DNA of 64,000 nt from Acetobacteraceae bacterium. GTDB taxonomy: Bacteria > Pseudomonadota > Alphaproteobacteria > Acetobacterales > Acetobacteraceae. Under the pieces are notes generated by a model. It saw only the letters and a program-made list of their open reading frames with translations. It had not been told where the DNA came from and searched no databases. Shown one piece after another: positions 1 through 64,000 of this stretch (positions are counted from its first letter, which is position 1; each line of letters starts with the position of its first letter). The DNA is taken from positions 1,535,001-1,599,000 of the forward strand of contig CP039460.1 in NCBI GenBank assembly GCA_004843345.1, written 5' to 3'. Both the position numbers and the translations under genes were made by a program.

Positions 1-1955
<1,955 letters not shown>

Positions 1956-2042
1956 TTTGTATTCAATACAAACCAAACGCATCTCTTAATAACTTCTTCA
2001 ATCTTACTTCTCTTCTATAACAATCCCTATCAGATGTGCCTC

Positions 2043-2161
2043 AGCGGCGGGGGGTTATGGCGAGGGTCCCAAACCCGATCCCATCCCGAACTCGATGGTT
2101 AAACCCCTCAGCGCCAATGATACTTCGTCTCAAGACGCGGAAAAGTAGGTCGCCCCCCGCT
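2043..2161 (+). rRNA. 5S ribosomal RNA
   Basis: The sequence contains the 5S core CCCGATCCCATCCCGAACTC and the 3' GTAGGTCGCC. The ends were set by pairing AGCGG-C-GGGGGG at the 5' side with CCCCCCGCT at the 3' side, giving about 119 nt. It lies about 90 bases after the 23S end and is followed directly by a strong terminator, so no tRNA-fMet follows in this operon copy. Confidence 0.95.
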
Positions 2162-2182
2162 ACTAAGGCACATCTCTTAAAA

Positions 2183-2219
2183 CAAACCCCCCACTCAATT
2201 AACGCAAGTGGGGGGTTTG
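2183..2219 (+). terminator. rRNA operon terminator
   Basis: A 13-bp perfect stem (CAAACCCCCCACT pairing with AGTGGGGGGTTTG) around an 11-nt loop begins about 21 bases after the 5S end. It is the expected intrinsic terminator of the rRNA operon, although the T-run after the stem is short. Confidence 0.85.
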
Positions 2220-2350
2220 CTTTGCAAAAAAAGAATTAAGGGGGAGCTAGCACAAGTAGACCTTTAGTTCTTGTCCATTACTTATCATTTGGCTAAAGTA
2301 GATTCTGTTAGAATATCTGGAACGAGAAAGTAAGGTTCCTAATAGTATAG

Positions 2351-4687
<2,337 letters not shown>

Positions 4688-4710
4688 GATCATTTTTTGA
4701 TCTAAGAGAG

Positions 4711-4740
4711 ATAGTGGGGCTTTTGCCCCGCTATTTTTTT
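4711..4740 (+). terminator. katG terminator
   Basis: ATAGTGGGGC and GCCCCGCTAT form a 10-bp stem (one G-T pair) around a TTTT loop, followed by seven Ts, 23 bases after the katG stop. Confidence 0.9.
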
Positions 4741-4758
4741 AAGCTTTTGCTTGGTTCA

Positions 4759-5448
4759 TTACCAAGGCAGCTTATCTCCTTTGTAATTCAAAAATTGCAG
4801 CCCTGTTTTTCCTTCTAAACTGATAAGTGTTTTGACCATGGGAATAACAGATTCTTCGATACTGAAATTTGCATATGGGCCGCCCATATCTGTTCTGACC
4901 CAGCCAGGATGCATGAGAACGCAAGCACGTTTTGGATATTCATGTGAAAAGTTCCGCATGAGCTGATTGAGAGCTGTTTTACTGCTCCGGTAAAGATGAA
5001 GTCCTCCAGAAGTATTCTCCTCAATGGAAGCCATGCGTGTCGTCATAACGCCAATGATCCCTTTTGGAAGAACGAGAGATTCAAATTTGTCTAACAAACG
5101 TATAGGATTTAAGGCATTATTGAGCATTGCATGATTAAAGTCTTCATCGCTAATCTCGCTCAATCTTGCTGTTCGGTCTGGCATAATGCCAGCATTGACG
5201 AAAAGAATATCGAGTTTTTGGCCTTCAAGTTTTTTTCTAAGATCAGCAACTTGATTGGCTTTATTGAGATCAACCTCTTCAATTTGAAGATTTGAAGGGT
5301 ATTTTTCTGTGAGCTTTTTTAGAGAGAGTGGGATGATATTTCCTCGAATGGTAGCAATGACATGCCACCCTTTTTTAAGAAATTCTTCGACCATAGCGAG
5401 ACCGAGGCCACGGGACGTTCCAACAATTAGAATATTTTTAGTGCTCAT
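4759..5448 (-). CDS. Short-chain dehydrogenase/reductase (SDR)
   Basis: Classical SDR of 229 residues. The nucleotide-binding motif GTSRGLG is at 10-16, the NAG motif at 85-87, and the catalytic Tyr153-x-x-x-Lys157 in YRSSK, with a Ser near 141. It should be a cytoplasmic NAD(P)H-dependent carbonyl reductase or alcohol dehydrogenase; the sequence does not reveal the substrate. The C-terminal part resembles the C-factor/CsgA-like SDR branch. AAGGATGG precedes the ATG at good spacing. It converges on katG and is divergent from the nuclease gene. Confidence 0.88.
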   Translation of the reverse strand: MSTKNILIVGTSRGLGLAMVEEFLKKGWHVIATIRGNIIPLSLKKLTEKYPSNLQIEEVDLNKANQVADLRKKLEGQKLDILFVNAGIMPDRTARLSEISDEDFNHAMLNNALNPIRLLDKFESLVLPKGIIGVMTTRMASIEENTSGGLHLYRSSKTALNQLMRNFSHEYPKRACVLMHPGWVRTDMGGPYANFSIEESVIPMVKTLISLEGKTGLQFLNYKGDKLPW

Positions 5449-5557
5449 TTTCCATCCTTATTACATCTTAGAAAGGGACGTGATATTTTAAATCTAACGC
5501 TTTCTATTTTGAAAGGGTACTTTTGAAATATGCTTTTCTTCTTTTGGAGATAAAGAA

Positions 5558-6418
5558 ATGCGTCGTTTATCGCATATAAAATTCTTGAGCTTCTTTTTTT
5601 TCTGTCTTTTGTTGATGCCACAAAAGAGTTTTGCTTGGGGAGCCGAGGGGCATGCAATTGTTGCTGAGCTAGCAATGCATTGTTTGCCAGAAGCGAAACA
5701 AGCAAAAATTAAAGCGCTTTTGAAAGAAGATAAAAGTTTACTTGTTCCGACCTCTTTAGAAGGTGAGGCTAGCTTCCCAGATTCTTATTGGCCACTGCAT
5801 CCAGAGACATTGCCATGGCACTATGTTAATAATGACTGGAAACATCCCAACGTCTTATCCGCCTGTCCTCCGATTGAAAGTGCGGAGAAAGGTGGTTGTG
5901 TTTTAAACCGCATTGAATATTTTAGAAAAATTTTAAAAGATCAGAACGCTTCTTTAGAGAAGAAGCTCTTTGCCCTTCAGTTTATAATTCATTTGGTTGG
6001 TGATATGCATCAGCCATTACATGCCATTAGCGACAAGGATCGTGGTGGAACACAAAAATTTGCTGTTGTCTCTGGGCAGCTTGTGCCAACAAATTTTGCT
6101 TCAAGCCTTCATACCTATTGGGATACAAATTTTATCGTATTAGAGTGGCTAGGGCGGGTAGATTTAGAGCAAAAATTGATTGCTGAAATAACGCCGAAGG
6201 AGATACAGTCTTGGCAAAAAGGAAGTGTTTGGGACTGGTCACGAGAAGCTTATAAATTAGGCGCAAGAGATGGTTATGCTGCTTTGCCAAAGGCACATAA
6301 AGATGGACTTTATGTTTTAGATGAAATTTATGTGCATCAGGCTCAAAAAGATATTCATCTTCAATTAAAAAGAGCCGCAGTCAGATTGGCGATGATTTTA
6401 GAGGAAAGCGCATTTTAG
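5558..6418 (+). CDS. Secreted S1/P1-type nuclease
   Basis: Zinc-dependent S1/P1 nuclease (286 residues), which cleaves single-stranded DNA or RNA and 3'-nucleotides. A signal peptide (about residues 1-26) ends just before Trp27, which in this family becomes the N-terminal zinc ligand of the mature protein. His32 (EGHAIVAE), GDMHQPLHA and HTYWDTNF supply the other expected His and Asp ligands. GGAGA precedes the ATG. The product would work in the periplasm or outside the cell, for nucleic-acid scavenging or interaction with a host. It is convergent with the SGNH gene without a clear terminator between them. Confidence 0.9.
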   Translation: MRRLSHIKFLSFFFFCLLLMPQKSFAWGAEGHAIVAELAMHCLPEAKQAKIKALLKEDKSLLVPTSLEGEASFPDSYWPLHPETLPWHYVNNDWKHPNVLSACPPIESAEKGGCVLNRIEYFRKILKDQNASLEKKLFALQFIIHLVGDMHQPLHAISDKDRGGTQKFAVVSGQLVPTNFASSLHTYWDTNFIVLEWLGRVDLEQKLIAEITPKEIQSWQKGSVWDWSREAYKLGARDGYAALPKAHKDGLYVLDEIYVHQAQKDIHLQLKRAAVRLAMILEESAF

Positions 6419-6424
6419 TCATTT

Positions 6425-7528
6425 TTATTTATTATTTTGTGTTAGTTGGTAAAAGAGTTCGGTCAGTTTCTCTGTGAAAATTTTGCTGCCAGCTTCATTG
6501 AGATGCTGACTATCTTGCATATACTCAAAGTGGTTTAGACTTTCAAAATAGTTTTCATCGATAAATTGAACATTATCCTGTTGGGGAAGCTGCTCTCTTA
6601 TATCTGCGGCATTTGGTAAAGGTAATCTATCTGTCTCGTAAAAAGCATGGGGCATTTGCAAAAAGATAAGTTTCGTTGGTGTATTTTTATATAAAGAGAT
6701 TGTTTTCCCGAGCCACGTTTTTTCATATGCGAGAACCTTTTCACTCTCTTCTTGCTTTTTTTCAATGCTTAAAGGGGGGACATCATATTTTAGGACTTGA
6801 TGGCAGAAACTTTTTCCAAAAGGGCAGGAAAGAATTTCATTCTGCGAACCAATTTGCAGGCCTGAAATAGATTTTGAAACAGCAGACCCTTTATAGAAAT
6901 ATTGGTACTTTTCTTCATCTGTTCTTAGATTATTTCTAAGTCTTTGGCTCGGAATAAATCTTTCTAAATCGTTAATATAAGGACGAGCAGAGAAGAGACA
7001 GGCCTGAGTAAGTTTATACTGGACTTGCCTGTTTGGGTGTTCTTTTAAAAAGGAGAACCATTCTTTTATCCGAAGAAATGAGGCTATTTCCAAGCCTTCT
7101 TCGTATTCTGTGTCATCTCTAGGGTCAAAAGAGGCAAGCGTTTTATAGGATTCTAAAGGAATGATAATAAATTGAAATTTATTGCGATATGGATCTATCT
7201 CTTTGAGCAAGTGATATTGAGTATAGGCTTTTGTTCCAGAGAGTAACAGCGGAATAACCTGAAAAGGGGCATTAGGATTGTTGGTTTCAAGATCTTGAAG
7301 TCTTAATCCAGCCTTCATTAGCGAAGCGCTTGGGATAAAGATATTTTGTTTTTGAGAAGAGACATGCTTGAGAGCATATTTTATTTTTAAGCGTACTGTT
7401 CCTGTGTAGGAATCTGCAAGATAGGTATCGTAAAATCCAGATCTAAAAATAAAATTATCAAGTGAGAAAAAGGCAAGAAGGCTTAAAGATAAGAGGATAA
7501 GAGGGGATTTTGCATTAAATCTACTCAC
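6425..7528 (-). CDS. DltD-like SGNH-fold membrane-anchored protein, copy 2
   Basis: A 367-residue protein with one N-terminal membrane segment (about 8-28) and a large presumed periplasmic domain. The motif PSASL (Ser67, Ser69) and the C-terminal D339-x-x-H342 (MQDSQHLNEAG) fit the SGNH/DltD catalytic Ser and Asp-His pair. I chose GTG at 7528, because AAGGAGG lies five bases upstream; a longer reading from TTG at 7558 would run through that ribosome-binding site. It is clearly paralogous to the next upstream gene (same N-terminus, FIPSASLMKAG-type block, and YxND motifs). It is the last gene of the dlt-like cassette and probably transfers an acyl group to an envelope polymer. Substrate unknown. 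Confidence 0.75.
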   Translation of the reverse strand: MSRFNAKSPLILLSLSLLAFFSLDNFIFRSGFYDTYLADSYTGTVRLKIKYALKHVSSQKQNIFIPSASLMKAGLRLQDLETNNPNAPFQVIPLLLSGTKAYTQYHLLKEIDPYRNKFQFIIIPLESYKTLASFDPRDDTEYEEGLEIASFLRIKEWFSFLKEHPNRQVQYKLTQACLFSARPYINDLERFIPSQRLRNNLRTDEEKYQYFYKGSAVSKSISGLQIGSQNEILSCPFGKSFCHQVLKYDVPPLSIEKKQEESEKVLAYEKTWLGKTISLYKNTPTKLIFLQMPHAFYETDRLPLPNAADIREQLPQQDNVQFIDENYFESLNHFEYMQDSQHLNEAGSKIFTEKLTELFYQLTQNNK

Positions 7529-7597
7529 TTTCCCCTCCTTTGTGCTGTTTCTAGACAAATCTTTGCACGATACACTTTTATAAGCGCTTTACCGTTT

Positions 7598-8704
7598 TCA
7601 AGATATGGGCTTCTCTTGCACACATTGATAGAGGAGTGAAGTAAGCCTTTTGGTAAAAACTTCACTGCCTTGTTTATTTAAATGCTGATAATCTTTCATA
7701 TATTGAAAGTCATTAAGCTGATCAAAATAATGCTCATCTATAAAATGGACATTATGCTGTTTTGGCAAAATATTCTTTAAATCAGGCGCAGTAGAAAGCG
7801 GTTTGCGACTATCATTATAGAAGGCTCGCGGCATTTGAATAAAGACAAGCTGGGTTGAAGAATCTTTATAAAGCTCGAGAATTTTTGTCAGCCAAGTTTT
7901 TTCATAGGCTAGAATTTTTTTACTCAAGACTTCTTTTTGAACTTCAGGAAGAAGGGGGGTGCTTTGTCTGAGATGTGTTTCGCAAAAAGCACCTAAGGGA
8001 CAATAAATAATTTCATTATTGGGACCAAGTTTGACGCCTAAAATAGTATGGGTATCTGATGTTCCTGCGTAAAGCTTATGATAGTTTTCATCATCTGAAT
8101 GAAGGTTTTGAGAAAAGCGGCGGCTTGGAATAAAGCGATCCAAATCGTTAATATAAGTGCGATTGGCAAAAATACAGGCCATACTGAGCTTATAAAAAAG
8201 TTCAGACCCCTTATAGGTTTTTAAAAAAGCTGGACATTCTTGAGGTTTTATGAAGGAAATGATTTCAAGAGCTTCTTCATATTCTGTGTCATCCCCTGGA
8301 TCGAAATTTGAAAGTATTTTGTAAGATTCCGAAGGAAGGATAATTGTGTGATACCTATTATGGGTCGGATCAATAGTTTTTAAAAGATGGTAATGTGTGT
8401 AGGCCGCAGACCCCGAGAGAAAGAGAGGAATAATTGTAAAAGGCGCTTCTGGATTTGCTTTTTCAAAATCATTCAATCGGAACCCAGCTTTCATTAATGA
8501 AGCGCTAGGAATGAGAATGAGGGGATTTTTTGTATTTTCGTGCTCTTTCGCGTATTTTATTTTAATAGGTGCTGTCATACCACCGGGATCGGAAAGATAA
8601 CTCGCATAAAAGCCTGATCTGAAAATTAAAATATCGAGTGCAAAAAAGGCAATGACACTTAGACATAAGAGGGCAAATGGAGATTTGATATTAAGTTTTT
8701 TCAT
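7598..8704 (-). CDS. DltD-like SGNH-fold membrane-anchored protein, copy 1
   Basis: A 368-residue paralogue of the downstream gene, with an N-terminal membrane anchor (about 8-28), PSASLMKAG (Ser67, Ser69) and D338-x-x-H341 near the C-terminus. In dlt systems DltD is the extracytoplasmic component that hands the acyl group to the polymer. It starts 10 bases after the MBOAT stop, so the two genes are probably co-translated. Two divergent copies in tandem suggest two acceptors or two acyl groups. Assignment to the DltD/AlgX-like superfamily rests on motif order and gene context, not on an alignment. Confidence 0.75.
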   Translation of the reverse strand: MKKLNIKSPFALLCLSVIAFFALDILIFRSGFYASYLSDPGGMTAPIKIKYAKEHENTKNPLILIPSASLMKAGFRLNDFEKANPEAPFTIIPLFLSGSAAYTHYHLLKTIDPTHNRYHTIILPSESYKILSNFDPGDDTEYEEALEIISFIKPQECPAFLKTYKGSELFYKLSMACIFANRTYINDLDRFIPSRRFSQNLHSDDENYHKLYAGTSDTHTILGVKLGPNNEIIYCPLGAFCETHLRQSTPLLPEVQKEVLSKKILAYEKTWLTKILELYKDSSTQLVFIQMPRAFYNDSRKPLSTAPDLKNILPKQHNVHFIDEHYFDQLNDFQYMKDYQHLNKQGSEVFTKRLTSLLYQCVQEKPIS

Positions 8705-8714
8705 TTTCTCCCTC

Positions 8715-10103
8715 TTAAAATTGTCCGTAAATAAATTTAACAGCTTTATCTATAGAGAGGGCTGATAGAAGTAAAAGACAAAAACCGTATTGCAACCAAT
8801 TTGGAAAGAAGGAGTCGATTTTTCTTTGAATAGGTTTAAATCCAGGAGCACCCGCACCGACATAAAAAGCGATGATCATACAAAGAGTTGATTGTATGAG
8901 AATCATAGAATTAACGTCGGCGACAGAAAAAGTTCCTCTTGGGGTGTAACCAGAGAGAAGTTTGAGATGGAATAATGTGGTCTTCCAATCTCCTAAATAG
9001 AAAAAAATCTGTGAAAAACTCATAAGAATGAAGGTGAAAATGATCCCAAGAGTCATTCGAATGGCGTTAAGGATTTTTCCTGTGCCGAATAAAAAGTCAC
9101 GCCATTTTTTTGTGAAAAGCGTGACAAGGATGAAGAAAGCATGAAGTGCACCATAAAGCAGGTAATCGAGGAAAAAACCGTGCCATATTCCAATCAGAAT
9201 CATATTTGCAGCAACAGCAATACTGAGCCCAACTTTTCCTAAGTTGCGCAAGGCCATATTTAGAGGGGTAAAAAGATAGTCTGTCAGCCAAGAGGTTAAG
9301 CTCATATGCCAGCGCTGCCACATTTGTTGAATATTTGGCGCAGCAAAGGGAGCATTAAAGTTTTTAGGTCCATCAATGCCAAAGATTTTCCCAACCCCTA
9401 GGGCTATATTGGTATAGCCCGCAAAATCTGCATAAAGTTGCAAAGTATAGCAGGCCGTTAGAAGGCAGAGGATAGAGAAATTATAATCTTGAGGCGTTTT
9501 ATCAATTGTATCGATAAAGCGAGAAAGCCGATCTCCAATAAGAAGCTTTAACATTAGGCCGCCTAAAATAAGGCGGAATCCGTGTTCAATTTGTTCGGGG
9601 TCAGCTTTTCGGACAACGACTTCCCGAAGTTGCGGTAAAAAGTCATAAGCGCGCTGTATTGGACCGCTGACAATTTGCGGAAAAAAAGACGCATAAGCAA
9701 GGAGATAGAGAAAATCTTTTTCGACAGATTCATCGTCCCAATAAACTTCAACAAGGTACGAAATGAGTTTAAAGGAATAATAGGAAATACCCAGAGGCAA
9801 TAAAAAGCCATGCCAAGCGCCCAGAGCTTTAAAGGCAATAAGCATTGCCAAAACTGTGCCCACACCCAGCCAAAGAAAAATGTCTTTCTTATGGTCTTCC
9901 TCGTGGCTTGCGATTTTAAGGCCGCAAAAATAGATCAATGCAGTTGAGATTAAGAGCAAAGGCACATAAGAAAGCTGTGCAAGCGCATAAAATCCCAAGG
10001 AAAAAATAACCAAGAGCAAAAGCCGAAAACGGGCAGGCACAAAATAAAAGGCAACTGCCATTGGCACAAGCGCAAGGTAAAAAGGAAGAGACGTAAAATC
10101 CAT
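8715..10103 (-). CDS. MBOAT acyltransferase, DltB-like, with DltX-like C-terminal tail
   Basis: Polytopic membrane-bound O-acyltransferase of 462 residues. The MBOAT hallmarks are WQRWHMSLTSW (His266) and IGIWHGF (catalytic His308), with a further His321. In dlt systems DltB takes the acyl group from carrier-protein phosphopantetheine and moves it across the membrane. The last residues are KFIYGQF, which resembles the acyl-accepting C-terminal motif of the DltX microprotein, with Tyr459 as the candidate acceptor. This suggests a DltB-DltX fusion. Its start overlaps the carrier-protein stop by one base. It could equally be an AlgI-like enzyme, but the ligase and carrier neighbours favour a dlt-type system. 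Confidence 0.88.
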   Translation of the reverse strand: MDFTSLPFYLALVPMAVAFYFVPARFRLLLLVIFSLGFYALAQLSYVPLLLISTALIYFCGLKIASHEEDHKKDIFLWLGVGTVLAMLIAFKALGAWHGFLLPLGISYYSFKLISYLVEVYWDDESVEKDFLYLLAYASFFPQIVSGPIQRAYDFLPQLREVVVRKADPEQIEHGFRLILGGLMLKLLIGDRLSRFIDTIDKTPQDYNFSILCLLTACYTLQLYADFAGYTNIALGVGKIFGIDGPKNFNAPFAAPNIQQMWQRWHMSLTSWLTDYLFTPLNMALRNLGKVGLSIAVAANMILIGIWHGFFLDYLLYGALHAFFILVTLFTKKWRDFLFGTGKILNAIRMTLGIIFTFILMSFSQIFFYLGDWKTTLFHLKLLSGYTPRGTFSVADVNSMILIQSTLCMIIAFYVGAGAPGFKPIQRKIDSFFPNWLQYGFCLLLLSALSIDKAVKFIYGQF

Positions 10104-10351
10104 TAGAGTTTTTGAGTAATAAGCCTAATTAAGTCACCAACATTGTTCATGCCACGGACTTCTCGGGTTTTTAATTTGATAGAGAATTCTTTTTCAGTGC
10201 CGATAATGAGGGCAATATGTGTTAAAGAATCCCAGTCCTTGACATCATCTGCGGACATTTCTTCTGTAATATTAAGATTAGGATTTTTAAAGACTTTTCG
10301 AAATACACCTGTTAGCCGTTCTTTAATGGCCTTAATATCTGCATCTGCCAT
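10103..10351 (-). CDS. Acyl carrier protein of the dlt-like cassette
   Basis: An 82-residue carrier protein. Ser42 in DWDSLTH is the phosphopantetheine site, and the flanking helices match ACP/DltC length. It should carry the residue activated by the neighbouring adenylating ligase and present it to the MBOAT protein at the inner membrane face. It lies between ligase (26-base gap) and acyltransferase (one-base overlap), the dltA-C-B order. The surface after the Ser (HIALIIGTEKEF) resembles stand-alone ACPs of O-antigen and exopolysaccharide loci as well as DltC. Confidence 0.88.
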   Translation of the reverse strand: MADADIKAIKERLTGVFRKVFKNPNLNITEEMSADDVKDWDSLTHIALIIGTEKEFSIKLKTREVRGMNNVGDLIRLITQKL

Positions 10352-10377
10352 GATTATTCCTTAAATAAACTTTGAGG

Positions 10378-11970
10378 TTAGACTTCATTATCGTCTGTCA
10401 TATAGTGAGGAAGGGCTTTTCGATTAAGTTTGCCGTTATCCAAGCGTGGCAGTGAATCTAGAAGATAGTAATAGCGAGGGATCATATAGATGGGCAAATT
10501 TTTACTCAAGATTTCAAAGAGGATTTCAGACGTATATTTCTCTTTTACCGCTTTTGGTGGCAATACGAAGAAGCAGATCAAATCATCGACAGAGGATTCA
10601 TTGAAAGGATAGCCACTTACAATGACTTGTTCGAGATTAAGCATTTTGCGCAGATGCGTTTCAATTTCCTCTGTTTCCACCCGGTATCCTAAGACTTTTA
10701 ACTGGTGGTCAATCCGCCCTTTGAAAAAGAACACGCCATCTTCATTTTGAGAAACAAGATCACCTGTCCGATACCATCTGCGCATTTTGCCTTGATCTTC
10801 ACGCCAAACGAAAGCGGCCTCGGTTTTTTCTTTATCATCTAGATAGCCATCTGCTTGTTGGGCACCAGAAAGTAAGAGTTCGCCAGCCTCTTCTTTTTCT
10901 GCGATTTTCCCGTCTTCTTTAAGGATGAGAGTTGCGGTTTTTGGAAAAACGGTGCCGATAGGGACAATTTCTCCCTTAAAATGAGGGGGAAGTTCATAAT
11001 CGAGGCAATCTACGGTCATTTCTGTTGGGCCGTAACTATTAACAAGGCGTGTATTGGGAGCAGCTTTTTGCCATGCTTTTGCTGTTTTGGGGAACAAAGG
11101 CGCACCGCTGAAATCTGTCCATTTAAGCTTTGGAAATGTATTTTCTTTTAGAAGACCGCGTTCGAGTAAAATATCGGCGACATTTGGCACAGAATGCCAT
11201 ACCGTAATTTCATTTTCTTGGATAAAACGCAAAGGTGTGAAAACTGTTTTTGCAGAAAGTAAATAAAGCGTCGCACCATTTGAAAAACAAACAGTATAAT
11301 TACCCACAGAAACGTCCCAAGAGAGGTCTACAGGCTGGGCTACCCTGTCTTCTGATGAAAAATGATGGCGTGTATTTATGTTTTCGGTGTACGTAGCCCT
11401 TGCCTTTGTTGAGAGGAGGACACCTTTAGGGGATCCTGAAGAGCCAGAGGTGAAAATAATATAAGCTTCTTCTTTTCCAGAAAGGGTTTTTGGAGAGGCG
11501 ATTTCTTTTGCTGCTATTGTTGGAATAAGTGTGGCATTTAACCCCAATGTCTGCAAGGAGTGCAGAGTTTTTTCATCACCAGCAAATAAAAGAGAAGGAA
11601 AATTCTCTATAAATTCATCAGTGAGCAGTTTTAAGCCGTTTTCATCAATTAACAGGGCGGTGCTTTTTGAAGCGATAAGCTGTTCAGACAGACGGGTAAC
11701 AGGCGCTTTTAGGCTCAGGGGAACATAAGCAATTCCTTGCCAGGCTGTGGCAATAACCCCGATATAGGCAGAAAGGGTTCGGTCGGCCAAAAGGGCCAAC
11801 CGGTTGACATTATTTTTCGAGAGAAGGGCGGCAAAAGCAGCACTTCGATCTCTTAAAACCTGATAAGAAAGCGAAACACCTTCAGGATTAACAATCGCCG
11901 AGCTATTGGGAGATTTTTTAGCAAAATCATCAATATAAGTCGCAAGATTTTTTGTCATTCCTGAGTCCAC
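10378..11970 (-). CDS. AMP-forming amino-acid (or carboxylic-acid) activating ligase, DltA-like
   Basis: An adenylation-domain enzyme of 530 residues. Motifs in order are the ATP loop FTSGSSGSPKG (about 173-183), NSYGPTEMT, WYRTGDL, RIDHQLKVLGYRVE and the C-terminal LDNGKLNRKA with the adenylating Lys. It lacks condensation or carrier domains, so it would charge the separate ACP next door. At the position where DltA has FCGE this protein has FSGA, so D-alanine specificity is not assured. The start is GTG at 11970 or ATG four codons later; neither has an ideal ribosome-binding site. First gene of the cassette; its promoter should lie in the 131 bases before the start. Confidence 0.87.
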   Translation of the reverse strand: MDSGMTKNLATYIDDFAKKSPNSSAIVNPEGVSLSYQVLRDRSAAFAALLSKNNVNRLALLADRTLSAYIGVIATAWQGIAYVPLSLKAPVTRLSEQLIASKSTALLIDENGLKLLTDEFIENFPSLLFAGDEKTLHSLQTLGLNATLIPTIAAKEIASPKTLSGKEEAYIIFTSGSSGSPKGVLLSTKARATYTENINTRHHFSSEDRVAQPVDLSWDVSVGNYTVCFSNGATLYLLSAKTVFTPLRFIQENEITVWHSVPNVADILLERGLLKENTFPKLKWTDFSGAPLFPKTAKAWQKAAPNTRLVNSYGPTEMTVDCLDYELPPHFKGEIVPIGTVFPKTATLILKEDGKIAEKEEAGELLLSGAQQADGYLDDKEKTEAAFVWREDQGKMRRWYRTGDLVSQNEDGVFFFKGRIDHQLKVLGYRVETEEIETHLRKMLNLEQVIVSGYPFNESSVDDLICFFVLPPKAVKEKYTSEILFEILSKNLPIYMIPRYYYLLDSLPRLDNGKLNRKALPHYMTDDNEV

Positions 11971-12101
11971 AATAAATTTAAGAATTTAAACGCTTGGAAG
12001 ATAAAGAGTTTTAAAAAATTTTTCTGAAAAATAAGTTTCATCTTTATTTAGAAGAGGTCTTTTTCTTCATAGAGTAAAAGTAGAATTTTATGAAGACTTT
12101 C

Positions 12102-14345
12102 TCATTGTTTTTCCAAGAATTCTTTTCTCAGGCTTACGATGTCTTTTCGTAAATCTTCTTCTGAAGCGGTGAGGAGGCGATTAAAGAAGGCTCTAAGTTC
12201 TTCCTGTTTGTGCGCATTAAAATAGAGAGGATGCTTGCGGAAAAGACGCTCAACGCCTTTGGGAAAATGTTTATCATTTCCTCTAAGGAGATTGCTTAAT
12301 GTGCTGCGGAGAGCTTTCCAAACATAATAATAGGGCGATTTTGATTTTACCATAAAGCCACGCTGATCTTCGAAGACATAGCCTTCAGATTCTTCGTTTT
12401 CCTTTTCTTTTAAAAAGGAGAGAAAGGTTTCCTTGTTTGGTAAAATTGCCTTTAGAGGCGCAAGCTCAACTTCCAGCCATTCAGCCACTTTTTTGAGGTG
12501 GTCATAGGGGAGTTTTTTAAATTCAAGATTTCGGTAGATGACATCTAAAAGGATAAGCTTTTTGGAGGGATAGGAAATAATATGGGGGTCATTGGCAGGG
12601 TCAATAACTTCAAAGATACATGAAACGCCAAAATTTTTATTGAGCGAATAGAGTTTTTCGCCAAGGGTTTGCGAGATTTGTGCCTGAAAGAGTTCTGCAA
12701 ACGGACCCGTTAAATAGTTTTTAGAAGAGGCGAGAAGATAGCCTTCATCATAACCCGTAATGCCTAAAAAGCCATTTTCTTTTAAGCGGGTTGTAATGGG
12801 GTAGGCAAATTTATCAGCGATTTCCTCTAAAGGCAGGACTTCCCCAATGTTGAAAAATTTATCATAGGATCGTGCTGCGATTGTTCCATTTTTTTCATTA
12901 AAAAACAGACCTCTTGCCTTGAGCGTCGTATTATCCCAGCCACCTTTATGGAAGATGTGCCGCTTAAAGCTGATTGAAATTATATTTTCCCAGCCTTTTT
13001 GATGGTTGATTTGGATTCCATCATGGGCTTTCGTTGTCTCAAGAAAAGATTTTGGAAAGGTTATTTTTGTAGCGCTGAAAAGTTGTCTTATCTCTTGGGG
13101 TATCATGACTTCAGCATAGATTTTTTTCTTTACGTCATAGTCAATAAAGGTCTCTTTGGGAAGAAAGCCTTCTTTCCTATGATGGATAGAGCGTAAAGCC
13201 CCGTCAAATTCGACTTTGCCTTCGAGATTAAAAGAATGGTGTCCTGCAAGGATCGGCGCATTCTGTTTGTTCCGATGTCCATGAATTTGGTAAAATTTTG
13301 ACTCTTTTCCGACATTTTCTGAAAAAATACGATCGATATCTGTGTTATAATCCGACCAGCCTTTTTCACACTCATTGGCAGAAATTTTCCAAATCTCCCG
13401 AAAGGGGACAGGCAGGCCGCCATGAGAAACAAAAACCTCTTTTCCATGAAATTGATATGCAAAATAGGAACGCAGGGCACGCAGAAAAATTTTAAATTTA
13501 GATTTTTTTGGCTCCCAGCCCGCCTGAAGTAATTCAGGGAGGGTTTTTTCTGTAAACTCTTTGCTTCTTATTTCTTCTTGGTTATTCCAAGCCCTGAGAT
13601 GGCGCTCATGATTTCCTGCAAGAAGGATAATATTTGGTTTTAAAAGGTTTTCCTGGAAGGCATTTTCCCAGAGAAAATCCATTGTGCCTTTGTTGTCGTA
13701 GCCACGGTCAATATAGTCCCCAACAAAGATATAAAATTTATTCGGCTCGAAACCGTTTGGAAGGAGTTTTTTTAAATGTTTAGAACAGCCATGAATATCT
13801 CCAATTGTGATAATCTCGTCATATGAGTCCAAAATTTTGGATTTTATAGAAAAAGTTTGATTCATATCAAACAGATTGGGAGAAAATATTTTGAGACGCT
13901 TAGAAACTTTTTCTTTTGCTTCTTGGAGGGATTGCCAGATATTTGAGACAATTCCTGGGGAAACATACTGAATGCTTCTTTTACGTTTTTCGTTAAAGGC
14001 AAGGCATTGCTCTAAGGTTGGATCAAAATCGACGATAAACGTTTCATAGCCGTATTTTAAGGCAAGATTTTCCCATGTGCCGATAGCGCGTCCAACCCCT
14101 GTTGAATCGATAATCGTCGTATCCCCTCGGCGAAATCTTTCTCGTATAAGGATTTCCATACGATTAAAAATTTGCCGATTGTAGGATTGATTGATCGTTA
14201 AGCTGCCATCAGAGAGAAAAGTCGGGTTCCCAAATTTTAACCTGAGCTGATCTGTTGAGATTGTATAGGGTTCTAAACCTGTTTCATGGATCCAAGTTGA
14301 TTTTCCACAGCCCGGAGCGCCTCTTAAAATGAGTAACAATCTCAT
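12102..14345 (-). CDS. Trifunctional RNA end-healing and sealing protein (kinase-phosphatase-Rnl1-type ligase)
   Basis: A 747-residue three-domain protein. Domain 1 (about 1-160) is a polynucleotide-kinase-like P-loop enzyme (GAPGCGKST, 9-17). Domain 2 (about 175-400) is a binuclear metallophosphatase (GDIHG 182-186, GDYIDRG 209-215, GNHERH 244-249, HGG 308-310, HGH 355-357). Domain 3 (about 440-747) resembles T4 Rnl1 or fungal Trl1 ligase: KARGLFF, then SYDKFFN, nucleophile Lys522 in LKENGFLG, FEVID, EGYVFED and MVKSKS. It could heal 5'-OH and 3'-phosphate ends and reseal cleaved tRNA. Bacterial Pnkp has the same order but partners with Hen1; no hen1 is visible here. It may form a single-gene unit. 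Confidence 0.85.
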   Translation of the reverse strand: MRLLLILRGAPGCGKSTWIHETGLEPYTISTDQLRLKFGNPTFLSDGSLTINQSYNRQIFNRMEILIRERFRRGDTTIIDSTGVGRAIGTWENLALKYGYETFIVDFDPTLEQCLAFNEKRKRSIQYVSPGIVSNIWQSLQEAKEKVSKRLKIFSPNLFDMNQTFSIKSKILDSYDEIITIGDIHGCSKHLKKLLPNGFEPNKFYIFVGDYIDRGYDNKGTMDFLWENAFQENLLKPNIILLAGNHERHLRAWNNQEEIRSKEFTEKTLPELLQAGWEPKKSKFKIFLRALRSYFAYQFHGKEVFVSHGGLPVPFREIWKISANECEKGWSDYNTDIDRIFSENVGKESKFYQIHGHRNKQNAPILAGHHSFNLEGKVEFDGALRSIHHRKEGFLPKETFIDYDVKKKIYAEVMIPQEIRQLFSATKITFPKSFLETTKAHDGIQINHQKGWENIISISFKRHIFHKGGWDNTTLKARGLFFNEKNGTIAARSYDKFFNIGEVLPLEEIADKFAYPITTRLKENGFLGITGYDEGYLLASSKNYLTGPFAELFQAQISQTLGEKLYSLNKNFGVSCIFEVIDPANDPHIISYPSKKLILLDVIYRNLEFKKLPYDHLKKVAEWLEVELAPLKAILPNKETFLSFLKEKENEESEGYVFEDQRGFMVKSKSPYYYVWKALRSTLSNLLRGNDKHFPKGVERLFRKHPLYFNAHKQEELRAFFNRLLTASEEDLRKDIVSLRKEFLEKQ

Positions 14346-14432
14346 CGCTCTTTATCCCCATAAATTTATTTCATGGAGTATCTTAGAAAGATATAAAAAA
14401 ATATCCTAGAGGGCTGTAGAAAAATTAAAGAT

Positions 14433-15152
14433 TCAGTATCCGCCAATATCTGCAAAACTATGTGAAAGGGTGCAGTCACGGAAGTTTTGAAGCACTTTGT
14501 CCGCCCCATTCAGCGTTACAACATATCGACGCCCCGCACCAAAAGTCAGAATAGCTTTTCTCGAGGTTTCAAGAGCATCTAAAAGAGGGGTGAGTTGTTG
14601 CGGTGTAACGGTGGCCTCTAAGGTCATTTTGTTTTTTTGCGACATTGAAAGCGTTGTCCGGTAATTCCCGACAGAAAAGGTTGTTTCTCCCGTAATATTT
14701 GGGGGGAGATTCCATGTTGTGTTCATGGCATCAATTTCGAGACCTGTTTTTGCAGAACGGAACATGATTCTAAAAGGGCTGTTTTCATGATTCATAGCGC
14801 CACAGACAGAGACGATTTCACCAGCGTCATCTTTCTTTTCAAATCCCATCCAGTTCCCAATTTTGAGATCAACATCTTTCAAGGCCTTTAAGGCGCTATT
14901 TTTATCTTCAGGTGGATTGTTGTTAAGGGGAACGGTTGGCGTTGCCGCATTCCCTGATGAGTTTAGCCCTTGCTGTTGCGCTGAATCAGGTTCGGTTGGC
15001 GCACTGCCACTTGTCGCTGCTTTGTTCTGGTTTTTTGGCACAGGTGGGGTGGAGGTTGGGTCAGCATGAACCGTTCCCAAAGAAGTTGCTGTTAAAGTGA
15101 GAACAAAAAAACTAGCTCCAAGGAGGGCAGGAAACTTTCTTGAATATTTCAT
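14433..15152 (-). CDS. Exported protein of unknown function
   Basis: I do not recognise this 239-residue protein. It starts with a signal peptide (KYSRKF, a hydrophobic core, cleavage near residue 30 at VHADP). A Pro/Ala/Asn/Gln-rich low-complexity linker follows to about residue 80, then a compact domain of about 150 residues with two Cys (one in VSVCGA, one in FRDCTL) that could form a disulfide in the periplasm. The domain loosely recalls IalB-like proteins, but not strongly enough to assign. It stands alone on the minus strand, with 148 bases to the next gene. Confidence 0.7.
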   Translation of the reverse strand: MKYSRKFPALLGASFFVLTLTATSLGTVHADPTSTPPVPKNQNKAATSGSAPTEPDSAQQQGLNSSGNAATPTVPLNNNPPEDKNSALKALKDVDLKIGNWMGFEKKDDAGEIVSVCGAMNHENSPFRIMFRSAKTGLEIDAMNTTWNLPPNITGETTFSVGNYRTTLSMSQKNKMTLEATVTPQQLTPLLDALETSRKAILTFGAGRRYVVTLNGADKVLQNFRDCTLSHSFADIGGY

Positions 15153-15300
15153 ATCTTTTCCTTTGCGTTTTTAAGTCAGAGTTATCTGTGCATGAAATAG
15201 GTTTTAAGAGAAGGGAGGCAAAACAATTCTATAACTTCCTAAAGAAACCCTCATCTTGGTTTTCTCAGGTCTGATTATCTATTTCTAATCCATTCCCCCT

Positions 15301-16617
15301 TTAATTTAAAGGGGCTGCTGGAAGGACTTCTTTTTGAATATTTCTGCGGATTTTTCGGACCTTTCGCACAGAGACAGGCTTTGCATGGTTTCCCCATGCG
15401 GATCGGATATAGGTAAGGACTTCCGAAATTTGGATATCTGAAAGCATTTCAGAAAAACCAGGCATCGTAAAAGAAGAGGGGGAAATAGAGGGAATAATAG
15501 GGGTACTACCGCCGTTTTCAAGGAGATGAATGAGAGAGGCTGTGTTGGATGAGGTTACGATTGGGTTCTTTTTAAGCGGGGGAAAGGATAAGCCATAGCC
15601 TTGACCGTCACTGCCATGGCAAGAAGCGCAACGATCGATATAAATTTGCTCCCCCCGTGAAAATTGACGATGCTGTTTTTGGATTCCTTCTTCACGGATG
15701 GCCCAATCATTTTCTTTATCGTTGATGGGTGGAAGAGAAAGTAAAAAGGCAGAAATCGCTTTAATATCCTCATCTTTCCAATAGGAAGTGCTTTTTTGAA
15801 TCACTTCGGTCATAGATCCAAAAACATGGCTTTTTGTAGATTTTCCTGTTTTTAAGAAGCGTTCTAAATCTTTCTGTGTCCAGTCTTTGAGGCCGGAATT
15901 TGAATCTTGCCGAAGATTTGGCGCATTCCAGCCTTCCATATTTTGTCCCCCTGAAAGGAAAAGGTGGCTGGTCTCTTCTTCGAGTGTTTGTTCTTGAAGT
16001 GCATTTCCTCTGGGGGTATGGCAAGCACCGCAATGCCCAGCCCCTTCAGCAAGGTAAGCCCCCCGTTTTATCAGGGAATCTTTGGCCTGCGGCGTACTCT
16101 CTGCTTTTGCTTTTTCAGCACTTGGCGCAAAGAAATAACGCCATATTGTTAAAGGCCAGCGAACATTAACGAGCCAAAAGATTTTTTCTTTTGGAGCCGG
16201 TTGATGAACAGGGGCAACTGCTTTTTGAAAATAGAGATAGAGATTATGGATTTCTTTATCACTTAGATGCGCATAAGAGGGATATGGCATCGCTGGATAA
16301 AGAGATTTCCCATCCTTGCGGACACCTTCACGAACGGCTTTTGAAAATTCCTGTTCGGTGTAAGTGCCAATACCATAGGTTAAATCGGGCGTGATATTGG
16401 TAGCGTAGATAAGTCCCGTTGGAATGGCAAAGGCAAGTCCGCCAGAATATTCGGGCTTATCTTTGAGCGTATGGCATGCAGCGCAATCGGCTAAAAGAGC
16501 GCTATATCTTCCAGATTCAATTTGTGTTTTGAGTTGAGAGGCCAAGCCTGCTTGGACAGAAAAGGTGAAGGTCGCTAACGCAAAGAAACAAGCTATTGGA
16601 AAGATAAAGCGTTTCAT
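15301..16617 (-). CDS. Triheme cytochrome c subunit of membrane-bound FAD dehydrogenase
   Basis: A 438-residue exported protein (signal peptide about 1-23) with three heme-c motifs: CAACH (45-49), CGACH (196-200) and CASCH (330-334). This is the layout of the cytochrome subunit of acetic-acid-bacterial gluconate, 2-ketogluconate, sorbitol and alcohol dehydrogenases. It accepts electrons from the FAD subunit and reduces ubiquinone at the periplasmic face. The basic C-terminal segment after the third cytochrome domain may help membrane attachment. It starts 4 bases after the large-subunit stop. The substrate cannot be read from this subunit. Confidence 0.93.
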   Translation of the reverse strand: MKRFIFPIACFFALATFTFSVQAGLASQLKTQIESGRYSALLADCAACHTLKDKPEYSGGLAFAIPTGLIYATNITPDLTYGIGTYTEQEFSKAVREGVRKDGKSLYPAMPYPSYAHLSDKEIHNLYLYFQKAVAPVHQPAPKEKIFWLVNVRWPLTIWRYFFAPSAEKAKAESTPQAKDSLIKRGAYLAEGAGHCGACHTPRGNALQEQTLEEETSHLFLSGGQNMEGWNAPNLRQDSNSGLKDWTQKDLERFLKTGKSTKSHVFGSMTEVIQKSTSYWKDEDIKAISAFLLSLPPINDKENDWAIREEGIQKQHRQFSRGEQIYIDRCASCHGSDGQGYGLSFPPLKKNPIVTSSNTASLIHLLENGGSTPIIPSISPSSFTMPGFSEMLSDIQISEVLTYIRSAWGNHAKPVSVRKVRKIRRNIQKEVLPAAPLN

Positions 16618-16621
16618 CTGA

Positions 16622-18430
16622 TCAATCCCGACAGAGAGGGTCAGGTTTTTTTAAGTAGGTTTCTTTTATTGCTTTTGCAGACCAATAGGCTAAAGCCGCA
16701 ACGAGACCTGTTGGATTATAAGTGATGCTATGAGGAAACGCACTTGCGCCAATTACAAAAAGATTATGAAGTTCCCAGCTTTGGAGATAGGGATTTACGG
16801 CACTGATATTCGGGTTATCGCCCATAACGGCTCCGCCTCCTAGATGGGTTGTTTTATAGTCTGAAGTATTAAAGGGTGCGGAAAGATGGTTTAGCTTCCA
16901 TTTTCTGGCATTTAGCTGGTTTGCAATTTGTGGGATTTTGCCTGTGACATAGCGGTTCATTTTAATATCATTCGAATGCCAGTCGAATGTCATGCGCAGC
17001 AGGGGCTGCCCGTAAGCATTTTTCCATGTTGGATCAAGATCAAGGCAATTATTCCTGTAAGAGAGCGAGTTTCCATGAGAGTCAATTTCAAAGGAATGTT
17101 GATACATGTCTTTGAGACTTTCTTTAAAACCATGACCCCAGTTGCGTTTTGCTTGGGGTTTATGGTTCACCGCAGCGCCAATAGGACGTAATCCTGACTG
17201 GTTTACCCATAAGGCGCTTCCGCCAATGAAACCTAATTTTTGGGTATCTAAATGAGGGAGCGTGAAATCATCAATGGCGACACCACTGCCGCCAGCTCCG
17301 ACAAATTGATTGATTTGTGTTTCTTTATCAAGGAAAATCCGAGAGGTGGAAAGAGATTGGTAGTGAAAATTTTTACCGACGGTGCCTTTCCCTGTTTTTG
17401 GATTGTAGATTTCCCCAATTTTAGAGAGTTGGAGTAAATGAACATTATTCATCGAAAAAGCACCTAAAATGACGATTTCAGCTTTAACTTTTTGTGTTTT
17501 TCCTGTTTTTAAGTTTGCAAAAGTGACGCCTGTCGCACGTTTTTTGTCTTTGCTTTTGTCAATGTGCAGAACATGTGCAAGTTCAATGAGATGGAAAAGA
17601 GGGGAAGGATAAAGGGCAGGAAAAATATTCACATTAGGCGATGCCTTGGAATAATTATAACAGTTATAGCCACCGCAATAGCCACAGAAATTACATGCCC
17701 CCATGTCACATTTATAAGGGTTTTTATAGGCTTTTGAGGCGTTAGCAGCAGGAATTGTATAGGGGTGGAAGCCTGCTTTTTGACAGCCTTCCCGAAAAAG
17801 TGCGCCTGAGTAAGTTTCTCGCAGGGCCGGCAGAGGAAAGTTTTCAGAACGATCTGGGGCGAAAATATTCCCTTTTCCGACAATTTTTCCCTTAACTGTA
17901 TAAGCTTCTCCAGAAGTGCCAAAAACTTTTTCTGCTTTTGTAAAAAAAGGCTCTAAATCTGTATAGGAAACACCAAAATTTTGTAAAATCATATCTGGAG
18001 GAATAAGGCCATTTCGGTAGGCTTGTTTTCCGTAGCGCTCTTCAAGATATGTTTTTAAATGCAGCTCTTCTGGGATAACCCTGAAATGACAACCAGCCCA
18101 ATGAAGGCCAGCGCCGCCAACGCCTGTTCCTAATAAAAAAGCGCCAGCACGCCGATAAGGCAGAGCTTGCTGGGAGAGGTGGTTGCGGATGGTAAAAGTA
18201 CTTTTGGATAAATCTTGAAAGAGGTGATGGCGAAAATTTCCTCTTAATTCATCAATGCTTGCAGGATAAGCGCCTTCAAGGGCAGTATTACGTTTTGGAC
18301 CACGTTCTAGAACAATGACAGAAAGGCCGGCCTCTGTTAGTTCTTTTGCCATAATCGCGCCAACCCAGCCTGCGCCAACAATGACAACATCCGCTTTAAG
18401 TGTCGAGTTTGAGGCGGAAATCTCGGTCAT
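16622..18430 (-). CDS. GMC-type FAD dehydrogenase large subunit (gluconate 2-dehydrogenase-like)
   Basis: Flavoprotein subunit of about 602 residues in the glucose-methanol-choline family. The FAD motif VVIVGAGWVGA is at about 15-25. A Cys-rich stretch (Cys241, 246, 249, 252, 257) is positioned like the [3Fe-4S] cluster of FAD glucose and fructose dehydrogenases. The C-terminal HLGGGAVMG and FPHSITYNPTG carry the GMC catalytic His and Asn. I place the start at the ATG of MTEIS (18430), which overlaps the small-subunit stop as ATGA; a 12-codon longer reading lies inside the small subunit. It is likely exported with the Tat-bearing small subunit. Gluconate, 2-ketogluconate, sorbitol or glucose are all possible substrates. 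Confidence 0.93.
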   Translation of the reverse strand: MTEISASNSTLKADVVIVGAGWVGAIMAKELTEAGLSVIVLERGPKRNTALEGAYPASIDELRGNFRHHLFQDLSKSTFTIRNHLSQQALPYRRAGAFLLGTGVGGAGLHWAGCHFRVIPEELHLKTYLEERYGKQAYRNGLIPPDMILQNFGVSYTDLEPFFTKAEKVFGTSGEAYTVKGKIVGKGNIFAPDRSENFPLPALRETYSGALFREGCQKAGFHPYTIPAANASKAYKNPYKCDMGACNFCGYCGGYNCYNYSKASPNVNIFPALYPSPLFHLIELAHVLHIDKSKDKKRATGVTFANLKTGKTQKVKAEIVILGAFSMNNVHLLQLSKIGEIYNPKTGKGTVGKNFHYQSLSTSRIFLDKETQINQFVGAGGSGVAIDDFTLPHLDTQKLGFIGGSALWVNQSGLRPIGAAVNHKPQAKRNWGHGFKESLKDMYQHSFEIDSHGNSLSYRNNCLDLDPTWKNAYGQPLLRMTFDWHSNDIKMNRYVTGKIPQIANQLNARKWKLNHLSAPFNTSDYKTTHLGGGAVMGDNPNISAVNPYLQSWELHNLFVIGASAFPHSITYNPTGLVAALAYWSAKAIKETYLKKPDPLCRD

Positions 18431-19176
18431 AAGGAAGTCGTGCCATTCTCTTCTTGGAGTTGCCAAAAACGTTGCATTTTTTCAAAGGAAAGGGGGATTG
18501 CAACAGGTTTGTAAGGATAGGGCGCACCATGTTGGTTAATCCATTTCATAAATTCTGCGCGGGCCCCGGGAAATCCAAGATATTCCCAGCCTTTCATTTC
18601 TGTATTTCCGCCATAAAGCGGATCAGAAAAAACGCCTTCTAAAACATTTTGTCTTAGCTGTGTAAAAAAGACCGAACTTGGAATATCTCCAAGATTTATT
18701 TGGTCATCTTCAAGATTTTCTAAAATCTGAATTTGTGTTTCTGAAGGAAGGTTTACAAAAGATTTTTCATGAAAGTTGTCTTTGATCCAAGCAAAAAGTC
18801 TGCTTAAGGCGGTTTTGTAGAGATCATAAGGCGGATACGGGAGCTGGTATCCTAGAGCGTGGTCTCCCTGTACAAAAGGTCCTGAGAGATAAGTTCGTTC
18901 TCCAAAGCCGTAGGGCATTGCAAGTTGACGTTCAAGATAATCAACAACATGGAGGCCTTTCTTATCGTGCGTCAGGTCTTCTGTTGGAAAAATCAGTTGA
19001 GAGGCAATTTCAAGGAACTGGCGTTCTTCTGGTTGAAAAAGGAGAGAGCCATGTGTGTAAGCATTGCCCTTGGTACACCCCGTAAAGGAGAGTAAAGCAA
19101 TGCAGCTACTGCTTCCGAAAAGAAAATTGCGGCGTGTAAAGGGTACAATATTGTCGGAAAGAAGGTGCTGGCTCAG
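18427..19176 (-). CDS. FAD dehydrogenase small (gamma) subunit with Tat signal, probable CTG start
   Basis: Subunit 3 of gluconate-type dehydrogenases, which escorts the large subunit through Tat and helps cofactor assembly. The first ATG (18918) gives only 163 residues, but the frame is open upstream and encodes FTRRNFLFGSSSC followed by a hydrophobic lipoprotein-like LLSFTGC, a Tat signal. No ATG, GTG or TTG occurs in that upstream stretch. A CTG at 19176, with AAGGA seven bases before it and overlapping the preceding TGA, gives 249 residues, near the family length. Start assigned by inference; a sequencing indel is the alternative. The stop overlaps the large-subunit ATG. Confidence 0.8.
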   Translation of the reverse strand: MSQHLLSDNIVPFTRRNFLFGSSSCIALLSFTGCTKGNAYTHGSLLFQPEERQFLEIASQLIFPTEDLTHDKKGLHVVDYLERQLAMPYGFGERTYLSGPFVQGDHALGYQLPYPPYDLYKTALSRLFAWIKDNFHEKSFVNLPSETQIQILENLEDDQINLGDIPSSVFFTQLRQNVLEGVFSDPLYGGNTEMKGWEYLGFPGARAEFMKWINQHGAPYPYKPVAIPLSFEKMQRFWQLQEENGTTSL

Positions 19177-19802
19177 TGGGGTGTCCTTGCAGAATTTGAG
19201 TTTTTCTCATTTTGGGAGGTGTCTGCGGCAGAATGTATTGAAGAATCTTCATTTGACTGTACGAGCCAATTCGAAAATTTTTGGTGGAGTTGGGTTTCAA
19301 TCTCGGTGTTGACGTCTTCTACCAAAAGATTTGTCAGACGTAAGAGCGTATCACTGTCTGATTCCCCTTTCTTGGGGGTTACTTTCTGATAAACTTCGGC
19401 CGAAAGATTTCCTGTTTTTGCAAAAGCTGGGTTCTCCATTGTGAGGGAGAGGATAATTTTACCGTCATAATTATTGAGGTGATGGACAAGACTTGCTTGC
19501 CGAATATTCAGAATAGCCTCTCCCGATTTCCCTTCACAGGCAAAACGTTGTCTGGCAAGGTCTTTTAGAAGCTCGTTTGGCGTATAGTCCATCTGCTGAG
19601 ATTCATGTTTGGGTAATGGTGTGGCATCGTCAATTACCCGAAGAGAGGCAACATTGAGATGAAGGCGAGGTAGAAAATTATAGTTGGGACGGTGATGTGC
19701 ACGTGAGACTTCTGCGATGACACGGCCAGCATCTAAGAGGAAAAACCCAAGCCCTACGAAAAGCGCACAGGTCATCATGATTCTATAGAGACGGATATTC
19801 AT
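19173..19802 (-). CDS. Membrane-anchored or exported protein of unknown function
   Basis: I do not recognise this protein of 209 residues. It has an N-terminal hydrophobic segment (about 8-28 after MNIRLYR) and a presumed periplasmic domain. The C-terminal 25 residues are Ser/Asn/Glu-rich and probably disordered. I chose the ATG at 19802 because it overlaps the hslO stop (ATGA); the reading from 19844 would run inside hslO. Its own stop overlaps the probable CTG start of the dehydrogenase small subunit. Sitting between hslO and the dehydrogenase genes, it may be a bystander of the operon. Confidence 0.72.
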   Translation of the reverse strand: MNIRLYRIMMTCALFVGLGFFLLDAGRVIAEVSRAHHRPNYNFLPRLHLNVASLRVIDDATPLPKHESQQMDYTPNELLKDLARQRFACEGKSGEAILNIRQASLVHHLNNYDGKIILSLTMENPAFAKTGNLSAEVYQKVTPKKGESDSDTLLRLTNLLVEDVNTEIETQLHQKFSNWLVQSNEDSSIHSAADTSQNEKNSNSARTPH

Positions 19803-20779
19803 GGGATTATTTCTTCGGGGAGAAAGGAAAAGCGGATATTGCAAAAATGGCAGTCAACTTCAATCTTGCCTTCATGAATAAGTTCTTTTTGCTCCTCTCC
19901 TTGAAAGCCTTTGAGCATATTTTCAATCTTCTGACGGGTGCAACGGCATCCAAAAGAGAGGGAACGGAAGTCACTTGCCATGACTTCTAAGCTCCCGAAA
20001 AGCCGATAGACAATTTCTTCAGAAGGCACCGTTGCGTTCAGAGCCTCATCCTGTTTTAGAGTGTCTGCCAGAGTACAGGCGGTTTCCCATAAATCTTTAA
20101 TTTTATCTCCACTTAGAGAACTATCTTTGACGGCTCTTATCTGACTCTCGTCTGGCAAGCGTTCTAAAATAAGCGCCGCAGACTGGTATTTTCCTTCGAT
20201 TAAATCTGAAAAAAGTAAAATATGGCAAGGATATTGCGCACTATCTTTGAAATAGCGTTCTGCTAAATGGGCGAGCGTTTCTGTTTCGCTGCCTTCCATT
20301 TTAACAATACCCTGTTGAGGCTGGGGGGCATGTTTTTCTTGAACTGTAAAGGCGAGATACCCTGATCCTAGAAGTTTTCCAGCTTCGGCATCTTTAGAAG
20401 GAGTCTCTTTGTTTTCTTCATTTTTTTGCAAGGTAACACGCAACGCTCCCTCGCTGGAGCAATCACTTGCCATCATAGAGAGAAGGCCGTCACCCTTGGT
20501 TTGAACAGTGAAATTACCTTCAAATTTTAAAGCAGTAGCAAGCCCAGCCGTCAGCGCTGCCATTTTTCCCATAAGAAAAAGAGCTGCGGAATCTGCCTCT
20601 TTATGACGGGAAAGAAGCGCATTTCCCAAATCGCCAAGACGGATAAAGCGTCCCCTGACAGGTGCATTCCTCAGAAAAAAGGGAAGAACAGCTTTTTCTT
20701 CTGTAAGGTTAGGGACTTCTCTTGGACGTCCAGAACCAGATTCTTTTGTATTGAGAGAGATAGACGAAGAGGAAAACAT
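19799..20779 (-). CDS. hslO: Redox-regulated chaperone Hsp33
   Basis: Hsp33 holds unfolding proteins during oxidative stress and is switched on when its zinc-bound cysteines oxidise. The C-terminal zinc centre is present as CRC (in SFGCRCTRQ) and CHFC (in VDCHFCNIRF). The N-terminal domain contains the family blocks VRGRFIRLGD and KGDGLLS. The ATG at 20779 is used; a TTG at 20806, two bases after the argD stop, is an alternative and neither has a good ribosome-binding site. In Acetobacteraceae hslO usually follows argD-argF; argF is absent between them here. Confidence 0.93.
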   Translation of the reverse strand: MFSSSSISLNTKESGSGRPREVPNLTEEKAVLPFFLRNAPVRGRFIRLGDLGNALLSRHKEADSAALFLMGKMAALTAGLATALKFEGNFTVQTKGDGLLSMMASDCSSEGALRVTLQKNEENKETPSKDAEAGKLLGSGYLAFTVQEKHAPQPQQGIVKMEGSETETLAHLAERYFKDSAQYPCHILLFSDLIEGKYQSAALILERLPDESQIRAVKDSSLSGDKIKDLWETACTLADTLKQDEALNATVPSEEIVYRLFGSLEVMASDFRSLSFGCRCTRQKIENMLKGFQGEEQKELIHEGKIEVDCHFCNIRFSFLPEEIIP

Positions 20780-20810
20780 AAGCGGCAACGTTTTTAATAA
20801 GCACAAAGAA

Positions 20811-21992
20811 TCAATATTTTAATACTAAGGCGACTTGTGAGAGTTTTTCAATGGCTATTTTACATTCTTCCTCGGTTACAATCAGAGGAGGGAGCAAACG
20901 CAGGACATTATCGCCCGCTGGAACGGCTAAAAATTTGTGGCGCAAGCACATTTTTGCCACTTCTGAAACAGGCGGTGCACAGCGCAGACCCTTTATTAGA
21001 CCGATACCGCGCACTTCTGTAAAAACTTCTGGATAGTCTTGGACTAATTTCTGGAGCATTTTATGAAAGGATAAGCTTGTCTTTTGAACTTTTGGTAAGA
21101 AACTTGGGGCTAGAATTTCTTCTAAAACTGTTTTTGCAGCGATGCAGGCGAAAGGATTTCCCGCAAAGGTTGAGCCATGTGTTCCAGCTGTCAAATGCTC
21201 GCCAAGTTCTTTTTTAACCAATACCGCCCCAATGGGAATACCGCCACCGAGACCCTTAGCAAGACTGAGGACATCAGGGGTGACATTAAATTGCTCATGG
21301 GCAAAGAGGTGTCCGCTGCGTCCAACGCCTGTTTGGACTTCGTCAAACCCTAGAAAAATACCATTTTCACTGCAAATGTCTCGTAATTTCTGAAGGAATG
21401 CAGTGTCGGGAACATTAATGCCACTTTCCCCTTGAATCGGCTCGACAAGAATGCCGGCAACCTTTCCGTCAAGAAGAGGATAAATAGAATCAATATTGTT
21501 AAAGACAGCGTGGCGGAATTCGCTGGGCATAGGCCCAAACCCTTCCTGATATTTAGGGTTTCCTGTTGCAGAGAGCATGGCAAGTGTCCGGCCATGGAAA
21601 GCATGATTAAAGCTAATAATGGCACGGCGTTCGGGGTGGTCTGACATATATTGTGCACGGCGGATAAGTTTAACGAGTGCCTCATTGGCTTCTGTGCCGG
21701 AATTTGCGAAAAGCACATAATCCGCAAAAGAATGTTTTACGAGATGTTCTGCAACCTCTTCACTCTCTGGAATTTGATATAAGTTTGAGACGTGTATGAG
21801 CTTGTGAAGTTGTTCAGTAAGATTTTTAACAAGTTCAGGGTGTGAATGCCCCAAAGAAGAGACGGCAATGCCCGCACCAAAATCTAAATATTTTTCACCA
21901 GATTTTTCATAAAGCCAGACGCCTTTTCCATGTGTGAAGGCGATTGGAAAACGGTTATAATTTGGCGTTAGAAAAGAAGAATGGCGCGTCAT
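20811..21992 (-). CDS. argD: Acetylornithine aminotransferase
   Basis: Class-III PLP aminotransferase of 393 residues, converting N-acetylglutamate 5-semialdehyde to N-acetylornithine in arginine synthesis; it can often also act on succinyldiaminopimelate. The NSGTEANE phosphate-binding block (98-105), GFDEVQTG with Asp217, and the Schiff-base Lys246 in SLAKGLGGG are all intact. Length is normal. It heads a minus-strand gene train (hslO, unknown, dehydrogenase). argC of the same pathway lies 40 kb away in this window. Confidence 0.95.
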   Translation of the reverse strand: MTRHSSFLTPNYNRFPIAFTHGKGVWLYEKSGEKYLDFGAGIAVSSLGHSHPELVKNLTEQLHKLIHVSNLYQIPESEEVAEHLVKHSFADYVLFANSGTEANEALVKLIRRAQYMSDHPERRAIISFNHAFHGRTLAMLSATGNPKYQEGFGPMPSEFRHAVFNNIDSIYPLLDGKVAGILVEPIQGESGINVPDTAFLQKLRDICSENGIFLGFDEVQTGVGRSGHLFAHEQFNVTPDVLSLAKGLGGGIPIGAVLVKKELGEHLTAGTHGSTFAGNPFACIAAKTVLEEILAPSFLPKVQKTSLSFHKMLQKLVQDYPEVFTEVRGIGLIKGLRCAPPVSEVAKMCLRHKFLAVPAGDNVLRLLPPLIVTEEECKIAIEKLSQVALVLKY

Positions 21993-22120
21993 AAAGTCAC
22001 ATTATAAAAGTAAAATGCTTGGAGCATATCTGCTGTTTAAAAGCAAAATACACTATAATGTCTTAGAAATCAGTATTTTAAAAAATTAAGTGGTTTTGAA
22101 AAGCAGGTATTGAGTAGATT

Positions 22121-22756
22121 ATGTCAAAAACACCGAAACAATCTTTGCTTCCAACGCTAGATCGTTTTTATCTAAAAGAAGCTTTGCTGGCTTACACGGC
22201 ACGTTTTTCGACGACAAAGCAAAAAGCTGCACAAATGTTAGAGCGAAAAATTATGCGCTGGGGCTTTAAAGCTCAAAAGGCGGGTTTGCCAGAGTCAGCT
22301 ATTTATGAAATCCAAGAAAATGCAAAAGTGCATATACCGCACCTACTTTTGGAGATGGTTTCCTTAGGTGCGATCAATGATTTAGAGTTTGGGCGCTCTA
22401 AAGTGCGCCATAGCGCAGGCCGAAAATCACGGCGGCTTATTGTTGCAAAATTATCCGCAAAAGGTATTGGTTCGGATCTTTTGGAAGAGGCTATTGAGGA
22501 AGGGCTTGGGGAAGCTGGATCAGAAAAAGCAGAAGCGCTGGAGGTTGAAGCTGCCCTTCGATTGGCAAAAAAACGAAAAATTGGTCCGTTTCAAGAAGAA
22601 AGAGAAGAGGGTGAAGGGATGATAGATGAATACGCAGAAATGCAAAAATTTTCTAAAGAGCTCGGTATTTTTGCCAGAGCAGGATTTGGCAGGGAGATTG
22701 CGATGAGAGTTTTGAAAATGCCTTTGGAGGAGGCGCTTCCTTATTTTGAAGAATAG
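22121..22756 (+). CDS. recX: RecX-family regulatory protein
   Basis: A 211-residue helical protein matching RecX, which caps and limits RecA filaments. Typical RecX three-helix repeats are visible: LLEMVSLGAINDLEFGRS, a basic HSAGRKSRRLIVAKL, then KGIGSDLLEEAIEE, and a last repeat with MQKFSKELGIFARAGFGRE. The acidic insert at about 165-180 (EEREEGEG) separates the last repeat. It stands ahead of tatA and is not next to recA here. The assignment is by repeat pattern, so the regulatory effect on RecA is inferred. Confidence 0.8.
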   Translation: MSKTPKQSLLPTLDRFYLKEALLAYTARFSTTKQKAAQMLERKIMRWGFKAQKAGLPESAIYEIQENAKVHIPHLLLEMVSLGAINDLEFGRSKVRHSAGRKSRRLIVAKLSAKGIGSDLLEEAIEEGLGEAGSEKAEALEVEAALRLAKKRKIGPFQEEREEGEGMIDEYAEMQKFSKELGIFARAGFGREIAMRVLKMPLEEALPYFEE

Positions 22757-22887
22757 AGTGGTTTCTTCTATTAAAATTAAAGGCTAGTATCTTCTGCAAT
22801 TATACCTATATAATTTAGGACTGAAATTTATTATTTTGGGGATTGTTTTGAGAATGAAATTCTATCCCCCGGCAAGAGGTTGGTTCT

Positions 22888-23139
22888 ATGGGATCTATGA
22901 GCATCACGCATTGGATTATTCTGGGCGTTATTGTCCTTATTCTATTTGGCGGAAGTGGCAAAATTAGCAGCATGATGGGCGATTTGGCTAAAGGGTTAAA
23001 GACCTTTAAGAAGAGTATGGCTGAAGAAGATGAGCCAGATTCTAAAGCGTCCGCTTCAATTGCCCATAAAGACGGCCAAGATGTTTCTATGGCTTCTTCT
23101 CGCACAGCAGCACCGGCAGAACAGTCTCGTAAGGATTAA
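22888..23139 (+). CDS. tatA: Sec-independent translocase subunit TatA
   Basis: An 83-residue protein with one short N-terminal membrane helix (about 8-24), the conserved FGG hinge (ILFGGSGKI) and the amphipathic helix ([12 protein letters not shown]) followed by an acidic, Ala/Ser-rich tail. TatA forms the pore for folded, twin-arginine proteins such as the KatG and dehydrogenase small subunit predicted here. AAGAGG precedes the first ATG; a second ATG three codons on is also possible. tatB and tatC are not adjacent. Confidence 0.93.
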
Positions 23140-23189
23140 AGCGTCCGTTGTTCGTCTCGGTCATTAGCATTTGAATTAAAGGATTTGTT

Positions 23190-24176
23190 TTGGGCACAAA
23201 ATTTCCTGCCCTGTATAAGGATTGGCGTTTAATTCCAGCACAGGCCAAGGGCTGTGCTGTTGCTTTAGGTAATTTTGATGGTGTGCATCTTGGGCACCAG
23301 TATTTATTGCAAAAGCTCTCGAGAGCCTGTCCCTCAGCCCCTTTGGGAGTGGTTACGTTTGCGCCGCATCCAAAAGCATTTTTCCGCCCTCAGGATCCGC
23401 CTTTTCAGTTGGTGAATACAGGGAAGGAGCGTGCAAATTATTTGGCCCATTTCGGGGTTGAGCATGTTTTTGAGATCGCTTTCAATCAGGAATTTGCCAA
23501 TTTTTCTCCAGAAATTTTTGTTGAAGAAGTACTGATTAACTCTTTAGGGGTTAAGCATGTTGGCTGTGGAGTAGATTTTTCTTTCGGGCATCGTCGTCTT
23601 GGCAATGTCGCTTTGCTTGCGCAGCTTTTGGGGAAGGCACAAATTGGTTTAACGGATGTCGAACCACGTGATGATGCCGAAGGGCCTATTTCCTCGACCC
23701 GTATAAGAAAAGCTTTACAAGAAGGTTATCCAGAGAGAGCAATGCATTTTTTAGGACGCCCCTGGCGGCTTTCTGGGAAGGTGTTGCATGGGGATAAAAG
23801 GGGGCGTTTACTCGGCTTTCCAACGGCAAATGTGGCGCTTGGTAATTATATTGAGCCAGCAAGGGGCGCTTATGTCTGCGCCATTAAGTTGCCTCAGGAT
23901 GGTGGAGACGGTGCAGGGAATGTTTATCATGGGATAGCCAATATTGGTCGGCGCCCAACCATTGATGATAAAATTCAAAGTCGTATAGAAGCGCATTTAT
24001 TCGATTTTTCAGGCGATTTGTACGGTCGTATGATTGATATTTTTCTTCTCAGTCATTTGAGAGAGGAAAAGCGCTTTGAAAATTTAACGGTTCTGACGGA
24101 ACAAATCAACGCAGATGCCTTGGCGGCACAGTCTTGGTTTGCAGAGGGGAATGCTGAGCGTATTTCTCTTTTTTAA
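23190..24176 (+). CDS. ribF: Bifunctional riboflavin kinase/FAD synthetase
   Basis: A 328-residue enzyme that makes FMN from riboflavin and then FAD. The N-terminal nucleotidyltransferase has GNFDGVHLGH (about 27-36) and ISSTRIRKAL; the C-terminal flavokinase has GRLLGFPTAN and HGIANIGRRPT. The start codon is TTG at 23190 with AAAGGA six bases upstream; no ATG exists near the expected N-terminus. The FAD product supplies flavoenzymes such as the GMC dehydrogenase in this window. It is followed by ileS after 64 bases. Confidence 0.96.
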   Translation: MGTKFPALYKDWRLIPAQAKGCAVALGNFDGVHLGHQYLLQKLSRACPSAPLGVVTFAPHPKAFFRPQDPPFQLVNTGKERANYLAHFGVEHVFEIAFNQEFANFSPEIFVEEVLINSLGVKHVGCGVDFSFGHRRLGNVALLAQLLGKAQIGLTDVEPRDDAEGPISSTRIRKALQEGYPERAMHFLGRPWRLSGKVLHGDKRGRLLGFPTANVALGNYIEPARGAYVCAIKLPQDGGDGAGNVYHGIANIGRRPTIDDKIQSRIEAHLFDFSGDLYGRMIDIFLLSHLREEKRFENLTVLTEQINADALAAQSWFAEGNAERISLF

Positions 24177-24240
24177 CTTTTCCTTTAAAATATCTTACTC
24201 ATTAAAACTTTAAGTTTCTAAGCTGATTTGGAAAAACGTA

Positions 24241-27200
24241 ATGTCTCAAAAAGATCATCATCACTTAAACGAGATTACTCAGGCAGAAAAAATTGCCCAA
24301 GGGGACTATCGGGGGACGGTGTTTCTGCCAAGGACAAATTTTCCAATGCGTGGAAATCTTCCCACGCAAGAGCCTAAGCGTTTAAAACAATGGGAAGCGG
24401 AGAAACTAGATCAGAGGATTAAAGAGGCAGGACGTCAGAGAAAAACGGTTTTTACACTGCATGATGGCCCTCCTTATGCTAATGGACGTATTCATATTGG
24501 GCATGCTTTGAATAAAGTGATGAAGGATGTGATTAACCGTGCGCAGCGTATGTCAGGAAAAGAAGTTCGATATATTCCTGGCTGGGATTGCCATGGTCTT
24601 CCAATTGAGTGGAAAGTCGAAGAGGAAAACCGTAAGAAGAAAAAAGAAGATGTTAAAGACGATATTTTAGGATTTCGCGCTCAATGTCGTGATTATGCTA
24701 AACATTGGGTCAGCGTTCAGGAAGCAGATTTTAAACGTGTTGGTGTACAGGCTGAATGGCAAAATCGCTATGTGACAATGGATTATCGTTATGAGAGCGG
24801 AATTGCAAAGGAAATAGGCGCATTTCTTTTGAGCGGACGTCTCTATCGCGGTTTAAAGCCCGTTATGTGGAGTCCTGTCGAGAGAACGGCTTTGGCAGAG
24901 GCTGAAATTGAATATCATGACGTTAAAAGTCGCACGTTATTTGTCGCCTTTCCAATTAAACAAGATCCTACGCATGGCAAATTGAAAAATGTCTCTGCGG
25001 TCATGTGGACAACAACGCCTTGGACTGTGCCTCTCAATCGGGCTTTAGCCTATAACCCTGAGTTGGAATATTGCGTGATTGAGGCTAAGGAAGTTACTGA
25101 ATCTTCTTTAGTTCCTGTGAATAGCCGCCTTCTCTTAGCAAAGGAACTGGTCGAAGATTTCGTAAAAAAGGCACAAATTTCTAAATATCGCCAAGTTTCA
25201 GAGATACTGGGGGCAGATTTAGAGGGGGCGACAGCCTATCATCCCTTCTCGTCCCATGTGTTAGGAAAAGACCTTCCGAATGGGGAAGTCTTTTATAATG
25301 GAGAACGCCCTTTCCTTGGAGGAGATTTTGTTACGGCTGAGGCTGGGACGGGTGTTGTTCACATGGCGCCAGCGCATGGAGATGATGATTTTCGCCTTTG
25401 TATTTCCCATGGCATTAAGATTACAGAAGATGTTTTAGACAATGGGCTGTATGCAGATCATGTATCAGGATTAAGTGGCGTTCACGTTTTTAAGGCGGCC
25501 GATCCTGTTTGTGACTTGTTGAATGAATCACGTGAACATTATGAAGGAAAAGCGCCAGCTGGTTTAATGGCAGAAGAGGAAATTTTACATTCCTATCCGC
25601 ATTCTTGGCGTTCTAAAAAGCCCATTATTTTCCGAGCAACCCCTCAATGGTTTATCGCAATGGATGGGCATGAAACGCCAGAAGGGGGAGCTGCAGGCTC
25701 TTTAAGAGATAAGGCTTTGGATGCGTTGGAGGAGGTGACGTTTTTGCCTGCCTCTTCTCGTCGGCGCTTAACTTCTATGCTTGCAGGACGTCCTGACTGG
25801 TGTATTTCCCGTCAAAGGACATGGGGCGTCCCTATTGCAATTTTTGTTGAAAAGAAAACGAATAAGCTTTTGCGCGATGCAGAAGTGATGCAAAGAATTG
25901 TAGATGTCTTTGCACAAGAAGGGGCAGATGCTTGGTATCAGCCAGACATGGCAAAACGTTTTCTCGGTGAAAAATATAATCCTGAAGATTATGAGCCTGT
26001 TTTTGATGTCGTGGATGTTTGGTTTGAAAGTGGATGTATGCCAGGTCTTGTTCTGCAAGATGCGCAAGGGAAGCGCCAAGAAGGGCTTAATTTTCCAGCA
26101 GATTTGATTCTGGAAGGCTCAGATCAGCATCGTGGCTGGTTTCAATCTACTTTGTTGGAATGTCTTGAATCTTGGGATATTGCCCCTTCCAAAACGATTT
26201 TGACGCAGGGCTTTGTTTTGGATGGCAAAGGCCGGAAAATGTCAAAATCTTTGGGGAATGTGGTTTCTCCTATTGATGTTGCAGATGAAATGGGGGCGGA
26301 TATTTTGCGTTTCTGGGTTGTTAACTCAGATTCCAGTGAAGATTTGCGTATTAGTAAGGAAATTTTGAAACAGCAAGGGGAAATGTACCGCCGTATCCGC
26401 AATAGTCTGCGTTGGATTTTAGGCGGGTTAGAGGGGTTTGATGAAAAGGAAATCGTCCCTTTTGAAAAATTGCCCTCTTTAGAGCGCTATATTCTGCATC
26501 GCTTACGTCAGATTCATCAGAAAATCACCCTTGCTGCTGGCACTGAAAAAATGTCAGCAACGCATGATTGGCGTGATGTTTTTAATGAAATTTATAATTT
26601 CTGTAATTTAGATCTTTCCGCTTTTTATTTTGATATTCGTAAAGACGTTCTTTATTGCGACGGGCAGCAGGAGCATATTCGCCAGTCGGTTAGAACGCTT
26701 TTGGATATTCTCCATCGGGCTTTGACAACTTGGCTTGCACCAGCCTTAGTCTTTACCGCAGAGGAGGCTTGGACCGTTCGTTTTGGAGAGAGTAAGGACT
26801 CCGATGGAAAAGCTTCAAGCGTGCATTTAGAAACCTTCTATGAACCAGCTCACCAGAATGGCACTTATCTTTGGGATGATACTGCTTTAGCTGCAAATTG
26901 GGAGAGAATCCGTGAACTCCGGGGAATGATCACAACAGAGTTAGAAGGTTTAAGAACTTCGGGAGAAATACGCTCTTCGCTTGAGGCCTCCGTTCTTCTA
27001 ACGCTTTCGGAAGAAGATCAAAACTTGCTTTCATCTGAGGATTGGCAAGATATTTGTATTGTTTCACGGTTAAAATTGACGCAAGGTGAAAAATTCTCTG
27101 CTAACGTAGAAAAAGCAAGTGGTGAAAAATGTGCCCGCTGTTGGAAAGTGCTGGAAGATGTAGGGCAGAATGAACAATACAGCGATCTTTGCCCGCGTTG

Positions 27201-27243
27201 CGTAGCTGTTGTTAAAACTTATTTAGAGGAAATGCCTTCATGA
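24241..27243 (+). CDS. ileS: Isoleucyl-tRNA synthetase
   Basis: Class-I synthetase of 1000 residues charging tRNA-Ile. The HIGH signature is in GRIHIGHA (about 83-90), KMSKS in RKMSKSLGN (about 665-670), and the C-terminal zinc site is CARCW and CPRC (about 964-985). The editing domain includes GTGVVHMAPAHG. It is the bacterial type with a C-terminal zinc finger, as in E. coli. Its stop overlaps the lspA start (ATGA), so the two are translationally coupled, as in many bacteria. Confidence 0.98.
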   Translation: MSQKDHHHLNEITQAEKIAQGDYRGTVFLPRTNFPMRGNLPTQEPKRLKQWEAEKLDQRIKEAGRQRKTVFTLHDGPPYANGRIHIGHALNKVMKDVINRAQRMSGKEVRYIPGWDCHGLPIEWKVEEENRKKKKEDVKDDILGFRAQCRDYAKHWVSVQEADFKRVGVQAEWQNRYVTMDYRYESGIAKEIGAFLLSGRLYRGLKPVMWSPVERTALAEAEIEYHDVKSRTLFVAFPIKQDPTHGKLKNVSAVMWTTTPWTVPLNRALAYNPELEYCVIEAKEVTESSLVPVNSRLLLAKELVEDFVKKAQISKYRQVSEILGADLEGATAYHPFSSHVLGKDLPNGEVFYNGERPFLGGDFVTAEAGTGVVHMAPAHGDDDFRLCISHGIKITEDVLDNGLYADHVSGLSGVHVFKAADPVCDLLNESREHYEGKAPAGLMAEEEILHSYPHSWRSKKPIIFRATPQWFIAMDGHETPEGGAAGSLRDKALDALEEVTFLPASSRRRLTSMLAGRPDWCISRQRTWGVPIAIFVEKKTNKLLRDAEVMQRIVDVFAQEGADAWYQPDMAKRFLGEKYNPEDYEPVFDVVDVWFESGCMPGLVLQDAQGKRQEGLNFPADLILEGSDQHRGWFQSTLLECLESWDIAPSKTILTQGFVLDGKGRKMSKSLGNVVSPIDVADEMGADILRFWVVNSDSSEDLRISKEILKQQGEMYRRIRNSLRWILGGLEGFDEKEIVPFEKLPSLERYILHRLRQIHQKITLAAGTEKMSATHDWRDVFNEIYNFCNLDLSAFYFDIRKDVLYCDGQQEHIRQSVRTLLDILHRALTTWLAPALVFTAEEAWTVRFGESKDSDGKASSVHLETFYEPAHQNGTYLWDDTALAANWERIRELRGMITTELEGLRTSGEIRSSLEASVLLTLSEEDQNLLSSEDWQDICIVSRLKLTQGEKFSANVEKASGEKCARCWKVLEDVGQNEQYSDLCPRCVAVVKTYLEEMPS

Positions 27244-27806
27244 GCGCAGATAACCTTTCTTTCAGAGAAAAAGTTCGAACTTATCTGAATGGTTTTTCTT
27301 GGAAGCAGGCGACACCTTCTAAATTTATTGCGATGGGATTAATCGTTCTTGTTTTTCTGATTGATCAATGGAGTAAAGGGATTATCCTCGAAAAATTGAG
27401 CGGTTTTGTTCATGCAAAGGAAATTACGCCTTTTTTTGATTTAGTTTTGGTTCGAAATAAGGCTGTAACCTTTGGGATGTTTGGCGGCGTTACAGATACG
27501 CTCGGTCCATGGGTTTTTATTATTATTTCGTTAATGGCCTGTATGGCTCTCGGGATGTATCTCTGGCGGACGACTTCGGTTTTGATTGCGCTTTGCTGCG
27601 GATTGATTATTGGGGGAGCGCTTGGAAATGCTTTTGACCGCTTATTTCGAGGCGGTACTGTCGTTGATTTTTTGTATTTCCATATTGGGGAAGTTTCTTG
27701 GTACGTCTTTAACTTGGCAGATACAGCGATTGTTGGTGGCGTCATGATTTGGATCATTTATTCTTTTTTCAGTGATAAAAAGAATACGGGTAATTTCGAG
27801 GGCTGA
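27240..27806 (+). CDS. lspA: Lipoprotein signal peptidase (signal peptidase II)
   Basis: Inner-membrane aspartyl protease of 188 residues that cleaves prolipoprotein signal peptides after lipidation. Four membrane segments are visible, with catalytic Asp143 (VVDFLYFH) and Asp161 (FNLADTAIVGG), and the GNAFDR block. A cytoplasmic N-terminal extension of about 28 residues precedes the first helix. The usual Gly of the NxG block reads Ala here (RNKAVTFG). It likely processes the several lipoproteins predicted nearby (DUF3035, transglycosylase, small lipoproteins). Confidence 0.95.
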   Translation: MSADNLSFREKVRTYLNGFSWKQATPSKFIAMGLIVLVFLIDQWSKGIILEKLSGFVHAKEITPFFDLVLVRNKAVTFGMFGGVTDTLGPWVFIIISLMACMALGMYLWRTTSVLIALCCGLIIGGALGNAFDRLFRGGTVVDFLYFHIGEVSWYVFNLADTAIVGGVMIWIIYSFFSDKKNTGNFEG

Positions 27807-27816
27807 GGGAGAGAAA

Positions 27817-28344
27817 ATGAAGCATTCTTATCATGTGAAAATTTTAACGACAGTTGTCTGCTCTTTTTTTCTTTCCACAGCCCTCTCAGGTTGTTCAGGA
27901 GATGAAGCTGCGAGAGCTTTTGGCCTTAAACGTTCTTTGCCAGACGAATATACAGTGACAACAAGAGCACCTCTTTCCATGCCTCCATCTGAGAGAATGG
28001 CTTTGCCTGGAGGTGATAAGTCTGAAGGCTCTGATGTCGATAAAAGTGCTAGCTTGGAAGCAATGGAAACGCTTTCCCCCGAGATGGCGATTCATCCGAT
28101 TGTTGGAGAACCTAGTCCAGGTCAGTCTGAGTTAACCGCAGCGACGCAAAAAGCTGCTGCAACGCCAGATTCCGGCGGTCTTTCGGAATCTGAAGATCCC
28201 CGTTTTGTGAATCGTGTGATGTTTTGGAAAGAGAAAAAGACAGGCGCAGTTGTTAGTGCCGAGGCGGAAAATCATCGTTTACGGCGAAATGAGGCTCTTG
28301 GCCGTCCAATGAATGAAGGCCCAACACCAACGGAACAACCCTAA
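27817..28344 (+). CDS. DUF3035 lipoprotein
   Basis: A 175-residue lipoprotein with signal peptide and lipobox LSGC (Cys26). DUF3035 proteins are alphaproteobacterial outer-membrane lipoproteins; one member (BamF) belongs to the outer-membrane assembly complex in Caulobacter. The conserved start of the mature part, ALxxPDEYTVTTRAPLSMPP-like, is clear. I chose the ATG at 27817, preceded by GGGAGAG, because the longer frame overlaps lspA. It lies 10 bases after lspA and 9 before mutL. A role in assembly is inferred from the family. Confidence 0.82.
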   Translation: MKHSYHVKILTTVVCSFFLSTALSGCSGDEAARAFGLKRSLPDEYTVTTRAPLSMPPSERMALPGGDKSEGSDVDKSASLEAMETLSPEMAIHPIVGEPSPGQSELTAATQKAAATPDSGGLSESEDPRFVNRVMFWKEKKTGAVVSAEAENHRLRRNEALGRPMNEGPTPTEQP

Positions 28345-28353
28345 AGGTATCAG

Positions 28354-30261
28354 ATGCTCCCCCAAACAGAAGCGTTGAACGAGGCAGATCATTTTTCTTC
28401 CATTCACCGCTTACCGGATCATTTAGTAAATTTGATTGCGGCTGGCGAGGTTGTGGAGCGCCCTTCAGGGGTTGTGAAAGAACTTGTTGAAAACGCATTG
28501 GATGCGGGTGCGTCAACAATCGAAATTGAAACGAAGTCTGGCGGAAAAGACCTGATTGAGGTTGTTGATGATGGCAGAGGCATGTCTCCAGAGGAATTGC
28601 CCTTTGCTGTGCAGCGTCATTGCACTTCTAAACTTCAGCTGATCTCTTCCACCGTTCAGAGTTCTGTAGAAGAAGATTTCTCGACAATTTTAGAAGATAT
28701 TCGAACACTGGGCTTTCGGGGAGAGGCATTGCCGTCTATCGCTGCAACGGCACGCCTTTCGTTGACCTCCCGTTTGGCCGATTCTGAAGAGGCTTGGTGT
28801 CAAGAGGTGGAAGGGGGAGAGATTTTTCCCGTAAAGCCTGCAGCTGGTGCAAAAGGAACAAAGGTTCGGGTGAGCGATTTATTTTTTGCGACCCCTGCTC
28901 GGCGTAAGTTCTTAAAAAGCATACGGGTAGAGGATAGCCGTATCGAAAATATGGTGCGGCGCTTAGCGCTTTGTGCACCAGAGGTCTCTTTTCGTTTAAA
29001 ACGGGACAATCGGGAAGTTTTATATTTTCCAGCACAACCTGCAAAGGATCGTGCAGCCGCAGTAATGGGTGCGCCAGTAAATCTTTTTATTCCTTGTCAG
29101 GCGAATAGAGGGCAGCTTTCTGTTACGGCTTGGCTTGGCAGTCCTTCTCAAACGAGATCAACAGGTTATAGTCAATTTTTCCTCGTTAATGGGCGTACTG
29201 TGACGGATAAAGTACTGCAAATGGCTTTGCGTGTTGCTTATCGGCCTTTAATTGAGCGGGGACGTTTCCCTGTAGCGACTGTGCATCTTCATTTGCCCTT
29301 TGAGGAAGTGGATGTGAATGTACATCCTACAAAAAATGAGCTTCGTTTTCGGGATGAGGTTAAGGTGCGTGGATTTTTAATTCATGTGCTGAGTGAAGCA
29401 CTTTCTGGAGGCGCTGGTGAAACGACTTCATTTGCTTTTGGTAAAACAGCAGTGAAAGCGCCATCTTTTTCAGTTGGATCAGCAGGAAATTTTGGGCAAG
29501 ATAAGAATGCGCTGAATCAGAGATTGATGTCAGCCTTGTCCCCTGATTTTGGGCAGGCGAGCTTTGCACCAGCCTCGCAGGCGAATGTCAGGAAATTCAC
29601 GGAAACGCAGGCCTTAGCCGCAAGAGTTTTAGAAGAGGCAAAATTCAGTGAGGCCGATGGAAAAACATATCCTCTTGGTCAGCCGATTACTCAGATTTTT
29701 GAGACTTATATTCTTTCCCGTGCCGAAAATGGCGCATTGATCTTGGTAGATCAGCATGCTGCACATGAGAGATTAACGATTGAATATTTGAGGGAACAGT
29801 TCTTAGAGGGAGGAATTCGAAGCCAAACCCTTCTTATGCCAGAAATTTTGGAAATAGGGGATCTCCTTGCAAAGACTTTATTAGAAAAATCAGCAGAGCT
29901 GGAAAAATTAGGATTTTTGATTGAGGATTTTGGAACAGGAAGTTTAATGGTTCGTGGAACGCCCTCTCTTTTGGGGACAGGCGAAGTGGAGCCGCTTTTA
30001 AGGGATATAGCTGAAGAGCTTGCGTTCTTAGATGATTTTCCTGCAAAGAAAGCAAAAGCCTTGGAAGAAAAAATTGAGGATATTTTAGCGACAATGGCGT
30101 GTCATGGCAGTATTCGGGCAGGGAGGCGTTTAAATCATGAAGAAATGTCTCAACTTTTACGGGATATGGAAACGCATCCAAGAGCTGGTAACTGTCCACA
30201 CGGCCGTCCAACATGGATTAGTTTAGGAAAAGAAGAACTCGAAAAAATGTTCGGCCGTTAA
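28354..30261 (+). CDS. mutL: DNA mismatch repair protein MutL
   Basis: A 635-residue GHKL ATPase linking MutS to downstream repair. ATP-site motifs are ELVENALDAGA (43-53), DDGRGM (72-77) and GFRGEALPSIA. The C-terminal domain carries the endonuclease motif DQHAAHERLTIE (466-477) and CPHGRP near the C-terminus, so it should nick DNA itself, as expected where MutH is absent. AAAGGTATCAG precedes the ATG. It probably shares a transcript with ileS, lspA and the DUF3035 gene. Confidence 0.96.
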   Translation: MLPQTEALNEADHFSSIHRLPDHLVNLIAAGEVVERPSGVVKELVENALDAGASTIEIETKSGGKDLIEVVDDGRGMSPEELPFAVQRHCTSKLQLISSTVQSSVEEDFSTILEDIRTLGFRGEALPSIAATARLSLTSRLADSEEAWCQEVEGGEIFPVKPAAGAKGTKVRVSDLFFATPARRKFLKSIRVEDSRIENMVRRLALCAPEVSFRLKRDNREVLYFPAQPAKDRAAAVMGAPVNLFIPCQANRGQLSVTAWLGSPSQTRSTGYSQFFLVNGRTVTDKVLQMALRVAYRPLIERGRFPVATVHLHLPFEEVDVNVHPTKNELRFRDEVKVRGFLIHVLSEALSGGAGETTSFAFGKTAVKAPSFSVGSAGNFGQDKNALNQRLMSALSPDFGQASFAPASQANVRKFTETQALAARVLEEAKFSEADGKTYPLGQPITQIFETYILSRAENGALILVDQHAAHERLTIEYLREQFLEGGIRSQTLLMPEILEIGDLLAKTLLEKSAELEKLGFLIEDFGTGSLMVRGTPSLLGTGEVEPLLRDIAEELAFLDDFPAKKAKALEEKIEDILATMACHGSIRAGRRLNHEEMSQLLRDMETHPRAGNCPHGRPTWISLGKEELEKMFGR

Positions 30262-30270
30262 GGCTTTTGT

Positions 30271-30831
30271 TTAAGGAACAAAGGGAATAGGTTTGAGTGT
30301 TTCACTTAAATAGAGCGGATGGCAGGGACGGTTTTTGGTGCTGAGCTTCAAAGCGTAAAGGTTAATGCCAGCGTCTGCTAGAAATTTGGCGACTTTTGTC
30401 CCTTGCGCTTGAAGCATTTTGGCTTGAGGCGTTCCATAAGCAAGGAGAACACAATCGCTTTCTTGTGCCATTTTTAAGAGATGCTCTAGATTTTCTTTCC
30501 CAACAGGATCAGAAACTTCTAAAAGTCTTTTTTGATCTGTACAGCGATAGGCGAAAGAATTCCCAACATTCATGCTGCCATAGCCCCATTTCCGAGAAAG
30601 ACGCTGACATTTTGCAACCGTTCGGTCATCTTCTTTTTCTGTGGCGACTGAGGGATTCATCATAATCCACATAATGCGGGGCTTTGTTTTGTCCCAGACA
30701 CGGCACAATTTATAGCGGTAACAGTCTCCAAGACCACCGTATAGGGCGGTACTTTTTATATCTTCCCCTAAAAACAGCCCTTGGCTTTTACCAGCAGAGT
30801 GAGCATGTTTTAGATTACTTCTCTTGTTCAT
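30271..30831 (-). CDS. DUF1643 family protein
   Basis: A 186-residue cytoplasmic protein with DUF1643 features: IMMNPSVATEKEDDRTV, a basic block with CQRLSRKWGYG, and LLAYGTPQ. DUF1643 proteins have no established biochemical role. Its start overlaps the stop of the upstream lytic transglycosylase gene (ATGA), so it is probably co-translated with it. It converges on mutL with 9 bases between stops. Confidence 0.82.
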   Translation of the reverse strand: MNKRSNLKHAHSAGKSQGLFLGEDIKSTALYGGLGDCYRYKLCRVWDKTKPRIMWIMMNPSVATEKEDDRTVAKCQRLSRKWGYGSMNVGNSFAYRCTDQKRLLEVSDPVGKENLEHLLKMAQESDCVLLAYGTPQAKMLQAQGTKVAKFLADAGINLYALKLSTKNRPCHPLYLSETLKPIPFVP

Positions 30832-32108
30832 TTACGCTTTGGTGCGATGATAAAACAGGGGTTTGGCTTGATACGGCGGCAAGCAAGTTCAGCGCGCCCC
30901 TTGTTTAGACCTGTGACACGGCCTCGATAGAGGGGTTTCCCTGTATTGTTCGCCTGTGAAATACTGATTGTGCCATCTGCAAGTGACCAGCCAGCTTTGG
31001 CCTTGAGTTTTTTAACCTCTGTTGTGGCAGAGACGATAGAGGGGAAAGCGCCGAGTTGAACGCTCCAAGTCGTTTGCGCATTCGTGTTGCGCATTTTATT
31101 CACTTCTGCATCTAAGTCAGAGCGGGTGTTTGATGGGCTTGACATAGAAGCGCCACGGGAAGGCAATGCCGCACTCTCTGGCCGTGCTGTTCCAGATAGC
31201 CCAGGCGGATAGACAGGCATATTTGTCGCTGCTGCGGCATGTCCTGGCGGATAGACTTGCGGTGCATAAACAGGGGGAGCAGGTTTTGCCAACGGCGAGA
31301 GGGAAACTTGTGCCTTCTCTGCTGTTGAAGGATTATCAACCGCATTGTCTGTTGTATAGGTTGCAAAATCAATTGTATCGATGACCTTTGCATCCGGTGG
31401 CATTTTGTTGAGAAGTTTTGTTGCCAATCTGCTTGTCGCAGGGTCGTTGGAATAGCGGGAGACCATGAGATCCGCACGGGAACGATAACGAGGCCATGTT
31501 CCTGCAATCAACGGCCCAATAGAAGCAACATAGTTGCGTGTTTCTCTTGGAAGTCTTGCCCCACGTTTCAGATAGCGATCAAGGTTTCCCGGCCCATCAT
31601 TATAGGCGGCTAAAAAGCCCGGCGTCCCATAAATATCATACATTTGGCGGATATAAGCCGTTCCCGCCATGATGTTATCACGAGGATCGTAAGGATTAGG
31701 CCCTAGGTTATATTGCTTTCGCAGCATGTCATAAGAAGGCCCCATCAACTGCATCAGACCCATCGCTCCTGCGCCAGAAGTAATGAGTTTTCCACTTTTA
31801 TCGTAAAGATGGCCACCAGATTCTTGTAGAATGACGCCTTTGATCCATGCTTGTGGAACATCAAAACGTTTGGAAGCTTCAGCGATATAAGGGCCCCAAG
31901 GATCGTCTGTTGCGCCAGGAGGACTGTAATGATGGCGGGAGGCTTTTGCTCTATAATATTGTTCTTGTTGTGCTGCCGGCAGATTGAGATATTCGTCACC
32001 TTCAAGCGTTGGGGAAGAGCCATCCCCTGCACAAGCGGAGAGAATAACAGGAATCAATCCCGTTAGGAAAAAAAAGGAAAGATTTTTCAAAGGCCTAGAA
32101 AAGATCAT
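30828..32108 (-). CDS. Lipoprotein lytic transglycosylase with SPOR domain
   Basis: A 426-residue lipoprotein (lipobox LSAC, Cys26). The SLT domain spans about 72-190, with catalytic Glu96 in LQESGGH, GAMGLMQLM, and AAYNDGPGN. A Pro/Ala-rich linker follows, and a C-terminal SPOR domain (about 345-426, WSVQLGAFPS) binds denuded glycans at division sites. It cleaves the MurNAc-GlcNAc bond of peptidoglycan in the periplasm, probably attached to the outer membrane. Related to RlpA/MltE-type housekeeping enzymes only in domain logic. Confidence 0.92.
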   Translation of the reverse strand: MIFSRPLKNLSFFFLTGLIPVILSACAGDGSSPTLEGDEYLNLPAAQQEQYYRAKASRHHYSPPGATDDPWGPYIAEASKRFDVPQAWIKGVILQESGGHLYDKSGKLITSGAGAMGLMQLMGPSYDMLRKQYNLGPNPYDPRDNIMAGTAYIRQMYDIYGTPGFLAAYNDGPGNLDRYLKRGARLPRETRNYVASIGPLIAGTWPRYRSRADLMVSRYSNDPATSRLATKLLNKMPPDAKVIDTIDFATYTTDNAVDNPSTAEKAQVSLSPLAKPAPPVYAPQVYPPGHAAAATNMPVYPPGLSGTARPESAALPSRGASMSSPSNTRSDLDAEVNKMRNTNAQTTWSVQLGAFPSIVSATTEVKKLKAKAGWSLADGTISISQANNTGKPLYRGRVTGLNKGRAELACRRIKPNPCFIIAPKRK

Positions 32109-32277
32109 TGTGCAGAGTTCATTAGGAAATAAGAGAAAAGCCAGTTCATTCTACTTAGCAGGTTATTTATTGGGAAGGTTAGAATTTTTTATTTCTAATA
32201 AAATATAGGGCTTTTCTTAATTTTTTTTGTGATTATCTGATGGAGAAGAGAAATTTTTAATTTAAGGAGATAGAGTA

Positions 32278-32505
32278 ATGGCTTCAGGTGTATTGGATGC
32301 TGCGCGCGTGGCGAAGGCTGCTGAGCTGACACTCGCAGAATTGCGTGCAATTAAGGAACCAACAGAGGCGCAACAGAAAAAAGCGCTTTATGTCGAGCGT
32401 ATGGCAGCAATTGCAAAAGCGGCCGCTGAAACAGATAAAGAAAAGGGTGTGGGGAGTATTTCTTTGGTTTCGGAAGAATTTTGGTGGATTTCAAAACACT
32501 GGTGA
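32278..32505 (+). CDS. Small conserved-looking protein of unknown function
   Basis: A 75-residue protein I do not recognise. It is mostly helical by composition, Ala/Lys/Glu-rich, with a C-terminal aromatic segment (EEFWWISKHW). An excellent ribosome-binding site (AAGGAGA) sits 11 bases before the ATG and an intrinsic terminator lies 27 bases after the stop, so it looks like a genuine single gene. No signal peptide or membrane helix. Confidence 0.75.
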   Translation: MASGVLDAARVAKAAELTLAELRAIKEPTEAQQKKALYVERMAAIAKAAAETDKEKGVGSISLVSEEFWWISKHW

Positions 32506-32531
32506 GCTTTTTTTAAGAAGAGATTTTATGA

Positions 32532-32560
32532 AAAGAGAAGGTTTTAACGGCCTTCTCTTT
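32532..32560. terminator. Bidirectional terminator between convergent genes
   Basis: AAAGAGAAGG and CCTTCTCTTT form a perfect 10-bp stem around a 9-nt loop between the convergent small gene and the AbrB-type gene. T-rich DNA follows on the plus strand, and the A-rich left arm supplies Ts in the other direction. Confidence 0.8.
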
Positions 32561-32563
32561 ATT

Positions 32564-33709
32564 TTAGATTTTGTCTTCGTCTTCAGCTTCTTTTGTGAGA
32601 GGTTTGGCCGCATGTTTTTCAAGCCATCGACCAAGGGGTTTAGCTAAAGCAGGCCCAACGATAAGAACAGCAATCATACGGGCTGTTTGCAATGCCAGAA
32701 TGATTGGGAGGTTCACAGGAGCGCCTGCGCTGATAATGATGATTGTATCAAGCCCTCCAGGGGAGGTCGCAAGATAAGCAGACAATAAATCAATATTCGC
32801 TAATTTTGCCAAGGGGAAAGAGAGGAGCGCACATGCCCCAACAACCACTCCTGCAGAGAGGGCAACCGATGGCAGAATTCTGATAACATGTTTTAAAACA
32901 GGCTTTGTAAAGCGCATGCCAATAGACCAGCCAATAATCGTATAAGCTGGAACTCTGAGCCAATAAGGCGCATTGATGTCACAAAGTCCAAAGGATTTTA
33001 AAATTACACCGATAATAAGGACGCTGAGTAAAGAAACAGCAGGAATTCTCGCAACTAAAGTGAGCGCCGTCCCAAAGGCAATCAGTCCAAGGCTTGACCA
33101 AAGGTCAAAATGCAGTTCGTGGGAGAGTTTCACCAGTGTCGAGAGGGAAAGGGAAAGATTAGGGAGTGCAAAATAGGTTACCAGAGATGTGGCAAAGGCA
33201 ACCAATGCGACTCTGAAATAAAGCATAAAGGCGGCGACTTTCGGATCCGCACCGAAATCACCGCAGATTGCAACCATGGTGGACGCCCCGCCAGGGGAAG
33301 ATCCCCAAAGTGCAGTCGTTCCTGGAACAACACCTCTCCATGTTAAAGTTGCCCCCATTGTTAGGCTGACAATGATAACGGAAAAGGTAAAAAAGAGAAC
33401 AATCCAGAGATGTTGTGAGATTGTCGCCATTGCCGTAGCGGAAATCGCACCGACAACAAGAGCTCCCAGAACAGCTTGTGCAAAATTAAAAAAGGGTCGG
33501 CTGATTTTAATATGCCGGCCTGTAACAGCACAGAAGACAGCAGCAAGCATTGGGCCGAGCATGAGTCCAGCCCCGAGATGCACTGTAAAAAAACTTAAGG
33601 TGAAAATAATGGAGAGAATAAGAAGAAACGCCCACTTCTCAAAGAGAGAGTGGGGCTTTTCTTCTGTATGGAACGTATTTGTGGAGGGAGAGATTTGTGT
33701 TTGAGCCAC
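32564..33709 (-). CDS. AbrB-type (AbrB duplication) integral membrane protein
   Basis: A 381-residue polytopic inner-membrane protein with an internal duplication: GAGLMLGPMLAAVFCA in the first half is echoed by later SPGGASTM and SPGGLDTI segments. These match the family named after E. coli AbrB, often mislabelled as ammonia monooxygenase or transcriptional regulator. About 9-10 helices. The family is thought to include regulators or transporters, but no substrate is known. It stands 25 bases downstream of sspB, on the same strand. Confidence 0.85.
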   Translation of the reverse strand: MAQTQISPSTNTFHTEEKPHSLFEKWAFLLILSIIFTLSFFTVHLGAGLMLGPMLAAVFCAVTGRHIKISRPFFNFAQAVLGALVVGAISATAMATISQHLWIVLFFTFSVIIVSLTMGATLTWRGVVPGTTALWGSSPGGASTMVAICGDFGADPKVAAFMLYFRVALVAFATSLVTYFALPNLSLSLSTLVKLSHELHFDLWSSLGLIAFGTALTLVARIPAVSLLSVLIIGVILKSFGLCDINAPYWLRVPAYTIIGWSIGMRFTKPVLKHVIRILPSVALSAGVVVGACALLSFPLAKLANIDLLSAYLATSPGGLDTIIIISAGAPVNLPIILALQTARMIAVLIVGPALAKPLGRWLEKHAAKPLTKEAEDEDKI

Positions 33710-33734
33710 AACAAGTACCTAAAAAAATGAAAAA

Positions 33735-34310
33735 TTAGGCGCTTGCACCGCCTGAAGGAGGTTGGGGTGTTGGATTTTTCTTTTTACGGAAGCGGTCAAG
33801 CTGGACAATCTCAGCATTTTCAGAAGAAGTTTCTTTCGGTGCTGATTCATCATCTTCGTCTTCAAAAGACTCCATTTCGTCTTGAGAGCCAACAGGAACA
33901 GAAAACTGTAATTCAAGCGGAACAGCTGGATCTGAAAAGACAGCAACGGATTTGAAGGGAATAGTTAAACGGGTTGGCTGGCCATTGAAGGATAGAAGAA
34001 CAGAAAAATGCTCATTTCCAGCTTCTTTGCTGATTTTCAACTCACCAAACTGGCGTTGAAGGACAATGGTGATATTCTCAGGGTAACGGGCACGAAGCCA
34101 ATCTGGCAAAATGGCACCTGGATAATCTGTTCGGTAGGAGATGTAGAAATGATGCTCCCCTGGAAGGCCTTCTTCTGCTGCATATTCTAGGGCCTTAACC
34201 ATAACTTCCCGCTGGGCTTCTTCCAGCCATTTTGGATAGGGGATGATGCTTTGGTTTAGCAATTGTCCAAGGTCAATGGGTGTTCCATCATTGCCGTCAT
34301 TACCGCTCAT
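33735..34310 (-). CDS. sspB: ClpXP adaptor SspB (alphaproteobacterial type)
   Basis: A 191-residue stringent-starvation protein B. The N-terminal dimer domain has HHFYISYRTDYPGAILPDWL-like strands and TIVLQRQF; the acidic linker (EMESFEDEDDE) leads to a short C-terminal hydrophobic/basic tail that docks on ClpX. SspB tethers ssrA-tagged proteins to ClpXP; the tmRNA gene lies 3 kb away in this window. The linker is Glu/Asp-rich as expected of a flexible tether. Confidence 0.9.
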   Translation of the reverse strand: MSGNDGNDGTPIDLGQLLNQSIIPYPKWLEEAQREVMVKALEYAAEEGLPGEHHFYISYRTDYPGAILPDWLRARYPENITIVLQRQFGELKISKEAGNEHFSVLLSFNGQPTRLTIPFKSVAVFSDPAVPLELQFSVPVGSQDEMESFEDEDDESAPKETSSENAEIVQLDRFRKKKNPTPQPPSGGASA

Positions 34311-34496
34311 AATTTCAAATACTTTTCACGATTTTAGAGAATTAAAAAAATCAGACAAAAGTTTGCCTATATCATTTAAGGATTTCCTTGGATTATATCT
34401 TTATTCGATTTAAGGGTACAACAAAAAGATATAACTTATTTTTGGAAATGGGGATTTAGGGGGAGAATAACGCATTTTATTTTAGTCGGAGAATAG

Positions 34497-36011
34497 ATGG
34501 TTTTTTCTGAAAAAAAATATGGGCGCATCCTTGTTATTGGGGATGTGATGCTGGATCAGTATATTTTGGGGCGTATTGACAGGATTTCTCCCGAAGCGCC
34601 TGTCCCTGTTCTGCGAGAGAAAAATTTATATGCTGTTCCTGGCGGTGCAGCAAATGTCGCGGCGAATCTTGTTGCCTTGGGTGCGAGTGTAAAACTGATT
34701 GGAATGTGCGGGGAAGATTCTGAAGGTCAGAAATTGCGTACGCTTTTGGATCAGCTTGTTTTTGAAGAAAATAATCTTTCCCAGTTGGCAAAGGCACAGG
34801 GGGCAGGAAAAGTTGATACTTCCGGGCTTATTGCTTGGAAAGGGCGGCCAACGACAGTTAAAACGCGTCTTGTGAGCGGTAATCAGCAGATTGCAAGGTT
34901 GGACCGTGAGGAAACTGGAGAGTTTCCTGTCTTTATCTGCCAACAAATCATTCAGAAAGCGCAAGAGGCACTCGAATGGGCAGAGGTTGTGGTCTTCTCT
35001 GATTATAACAAAGGATGTTTAGAGGGCGGTATTTTTCAGAAAATTGCTGAATTTACGCAAAAGAGCGGCAAGCCTCTTTTGGTGGATCCTAAGCAAGCTG
35101 ATTTGTCTTTTTATAGAGGCGCTTCTCTTTTAACCCCTAATAAATCGGAACTTTCAAAAGCAACATCTTTTTCATTGGAGACAGAGATAGAAATTGAAAA
35201 AGCTTTAGCGCTTGCCGCAGAATCTTCAGGTGCAGAAATTCTACTGACACGTTCTGAAGAGGGCATGTCCTTGCGGAAACAAGAGGGAGATGTTCTGCAT
35301 TTTCCCGCAGAAAAAGTGGAAGTTGCTGATGTTTCTGGGGCAGGTGATACGGTTTTGGCAACGATTGCCGTGATGCTGGCGCGTGGTCTCGCACTTGAAG
35401 AAGCTGTTAAAGTTGCGATAGATGCAGCTGCCTTAGCCGTTTCACGCCATGGTACAGTCCAAATTACGCTTCAATCTTTGCGGCAAAAAATTAAATCTTA
35501 TTTAGAATTTGGAAAAGTGATTGAGCCTTTTGCTCCCATTTTTGAACAAGCGGTGGAGGCAGGGCGTTTTTGCAAAGAAATAAGGGAAAAGAAGAAACGG
35601 ATCATTTTTACAAATGGCTGTTTTGATATTCTTCATCTTGGACATTTGCGCCTCTTGCAGAAAGCTTCCTCTTTGGGAGACTACCTGATTGTGGGCTTAA
35701 ATACAGATGCCTCTGTTAAACGGCTTAAAGGCGCTCAACGCCCTCTTCAAAATCAAGAAGTTAGGGCTGCTTCTTTGGCGGCTTTGCGTTGGGTGGACAT
35801 GGTCGTTTTGTTCGATGAGAATACGCCTGCAGCTCTTTTGAAAGAGCTTGCTCCGAATGTGATTGTTAAGGGGGGGGATTACCGCCCTGAGGAAGTTGTC
35901 GGCGGAGAGGATGCAGAGGTTTTTCTTTTCCCCCTTGAGGAAGGATATTCGACAACGTCTTTTTATCAAAAACTTTTAAGAGATAATCAGGGTCAAAAAG
36001 GAGAGTTATAG
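34497..36011 (+). CDS. hldE: Bifunctional heptose 7-phosphate kinase/1-phosphate nucleotidyltransferase
   Basis: A 504-residue HldE (RfaE) fusion. The ribokinase-type half (1 to about 320) has GGAANVAANLVALGA and DVSGAGDTVLAT; the second half (about 365-500) is a nucleotidyltransferase with TNGCFDILHLGHLRLL. Together they make ADP-heptose precursors for the lipopolysaccharide inner core. Cytoplasmic. Directly followed by the AGE-family gene with one base between stop and start, so probably co-translated. Confidence 0.96.
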   Translation: MVFSEKKYGRILVIGDVMLDQYILGRIDRISPEAPVPVLREKNLYAVPGGAANVAANLVALGASVKLIGMCGEDSEGQKLRTLLDQLVFEENNLSQLAKAQGAGKVDTSGLIAWKGRPTTVKTRLVSGNQQIARLDREETGEFPVFICQQIIQKAQEALEWAEVVVFSDYNKGCLEGGIFQKIAEFTQKSGKPLLVDPKQADLSFYRGASLLTPNKSELSKATSFSLETEIEIEKALALAAESSGAEILLTRSEEGMSLRKQEGDVLHFPAEKVEVADVSGAGDTVLATIAVMLARGLALEEAVKVAIDAAALAVSRHGTVQITLQSLRQKIKSYLEFGKVIEPFAPIFEQAVEAGRFCKEIREKKKRIIFTNGCFDILHLGHLRLLQKASSLGDYLIVGLNTDASVKRLKGAQRPLQNQEVRAASLAALRWVDMVVLFDENTPAALLKELAPNVIVKGGDYRPEEVVGGEDAEVFLFPLEEGYSTTSFYQKLLRDNQGQKGEL

Positions 36012-36012
36012 G

Positions 36013-37215
36013 GTGTTGGCGATGAAACAATTACAGGAAAAATGGACAAGCTGGATGTTTGATGAAGCTGCGCCTTTGTGGTCTTCAGCTGGTTATCATT
36101 CAGATTTAGGCCTTTTTAATGAGATGCTGACATTTACAGGACGTGCAGAGAATCCACAAGGATTGCGTTTGATGGCGCAAGCACGTCAAGTTTCCTCTTT
36201 TGCGCTGCTAGCCTCTTTTCAAGAAGGGGATGAGGCGTGGGGTGATTTAGCATTATCTGTTATGGGAAGGTTAGAGAAGCTCTACCACAACCGAGATGGA
36301 CAAAAAGGCTGGATATTTTCCCTGAACCAAAAGCAGGAGATTTTAGAGGCTAAAAGAGACCTTTATGGGCATGCTTTCGTTCTTTTTGCTTATGCTTCGC
36401 TGGGGCATTTATTGAAAGAAAAAAATTCGCCAGCATTTCAAAAATTTCGTCAAACCTCTTTGTGTGCGGGAGAGGAAATTTTTCAACTCTTTGGCGTAGA
36501 GATAGCGGAAGGACAGTTTCAGCGTTTTTCAGAGTGGCGGGAAGTGTTGCCTTATCACGGGGAGCATGCGCAAAATCCTTGGATGCACCTCCTAGAAGCC
36601 TGTTTAAGCCTATATGAAGTCTATGGTGACATGATTTGGCAGCAGCGTGCTAAGGAAATTCTGAAGCTTTTTAAAACACATCTTGTGGCTGAAAAAGGGT
36701 TGCTGCCAGAAAAATTTGATGAACATTGGCAGGCTTTGGAAAAAGCGGGTCAGAATTCCGTAGAGCCGGGGCACTTATTTGAGTGGAGCTGGCTTTTAGG
36801 AGAAGCTTGCCGTCTTTTAGATTTAGAGGATTTTGAAGTAGAAGCTTTGCAGAAAATAGCGCAGACATTCAAAGAGTTTGCTGTTCAGTACGGGAAATCT
36901 TCTCAAAATCCCCATTGGATTGTTAATGCTGTTTTGGAAACAGGGCATGAATATAATTCAGCTATTCGGTTATGGCTTCAAACCGAATATTTGCGTCTTT
37001 TAGCTTCTAGTTACACAAAGGGCGCAAATGAAAAAATTTTGGAAAAGCTTCAAGAGCAGACAGAAATTTTCTTCGAAGATTTTACGCCAAAGCGTTTAAA
37101 AGGTGGCTGGATTGACCGTTTAAATAAAAATGGAAATCCTGAAAGCGCTTTAATGCCTGCGACTTCTTTTTACCATATTTTAAGCGCTGTTATCGCAATC
37201 AAAGCAATCGGCTAA
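36013..37215 (+). CDS. AGE-family sugar epimerase/isomerase
   Basis: A 400-residue protein of the N-acylglucosamine 2-epimerase family, an (alpha/alpha)6 barrel. It resembles the mannose/glucose isomerase-like and cellobiose epimerase members (RQVSSFALL, KRDLYGHAF, PGHLFEWSWLLG, HxYNSAIRLW-like segment with EYNSAIRLWLQTEYLR). These enzymes interconvert sugars at C2. The start is GTG at 36013, preceded by AAGGAG eight bases away. Coupling to hldE suggests a role in making a sugar for envelope glycans, but the substrate is not known. Confidence 0.87.
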   Translation: MLAMKQLQEKWTSWMFDEAAPLWSSAGYHSDLGLFNEMLTFTGRAENPQGLRLMAQARQVSSFALLASFQEGDEAWGDLALSVMGRLEKLYHNRDGQKGWIFSLNQKQEILEAKRDLYGHAFVLFAYASLGHLLKEKNSPAFQKFRQTSLCAGEEIFQLFGVEIAEGQFQRFSEWREVLPYHGEHAQNPWMHLLEACLSLYEVYGDMIWQQRAKEILKLFKTHLVAEKGLLPEKFDEHWQALEKAGQNSVEPGHLFEWSWLLGEACRLLDLEDFEVEALQKIAQTFKEFAVQYGKSSQNPHWIVNAVLETGHEYNSAIRLWLQTEYLRLLASSYTKGANEKILEKLQEQTEIFFEDFTPKRLKGGWIDRLNKNGNPESALMPATSFYHILSAVIAIKAIG

Positions 37216-37232
37216 AAGCGGAAAGAGGAAAA

Positions 37233-37520
37233 GTGGGAGGGTTTCTGTTGCTCGGTACCCTCCCGAACCGCGCTTATCTCTGCGTATTAGGCAGCGACAG
37301 CGAGCACCTCATGGTTATCATTGGCACTTATAAAGTTTTAGTCCGGTAACGGTGGTACCATGCCGAGCAAAAAGAATATCTTTATTGCGCACGTCGATCC
37401 TGTTTCGTCCCCATAGATACTTTGATAACAAAAGCATAGTTTGGTGGAGACGCCGAGCACTGCCCTCGGGTCCGTAACGCCTATTCCATAAACCGTTTAT
37501 TGCCATAGTCTGGAAAACCA
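37233..37520 (-). ncRNA. ssrA: Transfer-messenger RNA (circularly permuted, two-piece)
   Basis: Trans-translation RNA that rescues stalled ribosomes. On the minus strand the acceptor part comes first and ends in the encoded CGTCTCCACCA (37452-37442). A 29-base spacer with a hairpin follows, then the coding part starting GGGGACG at 37412, which pairs with CGTCTCC to form the 7-bp acceptor stem. The tag frame encodes ANDNHEVLAVAA. Downstream, CGGT/ACCG and GGGAGGGT/ACCCTCCC form a pseudoknot ending at 37235. The outer 5' limit is approximate. The T-arm stem CCGAG/CTCGG has a loop without the usual TTC motif. No smpB is visible in the window. Confidence 0.93.
37287..37325 (-). other. tmRNA proteolysis-tag reading frame
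   Basis: Thirteen codons within ssrA: GCC as resume codon, then the tag ANDNHEVLAVAA and TAA. The ANDN start and VAA end are typical of alphaproteobacterial tags; the VAA terminus is recognised by ClpXP, with SspB as adaptor. Confidence 0.9.
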
Positions 37521-37634
37521 GCTCTTATAAAATGGCGTGTTTTTAGCTATTTTTCAAGCCTTAGAATAAAATAAAATATAATTTTGTTTATTCAAATATT
37601 TGCTAAAAAAAGCTATCTGTGAAGGAAGATTTTC

Positions 37635-38567
37635 ATGTTAGGGAATGGTGCTATGGGGCTGACACAAGAACAACAACAAGAAGTTGCAGAATTAAGGCAA
37701 GAAAAGAAACAGACTTTTAGATCCGTAGTGCCAGGGCTGGAAGAAATTTTGTTTGAGCCATTTAAGATGCTCGATCATGGTTTTTTGCGGGTTGTTGATT
37801 ATATGGGCGATGATTCTGCGATTGTGCAGGCTGCCCGTGTTTCCTATGGGCGAGGAACGAAGAAAAGCCTTCAGGATAAGGGGCTGATCCGTTATCTTAT
37901 GCGTCATCGGCATACAACGCCTTTTGAAATGTGTGAGATTAAATTTCACGTCAAAATGCCTATTTTTGTTGCCCGTCAATGGCTTCGTCACCGTACGGCG
38001 AGTGTGAATGAGTATTCCGCACGTTATTCCGTTTTGGACAAAGAATTTTATATTCCTGCGATTGAAAGAATTGGGGAACAAAGTGAAACAAATCATCAAG
38101 GAACAGGGGATCTGCTTGCGCCAGAAAAAGCCCAGCAGGTTTTAGAGCTTTTGCGTTCAGATGCGGAGCGTTGTTACCGCAATTATGAAACGATGATGGG
38201 CAATGAAAATGAAGAGGGGCTTGCGCGTGAACTTGCGCGTATTAATCTCACTGTGGGAACTTATACGCAGTTTTATTGGAAAATTAACCTCCATAATTTA
38301 CTTCATTTTGTTTCCCTTCGTGCTGATCCCCATGCCCAGTATGAAATTCGGGTTTATGCTGAAAAAATGCTCGAAATTTTGGAGGTTTGGGTTCCTTTTG
38401 CCGCAGAAGCCTTTAGAGAATATCGTTTGGGAGCAAAGACGCTTTCCGCATCAATGGTGGAGGCTGTTAAGCGCATGATTGCAGGTGAAAAAGTCACAAG
38501 AGAAGATTCCCATATGAGTAAACGGGAATGGCTTGAAATGTGTGATGCTTTGGATTTAGAGGCTTGA
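37635..38567 (+). CDS. thyX: FAD-dependent thymidylate synthase
   Basis: ThyX makes dTMP from dUMP with FAD and methylene-tetrahydrofolate. The ThyX signature [14 protein letters not shown] is at about 118-131, and the second region has [18 protein letters not shown]. Length of 310 residues fits the alphaproteobacterial type with N-terminal and C-terminal extensions. AAGGAAG precedes the ATG. Use of ThyX in place of ThyA is common in this class. Confidence 0.96.
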
Positions 38568-38571
38568 AATT

Positions 38572-38733
38572 TTGAAAAACGATGAGTTTCCAGAAGCGTA
38601 TGATTTCTTAAAAGAAGAGGACGCAAAAATCGACAAATATACTTCAAAAACCTTTCGTGTTTGGGGAGTTGTCGCTGTGATTTTGCTGGGAATTTCGATT
38701 GGGATTGAGGTTTTTTGGCCTTTGCCAAAATAA
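38572..38733 (+). CDS. Small single-span membrane protein, TTG start
   Basis: A 53-residue frame starting at TTG four bases after the thyX stop. The N-terminal half is acidic (DEFPEAYDFLKEEDAK), followed by a basic segment and one membrane helix (about 32-49, VVAVILLGISIG) ending FWPLPK. AGAGG lies about 11 bases before the TTG. The charge pattern and helix argue for a real protein, but there is no recognised family. Probably co-transcribed with thyX. Confidence 0.6.
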   Translation: MKNDEFPEAYDFLKEEDAKIDKYTSKTFRVWGVVAVILLGISIGIEVFWPLPK

Positions 38734-38827
38734 AACTTTCCCGAATTCCCCTAGGTTTTTGGCTTTCTCGGAACTATATGAGAACTACGGTTAATTATAG
38801 TAATGTTTTGAACATAAGGAATTTAAG

Positions 38828-39430
38828 ATGAGCGACTTACAGGAAACAATGATCCCTGTTCTAATTGATGTGCAGGAGACACCTAATCCGTTGGTGCGTA
38901 AGTTTGCTTTGGGACGTTCTGTTACAGGTTCTTTCGATACGGTTGAGCTAGTTGATTTTGCGCAGTCTCGGAAGATTTCTGATTTCGGGGCAGAGCTTTT
39001 TGAATATCCAGAAACGAAAAGAGTTTTTCTCGGGCGCGATTTTGTTTCTGTTATGGTACAGACAGAAACGTCTTGGGAAAGTTTTTCGCCGTTGGTTTTG
39101 AGTAAGATTAGTGAATATCTTTCTGCCAATAAGCCTTTTGTAAAAGAAGGTGTTTCGGCAGAGTCTAAAGAAGATGAAGCTGAGGTTTCTCCAGAAGATA
39201 GAGTCGTTGTTCAGCAAATTAAAGACTTAATTGAAGATCGTGTCCGTCCAGCTGTTGCCCGTGATGGGGGAGACATTATTTTTCGCAGCTACCATGATGG
39301 CATTGTCTATCTTGTGCTCAAAGGGGCTTGTGCGGGCTGTCCTTCCGCGCAGGCAACATTAAAAAATGGTGTTGAAAGATTGTTGAAACACTTTATTCCG
39401 CAAGTGCTAGAGGTTCGTCAGGCTTCCTGA
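38828..39430 (+). CDS. NifU-like iron-sulfur carrier (Nfu_N plus NifU C-domain)
   Basis: A 200-residue protein that carries and delivers Fe-S clusters. The N-terminal Nfu_N domain has ETPNPLVRKFALG (about 18-30); the C-terminal domain has RPAVARDGGD and the cluster-binding CAGC (about 178-181, GACAGCPSAQ). An acidic linker near 110-125 joins them. This architecture matches alphaproteobacterial Nfu proteins that support respiratory enzymes. AAGGAA precedes the start. Confidence 0.93.
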   Translation: MSDLQETMIPVLIDVQETPNPLVRKFALGRSVTGSFDTVELVDFAQSRKISDFGAELFEYPETKRVFLGRDFVSVMVQTETSWESFSPLVLSKISEYLSANKPFVKEGVSAESKEDEAEVSPEDRVVVQQIKDLIEDRVRPAVARDGGDIIFRSYHDGIVYLVLKGACAGCPSAQATLKNGVERLLKHFIPQVLEVRQAS

Positions 39431-39470
39431 TTTTGCATCACCTGTAAATTTCCTAAAAGAAAGAGAAAAA

Positions 39471-40097
39471 ATGTCCCTTGAGAGTGCTTCCTTAGATCAA
39501 GAAACCCATAAGCTTGAGGGACAGAGGATTTTTACAGAATGCCGGACCCCCAAGACATTTTTAGGTAAAAAAATTGATTCTAAAATTTTAGAGGATTTGT
39601 ATGATCTTTTGAAATGGGGGCCAACTTCTGGAAATAGTGCGCCAGCACGTTTTCTTTTTTTAACAGATTCCGAGGCAAAGGAAGCTTTACTGCCAGCCTT
39701 GTCTCCAGGGAATATTGAATCGCTTCGTTCAGCAGATGTTATTGCAGCGATTTGCTATGATCCTTTATTTTTTAATGCTCTCCCAAAGATTGGAAGCCAA
39801 GCGGGGTTAAAGGAATGGTTTGCAGCAGATGTGGCATTAAGTGAAGAGACTGCATTTCGTAACTCGACCCTTCAGGGAGGGTACTTGATTTTAGCCGCGA
39901 GAATGCTGGGTTTAGATGTTTTGCCGATTTCAGGTTTTGATGCCCCCATGGTTGAGGAGCTTTTTTTGCGGAAACAGGGCTGGCGTGTGAATTTTCTCGC
40001 AGGATTAGGCTATGCTGAAAAACAAACACTTCCAAATGGTGCGCCATTGCCCCGTTTGCCACGACTGCCTTTTGAAGAAGCCTGCGAGATTAGATGA
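39471..40097 (+). CDS. Nitroreductase-family oxidoreductase, RutE-like
   Basis: A 208-residue FMN-dependent nitroreductase-fold protein closest in motif order to malonic-semialdehyde reductase RutE/HadB: FTECRTPKTF, KWGPTSGNSAPARFLFL, and PISGFDAPMVEE. It would use NAD(P)H to reduce small carbonyls or quinones in the cytoplasm. Its stop overlaps the tsaB start (ATGA). No other rut genes are nearby, so a pyrimidine-catabolic role is not supported. Confidence 0.87.
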   Translation: MSLESASLDQETHKLEGQRIFTECRTPKTFLGKKIDSKILEDLYDLLKWGPTSGNSAPARFLFLTDSEAKEALLPALSPGNIESLRSADVIAAICYDPLFFNALPKIGSQAGLKEWFAADVALSEETAFRNSTLQGGYLILAARMLGLDVLPISGFDAPMVEELFLRKQGWRVNFLAGLGYAEKQTLPNGAPLPRLPRLPFEEACEIR

Positions 40098-40768
40098 TTA
40101 GTCTTGTTTTAAATGGGGCCTGTGTTGGTGTTGAAAAAGGGAATATGGTTGCTCTTGTTGATGGAGAGGGGCGGCTCTTAGCGCAAGAATTTATTGAGGG
40201 GAGAACCGGTTCTAATTTGTTCCCAGCGGTGACAGCTCGACTTTTAGAGTCTATTGCGCCACGGCAACCAGATCAGGTTGTTGCTGTGCGCGGTCCTGGT
40301 TCTTTTACAGGTCTTCGTTCAAGTTTGGCGCTTGCAAAAGGTCTTTCAATGGGCTGGGCATGCCCTTTGAGGGCGGTTTCTTTAGGGAGCGCTTTACGGG
40401 AAACACTTGATGCGCCTGATGCGCTGATTCTCTCTCTGGCCCGAAGAGGCTATGTTTTTGTTGATTCCCCTCATCAAGAGATACAATCCCTTCCGATTGA
40501 AAAAGCGCTCGAATTTTTAACGGAGGATGTCAAACTTGCCGCAGGCGATGCGGTTTCTGGAGAACAGAAAATTCCAGAAATTGTTGAAAAAATACTTTCT
40601 ATTGGGATAATGCAAGGCGCTGTTCCATACCCTTCTGCTCAAGGGATTGTTAAAGCCGCAGAGGCTCTTTCGAAAGAGGCGGTCGATTGGCTGCCTCTCT
40701 ATATTGATCCGCCTAAAATTAGCCGTCCAAAGGTTGCGGATCGACCGCCGCCTATTGGGTTTGAGTAA
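40094..40768 (+). CDS. tsaB: tRNA threonylcarbamoyladenosine protein TsaB
   Basis: A 224-residue ASKHA-fold protein that partners TsaD and TsaE in making t6A37 of ANN-decoding tRNAs. It has the VVAVRGPGSFTGLRSSLALAKG block and a LILSLARRGYVFVDS segment. The N-terminus is slightly divergent (no DTS motif). Overlap with the nitroreductase gene and an 8-base gap to rimI suggest co-translation. tsaD is not in the window. Confidence 0.92.
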   Translation: MISLVLNGACVGVEKGNMVALVDGEGRLLAQEFIEGRTGSNLFPAVTARLLESIAPRQPDQVVAVRGPGSFTGLRSSLALAKGLSMGWACPLRAVSLGSALRETLDAPDALILSLARRGYVFVDSPHQEIQSLPIEKALEFLTEDVKLAAGDAVSGEQKIPEIVEKILSIGIMQGAVPYPSAQGIVKAAEALSKEAVDWLPLYIDPPKISRPKVADRPPPIGFE

Positions 40769-40776
40769 AATTTTAA

Positions 40777-41268
40777 ATGAAAATTCCCTCACAGGACGAA
40801 TCTTTTTTACTTAGAAAACGAGAAATTACTTTGGTCTATGCTGCCTTAATGGCGGAAATGGACAAAGAATGCTTTGCTTCGGATCTTTGCTGGTCAGAGG
40901 ATTTGTTTGTTTCCGCTTTGGAAACAGGGGCATGGGGTGAGCTTCTCATTATAGAGGATACGCCTGTCGGCTTTCAGCTTTGCCGTAGTCTTCTAGGTGA
41001 AACAGAAATTTTGACTTTGGGAATTCTACCAAAATTTCAAGGTAAAAAACTAGGTAGGCAGCTTATCTCTTCTGTTTTTGAGGGGGCAAAGAAACGCCAA
41101 GCAGAGGAAATTTTTTTAGAAGTTGAAGAGGGCAATTTACCTGCGAGAGCGCTGTATGTCGGGGCAGGTTTTAAAGTGATTGGTATGCGTAGAAATTACT
41201 ACGGAAAAGAACGGCACGCCCTCGTAATGCGCTGCAATTTGAAAGAAGGTGCAACTAGTACTTTTTAG
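40777..41268 (+). CDS. rimI: GNAT acetyltransferase, RimI-like
   Basis: A 163-residue GNAT protein. The acetyl-CoA motif is LGILPKFQGKKLGRQLI (about 85-101), with EVEEGNLPARALYVGAGF and RRNYYG, all typical of RimI, the N-terminal Ala acetyltransferase of ribosomal protein S18. tsaB-rimI adjacency is common. The 3' end overlaps the convergent tusA-like gene by 14 bases. Confidence 0.9.
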   Translation: MKIPSQDESFLLRKREITLVYAALMAEMDKECFASDLCWSEDLFVSALETGAWGELLIIEDTPVGFQLCRSLLGETEILTLGILPKFQGKKLGRQLISSVFEGAKKRQAEEIFLEVEEGNLPARALYVGAGFKVIGMRRNYYGKERHALVMRCNLKEGATSTF

Positions 41269-41518
41269 GATAAATGAGGATTTTCCATTCTCCTGTTGTC
41301 GCATCTTTTAAAAGGATTTCGGGTTCTGGATAATGGAGCATTGCTAAGAGCGTTTTTGCATTGGAAAAAGCTGTTTCACCGATTGCTAGCATCTCTAACG
41401 TTTGATTAGGCTCTAAAGTGTCAAGAGCCATTCTAAGATGAACGCTGGGCATAGGACAGTGGAGTTTTCTGGCATCTAAAAAAGCAGGTGTCATTTTGTC
41501 AGGAGACTTTTGCAGCAT
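41255..41518 (-). CDS. TusA/SirA-family sulfur carrier-like protein
   Basis: An 87-residue TusA-like protein with the CPMP motif (Cys in LHCPMPSVHLRM), whose Cys carries persulfide sulfur for tRNA thiolation or other pathways. ATG at 41518 or the ATG of MTPAF eight codons on are both plausible starts. It lies tail to tail with rimI. The rest of the Tus relay is not visible, so the target pathway is uncertain. Confidence 0.85.
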   Translation of the reverse strand: MLQKSPDKMTPAFLDARKLHCPMPSVHLRMALDTLEPNQTLEMLAIGETAFSNAKTLLAMLHYPEPEILLKDATTGEWKILIYPKKY

Positions 41519-41630
41519 TTACGGTATCATTCAAATAAAACAGGTGGTTATTATTTCATTCTGTTGTTACCTGTTTTATAACTTTATACTTAATAAAATG
41601 TAAGAAATAAGAGGGAAGTTTTACAAAACA

Positions 41631-42104
41631 ATGCGTAGTCAGATAGATCCTCATCAGAATACGCAAGATTCTGAAGAATCTCAGGAAGAGTCTCAGCTTG
41701 AACGCCACTGTCGAGATGCTGGTCTTAAAATGACGGGACAGCGCCAGGTGATTGCACGGATTTTGTCACAGACGGATGGACATCCAGATGCGGCTGAATT
41801 ACATCAGATGGCTGTAAAAGAAAATCCAAAAATTTCCCTTACAACGGTTTATCGAACGGTTAAGCTTTTAGAAGATCATGGTATTTTAGAACGCCTTGAT
41901 TTGGGAGGTGACCGAGCACGTTATGAGGCTTCTCACCATGGTGTTCATTATCATCTCCTAAACAGTGAAACCGATGAGGTGTTGGAGTTTGATAATGCGA
42001 AGCTGACCCAGCTGCTTCACACAATTGTTGAGCGTATGGGCTTTAATTTGCTTTCCCATAGGGTTGAGCTAATTGGAACACCACTCTCTGAAGAGGATGA
42101 ATAA
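41631..42104 (+). CDS. fur: Fur-family metal-responsive regulator
   Basis: A 157-residue Fur-type repressor. The N-terminal winged helix contains GQRQVIARIL, HPDAAELH and TTVYRTVKLLEDHGIL; the dimerisation domain has HHGVHYHL and DEVLEFDN. No CxxC structural zinc motif is seen, which fits many alphaproteobacterial Fur or Irr-like proteins. A role in iron or manganese control is likely, possibly including the TonB receptors in this window, but Fur/Mur/Irr specificity cannot be told from sequence. Confidence 0.88.
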   Translation: MRSQIDPHQNTQDSEESQEESQLERHCRDAGLKMTGQRQVIARILSQTDGHPDAAELHQMAVKENPKISLTTVYRTVKLLEDHGILERLDLGGDRARYEASHHGVHYHLLNSETDEVLEFDNAKLTQLLHTIVERMGFNLLSHRVELIGTPLSEEDE

Positions 42105-42189
42105 TTTTTGCCTTAAACGTTTTATTCTTATTTTAAAAAGCGTTTAAATTTAGGGTAAAAAGCCATAGACATAGACAGTTAAGAAAGCA

Positions 42190-43095
42190 GTGCGAATGTT
42201 GGACGTAGATAAAAAAATTGGCGGTTTTTCAGAAGGGAAAGCCGCTTCAGATCATGTTCGAAATCTGGCTAAAATTTTAGCAAAAGACCATGTTGAAACG
42301 GGAGGAATTCCCGAGCTTCGTGGTGGTGGCCTTGCTGTGCGTCTCGCAAAGAATCAGGCAGAAATTGAGGCGGCGCAAGCTGTTCGCTATAAGGTTTTTG
42401 TTGAAGAGTTAGGAGTTTCCTGTTCTGATGAGGTGCGTCAAAGTAAGCGGGATAAGGATAAATTTGATTCCCGTGCAGATCATTTGCTTGCGATTGATAC
42501 CTCTATTGAAAATGGCCCAAAAGGGATTGTTGGAACTTATCGGCTATTGCGTTCTGATATGCTCAAAGAAGGTGAGAATTTTTATAGTGCGGGGGAGTTT
42601 GACATTTCTCCTTTATTGAAATTTGAAGGAATGCTTTTAGAAGTAGGCCGTTCCTGTGTTTTAAAAGATTATCGCCGTCAAGTTGCCATGCAGCTTATGT
42701 GGCGAGGACTGACAAATTATTTATTTTTGCACAAAATTGATGTGATTTTTGGATGTGCAAGCCTTTCAGGTGCAGATCCGAAACAGCATGCAAAAACACT
42801 TTCTTATCTTTATTATAATCATTTGGCTCCTCCTGCTTTGCGTGTGAAGGCGTTGCCTGAGCGTTACGTTGAAATGCAAATGATTGATCAGGATCAGTTA
42901 GATCGCCGTGAATGCCTTTCTGAATTGCCAGCGCTTTTAAAAGGTTATTTGCGTTTAGGCGGTTTCGTTGGTGAGGGCGCTGTCGTTGATCCCGATTTTA
43001 AATGCACTGATGTCGCTGTTATGGTGAAAACAGAATTAATGACAGATAAATATTATCGTCATTATGAACGCCAGCTTCGAAATGCACTTGCTTAG
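42190..43095 (+). CDS. OlsB-like ornithine N-acyltransferase
   Basis: A 301-residue GNAT-type acyltransferase resembling OlsB (hemolysin-like annotation), which uses acyl-ACP to acylate ornithine as the first step of ornithine lipid synthesis. Family features are AAQAVRYKVFVEELG, the DHLLAID strand, GTYRLLR, LEVGRSCV and GCASLSG. The start is GTG at 42190, with an ATG two codons later as an alternative. olsA is not adjacent. lnt follows after 29 bases. Confidence 0.84.
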   Translation: MRMLDVDKKIGGFSEGKAASDHVRNLAKILAKDHVETGGIPELRGGGLAVRLAKNQAEIEAAQAVRYKVFVEELGVSCSDEVRQSKRDKDKFDSRADHLLAIDTSIENGPKGIVGTYRLLRSDMLKEGENFYSAGEFDISPLLKFEGMLLEVGRSCVLKDYRRQVAMQLMWRGLTNYLFLHKIDVIFGCASLSGADPKQHAKTLSYLYYNHLAPPALRVKALPERYVEMQMIDQDQLDRRECLSELPALLKGYLRLGGFVGEGAVVDPDFKCTDVAVMVKTELMTDKYYRHYERQLRNALA

Positions 43096-43124
43096 AGAAT
43101 TGACACTCATTTAAGAGAATAAAA

Positions 43125-44690
43125 ATGAATTATCGGGCGTTTTGGGCAAAAGCGGAAAAATCTTGGTGGGGATTTTTATCCGCCGGCATTCTAGGCGCTC
43201 TTGCTTTGCCTCCGTGGTATATTTTTATTTTTCTGCCTTTGAGCTTTTTCTTTTTATGGCATGGATCAGTAAATGCGCCGAATTGGAAGAAGACGCTTTG
43301 GTGGGGCTTTCTCTATGGAATGGGTTGGCATGTTACGGATCTTTATTGGTTAACCGATGCGATTTTAACGCGGGTTGAGGATTTTTGGTGGGCTGTTCCA
43401 ATAGCTTCTCCTGGTGTATCCTTGCTGATTGCGCCTTTAATGGCGTTGCCTGCGCTTGCGGCAAGAATTCCTTTTTTTAATGCGTCAGAAGAAAATTCTA
43501 GTAAATCCGAAGGGCATCGGCTTGCAAGTCTCCTGCTTTTTGCAGGGATGTGGCCTTTATCGGATCTTTTAAGAACCTATATTTTTACAGGATTTCCTTG
43601 GAATCCTCCGGGTTCTGCCTTGGCATTTCCAGGTATTTTGGGAGATATTCTGCTTCAGCCTGCAAGCTGGATTGGTGTAGATGGTTTAACGTTTATTTTG
43701 GCCTTGTGTGGAACAGGATTTTTCTTAGGAAGAAAAATTTGTTTTGCGAGCTTATCTATTGCGGCTCTTTTTATTGTTTGTTCGGTCATTCGATATATTT
43801 CTCCGCCACAGGCGGTGCAGGCGGAAAATCCGAATGTTTTGATGGTTCAGAATTCCATTTCAGAAACAGAAATTTTTACCCGTAGCGCTGGGCGAGAGCG
43901 TTTTGGAACGTATCTCCGCTTAACGAATGAAGGGGTGGAAAAAGCACTTTCTGAGGGAGAAAACCGTAAAAATCTTGTGATTGCATGGCCTGAATCAGCT
44001 TTTCCTTTTTTATTAGATCAGACAGAAATCGCTCAAAAGCTTATTGCACAGGCAGCTGAAGGGCATTGGCTGATTACAGGCTCTTTGAGACAAGATAAAA
44101 AAGGACGCATTTATAATACAGCGCAGGCGGTTTCGCCAGAAGGCGAGATTCCTTTTATCTATGCAAAAAGCACTTTAGTGCCTTTTGGTGAATACCAGCC
44201 AGGGATTATTCCTTTTAATTTATTGCCAGATCAGCTGACACCGGGAGCGGGGGTTACAACTTGGAAGGCATCTGGCTTGGGTTCTGTTAGTCCCTTAGTT
44301 TGTTATGAGATGGTTTTTTCGGGACGGGTCGCTTCCTCTAAAGACCGTCCAGGGTGGATTTTAACGATTTCCAATGACGCTTGGTATAGTAACAGCGCAG
44401 GACCTTGGCAGCATATGACGGCTGGACGTTTGAGAAGTGTGGAAGAGGGGCTGCCACTGGTTTTTGTAAATAATTTTGGCCCGTCAGTTGCCTATTCACC
44501 GCAAGGAAAAGAAATTGCTCTTATTGAGTGGGGGAAGGTTGCGACCAAGCTTGCTAAGTTGCCAAATGCTTTAGGGCCAACTGTTTTTTCAAGATTTGGA
44601 CGACTAACCCCTGTTTTGATTTCTGTTTTAAGTTGTTTCTTTGGGCTGATTTTGAGTTTTTACTTTAAAAGTCGGAAACCTAGGGGATAA
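43125..44690 (+). CDS. lnt: Apolipoprotein N-acyltransferase
   Basis: A 521-residue inner-membrane enzyme adding the third acyl chain to lipoproteins. About six N-terminal membrane segments precede a periplasmic nitrilase-fold domain with catalytic Glu290 (WPESAFPF), Lys348 (YAKSTLVPFGEY) and Cys393 (VCYEM), and a final C-terminal helix. Completes the lipoprotein pathway with lspA in this window. A frame begins at TTG two bases after its stop. Confidence 0.95.
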   Translation: MNYRAFWAKAEKSWWGFLSAGILGALALPPWYIFIFLPLSFFFLWHGSVNAPNWKKTLWWGFLYGMGWHVTDLYWLTDAILTRVEDFWWAVPIASPGVSLLIAPLMALPALAARIPFFNASEENSSKSEGHRLASLLLFAGMWPLSDLLRTYIFTGFPWNPPGSALAFPGILGDILLQPASWIGVDGLTFILALCGTGFFLGRKICFASLSIAALFIVCSVIRYISPPQAVQAENPNVLMVQNSISETEIFTRSAGRERFGTYLRLTNEGVEKALSEGENRKNLVIAWPESAFPFLLDQTEIAQKLIAQAAEGHWLITGSLRQDKKGRIYNTAQAVSPEGEIPFIYAKSTLVPFGEYQPGIIPFNLLPDQLTPGAGVTTWKASGLGSVSPLVCYEMVFSGRVASSKDRPGWILTISNDAWYSNSAGPWQHMTAGRLRSVEEGLPLVFVNNFGPSVAYSPQGKEIALIEWGKVATKLAKLPNALGPTVFSRFGRLTPVLISVLSCFFGLILSFYFKSRKPRG

Positions 44691-44692
44691 TC

Positions 44693-46218
44693 TTGTTTTC
44701 GAATTTTCCAGACATCATTTCAGGGCTGAAGAGAAATAAAAAGAGAATATTTTTTGAGTTTGCTCTTCTCTTTGTTTTATGTGCTGTTACAATTTTTTTA
44801 TTTTACTTTGCGATCTCTCCAGAGGGTAATTCGGACTCTACGGTTGCTATTTTCGAAGCGCTGGATGTTGCTCAGGGGAATGTTTTATTAAAAGGTTGGT
44901 ATCTTAGTGAGTTAAATTTTTATTTTTCAGAGACCCTTCCTAAAGTTTTGATGTTATTTTTTGGATTTTCTCCAAAAACAATTCTTTATTTTGCACCGGC
45001 CTTTTTTTGGGGATTGGTTGTTTATCTCTCTTTAAAAATAGTCTTCAAAAAATCGGAAAATAGTTGGGCATCTTTTTGGATAATTGCTGCTCTGATTGGC
45101 TTGCCAGCGCCTTTTTTTATCAAAAGCGTTTTAAAAAATAACAATATTCACATCGGTTGTCTTATCATAGGACTGTTCCTTATTTGGAGAATGGGGGGGG
45201 AAGCTGTCGGAATTAGAAAAATTTTTCTATTGCAGCCTGATTGCCGTAACGTTTTTTAGTGATCCGTTATTTTTACTTTTCTTTTGTCTGCCAACAGCGT
45301 TGGCTTCTCTTTTTTTCTTTTTTGTTTTGAAAAAGAAAACCTATTTCCAATGGTTTTGGATTGTACTGGCTGGGATTGCTTTAAAATACTTTCTTGAGTT
45401 TCTTTTATTTTTTATTCCACATTTTGTGACACATCGTTTGCGGTATCATTTAGATACACCTTAGTGGCATAGTTTGTTGAATGCTAAATTGCTTGTGACG
45501 GCGGCTTTGGATTGTGTCGGAGGAATGCCCCATTTTAAGGATTATTTCTCTTTTTTAGCACTGGGTCTGCTTTGTCTCCTTTTGGCAGGTTCTTATATTT
45601 CTTTTTGCCGGCTGAAGATACAGAAAGTGTCTTTTCTGGATTTTAAAGATTATGTTTTGGTTTTAGGGGCTGTCATTTGTTTTCTGGTTGTAAGCACGTC
45701 TGCTAAATTTGATGATGTGGATGGGGTTAGATATATCACTGCAACAATCGTTTTTATTTCGATTTTTTTGGCAAGACACTTTGTTTTTTTTTGATTCTTG
45801 GGAAAAGCCACTGCTGATTGGTGTCTCTTTGGGACTGATTTTTTGTCATTTGAGGGGCGATTTAATAGCCTGGAAACAGGCTCCTTCTATGAGTTTAAAG
45901 GAAACGCAGAAAGTCCTTGAAGAAAATCATATTACGGAATGCTACACCGATTATTGGTCTGGAACGAGTGTGATGTTCCGCATTCCCTTTCTCGTAAGTT
46001 CAGCGATCATAAAAGATGGAACTGACAGTAAAATGGTTGCTTACCGTTTTCTTTCTAAAGGATCGTGGTATAGCAAAAAGCCTCGCCGTTGTTATCTGAC
46101 TTCAGATGAGGGGGATATTGGAATGATAGAGCAGTTTTTTGGTAAAGATTACGATCGTAGAACCGCAGATAACCAATATATTATGCTTTATCATCAGGAT
46201 GTTTTATCGGTTAATTAG
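44693..46218 (+). pseudogene. Broken multispanning membrane protein, GT-C glycosyltransferase-like
   Basis: Three frames together read as one protein of about 505 residues: N-terminal part to 45259, a middle part, and a C-terminal part ending at 46218. Joining needs a shift in a run of eight Gs (45193-45200) and another in a run of nine Ts (45784-45792), and the middle frame has an in-frame TAG at 45462-45464. Many hydrophobic helices, and an NSDSTVAIFEALD loop after helix 1, suggest a GT-C-type glycosyltransferase; this is inference. The TTG start follows AGGGGA. The nonsense codon supports true decay over phase variation. Confidence 0.7.
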
Positions 46219-46952
46219 GATTTTGAGCGCTTTTTCTGAATAAATTCTCTTAACGTGACATCGTCATAATCCTTTTGAACCCAGTCCAAAAAGGAAATAT
46301 TCTTTTTTTCTCCTGTTCTTTCATATAGTTTTAAAAAAAGGTCTAGAACACCTGTTCTGCTTCGGCTGAAATGGAAGAAACGCCAATGAAGCTGTTTTTG
46401 AGCTTCTTGTACTGTATATCCTTCAAAAAGAAGGATAAGTGCACTGGCAAGACCGGCTCGATCTGCGCCAGATTTACAATGAATGAGCATAGGCTTAGGA
46501 AGTGTTTTCCAAAAATGGTAAAATTTTAAAATGCGTTCTTTTTGGGGAAAATTTCGGCTTTCAAAAGCCATATTCTCGTAAGGAATAGCAATGTTTTTAC
46601 AGATTTCCCGTCCCAAACGGTCTGATCCACATTCGGGGCGATGACCGCGCAAGTTAATAATTGATTTGAGATGAAGCTGTTTGACGAGACGTTTAAATCT
46701 ACGGGGGGTCGGGTGGTTAGATCGCCAAACTTTTTGAGGAATGATAGGGGAAAGATTTTTCCAGAAAATGCGTAAAATAGCATGGTCTTTAAAAAGAGAA
46801 TTACACCAAATTTGAAAGCGTTGAAATAAGTAGAGGTATTTTTTTTGAGACAAGTTTTTACTCTCATTGAGAAGACTGCTAAAAATTAAAAAAATCGCCT
46901 TTTCCAAAGCGATCAGATTCAATGGAAGATAGAATGGGTAGCCAAAATTCAA
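46215..46952 (-). CDS. Dual-specificity/tyrosine phosphatase-like protein
   Basis: The catalytic P-loop HCKSGADR (158-165, Cys159 and Arg165) and the upstream Asp-bearing segment identify a protein-tyrosine-phosphatase-fold enzyme; LRGHRPECGSDRLG and IPYENMAFESRN fit the DSP family of bacterial, PTP-like proteins of envelope loci. The N-terminus is uncertain: the 245-residue reading starts at TTG (46952) and overlaps the divergent lipoprotein gene by 31 bases, so the true start may be further in. It ends against the broken membrane gene. Confidence 0.8.
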   Translation of the reverse strand: MNFGYPFYLPLNLIALEKAIFLIFSSLLNESKNLSQKKYLYLFQRFQIWCNSLFKDHAILRIFWKNLSPIIPQKVWRSNHPTPRRFKRLVKQLHLKSIINLRGHRPECGSDRLGREICKNIAIPYENMAFESRNFPQKERILKFYHFWKTLPKPMLIHCKSGADRAGLASALILLFEGYTVQEAQKQLHWRFFHFSRSRTGVLDLFLKLYERTGEKKNISFLDWVQKDYDDVTLREFIQKKRSKS

Positions 46953-47362
46953 AAGAGAAAGAGAAGAACTCTTTTCGATTCACTTATGCTTATGGAAAAA
47001 TATTTTTAGGCCTTTTATTGCTAGGGTCAACAACGGCATGTCTTGATGAATATGTTAAAAATATGCGGATTGAAAATCCTTTAGGCGGGCCTAAGGCGGA
47101 TATGGTGGTTGCTTATGGGGAACAGGAGCTTTTGGACGGTCAGGATCCCAGCCAAGACGAAAGTCTAGAAGGGGCACAGAGAAGGCATAAGAAGCGCAGT
47201 CATAGACATAGCAATGCTGCGCCAACAATGATGATGCCTACAGCCCCTCCAGGCGCTGCGTTTGAAGAAGACGGCGAAGGCGGCAAAGATAGGCATTCTA
47301 AAAACGGTAGAAAGGGCGTAACGCCAACGACCGAAGTTAATTACGGCGATGGTGACGAGTAG
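46934..47362 (+). CDS. Small lipoprotein of unknown function
   Basis: A 142-residue protein with a signal peptide and a lipobox-like GSTTAC (Cys36 from the ATG at 46934; an ATG at 46922 is also open). The mature part is acidic (QDPSQDESLEG), then a basic His/Arg/Lys patch (RRHKKRSHRHSN) and a Pro/Met/Gly-rich end. No known domain. A strong terminator follows. It is divergent from the phosphatase gene. Confidence 0.7.
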   Translation: MGSQNSKEKEKNSFRFTYAYGKIFLGLLLLGSTTACLDEYVKNMRIENPLGGPKADMVVAYGEQELLDGQDPSQDESLEGAQRRHKKRSHRHSNAAPTMMMPTAPPGAAFEEDGEGGKDRHSKNGRKGVTPTTEVNYGDGDE

Positions 47363-47372
47363 TGTCAAAAGG

Positions 47373-47400
47373 AAAGGGGCTCTTGAAAGAGCCCCTTTTT
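47373..47400 (+). terminator. Intrinsic terminator after small lipoprotein gene
   Basis: AAAGGGGCTCTT and AGAGCCCCTTTT form a near-perfect stem around a GAA loop, ending in Ts, 10 bases after the lipoprotein stop. The A-tract in the left arm could also terminate the minus-strand Trm112-like transcript. Confidence 0.9.
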
Positions 47401-47422
47401 GTTATAAATCCATTTAATCGGT

Positions 47423-47622
47423 TTAAAGCTTGCGTGCCTCTTCTTGGAGCATAACGGGAATGCCGTCTTTAACAGGAAAGGCAAGACACGCCTGTCGTGA
47501 GATAAGTTCGCCAGTTTCAGCATTATATTCAAGAGGTCCCTGTGTTACAGGGCAAACAAGCATTTCTAAAAGGCGTTTGGATGGGGGACATGTTTGTTTG
47601 AAATGGTTTCTTGTTGAGACAT
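47423..47622 (-). pseudogene. Trm112-like small zinc protein with an apparent frameshift
   Basis: The frame [18 protein letters not shown] through [14 protein letters not shown] matches Trm112/YcaR proteins, which bind zinc and often help methyltransferases. That frame has no start codon at the proper distance. The ATG at 47622 (RBS AGAGGA) opens another frame that stops after 18 codons. One extra C in the run of five (47583-47587, minus strand) would join them into a protein of about 66 residues. Position after Lon-N and CnoX fits the usual alphaproteobacterial cluster. It may be a sequence error. Confidence 0.7.
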
Positions 47623-47626
47623 AGAA

Positions 47627-48253
47627 TTATCCTCTTGTTAGAATATCTAAGAAAATTTGTGCGCGTTCTTCTAGTGTTGGAGCCTCTAAGAGTGCCTGCT
47701 GATGAATAGCTTCAAAAGGAAGAAGCATGGGCAAGGTTGTTAGTAAAGCTTCATTTGAAAGGAGGCTGATACTTTCCCAATTTGCGCCAAGATGATGCTT
47801 TTCTAACCAATTTTTCAGCCCTGTTTTAATCAGCTTACGATCAATGGAAGGTAGAATGGCTGAGATAAAATCACCACCAAAGGCACTGGGATCAATTTTT
47901 CCCTCCTGGCCGCCATCTTGTAAAATACTGGTGCTGAGAAGATGAAAACGGCAAATGCCAGTCAGAGAGAGCGTGAGCTTCCCATCTGGAAGTTCTCTAA
48001 AGGAGGTCAAGCGCCCAATCGTTCCGACTTTTTCAAATTCGCCTTCGGTTTCATCTAAAGATGGCTGAATGATACCGATAAGACGTGTTTTTAATAAAGG
48101 TGCTAAAAGAGAGGAAGCGGCCTCTTGGTCAAAAATACCTAAAGGAAGCTGTCCTTGTGGCAACAGCAAGGCTCTTTTGAGAGGTAACAACCCAACGGAG
48201 GGTGGGATGTCAGCTAACGTCATGTCCTTAATGGGAGGGAGTAAGTGATTCAT
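47627..48253 (-). CDS. LON substrate-binding-domain protein
   Basis: A 208-residue protein that is only the N-terminal (LON_SB) domain of Lon, without ATPase or protease parts. Typical blocks are LLPLKRALLLPQGQLPLGIF, IGIIQP and GTIGRLTSFRELPDGKLTLSLTG. Stand-alone versions occur in proteobacteria and their role is not established. It lies 11 bases after the CnoX-like gene and 4 before the Trm112-like gene, a conserved cluster. Confidence 0.9.
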   Translation of the reverse strand: MNHLLPPIKDMTLADIPPSVGLLPLKRALLLPQGQLPLGIFDQEAASSLLAPLLKTRLIGIIQPSLDETEGEFEKVGTIGRLTSFRELPDGKLTLSLTGICRFHLLSTSILQDGGQEGKIDPSAFGGDFISAILPSIDRKLIKTGLKNWLEKHHLGANWESISLLSNEALLTTLPMLLPFEAIHQQALLEAPTLEERAQIFLDILTRG

Positions 48254-48264
48254 TTAAAAAGATT

Positions 48265-49200
48265 TCAAGAAAAAAGAAGAGAGGAAAGCTTACGTCTGCA
48301 ACGGCGTGTCAAATCACTTTCTCCCCAAGCTTCAAAAAAGTGGAACAAGGTTTGTTTGGCTTCTTTAGCCACTTCTTCGTCGGGCTTTGTTGAAAGAATA
48401 GAAAGGATAAGGTCGGCTGCTTCCTCTGACTTGCCAGCCGCATTTAAAGCATTAGCAAGTTTGAATTGCGTTTCGGTATCTTCGGGGGAATTTGCAGCGG
48501 CTTTCTCCAAGGTTTCTAACTCAGAAAGAGCCTCTCCCTTTTTTTCTGCAATTTCGAGAGCTGCAACAGCGCCCTTAATCTCCGCATTTTCTATCATCGT
48601 TTCTGGAATATCTGCTAAGGCTTCCTTCGCTGCTTCAATTTCATCCATGGCAATGAGGGAACGTAACAATCCTGCCCATGCTTGCGCATTTTCAGGGTTC
48701 TTTTCAAGAATTTCGCCAAAACAGGCACACGCTTCATCAAATTTGTTTTCTTTGATGGCCTTTTGCCCTTTTTCAAGCAGATGTGTGGCGGGAACAGAGA
48801 TGCCTATTTTTTTTAATGCCGCTTCAAGAAACTGATGCACTGCTTCTGGAGATTTGCTTCCTTGAAACAGATCAATAATTTTTCCTTGCGTAAAAAGAAC
48901 GGTTAGGGGAACAGCGTTAAGCGGAAGACCGCTTTGGACAAGCTGTTGGCAAAGGGTACGATTTTCGAGGAGGTTCAAACGCCCCAAGCGGATGATTCCT
49001 TCCATAGAGGCGGTGACATTTTTTAAAGTTGAAAAAAGCGTCTCGGAATCTGGATCGTTTTCTGTCACAAATTCCAAAAGAAAAGGGCTATTAAGGCTTC
49101 CCTCTAAAACTTCCTGCATGAAGTTTTTCTCAGTGATTTCAAGATAGTCTCCTCCCAGAGAATTTTGGGAAAGTGTAAAGGAATCGTTAGAGAGAGACAT
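48265..49200 (-). CDS. Thioredoxin-like TPR protein, CnoX/YbbN-like
   Basis: A 311-residue protein with an N-terminal thioredoxin fold (about 28-130) followed by TPR helices (about 130-300, FDEACACFGEILEKNPENAQAW and later DTETQFKLANALNAAGKSEEAADLI). The redox CxxC is missing: the site reads ENDPDSE, as in YbbN/CnoX holdases that lack classic oxidoreductase activity. It probably holds unfolded proteins for GroEL/DnaK. First gene of the Lon-N/Trm112 cluster. Confidence 0.88.
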   Translation of the reverse strand: MSLSNDSFTLSQNSLGGDYLEITEKNFMQEVLEGSLNSPFLLEFVTENDPDSETLFSTLKNVTASMEGIIRLGRLNLLENRTLCQQLVQSGLPLNAVPLTVLFTQGKIIDLFQGSKSPEAVHQFLEAALKKIGISVPATHLLEKGQKAIKENKFDEACACFGEILEKNPENAQAWAGLLRSLIAMDEIEAAKEALADIPETMIENAEIKGAVAALEIAEKKGEALSELETLEKAAANSPEDTETQFKLANALNAAGKSEEAADLILSILSTKPDEEVAKEAKQTLFHFFEAWGESDLTRRCRRKLSSLLFS

Positions 49201-49321
49201 ACAAACTGGCCTTAAATCTTAAAAATAACGTATTTTCTATAAAGCTGTGCATTCTTTATGGCTGAAACAAGGCAGGAAGGAAAAGAAAAACTCAAAAATT
49301 TATATTTTTATAAATTAGGAC

Positions 49322-49351
49322 TTGCCAGAAAAGGTCTCTAAGACGTATATC
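49322..49351 (+). promoter_or_regulatory. Predicted promoter of tRNA-Gly genes
   Basis: TTGCCA (49322-49327) and TATATC (49346-49351) are separated by 18 bases, about 32 bases upstream of the first tRNA-Gly. An imperfect inverted repeat (TCTCTAAGACG against CGTCTCTTAGAGA) brackets the -10 element. Predicted by eye only. Confidence 0.4.
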
Positions 49352-49382
49352 ATGTTCAACGTCTCTTAGAGATTAGAAGAGT

Positions 49383-49457
49383 GCGGGCGTAGCTCAGGGG
49401 TAGAGCACAACCTTGCCAAGGTTGGGGTCGAGGGTTCGAATCCCTTCGCCCGCTCCA
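49383..49457 (+). tRNA. tRNA-Gly (GCC), copy 1
   Basis: The acceptor arms GCGGGCG and CGCCCGC pair fully. The anticodon loop CTTGCCAAG gives GCC (glycine GGC/GGT codons). GGTTCGAATCC is the T-arm, and CCA is encoded at 49455-49457. A terminator hairpin starts within the 3' end. Confidence 0.97.
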
Positions 49458-49483
49458 TGTTTTTCAAGCATGGAGCTTTTTTT
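49452..49483 (+). terminator. Terminator overlapping tRNA-Gly copy 1 3' end
   Basis: GCTCCATG and CATGGAGC form an 8-bp stem whose left arm is the tRNA's last bases including CCA; a T-run follows. Confidence 0.75.
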
Positions 49484-49504
49484 GTTTAAGTATGTCTCAA
49501 GAGT

Positions 49505-49579
49505 GCGGGCGTAGCTCAGGGGTAGAGCACAACCTTGCCAAGGTTGGGGTCGAGGGTTCGAATCCCTTCGCCCGCTCCA
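49505..49579 (+). tRNA. tRNA-Gly (GCC), copy 2
   Basis: Identical in sequence to copy 1, including anticodon GCC and encoded CCA (49577-49579). It lies 47 bases after copy 1 and is followed by the same hairpin. Confidence 0.97.
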
Positions 49580-49605
49580 TGTTTTTTCAAGCATGGAGCT
49601 TTTTT
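49574..49605 (+). terminator. Terminator overlapping tRNA-Gly copy 2 3' end
   Basis: The same GCTCCATG/CATGGAGC stem with a six-T loop insertion and a T-run, starting inside the tRNA acceptor. Confidence 0.75.
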
Positions 49606-49716
49606 AATCTCTATTTTTACTATCAAATTTCAAAAAAAATTTAGATATATAAAAACAGGATGCTTTTTCAAACATCCTGTTTCTAAAGAGAAAATAAGGC
49701 GACTTACCCTAATTCT

Positions 49717-50127
49717 TTACTGAGCCGGCGCTTCGGTTACCTCGTGTGTTGTCGTTGAGATAACATTGCCATTTTTGTCTTTTTTTGTTGTGACAATGGT
49801 TTTTTTCACAAGGGCTGTTTGCTGCTGGGGTTGCACAGCAACGGGTGCTGGCTGTTTTAGGCATTCCATAACCATGGTTTCACGCACGGCAAATCCGAGC
49901 GCAAGCCAGTTTCTCCAACCGCCAAAGGAAGCGTTGGTATCAGAGAGCATTTTATAGCCATTTGGGCATTCTTGGTTTGCAACACGTTGGCATTTAGCCG
50001 CAGGATGATCGCCACCGCTGCATGTTACATCAAGAAGATCAACACCTTGTGGTGTCTGCACATGTTCTACGGTTGTACAACCAGCAAGTGTTGCTGCGGC
50101 GAGAAGAGAAAGTGCAAATTTTTTCAT
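49717..50127 (-). CDS. Small lipoprotein of unknown function
   Basis: A 136-residue lipoprotein with KK n-region and lipobox LAGC (Cys17); the ATG at 50127 is chosen over the longer one at 50148. The mature part has four further Cys (TCSGGDHPAAKC, NQEC, VMEC) and a Gln/Val/Thr-rich tail with KKTIVTTKKDKNGN. The Cys pattern suggests disulfides in the periplasm. No family recognised. Confidence 0.72.
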   Translation of the reverse strand: MKKFALSLLAAATLAGCTTVEHVQTPQGVDLLDVTCSGGDHPAAKCQRVANQECPNGYKMLSDTNASFGGWRNWLALGFAVRETMVMECLKQPAPVAVQPQQQTALVKKTIVTTKKDKNGNVISTTTHEVTEAPAQ

Positions 50128-50325
50128 AGAGATTAAAATCCTGCCCATGAGAGATGATTAAAATAATTAGGGAAATCCATACCGCAAAAAATCGATAATT
50201 TCCCATTTTACGCTGAATGGTAAATCTTTTCTGGTTTTCTTTGTAAGGGGGAGTCTGTATTTTTCTTCTAGTTGTGGATTTTAAGAAGCAATTCAGTTTT
50301 TCCGAAGGCTAAGAAAGATTTTGTG

Positions 50326-50748
50326 ATGCAAACTTGGGTACTTTATGCACTTTTATCTATGTTTTCAGCAGGGGCTGTTTCCGTCATTGGGAAGATGGGA
50401 CTGACAGGGATTTCCTCAGAAGTTGGTTTGACGGTGAGGACATTGTTTGTCAGTTTTTTTGTGCTGATTTTTGCTGGAATTTTTACCCAAGCAAAGGAAT
50501 ATGCAACGCTTGCATGGGAGAATTATTTATGGCTTGGTATTTCAGGCCTTGCGACTGCTTTTTCATGGATATTTTATTATAAAGCTTTAAAAATAGGGAA
50601 TGTTGCAAATATCGCTTTGATTGATAAAGGCAGTGTTGTCGTTGCAATGATTCTTGCTTATCTTTTCTTAGGGGAGGCGATTAGCTGGCGCATGGCAGGA
50701 GGCTGTTCTTTAATTGTCTGTGGTTTGCTGGTCATTGCATGGCGTTAA
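50326..50748 (+). CDS. EamA-family small transporter
   Basis: A 140-residue protein with one EamA domain (about four to five helices) in the drug/metabolite transporter superfamily. Features are the N-terminal ALLSMFSAGAVSVIGKMG, YYKALKIGNVANIALIDKGSVV and AYLFLGEAISWRMAGG. Such half-size members probably work as homodimers. I place the start at the ATG of MQTWVLY. Substrate unknown. Confidence 0.86.
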   Translation: MQTWVLYALLSMFSAGAVSVIGKMGLTGISSEVGLTVRTLFVSFFVLIFAGIFTQAKEYATLAWENYLWLGISGLATAFSWIFYYKALKIGNVANIALIDKGSVVVAMILAYLFLGEAISWRMAGGCSLIVCGLLVIAWR

Positions 50749-50768
50749 AGTAGTCTAAAGAATTGACG

Positions 50769-53498
50769 CTAAAAAGAGACATTGAGAGATCCAAAAAATT
50801 CTCTTGGGGCTGACCATGCAAGGTTAGGTGTTTTGTCGCCTGAGACAGCTGCTCCTAGGTTATATAATTGTGTCGTGTAATGTTGATCAAAGAGATTACT
50901 TACAGAGAATGCGAGTTTTACTTTGTCTCTTTGCATATTTGGCCCTAATAACAATGAACCTGTAAATTCAGAAGTCCAGTAGCCTGGATTTTTGACGTCG
51001 CCTGTATAGGTGACATTTGTCTGGCTGTTGTAATTAACATTGAGATCCCAAGCTAAGCGTCCATTCCTGTAATGAACATTTGTCTTATACATATAGCGTG
51101 GATAGTTTACTTGTTGAACGCCATTTAAGGAGGTGCTTTTGCCATTTAAGTTTGGGACAGAGCCTTCATAAACGGCATGATTGTATGAAAAGCTATTCAT
51201 AAAATCCAACTGTCCTAAATAATTTGGCATTCTAAATATTCTTGATAGGTGAGCGAGGCCTACAAGATCCATCCCGTCCATTTTTTCATTACCTAAATCA
51301 GCTAAATATTGGCTTTGTGTCGAACTCGCCGAATTTCCGATTGTCACGGTTCCAAGCCGTCCAATATAGTCTGTATGATAATAATCCAGACCTAAATTGA
51401 AAGATTTCCCGCTATAACGATAACCAACAACATAGTTCCAAGTCCGCTCGCCTCGTAAATTCTTTTTTTCTTGTTCAAAAGCAGTCTGTCCACTGTTAAG
51501 GCTGGCAGAATTTCCGAGCTTATAGCTCCAAGCAGCGCCACCAGCATCAATAGGTCGCATATTTTCTGCAACATCGAAATAAAATTCATGCTGTTTGGAG
51601 ATTTTCCAGTCATAGTTAAAATGAGGTAAAAACGCATTTGATTGGGTGAGGCGGCCGCTAGGGCCACGATAACTATAGCTCGCAGGATTTCCATTCTCAG
51701 CAGATCCTCCAGCTCCCCAGGACCAGAGTGTTTGATCGCTGGCGCGGTCGTACCAGCTGCCATTTTCTGTTTGAACAAGGGATTTAAATCCGTAGGTGAA
51801 AGTCATATTTTTCGAGAGTTTAAAGGCATCTTCAGCATAAAATTGAAAAGTATTGCTTGTAAAAACAGAGTTTGTTGCAAGTATCCCGTCGGCGTTTTTT
51901 AAATCAAAGTCATTATTCGTTTGGTTTGCGCTATTGAGCGGATAAAAGAATCTTGGGTCATGATAGCGGTTATTTTCGTACCAGATCCCCGTTTTTAGCG
52001 TGTTGCGATGTCCTAATTGAATGGAAAAATTTTGTGTAATTCCGATACGCCTTCCTTTTACATGCTCATCGGCAATTCCGAGATTTGATGCGCCTCCAGG
52101 GGCATTAGCAGGTGTTGTGTAAAATCTGGAAGCTGTGCCAGATCGGCTGTCTGTGACTTGTCCATAGACAACAGAGCTGGATTTGATTGTAGGACTAATT
52201 TGGAAGTCTGCTTTCAGGCCTTCTAAATAGACACGTTGAACTTCTGTGTTTCCATAGACAAGATTGCACAAATCTGTATTTGTGGTTTGTTTATGGTTGC
52301 AGGCTCCTGCAAGATTATTTGCAGCGTTGTAATCGGGTGCAAAATTATAATCGCCATAGCCTAATGATTTTTTCATGGAAACAGTATTATCTGTTGTGCC
52401 ATATTCAGGCTGATCGGCCCAGTTTGATGTGAGAGTGAGTTTTCCAAAACTCGAAAGGGGTTGAACCAATTTAAAATTGATAGATTCTTCTCTATTGTAC
52501 CCGTAAGGGCGTTTCCCTGCACCTCCATAGGGCGCTAATAGAGCCATTTCTTTTTCGCTAGCGTAGCTGTTTGTCCAGAGATCTTGTGCATTTCTGAGAA
52601 AAGAAACGGCAAATTTGGTGCCTGTTTTATTGAGTTTCCCAGAATCTAATTTGCCGAAAGTTCGGTAACCATTAAAACTGCCGAATTGCTGACTTATATG
52701 CACTCCAAAAGTGTTGCTCGGATCAAAGGTTGTGTAGGTAACGGCACCCCCTAATGTTGTTGCAGAGGGAGTTGTGAGAGCGCCAGCCCCTTGAGATGCA
52801 GAAAGTGATGCAATGTTTTCTTGAATAATAATTTGATTTGCATCAGCGCCAGCTGTGCTGCCATAGCCTTGGCTGCCTAATGGAATACCGTCCATTGTAA
52901 AGCCAAGCTGTGTTTGGTTGTAACCGCGTAAATAGAAGGTGTTGGCGAAGGCATCGAGGCCGCTGGCATCTGAAGATTGAAAATTTGCGCCAGGGGTTGA
53001 GGCTGCTAAAGCCTGTAAAGCGTTTGTTCCTTCGGCAAAATGTTCGAGTGTTGCCCGCCCAATCGCTGTTTCAGCATTATGGGATTCTTCAGGATTGCTT
53101 GGTTTGTGCCGATGTCCAATAGCACCTAGATGTTCACTCCCACCGCTATGCCGGTTCGATATTTTTCTTTTGCTTCGAAGAGAGGAGGTTTGATCTGTTG
53201 ATGGGGTAAAGAACTTTTTATATGTCGCACTATTGCGAGGATCATCTAGGTCTAAGTGATTTTGCGGTTCTGTAAAATATCGTTTGTAAGTAGGACTATT
53301 CTCAATAGAAAAAGAATCTGTCTGTGGTTTTACATGTTCTTTTTCAGTCGCGTTCTGTGCTTCTACTTTTTCTGGCAAAAAGAGAAGAGCGCCCACGATG
53401 AAAAATGTACGTGGAATAAAACGATTTTTAGGAAGATTTGGAAAGTCACAAGGAGGGCGGCAAAAAGTTTTTTGGGATTTTTGCGCCCGGGCGCTCAT
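50769..53498 (-). CDS. TonB-dependent outer-membrane receptor with N-terminal extension
   Basis: A 909-residue receptor: signal sequence (about 24-48, FIPRTFFIVGALLF), an N-terminal linker with two copies of a 10-residue motif (NSPTYKRYFT at 67-76, NSATYKKFFT at 89-98) and a His-rich stretch, then plug (FYLRGYNQTQLGFTMDGIP) and a large beta-barrel ending in aromatic LNVSF. The cargo is unknown. ATG at 53498 overlaps the stop of a 16-codon upstream frame as ATGA. A GC-rich patch with palindrome GCGCCCGGGCGC lies over its first codons. Confidence 0.88.
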   Translation of the reverse strand: MSARAQKSQKTFCRPPCDFPNLPKNRFIPRTFFIVGALLFLPEKVEAQNATEKEHVKPQTDSFSIENSPTYKRYFTEPQNHLDLDDPRNSATYKKFFTPSTDQTSSLRSKRKISNRHSGGSEHLGAIGHRHKPSNPEESHNAETAIGRATLEHFAEGTNALQALAASTPGANFQSSDASGLDAFANTFYLRGYNQTQLGFTMDGIPLGSQGYGSTAGADANQIIIQENIASLSASQGAGALTTPSATTLGGAVTYTTFDPSNTFGVHISQQFGSFNGYRTFGKLDSGKLNKTGTKFAVSFLRNAQDLWTNSYASEKEMALLAPYGGAGKRPYGYNREESINFKLVQPLSSFGKLTLTSNWADQPEYGTTDNTVSMKKSLGYGDYNFAPDYNAANNLAGACNHKQTTNTDLCNLVYGNTEVQRVYLEGLKADFQISPTIKSSSVVYGQVTDSRSGTASRFYTTPANAPGGASNLGIADEHVKGRRIGITQNFSIQLGHRNTLKTGIWYENNRYHDPRFFYPLNSANQTNNDFDLKNADGILATNSVFTSNTFQFYAEDAFKLSKNMTFTYGFKSLVQTENGSWYDRASDQTLWSWGAGGSAENGNPASYSYRGPSGRLTQSNAFLPHFNYDWKISKQHEFYFDVAENMRPIDAGGAAWSYKLGNSASLNSGQTAFEQEKKNLRGERTWNYVVGYRYSGKSFNLGLDYYHTDYIGRLGTVTIGNSASSTQSQYLADLGNEKMDGMDLVGLAHLSRIFRMPNYLGQLDFMNSFSYNHAVYEGSVPNLNGKSTSLNGVQQVNYPRYMYKTNVHYRNGRLAWDLNVNYNSQTNVTYTGDVKNPGYWTSEFTGSLLLGPNMQRDKVKLAFSVSNLFDQHYTTQLYNLGAAVSGDKTPNLAWSAPREFFGSLNVSF

Positions 53499-53545
53499 CG
53501 CGGCGGCGAGAGCTCGGACAAAAGACGGCGGAATAATTTTGCCAT
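53495..53545 (-). CDS. Possible leader peptide before TonB receptor
   Basis: A 16-residue frame, MAKLFRRLLSELSPPR, ends in a TGA that overlaps the receptor ATG. Only AAAAAG precedes its ATG, so translation is uncertain. It may couple receptor translation, or be chance. Confidence 0.3.
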   Translation of the reverse strand: MAKLFRRLLSELSPPR

Positions 53546-53719
53546 CTTTTTAAAGGAAGGAAAATGAGTCGGTGGACTCAAATGATCAAAGGTGGCGAAA
53601 CAATTCAAAGGAAATATCCAATAAAGTTACGGCTTAATTGATGGAGATGGATGTATATCTAGGATTCGTTTTTTAGGCAAGTTTTATTTTTAGTCATAAT
53701 GATTTTGAGATGTCCTGTT

Positions 53720-55834
53720 TTAAAAATAGATAGAGCTGGTGAGATGCCACGTCCTAGGGAGTCCTAGTGCAGCGACATTGGTGGCGGAGGAGCCGGCACT
53801 TGCGCTTGGAGTCATAGAGGCCCAATAATTTTCCTGCGTGACATTATCCACCTCAAAACGAAAAACAATATTCTTATCGCAGATTTTGGTTGCAAATCGT
53901 GCGCCTAAATCAAGGGTTACATACTGATTGGCCCAACTTGTATTATAAATATTAGCAGCTCTTGTGCTGACATAATGGATATTCGCATTAAGGCCTAAGC
54001 CTCTGATTTGATGCGGATGGTAGTCCAAGAGAAAATTGGAAGCCCATTCAGGAACTCCAGGAATTTCTTTGTTTTCATAATTTAGATTGCTGGCATGTTC
54101 TAAAAAAGGATGAAGCCATGTAACACCTCCCAAGACAGCGATGTCAGGTGTCAGACTCCCAGAAGTTTGGAATTCGATCCCAGCATCTCTTTGAAGGCCG
54201 TTATAGTTGAATAGATGCGTAACAGGATCTGTAAAGGCATAGGGGCGATCCATGGTAAATCCATCCAAATTGAAATTAATACGCTTGCGGTAAAGATATT
54301 TAATACCGCCTTCAAATTGTTCTGACTGATAAATTGGAAGTATTTCTCCAGCATTGAGTGAGCCAGAAGAGGCCTGTGTGCCATCACCAACCGATTTTCC
54401 CCAGTTAAAATAGGCACTAAAAGAGGAGGTTGGATGAAAAACGGCGGCAACAGAAGGTGAAAAACTTCCTTGGCTATGCGATTGAGAGGTGATTTGATGC
54501 TGCTTATTATAATTTTCGAGGTTAATCCATCCCCATGAAAATTCGCCCATGACAGAAAAATATTTTCCAATTTCCATTTGATCGCCCAAAATAAGGCTTT
54601 GCTGCTGCGTGGTGGATTGGTGATAGCTGCCTGAAAATTTAGGTTCAGGGCCAGAGACAATTTGAGGATTGTTAATGTTGGCCACACCAATATTAAAAGA
54701 TTGAAATTGAAGGGGAGAGTCCATAGAGGCAGTAAAGCCATTTGTGCCAAGATTAAGATGATGCTGTATTACACCCGTTTTTATGTCGGCATTTAAATAA
54801 GCAAGATTACTCCAGACTGAAAATTCGCGCCCAACAGGTGCCGCCGTGACACTTTGCTGATAGTCGCCCTGATTGTTTAAAATTGTGTTGGTAATAGAGT
54901 AATTATAGCTTGGTGAGCTTTGGTAAAGGCCACCTAAGGTTAGATGTAAATGTTGATTAAAATCATGTTTTAATTTCATGATGCCAAGCGCCGTAGAAGC
55001 ATTCACCCCACCTTGAGATTCTCCAAATCCGGGGGTAGCAGCGCTCGGCGCATTTGGCAGCTTAACATTCGAGCCATAAGTAAAAATGCCAGGAAGGCCA
55101 GAAAAGGACATATTATACTGGCTACCGTCTAACTCTAATTTTGTTCGTTTTGTTAATTGAATATCAATATCGCCACTATAGGCGTTTCGCCATTGATTAG
55201 AGCCTTTTACATACATTTGTCCTGTTTGGTTAAGGTAGTTGAAGCGGATTTTGATCGGTCCTTTCCCAAGGGAAGTATCTAAAGATTCCAAAGGAGATCC
55301 AGTTGAATCATAGCCAAAATTAAAATTGAAAAAAGGTTTTGCAGTTGGACGTTTGAGGGTGACATCAACCATGCCTGCGGGACTTTCCGGGCCGTACATT
55401 GCGCCAGAAATACCATTGAGAATGGTTAGGCTATCGATTTCCTCTGTCGCAAGAGGCGTTGAAAAACTTGCATTGAGGCCATCAATACGAGAATTTGCGA
55501 ATTTATCAGCTAAAAAACCACGATTGATAATGCCTGTAAAAACAGGATTGTCGCCTTTAGGCTGGATTTGAACAGAAGGCATAAAACCAACAAGCTGATC
55601 GACCGTTCGGAGCTGCTGGTTCTCAATGACGTCATGCCCAACTTGCATTGCAGAAAAAGGGGCTTTTTGGAGATCAAGATTTCCCAAAGGACCAAAATTG
55701 GCTTTTCGGTTAAGGTAATCTACCTTTTTGCCTGAGATTTGATCCACTGGGTCTGGAAAGGCATTTTTCTTTATGCCCTTAATGGAGAGATGCTCCTCCG
55801 CTTTCGCTGTGAGCGGTACAGAGAGGAGGAGCAT
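53720..55834 (-). CDS. TonB-dependent siderophore-type receptor
   Basis: A 704-residue barrel receptor of the TonB siderophore type: plug segment VDQLVGFMPSVQIQP, NRGFLADKFANSRIDGLN, EIDSLTILNGISGAMYGPESPAGMVDVTLKRPT, and a C-terminal TWHLTSSIYF. The first ATG gives MLLLSVPLTAKAEE, a signal peptide without its basic start. The frame stays open upstream and encodes a basic then hydrophobic segment (HKRLSSQSFFKLSAFFS), but no ATG, GTG or TTG there. So the N-terminus is unsettled (indel, non-standard start or real loss). Ferric-siderophore uptake is inferred from the family. Confidence 0.87.
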   Translation of the reverse strand: MLLLSVPLTAKAEEHLSIKGIKKNAFPDPVDQISGKKVDYLNRKANFGPLGNLDLQKAPFSAMQVGHDVIENQQLRTVDQLVGFMPSVQIQPKGDNPVFTGIINRGFLADKFANSRIDGLNASFSTPLATEEIDSLTILNGISGAMYGPESPAGMVDVTLKRPTAKPFFNFNFGYDSTGSPLESLDTSLGKGPIKIRFNYLNQTGQMYVKGSNQWRNAYSGDIDIQLTKRTKLELDGSQYNMSFSGLPGIFTYGSNVKLPNAPSAATPGFGESQGGVNASTALGIMKLKHDFNQHLHLTLGGLYQSSPSYNYSITNTILNNQGDYQQSVTAAPVGREFSVWSNLAYLNADIKTGVIQHHLNLGTNGFTASMDSPLQFQSFNIGVANINNPQIVSGPEPKFSGSYHQSTTQQQSLILGDQMEIGKYFSVMGEFSWGWINLENYNKQHQITSQSHSQGSFSPSVAAVFHPTSSFSAYFNWGKSVGDGTQASSGSLNAGEILPIYQSEQFEGGIKYLYRKRINFNLDGFTMDRPYAFTDPVTHLFNYNGLQRDAGIEFQTSGSLTPDIAVLGGVTWLHPFLEHASNLNYENKEIPGVPEWASNFLLDYHPHQIRGLGLNANIHYVSTRAANIYNTSWANQYVTLDLGARFATKICDKNIVFRFEVDNVTQENYWASMTPSASAGSSATNVAALGLPRTWHLTSSIYF

Positions 55835-55954
55835 TGAGAAAAATGCAGAGAGTTTAAAGAAGGATTGAGAGCTAAGTCGTTTATGAAAAAAGAAATCTAG
55901 AGAAACAAACCTTTCGAATAATGTTTAACCCATGAAGATACTTTTAAAAGAAGA

Positions 55955-57262
55955 TTATTCTGTGCCTTTTGGTTTTATATCTTCTTCAATAATTTCTAAG
56001 TCGGCGTCACCTTTAGCACGTTTTGAATGAATGTGAAGCTTTTTTTCAATTTTCATAAAAGCTTTACGGTCTGCAAGAGTTGCCTTTTGATAAGCTTCTT
56101 CCCGTTCTTTTCTTTCAATTTCTTTTAATTCACGCAGTTGCCGAGGGGAAAGCTGGATAGAGGCAGGGATAGGAGGAGAATCAGAAGAGGTGCTCTCCTG
56201 AAGTCTTTGAATATCTTCAGGCGCAGCCCAAGCTCGCCAAAGGCTTGTCATACAGGCCATAATCGCAGGGCCGAGGAAAAGGCCAAGCAGTCCCATAAGC
56301 TCGATACCACCTAGAATACCAAATAAGACCCAAAGGAAAGGAAGATTTGTTCGTCCACCAATTAATGCTGGACGAATAAATTGATCCGCAATGGATTGGA
56401 CAAGATAACCGAAGATAAAGCAGGCAATACCCCAGGCAACAGATTTAAAGCAAATAACGAGGCAGCAGAGTAAGAGTACGAAAGTTCCAACAAAAGGAAT
56501 CATCGAACTGATACCCGTGAGAAGACCTAACAAGACGGCCTGTGGAGCTTGCGCAAAAATATAAGAGATTCCAATGAAGATACCTTCACCAATCCCAACT
56601 AAAACCAAACCTGTTAAGGTGCCGTAAACAGAACCAACAATTTGCTGGGCAAGGGCTTCACCTTGTGCGCCAAAAAATTTAATGCTGACACGGTTAACTT
56701 GTTTAATGAGGACATCTGCATATTTTAGGATACAGAAAACTGCTGTCAGCGCAAAAGTGAACTGCACACTGATGTCCATGACAGCTAAGCTTAGGTTTTT
56801 GGTAAGATTTGCGGCGGGGCTGACATCAATAGATTGAACAAAACGCTTGATTTCTTCTGGACTTGCTAGATTTTTATCCCACCACGAAGAAATCATAGGG
56901 AATTTTTCAACCCATGCTGGGGTTGGCAGACCATGATGAACCATAGACATTAAAGCAGGAACAGCTTCGACAGCCTGAACGCTGGCCTCATAGGCAAGAT
57001 AACTTAAAGGAACAATAGCTAGAAGCGCAATAAGGGTCACGGCCAAGGTTGGCAGGATAAGAGGACGCCAATATTTGCTTTTTGGAAAAAAACCTTCTGC
57101 CCGATAGTACGGAGGCCATGCGCAGATGGAGATGATAACGGCCCAACCAAGTGCTGGTATAAAAGGCGCTAAAAGAAAAATGCTTGCCGTGATGATGCAG
57201 ACCGCTAAAAAAAATCTAGCGTATTTTTGCAAGTCTTTATTCGAAGGGGTATTCAAAGGCAT
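55955..57262 (-). CDS. AI-2E-family (PerM-type) transporter
   Basis: A 435-residue AI-2E family protein with about eight helices, including LIALLAIVPLSYLAYEA, GLVLVGIGEGIFIGISYI, LTGISSMIPFVGTFVLL and GGRTNLPFLWVLFGILGG. Some members are Na+/H+ antiporters or export signals such as AI-2; the function here is unassigned. The C-terminal ~90 residues are charged and cytoplasmic (KEIERKEREEAYQKA). It is minus strand, separate from ppa by 106 bases that include the ppa terminator. Confidence 0.88.
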   Translation of the reverse strand: MPLNTPSNKDLQKYARFFLAVCIITASIFLLAPFIPALGWAVIISICAWPPYYRAEGFFPKSKYWRPLILPTLAVTLIALLAIVPLSYLAYEASVQAVEAVPALMSMVHHGLPTPAWVEKFPMISSWWDKNLASPEEIKRFVQSIDVSPAANLTKNLSLAVMDISVQFTFALTAVFCILKYADVLIKQVNRVSIKFFGAQGEALAQQIVGSVYGTLTGLVLVGIGEGIFIGISYIFAQAPQAVLLGLLTGISSMIPFVGTFVLLLCCLVICFKSVAWGIACFIFGYLVQSIADQFIRPALIGGRTNLPFLWVLFGILGGIELMGLLGLFLGPAIMACMTSLWRAWAAPEDIQRLQESTSSDSPPIPASIQLSPRQLRELKEIERKEREEAYQKATLADRKAFMKIEKKLHIHSKRAKGDADLEIIEEDIKPKGTE

Positions 57263-57309
57263 AATGGTCAGTACTTCATCAAAGGGAGCATGGTCTATTT
57301 TAAGAATAT

Positions 57310-57352
57310 AAAAAGAAAGCTGAAAAGAAAATGAACTTTCTTCTCAGCTTTC
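57310..57352 (-). terminator. ppa terminator
   Basis: Read on the minus strand, GAAAGCTGA and TCAGCTTTC close a stem extended by AAGAAA/TTTCTT inside, followed by a T-run, 17 bases past the ppa stop. Confidence 0.75.
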
Positions 57353-57368
57353 AACCACGTAAACTTAT

Positions 57369-57893
57369 TTACTTTTGAGCTTGCTTAAGCGCATCTTGAA
57401 TCAACTCATGAGCAGCTTTTTCATCGGCCCAGTCGGTGACTTTAACCCATTTATTTGGCTCTAAATCTTTATAATGCTCAAAGAAATGTTTGATATTGTC
57501 CAGAACGATTTTAGGAAGATCGGCGACTGTTTTTACTTTAGAAAAAGCAGGATGGACTTTATCTGCGGGAACGCAGAGAATTTTTTCATCTTGTCCAGCT
57601 TCATCTTCCATTTTTAAGACCCCAATAGGGCGGGCACGGATCACGCAGCCTGGGATAATAGGCTCAGGTGCAAGAACGAGTGCATCTGCAGGATCCCCAT
57701 CGGCCGCTAATGTGTTTGGAATGAAACCATAGGAGGCTGGATATGCCATTGGGGTGAAAAGAAAACGGTCAACCATAATTGCACCGCTGTCTTTATCAAG
57801 CTCGTATTTAATACGAGAGTTTTCAGGAATCTCAATGACGACGTGAACTTCATTAGAGTTTGGAAGGAGGGCGGGGATTTTTGAAAGATCCAT
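57369..57893 (-). CDS. ppa: Inorganic pyrophosphatase
   Basis: A 174-residue family-I soluble pyrophosphatase, hydrolysing PPi to drive biosynthesis in the cytoplasm. Active-site blocks are EIPENSRIKYELDKDSG, MAYPASYGFIPNTLAADGDPADALVL (Asp cluster) and EDEAGQDEKI, with KVHPAF. Length and motifs are standard. A terminator follows; probable single gene. Confidence 0.96.
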   Translation of the reverse strand: MDLSKIPALLPNSNEVHVVIEIPENSRIKYELDKDSGAIMVDRFLFTPMAYPASYGFIPNTLAADGDPADALVLAPEPIIPGCVIRARPIGVLKMEDEAGQDEKILCVPADKVHPAFSKVKTVADLPKIVLDNIKHFFEHYKDLEPNKWVKVTDWADEKAAHELIQDALKQAQK

Positions 57894-58128
57894 AATCCTG
57901 TGATGTCCTTAAATTTCTTATAAAGAAAGAATATTCAAAATGTTGCGTAAAATACAATTTATAATGCTTAAATATTAGACAGATTGTGTTTTTGTTGCAA
58001 AAGATATCGTCTTATTTGGGATATAAATATTCATGTAGCCTTCTTATAAAGGGGTTTTTGAAAGAAAATCGACATCTTTTTATAAAAAAAGCTTGAAAAA
58101 AAAGAGCGAATGAGAGAAGTTCTCCGCC

Positions 58129-58219
58129 AGCGCCCTATGCGCCTGTAGCTCAACTGGTTAGAGCCGTCCGCTCATAACGGATTGGTTGCGGGTTCGAGTC
58201 CTGCCGGGCGCAGGGCGCT
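58129..58219 (+). repeat. Inverted repeat flanking the CAU tRNA
   Basis: AGCGCCCT (58129-58136) pairs with AGGGCGCT (58212-58219), placed just outside the tRNA. It probably extends the precursor acceptor helix; a short T-run follows the right arm. Confidence 0.6.
58139..58212 (+). tRNA. tRNA with CAU anticodon (Met elongator or Ile2)
   Basis: GCGCCTG pairs with CGGGCGC (one G-T pair); the loop CTCATAA gives CAU; GGGTTCGAGTCC is the T-arm. It is elongator-like, not initiator. CCA is not encoded. Whether it is tRNA-Met or lysidine-modified tRNA-Ile2 cannot be settled by eye. Confidence 0.93.
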
Positions 58220-58278
58220 TTTGCATTGATATTTTATATTGCGATTTATAATTTCCAAGTTTTATAGAAAGGGGTCAC

Positions 58279-59958
58279 ATGGCTGCCCATCAATATGTTT
58301 ATGTGATGAAGGATCTCACAAAAGCGTTTCCTGGGGGTCGGGAGCTTTTTAAAGGCATTACCCTTTCGTTTATGCCAGGCGCTAAAATTGGTATTTTAGG
58401 TGTGAATGGTGCGGGTAAATCGACTCTTTTGAAAATCATTGCGGGGAAGGATAAAGAGTTCGGGGGTGAAGCATGGGCTGCAGATGGCGTTCGTGTTGGT
58501 TACCTTGAGCAAGAACCTAAATTAGATGAGGCGCTCACGGTTGGTGAGAATGCAGCGCAAGGGTTTGGTGAAATTCGCCGTAATGTTGAGCGTTTTAATG
58601 AAATTTCAGCCCGCTTTGCAGAGCCGATGACCGATGAAGAGATGAATGATCTTCTGGCAGAACAGGCAGAGCTTCAGGAAAAAATTGACGCAGGGGACGG
58701 TTGGGAACTCGATCGTAAGCTCGATATTGCTTTAGATGCGCTGCGCTGCCCACCAGCAGATTCTTCTGTGAAGCATCTCTCAGGAGGAGAAAAGCGCCGT
58801 GTTGCGCTTTGCCGTTTACTTCTTGAAAAGCCTGATATTTTGTTACTTGATGAGCCAACCAACCATCTCGATGCAGAGAGTGTGGCTTGGCTGGAGCGCA
58901 CTTTGAGAGAGTATCAGGGAACAGTGATGGTGATTACCCATGACCGTTATTTCCTTGATAATGTCACAAACTGGATTTTAGAAGTTGAGCGTGGGCGGGG
59001 CATTCCGTTTGAAGGAAATTACTCTTCTTGGCTGGAGCAGAAGCAGAAGCGTTTAGCCCAAGAAGAAAAAGAGGAAAGTTCACGCCAGCGAGCTTTGGCT
59101 GCCGAGCAGGAGTGGATTCGTTCTTCTCCGAAAGCACGTCAGGCCAAAAGTAAGTCCCGTATTCAGCGCTATGAGGAATTACTGGCAGAAGGTGGCGATA
59201 AAGGAAATGGAACAGCGGATATCGTGATTGCGCCCGGCCCACGTCTTGGCGGAACTGTGATTGAAGCAGAAAGCCTTTCTAAAGGGTTTGGGAATCGTTT
59301 GCTTATTAATGATCTGAATTTTAAATTGCCACCTGGCGGTATTGTCGGGGTTATCGGTGCCAATGGTGCTGGGAAGTCAACCTTGTTTAAAATGATGACG
59401 GGGGTTGAACAACCAGATGCAGGTTCTCTGACCTTGGGCGAAACAGTTCAGCTCGGTTATGTGGATCAGTCCCGTTTTGCGTTGGATGATAACAAAACCG
59501 TTTGGGAAGAAATTTCTGGCGGAACAGATGTTATTCATTTGGGAAAACGTACTGTTCCTTCCCGTGCTTATGTTGGGGCATTTAATTTTAAGGGCTCTGA
59601 CCAGCAGAAGAAAGTTGGGATTCTTTCGGGGGGAGAGCGCAACCGTGTTCATTTAGCAAAAATGCTTCGTGGAGAACATAATGTGCTTCTCTTAGATGAG
59701 CCTACCAATGATTTGGACGTTGATACGTTAAGAGCTTTGGAAACGGCCTTAGAGACATTCGCAGGCTGCGCTGTTGTTATTACCCATGACCGTTGGTTCT
59801 TGGACCGCTTGGCAACACATATCCTCGCGTTTGAGGGAGATTCCCATGTCGAATGGTTCGAGGGAAATTTCCAAGCCTATGAAGAAGATAAAATGCGTCG
59901 TTTAGGCGCAGATGCTGTGAAACCAGGGCGTTTACGCTATCGTCCCGTTGTCCGTTGA
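58279..59958 (+). CDS. ettA: Energy-dependent translational throttle protein EttA
   Basis: A 559-residue ABC-F ATPase with two ATPase domains: Walker A GVNGAGKST and signature HLSGGEKRRVALCRLLLEKP with LDEPTNHLD in the first, GANGAGKST and LSGGERNRVHLAKML with LDEPTNDLD in the second. The arm and linker (EEKEESSRQRALAAEQEWIRS) match EttA, which binds the ribosomal E site and gates the first elongation step under low energy. GAAAGGGG precedes the ATG. Confidence 0.96.
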   Translation: MAAHQYVYVMKDLTKAFPGGRELFKGITLSFMPGAKIGILGVNGAGKSTLLKIIAGKDKEFGGEAWAADGVRVGYLEQEPKLDEALTVGENAAQGFGEIRRNVERFNEISARFAEPMTDEEMNDLLAEQAELQEKIDAGDGWELDRKLDIALDALRCPPADSSVKHLSGGEKRRVALCRLLLEKPDILLLDEPTNHLDAESVAWLERTLREYQGTVMVITHDRYFLDNVTNWILEVERGRGIPFEGNYSSWLEQKQKRLAQEEKEESSRQRALAAEQEWIRSSPKARQAKSKSRIQRYEELLAEGGDKGNGTADIVIAPGPRLGGTVIEAESLSKGFGNRLLINDLNFKLPPGGIVGVIGANGAGKSTLFKMMTGVEQPDAGSLTLGETVQLGYVDQSRFALDDNKTVWEEISGGTDVIHLGKRTVPSRAYVGAFNFKGSDQQKKVGILSGGERNRVHLAKMLRGEHNVLLLDEPTNDLDVDTLRALETALETFAGCAVVITHDRWFLDRLATHILAFEGDSHVEWFEGNFQAYEEDKMRRLGADAVKPGRLRYRPVVR

Positions 59959-59985
59959 TTTGAACATATTGTAGAGCATTAAGCT

Positions 59986-60528
59986 ATGAAACAGTCAGAA
60001 TCTTTTTCGATTTTGACCCCTCGCTTGACGCTGACAAAAGTTTCTCTAAATGATCTTGAGGATTTGTCGAAATTTAAGGCAGATCCTCAAAGTTTTTCCC
60101 ACATGCTGGGGGGACTTCGCTGTTTTTCAGAGACACAGGAAGAGTTGGAAAAAGATCTTCTTTTCTGGCAAGAGAATCGTGTTGGGATGTTTACGATCCG
60201 TCTCAGGGCGGAGGCGCTGGATATAGGCGATTTTGTTGGAATAGTCGGCGTGCATCAGCGGCCAGATTGGAGAGGTTTGGCTTTGCGTTTTGCGATTTCT
60301 CCTTCTTTTAGAGGAAAAGGAATCGCAACTGAAGCTGTTTTATCAACGCTTGATTTTGTTTTTCAAATGGGATTGCCTTCTATTCTTGCTTTGGCAAGAG
60401 AAGATAATGTTGCTTCACGCCGAATTTTAAGCGCCGTAGGGATGTCTGCACGAGGTATTTTTATTCGGAAAGGCGTTCCAATGTGGATTTATCAGATGAA
60501 TAGCCCTTTAAAAAGAGATATAGATTAA
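59986..60528 (+). CDS. GNAT acetyltransferase, RimJ/RimL-like
   Basis: A 180-residue GNAT protein of the RimJ/RimL branch: ILTPRLTLTKVSLND, FRGKGIATEAVLSTLDFVF (acetyl-CoA site) and REDNVASRRILSAVGM. The target could be a ribosomal protein N-terminus or an aminoglycoside; unknown. It lies 27 bases after ettA and 3 before argC, so it is probably co-transcribed. Confidence 0.86.
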   Translation: MKQSESFSILTPRLTLTKVSLNDLEDLSKFKADPQSFSHMLGGLRCFSETQEELEKDLLFWQENRVGMFTIRLRAEALDIGDFVGIVGVHQRPDWRGLALRFAISPSFRGKGIATEAVLSTLDFVFQMGLPSILALAREDNVASRRILSAVGMSARGIFIRKGVPMWIYQMNSPLKRDID

Positions 60529-60531
60529 GGG

Positions 60532-61494
60532 ATGATTTCTTCTGCTTTAAATAAAAAAATAGCCGTTTTTATTGACGGGATGGCCGGTACGACGGGGCTT
60601 TCTTTGCGGCAACGGATCGAAGAGGAGGCTTTTCGGCCTTTTTTTACGTTGTTAACGCTGCCAGAAGAGCTGCGTAAAGATGAAAATGCACGTCGGGAAA
60701 TGATGCAACAGGCCGATATTACGGTTCTCTGTTTACCAGATCAGGCCGTTAGGCAGGCTGTCTCTTTAGCGCAAAAAACGAAAACAAGAATTTTAGATGC
60801 AAGTTCAGTTCATCGGGTTGATGAGGGGTGGATTTACGGGTTTCCAGAACTTGAAAAAGGACAAGCTGAAAAGATTGCTCATGCAGAAAGAGTCAGCAAT
60901 CCTGGGTGTTATGCCACAGGTGCGATTGCTATTCTGCGTCCTTTGATGCGTGCTGGCATCTTGCCAGAAAGTTATCCAATTTCTTTACAAGGTATTTCAG
61001 GCTATAGCGGTGGCGGAAGAGGCATGATTTCCGCTTGGGAAAAAGAGGATTCTCCTTCTTTTGAGCTTTATGCTTTGATGCAGACGCATAAGCATCTTCC
61101 TGAAATTACAAAATATGCTTCTCTTTTTAGAACGCCGCTTTTTGTCCCTGCTGTTGGTAAATTTGAGCGCGGGATGGTTGTTTTATGTCCTTTAGATTTG
61201 GGGCTTTTACCTAAAAAATATCGTGTCGAGGAGATTAGAGAAATTTTGACCTCCTATTATGCGGATTGTTCCCAAAGTGAGCGTGGAGCTATTCGAATTT
61301 TAAGTGGAAAAGAGACTTTAGAAGAAAAACGTTTATCGCCAGAGAAAATGGCTGGACGTGATGATCTTATTCTTCGGGTTCAGGGCGAAGAAGGTGGGCG
61401 TCTTGTGATTACAGCACATTTCGATAATTTGGGGAAAGGCGCTGCTGGAGCTGCATTATCAAATCTTTTGCTGATGCGAAAATACCACTTTTAA
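60532..61494 (+). CDS. argC: N-acetyl-gamma-glutamyl-phosphate reductase, type 2
   Basis: A 320-residue ArgC (short type-2 form, DGMAGTTGL at the nucleotide site). Catalytic Cys126 sits in SNPGCYATGA, with SGYSGGGRGM and HxHLPEI-like QTHKHLPEITKYA. It reduces N-acetylglutamyl phosphate to the semialdehyde that ArgD uses. ATG at 60532 follows the GNAT stop by 3 bases (overlapping AGGG context). Cytoplasmic. Confidence 0.95.
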   Translation: MISSALNKKIAVFIDGMAGTTGLSLRQRIEEEAFRPFFTLLTLPEELRKDENARREMMQQADITVLCLPDQAVRQAVSLAQKTKTRILDASSVHRVDEGWIYGFPELEKGQAEKIAHAERVSNPGCYATGAIAILRPLMRAGILPESYPISLQGISGYSGGGRGMISAWEKEDSPSFELYALMQTHKHLPEITKYASLFRTPLFVPAVGKFERGMVVLCPLDLGLLPKKYRVEEIREILTSYYADCSQSERGAIRILSGKETLEEKRLSPEKMAGRDDLILRVQGEEGGRLVITAHFDNLGKGAAGAALSNLLLMRKYHF

Positions 61495-61526
61495 AAGCGC
61501 AAAATCGACTTTGCAAAAAAAATATC

Positions 61527-61577
61527 TTGCTTTTGAGTAGAAATTTAGTCTTAAATGAGCATTTCAAATATGTATTT
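61527..61577 (+). promoter_or_regulatory. Candidate promoter and NO-responsive operator of qNOR gene
   Basis: TTGCTT (61527-61532) and TTAAAT (61551-61556), 18 bases apart, could be the promoter. Two arms, AAATGAGCATTT (61553-61564) and AAATATGTATTT (61566-61577), each a near-palindrome and loosely NsrR-like, overlap the -10 and lie ahead of the gene. Predicted by eye only. Confidence 0.35.
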
Positions 61578-61609
61578 GGTTTTCTAAATTTTTTAAGGAG
61601 ATACTCATC

Positions 61610-63943
61610 GTGTCTTATCCCACCGTGGATACGTCGCAAATCATAGGAGGGGATGAAAAACTTTCCCCTTGGTGGCGCCGTATTCTTATTTTAACAGTGG
61701 TGATTGCCTCTGCGGCACTTGTGTACATCACTGCACATACACCTGAAATTTCTCCACCAATTCCTGAAAAAGTCATCAATGTCGCAGATAATTCTGTGAT
61801 TGCAACGAAAGAAGATATTCAGGACGGACAGAATATTTTTCAACGCTATGGCTTAATGGACAATGGTAGTCTATGGGGGCATGGCGCTTATATTGGGCCA
61901 GATTTTGGTGCGGCTGCTTTGCACCGTGAGGCCATTATTCTTCATGAAGAATATGCGCAATCTGAGTACAAAGTTGCTTATAAGGCTTTAGATGAGGGGC
62001 AGAGAGCTGCAGTTAATGCGGAAGTAGCAACGCTTTTAAAGAAAAATGAGTATAATCCACAATCAGGTGAGTTACACTTGACAGCTGCTGAAGCAGAGGC
62101 ATGGAAAACGTCTCCAGATTATTGGGAAGATTATGTTAAAGACCCTAGCAAAGATGGTGGTTTGAAGCCTAATCTGATTACGGATAAGACAGAGCTTCGT
62201 AAGTTGGCTGCTTATTTTGATTGGGCTGCTTGGGCTTCTATTGCGCAACGCCCTGGCCAGACCCATTCTTATACCAACAATTTCCCATATGATCCTGATG
62301 CAGGCAATACTCCAATGCCTGGCGCAGTTCTTTGGAGCGTGTTGAGCGCCTTGACGCTGCTTGGCGGTATTGGGGGAGCGATTGCCGTTCGTGACCGTTA
62401 TCCTGGTGCAGGCTGGGTCAGCAATATGCAAAAGCAGCTGCCTTCACGTCTTGTTCCAGGGCAGGCAACCCCAGCACAGCGTGCTTTAGGGAAATATATG
62501 CTTGTTGCGGTGACGCTTTTCTTCCTTCAGACTTTGATGGGTGGGGCGATTGCGCATTACCGGATTGATTCCGCAAGTTTCTATGGTATTGAGCTTTATA
62601 AAATTTTCCCGTCAAACCTCTTACGCGCATGGCATTTGCAGTGTGCTGTTTTCTGGGTTGCAACAGCCTATGTTGCTGGTAGTCTGTACATGGCAATTGG
62701 CTTGCGTCCAAAAGGTGATGAACTTGCAAACTCCAACCTTCTAAAATGGATGGTTAATGGACTGTTTGCAGCTTTTGTTGTGGTTGTTGCAGGTTCTTTC
62801 CTTGGGATATGGACAGGCTTTTTGGATCTTTTCAAAGGCTCTTCTGATCTTTGGGAATGGTTCGGTGCAACAGGTTGGGAGTGGCTTGAACAAGGTAAGT
62901 TTTGGCACTTTCTTTTGGCTGTTGGTCTTTTTGGCTGGTTCGGAATGCTTTTCTGGCTCGGTCGTTCCAGTAAGAATGAAAATAAAGATGACAGAGCGCT
63001 CATCCGTGTTTTCTGGTTAGCAACTTTGGCTGTGCCATTGTTCTATGTTCCAGTTCTCTTTATTGGACATAAAACAAACTATTCCATGGTTGAAATTTGG
63101 CGGTTTTGGCTGATTCATCTATGGGTTGAGGCTTATTTGGAATTTTTCGCAACAACCTTGGTTGGTGTGATGTTCTATATGCTGGGTATTGTTCGGGTTA
63201 AAACAGTCCTTCGTACGGTTTACTTTGATGGTATTCTGTTTTTCATGGGCGGTGTGCTTGGAACATGCCATCACTGGTACTTCACAGGCCAAAATCAGAT
63301 GATGTTTGCTTTTGGTTCGTTGTTCTCTGCGATGGAAGTCGTGCCTTTGACACTTATGTGTGCGGAAGCATGGGATTTCTTCTCTGCAACAAAACGCGAT
63401 ACAGATGGCGGTTACTCTGTTGTTCACAAATATGCATTCTACTTCTTGGTTGCTTGCGGTTTCTGGAACTTTGTTGGTGCTGGTATGTGTGGGTTCTTCA
63501 TCAATATGCCAATTATGAGCTATTATGAAGTCGGTACAATGCTCACAGCAAACCATGGCCATGCTGCCTTTATGGGTGTATTTGGTATGTTAGCGCTGGC
63601 AATGGTGGTGTTGGTTCTTCAGAACCTTTCCAGCAAAGAGGAATGGGTTAAGCTCGAAAAATGGATTAAAGTTTCTCTTATTGGAACGAATATTGGTTTA
63701 GCGCTTATGTGCGTTACTAGTCTGTTTCCAGGAGGAATGTTCCAGCTTTGGGATGTTATGACCAATGGGTACTGGCATGCTAGAAGTGCAGCTTACACTA
63801 AAACAGAACTTGCGCTTGGTATTGAGTGGGTCAGAATGTTTGGAGATATGATTTTCATTCTTTTTGGTTCTCTTCCTGCCTTTATCTTCGCATTAAAAGC
63901 ATGGGTTGGATTATTCTCAAAGAAATCTAAAGAGATTGCTTAA
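61610..63943 (+). CDS. norB: Quinol-dependent nitric oxide reductase (single subunit)
   Basis: A 777-residue qNOR, which reduces NO to N2O with electrons from quinol. An N-terminal membrane helix (about 24-44) is followed by a periplasmic domain (YGLMDNGSLWGHGAYIGPDFGA), then a heme-copper-oxidase-like core of about 12-13 helices with His ligands (e.g. WHLQCAVFW, GTCHHWYFTGQ, NHGHAAFMGVFG). The start is GTG at 61610 with AAGGAG upstream. No nirK or other denitrification genes are visible, so detoxification of NO is the likely role. A terminator follows. Confidence 0.95.
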   Translation: MSYPTVDTSQIIGGDEKLSPWWRRILILTVVIASAALVYITAHTPEISPPIPEKVINVADNSVIATKEDIQDGQNIFQRYGLMDNGSLWGHGAYIGPDFGAAALHREAIILHEEYAQSEYKVAYKALDEGQRAAVNAEVATLLKKNEYNPQSGELHLTAAEAEAWKTSPDYWEDYVKDPSKDGGLKPNLITDKTELRKLAAYFDWAAWASIAQRPGQTHSYTNNFPYDPDAGNTPMPGAVLWSVLSALTLLGGIGGAIAVRDRYPGAGWVSNMQKQLPSRLVPGQATPAQRALGKYMLVAVTLFFLQTLMGGAIAHYRIDSASFYGIELYKIFPSNLLRAWHLQCAVFWVATAYVAGSLYMAIGLRPKGDELANSNLLKWMVNGLFAAFVVVVAGSFLGIWTGFLDLFKGSSDLWEWFGATGWEWLEQGKFWHFLLAVGLFGWFGMLFWLGRSSKNENKDDRALIRVFWLATLAVPLFYVPVLFIGHKTNYSMVEIWRFWLIHLWVEAYLEFFATTLVGVMFYMLGIVRVKTVLRTVYFDGILFFMGGVLGTCHHWYFTGQNQMMFAFGSLFSAMEVVPLTLMCAEAWDFFSATKRDTDGGYSVVHKYAFYFLVACGFWNFVGAGMCGFFINMPIMSYYEVGTMLTANHGHAAFMGVFGMLALAMVVLVLQNLSSKEEWVKLEKWIKVSLIGTNIGLALMCVTSLFPGGMFQLWDVMTNGYWHARSAAYTKTELALGIEWVRMFGDMIFILFGSLPAFIFALKAWVGLFSKKSKEIA

Positions 63944-63962
63944 GAGGGTGGTTTTATCCTAG

Positions 63963-63991
63963 AAAGGGAGGCCTTTTGGCCTCCCTTTTTT
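63963..63991 (+). terminator. norB terminator
   Basis: AAAGGGAGGCC and GGCCTCCCTTT form an 11-bp perfect stem around TTTT, followed by a T-run, 20 bases after the stop. Confidence 0.92.
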
Positions 63992-64000
63992 CTGAAATGA

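Follow-up and report, generated by a model that had tools for sequence, protein, structure and literature searches.

The five minus-strand ORFs at positions 6425-11970 of the window (the whole stretch of 64,000 nucleotides that was analysed) were found to form a cassette that is predicted from sequence to attach an amino acid by an ester bond to a surface glycan. The group would pass by way of a ligase, a carrier protein, the tyrosine shuttle of an MBOAT protein and the serine of an SGNH protein, and the cassette would be a donor-swapped relative of a sister cassette fed by an FkbH-type protein (probability about 0.6). It looks, on its sequences, dlt-like in its working and yet different, a mix-and-match version, and it is set apart from dlt because the MBOAT is no nearer to DltB than other MBOATs are, the SGNH pair is without a DltD profile match and the ligase pocket is EntF-like.

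Gene order and features of the cassette

The ligase was found to be followed by the carrier, the MBOAT, SGNH1 and SGNH2, with intergenic gaps of -1 to about 70 bp. The tight one-strand order described in the earlier note was thus located as claimed, and the sequence motifs across the five proteins contained the complete set of expected catalytic residues. The features are as follows.

10378..11970, minus strand: AMP-forming amino-acid:carrier ligase (DltA/AlmE-like, stand-alone adenylation domain); Pfam AMP-binding, TIGR01733
10103..10351, minus strand: carrier protein, 82 aa; DSL motif with Ser42, ACP models
8715..10103, minus strand: MBOAT acyltransferase, 462 aa; Pfam MBOAT, His308, C-terminal FIYGQF
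8715..8735, minus strand: codons of the hexapeptide FIYGQF and the stop, at the MBOAT C-terminus
7598..8704, minus strand: SGNH-type membrane-anchored acyltransferase 1, 368 aa; Ser69, Asp338, His341, SGNH fold
6425..7558, minus strand: SGNH-type membrane-anchored acyltransferase 2, tandem paralog; 53% identity to paralog 1

No glycan-assembly genes were found to flank the cassette in the window, which counts against the preferred explanation. The cassette was missing at the corresponding site in one genome of the same genus. A foreign base composition was considered and set aside, the GC3 of the cassette (0.30-0.38, against 0.37 +/- 0.04 elsewhere) being not decisive. Promoter and terminator scans gave nothing above chance level.

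The ligase, the carrier and the predicted substrate

The ligase, which probably starts at ATG 11958, was found to contain the motifs TSGSSGSPKG, YGPTE, RTGD and NGK-Lys514 and was matched by Pfam AMP-binding (E 2e-56) and TIGR01733 (289 bits). The curated DltA cut-offs were not reached (276 vs 476 bits for PRK04813, 265 vs 560 bits for TIGR01734). The nearest solved single-purpose ligase was 4oxi, which we take to be AlmE, with 230 bits, whereas DltA scored 177 bits. The ligase that the earlier note placed in a dlt-like cassette stood as an AMP-forming carrier ligase by its profiles, but its predicted specificity differed, the pocket not being D-alanine-like. The carrier contained the DSL motif with Ser42; its PP-binding matches were below the cut-off and its ACP models reached E values down to 4e-8.

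The pocket code of the ligase was found to be DVGHDSSVDK, in which Asp219, the residue gripping the amine of the amino acid, was kept. The predicted substrate is serine or a short diamino acid, and not D-alanine, because 7/10 positions of the code agree with EntF, which activates serine, and only 3/10 with DltA (DLMVLCTVAK). The assignment to serine is not certain, since the pocket residues G223, D286 and S312 are missing from EntF. A literature search with specificity codes as text strings returned no match.

The transferred group would, less probably, be a diamino acid (such as 2,4-diaminobutyrate or ornithine), giving a doubly cationic envelope ester that repels antimicrobial peptides. The pocket contains the extra acidic D286 together with Gly223, Ser288, Ser312 and Asp321, and the putative codes for 2,4-diaminobutyrate (DVGEISSIDK) and ornithine (DVGEIGSIDK) match it at 7/10 and 6/10 positions, respectively. 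Such a substrate is nevertheless unlikely, as His259 occupies the acidic position of both codes and the glyceryl-loading sister cassette favours a three-carbon hydroxy acid.

The MBOAT, the SGNH pair and the dlt system

The MBOAT was matched by Pfam MBOAT (E 3e-23) and by DltB of known structure (E 1e-25), and was found to contain the catalytic motif WHG with His308, followed by the presence of a fused C-terminal FIYGQF with the shuttle Tyr459. The end KFIYGQF, pointed out in the earlier note, was read in the 462-aa ORF (as VKFIYGQF). A C-terminal FxYxxF is expected by chance in about 1e-4 to 5e-4 per protein, and the tail was shared by all of the class MBOATs sampled whose tails could be read. 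A search of the genome for membrane ORFs ending in FIYxxF gave no separate DltX-like gene. Three other genomic FIYxxF matches were rejected as a second DltX, these being a 7-residue fragment, a match that lacked a stop codon and a frame of 24 codons that had no membrane segment.

PatA auto-acylates its tail tyrosine, and the acylated hexapeptide then serves PatB as donor (PMC12148441). The tail does not set the MBOAT apart as a special fusion of DltB with DltX, because all of the sampled tail-readable MBOATs of the class carry the motif and its role is already published in the same source. Judged by these sequences, a fused tail is the norm and not a novel fusion, and the tail chemistry is likewise not new. 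The proposed DltB and DltX fusion was borne out in the hexapeptide in cis and in the lack of a separate DltX-like gene, but not in a DltB score above that of other MBOATs. The use of a FIYG tail as a mark of carrier-fed systems was also rejected, since most FkbH cassettes contain F at that position and the tail of Neisseria PatA is FIYANF (PMC12148441).

Against the curated DltB model the MBOAT scored 182 bits (cut-off 375), as compared with 158-195 bits for other MBOATs and 535 bits for a true DltB. In the tree, which has long branches, the MBOAT was split from DltB at 98/99 support, and a joint clade of the window, G866 (where the sister cassette lies) and DltB MBOATs was not rejected (p-AU 0.26). 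The MBOAT structure model, built from a two-sequence alignment, had a mean pLDDT of 41 and was unusable. No relatives of the MBOAT were found in viral contigs, and none of the SGNH proteins in viral contigs and plasmids.

SGNH1 was found to contain the catalytic residues Ser69/Asp338/His341 and SGNH2 Ser79/Asp349/His352, the latter numbered in the listed ORF (start 7558). With its probable start at GTG 7528, shortly after AAAGGAGGGG, SGNH2 would have 367 aa. The two proteins are tandem paralogs with one N-terminal hydrophobic helix each, and Ser69, Gly98, Asp338, His341, Asn343 and Gly346 were invariant among six family members. The SGNH box was PSAS, without the usual glycine of GDS, which counts against the preferred explanation.

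Neither SGNH protein was matched by the DltD family PF04914, nor was any match found elsewhere in the genome, and hhalign against Listeria DltD gave a probability of 1%. In Foldseek with the SGNH model (mean pLDDT 59), the top 11 matches were all DltD (prob 0.99-1.00, TM 0.34-0.37). The 50 matches listed in VIA-align showed other SGNH enzymes (Z 10.5-12.7), where the absence of DltD is uninformative either way, and TesA and PAF-AH gave Z 12-12.7 across 160-180 residues. On this evidence the proteins have the SGNH fold, and the MBOAT is linked to SGNH proteins with Ser-Asp-His. The naming of two DltD-like genes was borne out in the SGNH fold and in the leading place of DltD structures in Foldseek, but not at the level of sequence profiles.

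A Gram-negative dlt system proper would carry D-alanine by DltA and DltC through a DltB with fused DltX and two DltD proteins to LPS or another anionic glycan. The same five functions in a single operon, the Listeria DltX end KFIYNEF, which is close to KFIYGQF, the first place of DltD structures in Foldseek and the unrejected joint clade agree with it. It is judged improbable, as the pocket fit to DltA is poor, the DltA and DltB cut-offs are missed widely, DltD is unmatched, the DltB score is like that of other MBOATs and the sister cassette contains a glyceryl loader instead of an alanine ligase.

The comparison with Dlt, which D-alanylates teichoic acid in Gram-positives, places an ATP-dependent ligase, a carrier, an MBOAT, an FxYxxF tyrosine shuttle and an SGNH transferase in one operon on both sides. 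The window shuttle, however, is on the MBOAT, whereas Dlt has the separate microprotein DltX; the window pocket is not D-Ala-like, the two SGNH proteins are outside the DltD sequence family and the host is Gram-negative. AlmEFG of Vibrio cholerae, which places glycine on lipid A, shares a stand-alone amino-acid ligase and a carrier in a Gram-negative, but the pocket of 4oxi, read from the alignment, is unlike that of the window. To our knowledge, AlmG is not an MBOAT. PatA/PatB, for peptidoglycan O-acetylation, shares an MBOAT with catalytic His and in-cis C-terminal FxYxxF and an anchored SGNH protein, but PatA takes acetyl-CoA without a ligase or carrier, whereas the window operon encodes both.

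FkbH-fed relatives and the proposed route

The closest cassette was found in G866, which belongs to another genus of the same family, with 53% identity in the carrier, 45% in the MBOAT (with an identical FIYGQF) and 27% in its one SGNH protein, which is of the same subfamily. An FkbH-type protein, the expected glyceryl loader, stands where the window has the ligase, and the neighbours are the sugar-polymer genes WcbI, epimerase, GT9-TylF and AT3. Glycerate loading by FkbH was proposed in PMC13122637. FkbH/carrier/MBOAT cassettes share with the window the carrier and a mostly fused-tail MBOAT but contain an HAD-type loader in place of a ligase. Around carrier homologs in the class (n=18), an FkbH-like gene was found in 17 loci and an MBOAT in 15. 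Two loci with a complete but tailless MBOAT contained a separate small DltX-like ORF ending in FVYQNF or FEYRVF.

Descent of the window MBOAT from the main FkbH-linked MBOAT clade was rejected (single clade, p-AU 0.001), and the FkbH link of the window core therefore comes only from the G866 sister. It is possible, at slightly less than even odds, that the loaders of one carrier/MBOAT/SGNH core in Alphaproteobacteria are interchangeable, one lineage having an FkbH glyceryl loader and another a serine or diamino-acid ligase. Through the ligase, a surface glycan would receive seryl or diaminoacyl esters. The shuttle of this modular system would be fused in most loci and a DltX-like microprotein in others.

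In the preferred reading, the ligase with ATP would activate the amino acid and load the carrier, followed by transfer of the aminoacyl group by the MBOAT across the inner membrane onto its own Tyr459, as the conserved residues suggest. Acyl-tyrosine chemistry was shown experimentally in PatA (PMC12148441) and in DltB/DltX. From Tyr459 the group would pass to the catalytic serine of either anchored SGNH protein, the triad being conserved, and then to a glycan of the periplasm or outer membrane. The putative acceptor, judged from the gene neighbours of the sister cassette, is LPS or exopolysaccharide. The two paralogs would most probably each serve a different acceptor or a different position, and the single SGNH gene of the sister argues against two steps that are both required. 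A small secreted aminoacyl metabolite or lipid, with no polymer decoration, is a most improbable product: natural-product clusters do contain stand-alone pairs of ligase and carrier, and suomilide clusters contain FkbH together with MBOAT, but the cassette is without a condensation or thioesterase domain, its sister sits among polysaccharide genes and an MBOAT with an anchored SGNH protein is the polymer-acylation pattern (PMC12148441).

In the current account, a carrier and a separate DltX belong to Dlt, and the remaining MBOAT-SGNH pairs, all of them without a carrier protein, use acyl-CoA with a fused tail (PMC12148441). The window cassette and its FkbH-fed relatives have both a carrier protein and a fused tail and so cross that two-way division. 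This suggests that the core takes different small polar acyl groups depending on the loader, so that loader genes might be read as predictors of the glycan ester. The cassette is a candidate pathway by which the surface glycans of Gram-negatives could gain amino-acid or glyceryl esters, and such groups can change surface charge and affect how sensitive cells are to antimicrobial peptides. The seryl and glyceryl groups are of nearly the same shape.

Gene content and relation to dlt systems

Five tightly packed genes were found on the minus strand where the earlier note had placed a dlt-like cassette, and motif inspection revealed catalytic signatures in all five encoded proteins.

11970-10378, minus: ligase (raw ORF), adenylation motifs, Lys514
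10351-10103, minus: carrier protein, Ser42
10103-8715, minus: MBOAT, His308 and Tyr459
8704-7598, minus: SGNH1, membrane-anchored, Ser/Asp/His triad
7558-6425, minus: SGNH2 (raw ORF), membrane-anchored, Ser/Asp/His triad

The raw ORF starts of the ligase and SGNH2 are probably misplaced; the likely starts are ATG 11958 and GTG 7528, respectively, the latter being preceded by a strong ribosome-binding site. SGNH1 and SGNH2 were found to be paralogues (53% identity, triad kept in both) and represent an old duplication.

Membership of the dlt family was not borne out. The window MBOAT scored 182 bits against the NCBIfam DltB model (cut-off 375), whereas a true DltB scored 535 bits; seven other non-DltB MBOATs from the class, the family, Acidobacteria and Metabacillus scored 158-174 bits and the tail-less MBOAT of the alphaproteobacterial locus L096 scored 195 bits. 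As non-DltB MBOATs score like the window MBOAT, its DltB match carries no dlt information. SGNH1 and SGNH2 were found to contain no match in Pfam DltD, NCBIfam or PHROGs, SGNH1 had no PDB sequence match, a profile of six SGNH members failed to align with DltD, and the DltD family was not found in 60 genomes (the window genome and its relatives). The SGNH1 model (mean pLDDT 59) had DltD structures as all of its 11 best Foldseek matches, and a second structural aligner listed SGNH hydrolases and PatB with Z 10.5-12.7. The SGNH fold is secure, and the likeness to DltD is suggestive only.

The MBOAT C terminus was found to contain FIYGQF, a match to the FxYxxF acyl-shuttle motif (PMC12148441). Listeria DltX ends in KFIYNEF, so the proposed alignment of the tail with DltX stands; the special DltB-DltX fusion does not. 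The motif ended every class MBOAT with a script-readable C terminus in the survey of loci L004-L032 (L018 was left out, as the script filter gave no report for its MBOAT) as well as the MBOAT of an Acidobacteria relative, so that a fused tail is ordinary for bacterial MBOATs of this type. The window genome contained a single MBOAT, that of the cassette (E up to 0.001). A genome-wide scan for FIYxxF-stop yielded no separate DltX-like ORF, and neither did a less strict pattern applied to the window.

Ligase pocket, sister cassette and acceptor

Alignment with reference adenylation enzymes gave the ten ligase pocket positions as D V G H D S S V D K. Seven of the ten are identical to the serine-activating EntF of E. 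coli (D V W H F S L V D K), including His at 278 and Asp at 331 (GrsA numbering), and three of the ten to Listeria DltA (D L M V L C T V A K). The substrate predicted from this pocket would be an amino acid, as Asp219 is kept. As Gly223, Asp286 and Ser312 depart from EntF, the substrate may instead be a short diamino acid; the specificity codes of Dab and Orn were used in that comparison. Among single-purpose ligases of solved structure, 4oxi (AlmE) was the most similar overall (230 bits), followed by DltA (177 bits).

The SGNH subfamily was found in 5/397 family genomes; besides the window genome these were four more, of which one gave a fragment. In G866, a genome of another genus, a sister cassette (L072) kept the gene order and the tail FIYGQF, with 53% identity for the carrier, 45% for the MBOAT and 27% for its single SGNH protein. 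The place of the ligase was occupied by an FkbH-domain protein above the TIGR01686 cut-off. FkbH domains are proposed to charge a carrier with glycerate derived from 1,3-bisphosphoglycerate (PMC13122637). Glyceryl differs from seryl only in OH for NH2 at C2, which is an independent fit with the serine-like pocket. In L073 and L074 of the family and L033 of Acidobacteria, the subfamily SGNH gene adjoined an MBOAT gene with no carrier detected; these systems are presumably acyl-CoA types.

Transfer would run from the carrier to the SGNH proteins through a putative tyrosine intermediate. Two obligatory serial SGNH steps are unlikely, as G866 contains one SGNH protein only; two acceptors or positions are the better guess for the roles of the pair. 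The G866 cassette was flanked by genes for an epimerase, WcbI, a GT9-TylF protein and an AT3 acyltransferase, which makes a surface glycan the probable acceptor. At window 34497-36011, plus strand, a kinase and cytidylyltransferase protein of HldE type was found. It suggests that heptose-containing LPS is made by this organism, and such LPS could serve as acceptor.

Carrier-linked loci and origin of the cassette

A two-carrier profile matched 22/337 class genomes. The stretches fetched around carrier matches were found to contain an FkbH-like gene in 17/18 and an MBOAT in 15/18, and all 14 FkbH-like proteins tested matched the FkbH model; the carrier/MBOAT/FkbH linkage thus extends beyond G866. 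Most of these MBOATs contained the fused tail. In L103 and L096 the MBOAT had none, and a small hydrophobic ORF adjoined the FkbH, carrier and MBOAT genes.

L103 8357-8377, minus: 38-codon ORF, ending in FVYQNF
L096 1723-1743, plus: 50-codon ORF, ending in FEYRVF

Both are candidate DltX-like microproteins in Alphaproteobacteria, a Gram-negative class. No relative of the window ligase replaced FkbH in these carrier loci, so the window cassette is alone in the sample. On the Metabacillus plasmid pB218 (L036, 4108-8454), a carrier, an AMP ligase without the amino-acid-binding Asp, an MBOAT ending in FIYGGF and an SGNH-like protein were found, a carrier-fed Gram-positive cassette for a different acyl group that is probably not an amino acid.

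In the MBOAT tree, the window and G866 proteins were sisters (100/100) on a long stem. Their union with the main FkbH-linked clade was rejected (p-AU 0.001), and their union with DltB was not (p-AU 0.26, with a long branch). The carrier-fed architecture was therefore probably assembled more than once. The same-genus genome G001 showed synteny of the cassette neighbours, at 61-98% identity, but had none of the five genes between the same two convergent genes, where about 0.76 kb remains. Base composition did not separate gain in the window lineage from loss in G001; the patchy spread favours gain.

Other genes in the window

A 747-aa protein (12102-14345, minus) was found to contain kinase, metallophosphatase and T4-type RNA ligase domains, being RNA-repair-like and Pnkp-related; the genome has a second copy (about 48% identity) at another site, and the same-genus genome also has two. 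In the region 15301-18918, minus, a small gene precedes those for a GMC oxidoreductase and a cytochrome c. Judged by layout only, the three would encode a membrane sugar or alcohol dehydrogenase of the three-subunit type known from acetic acid bacteria.
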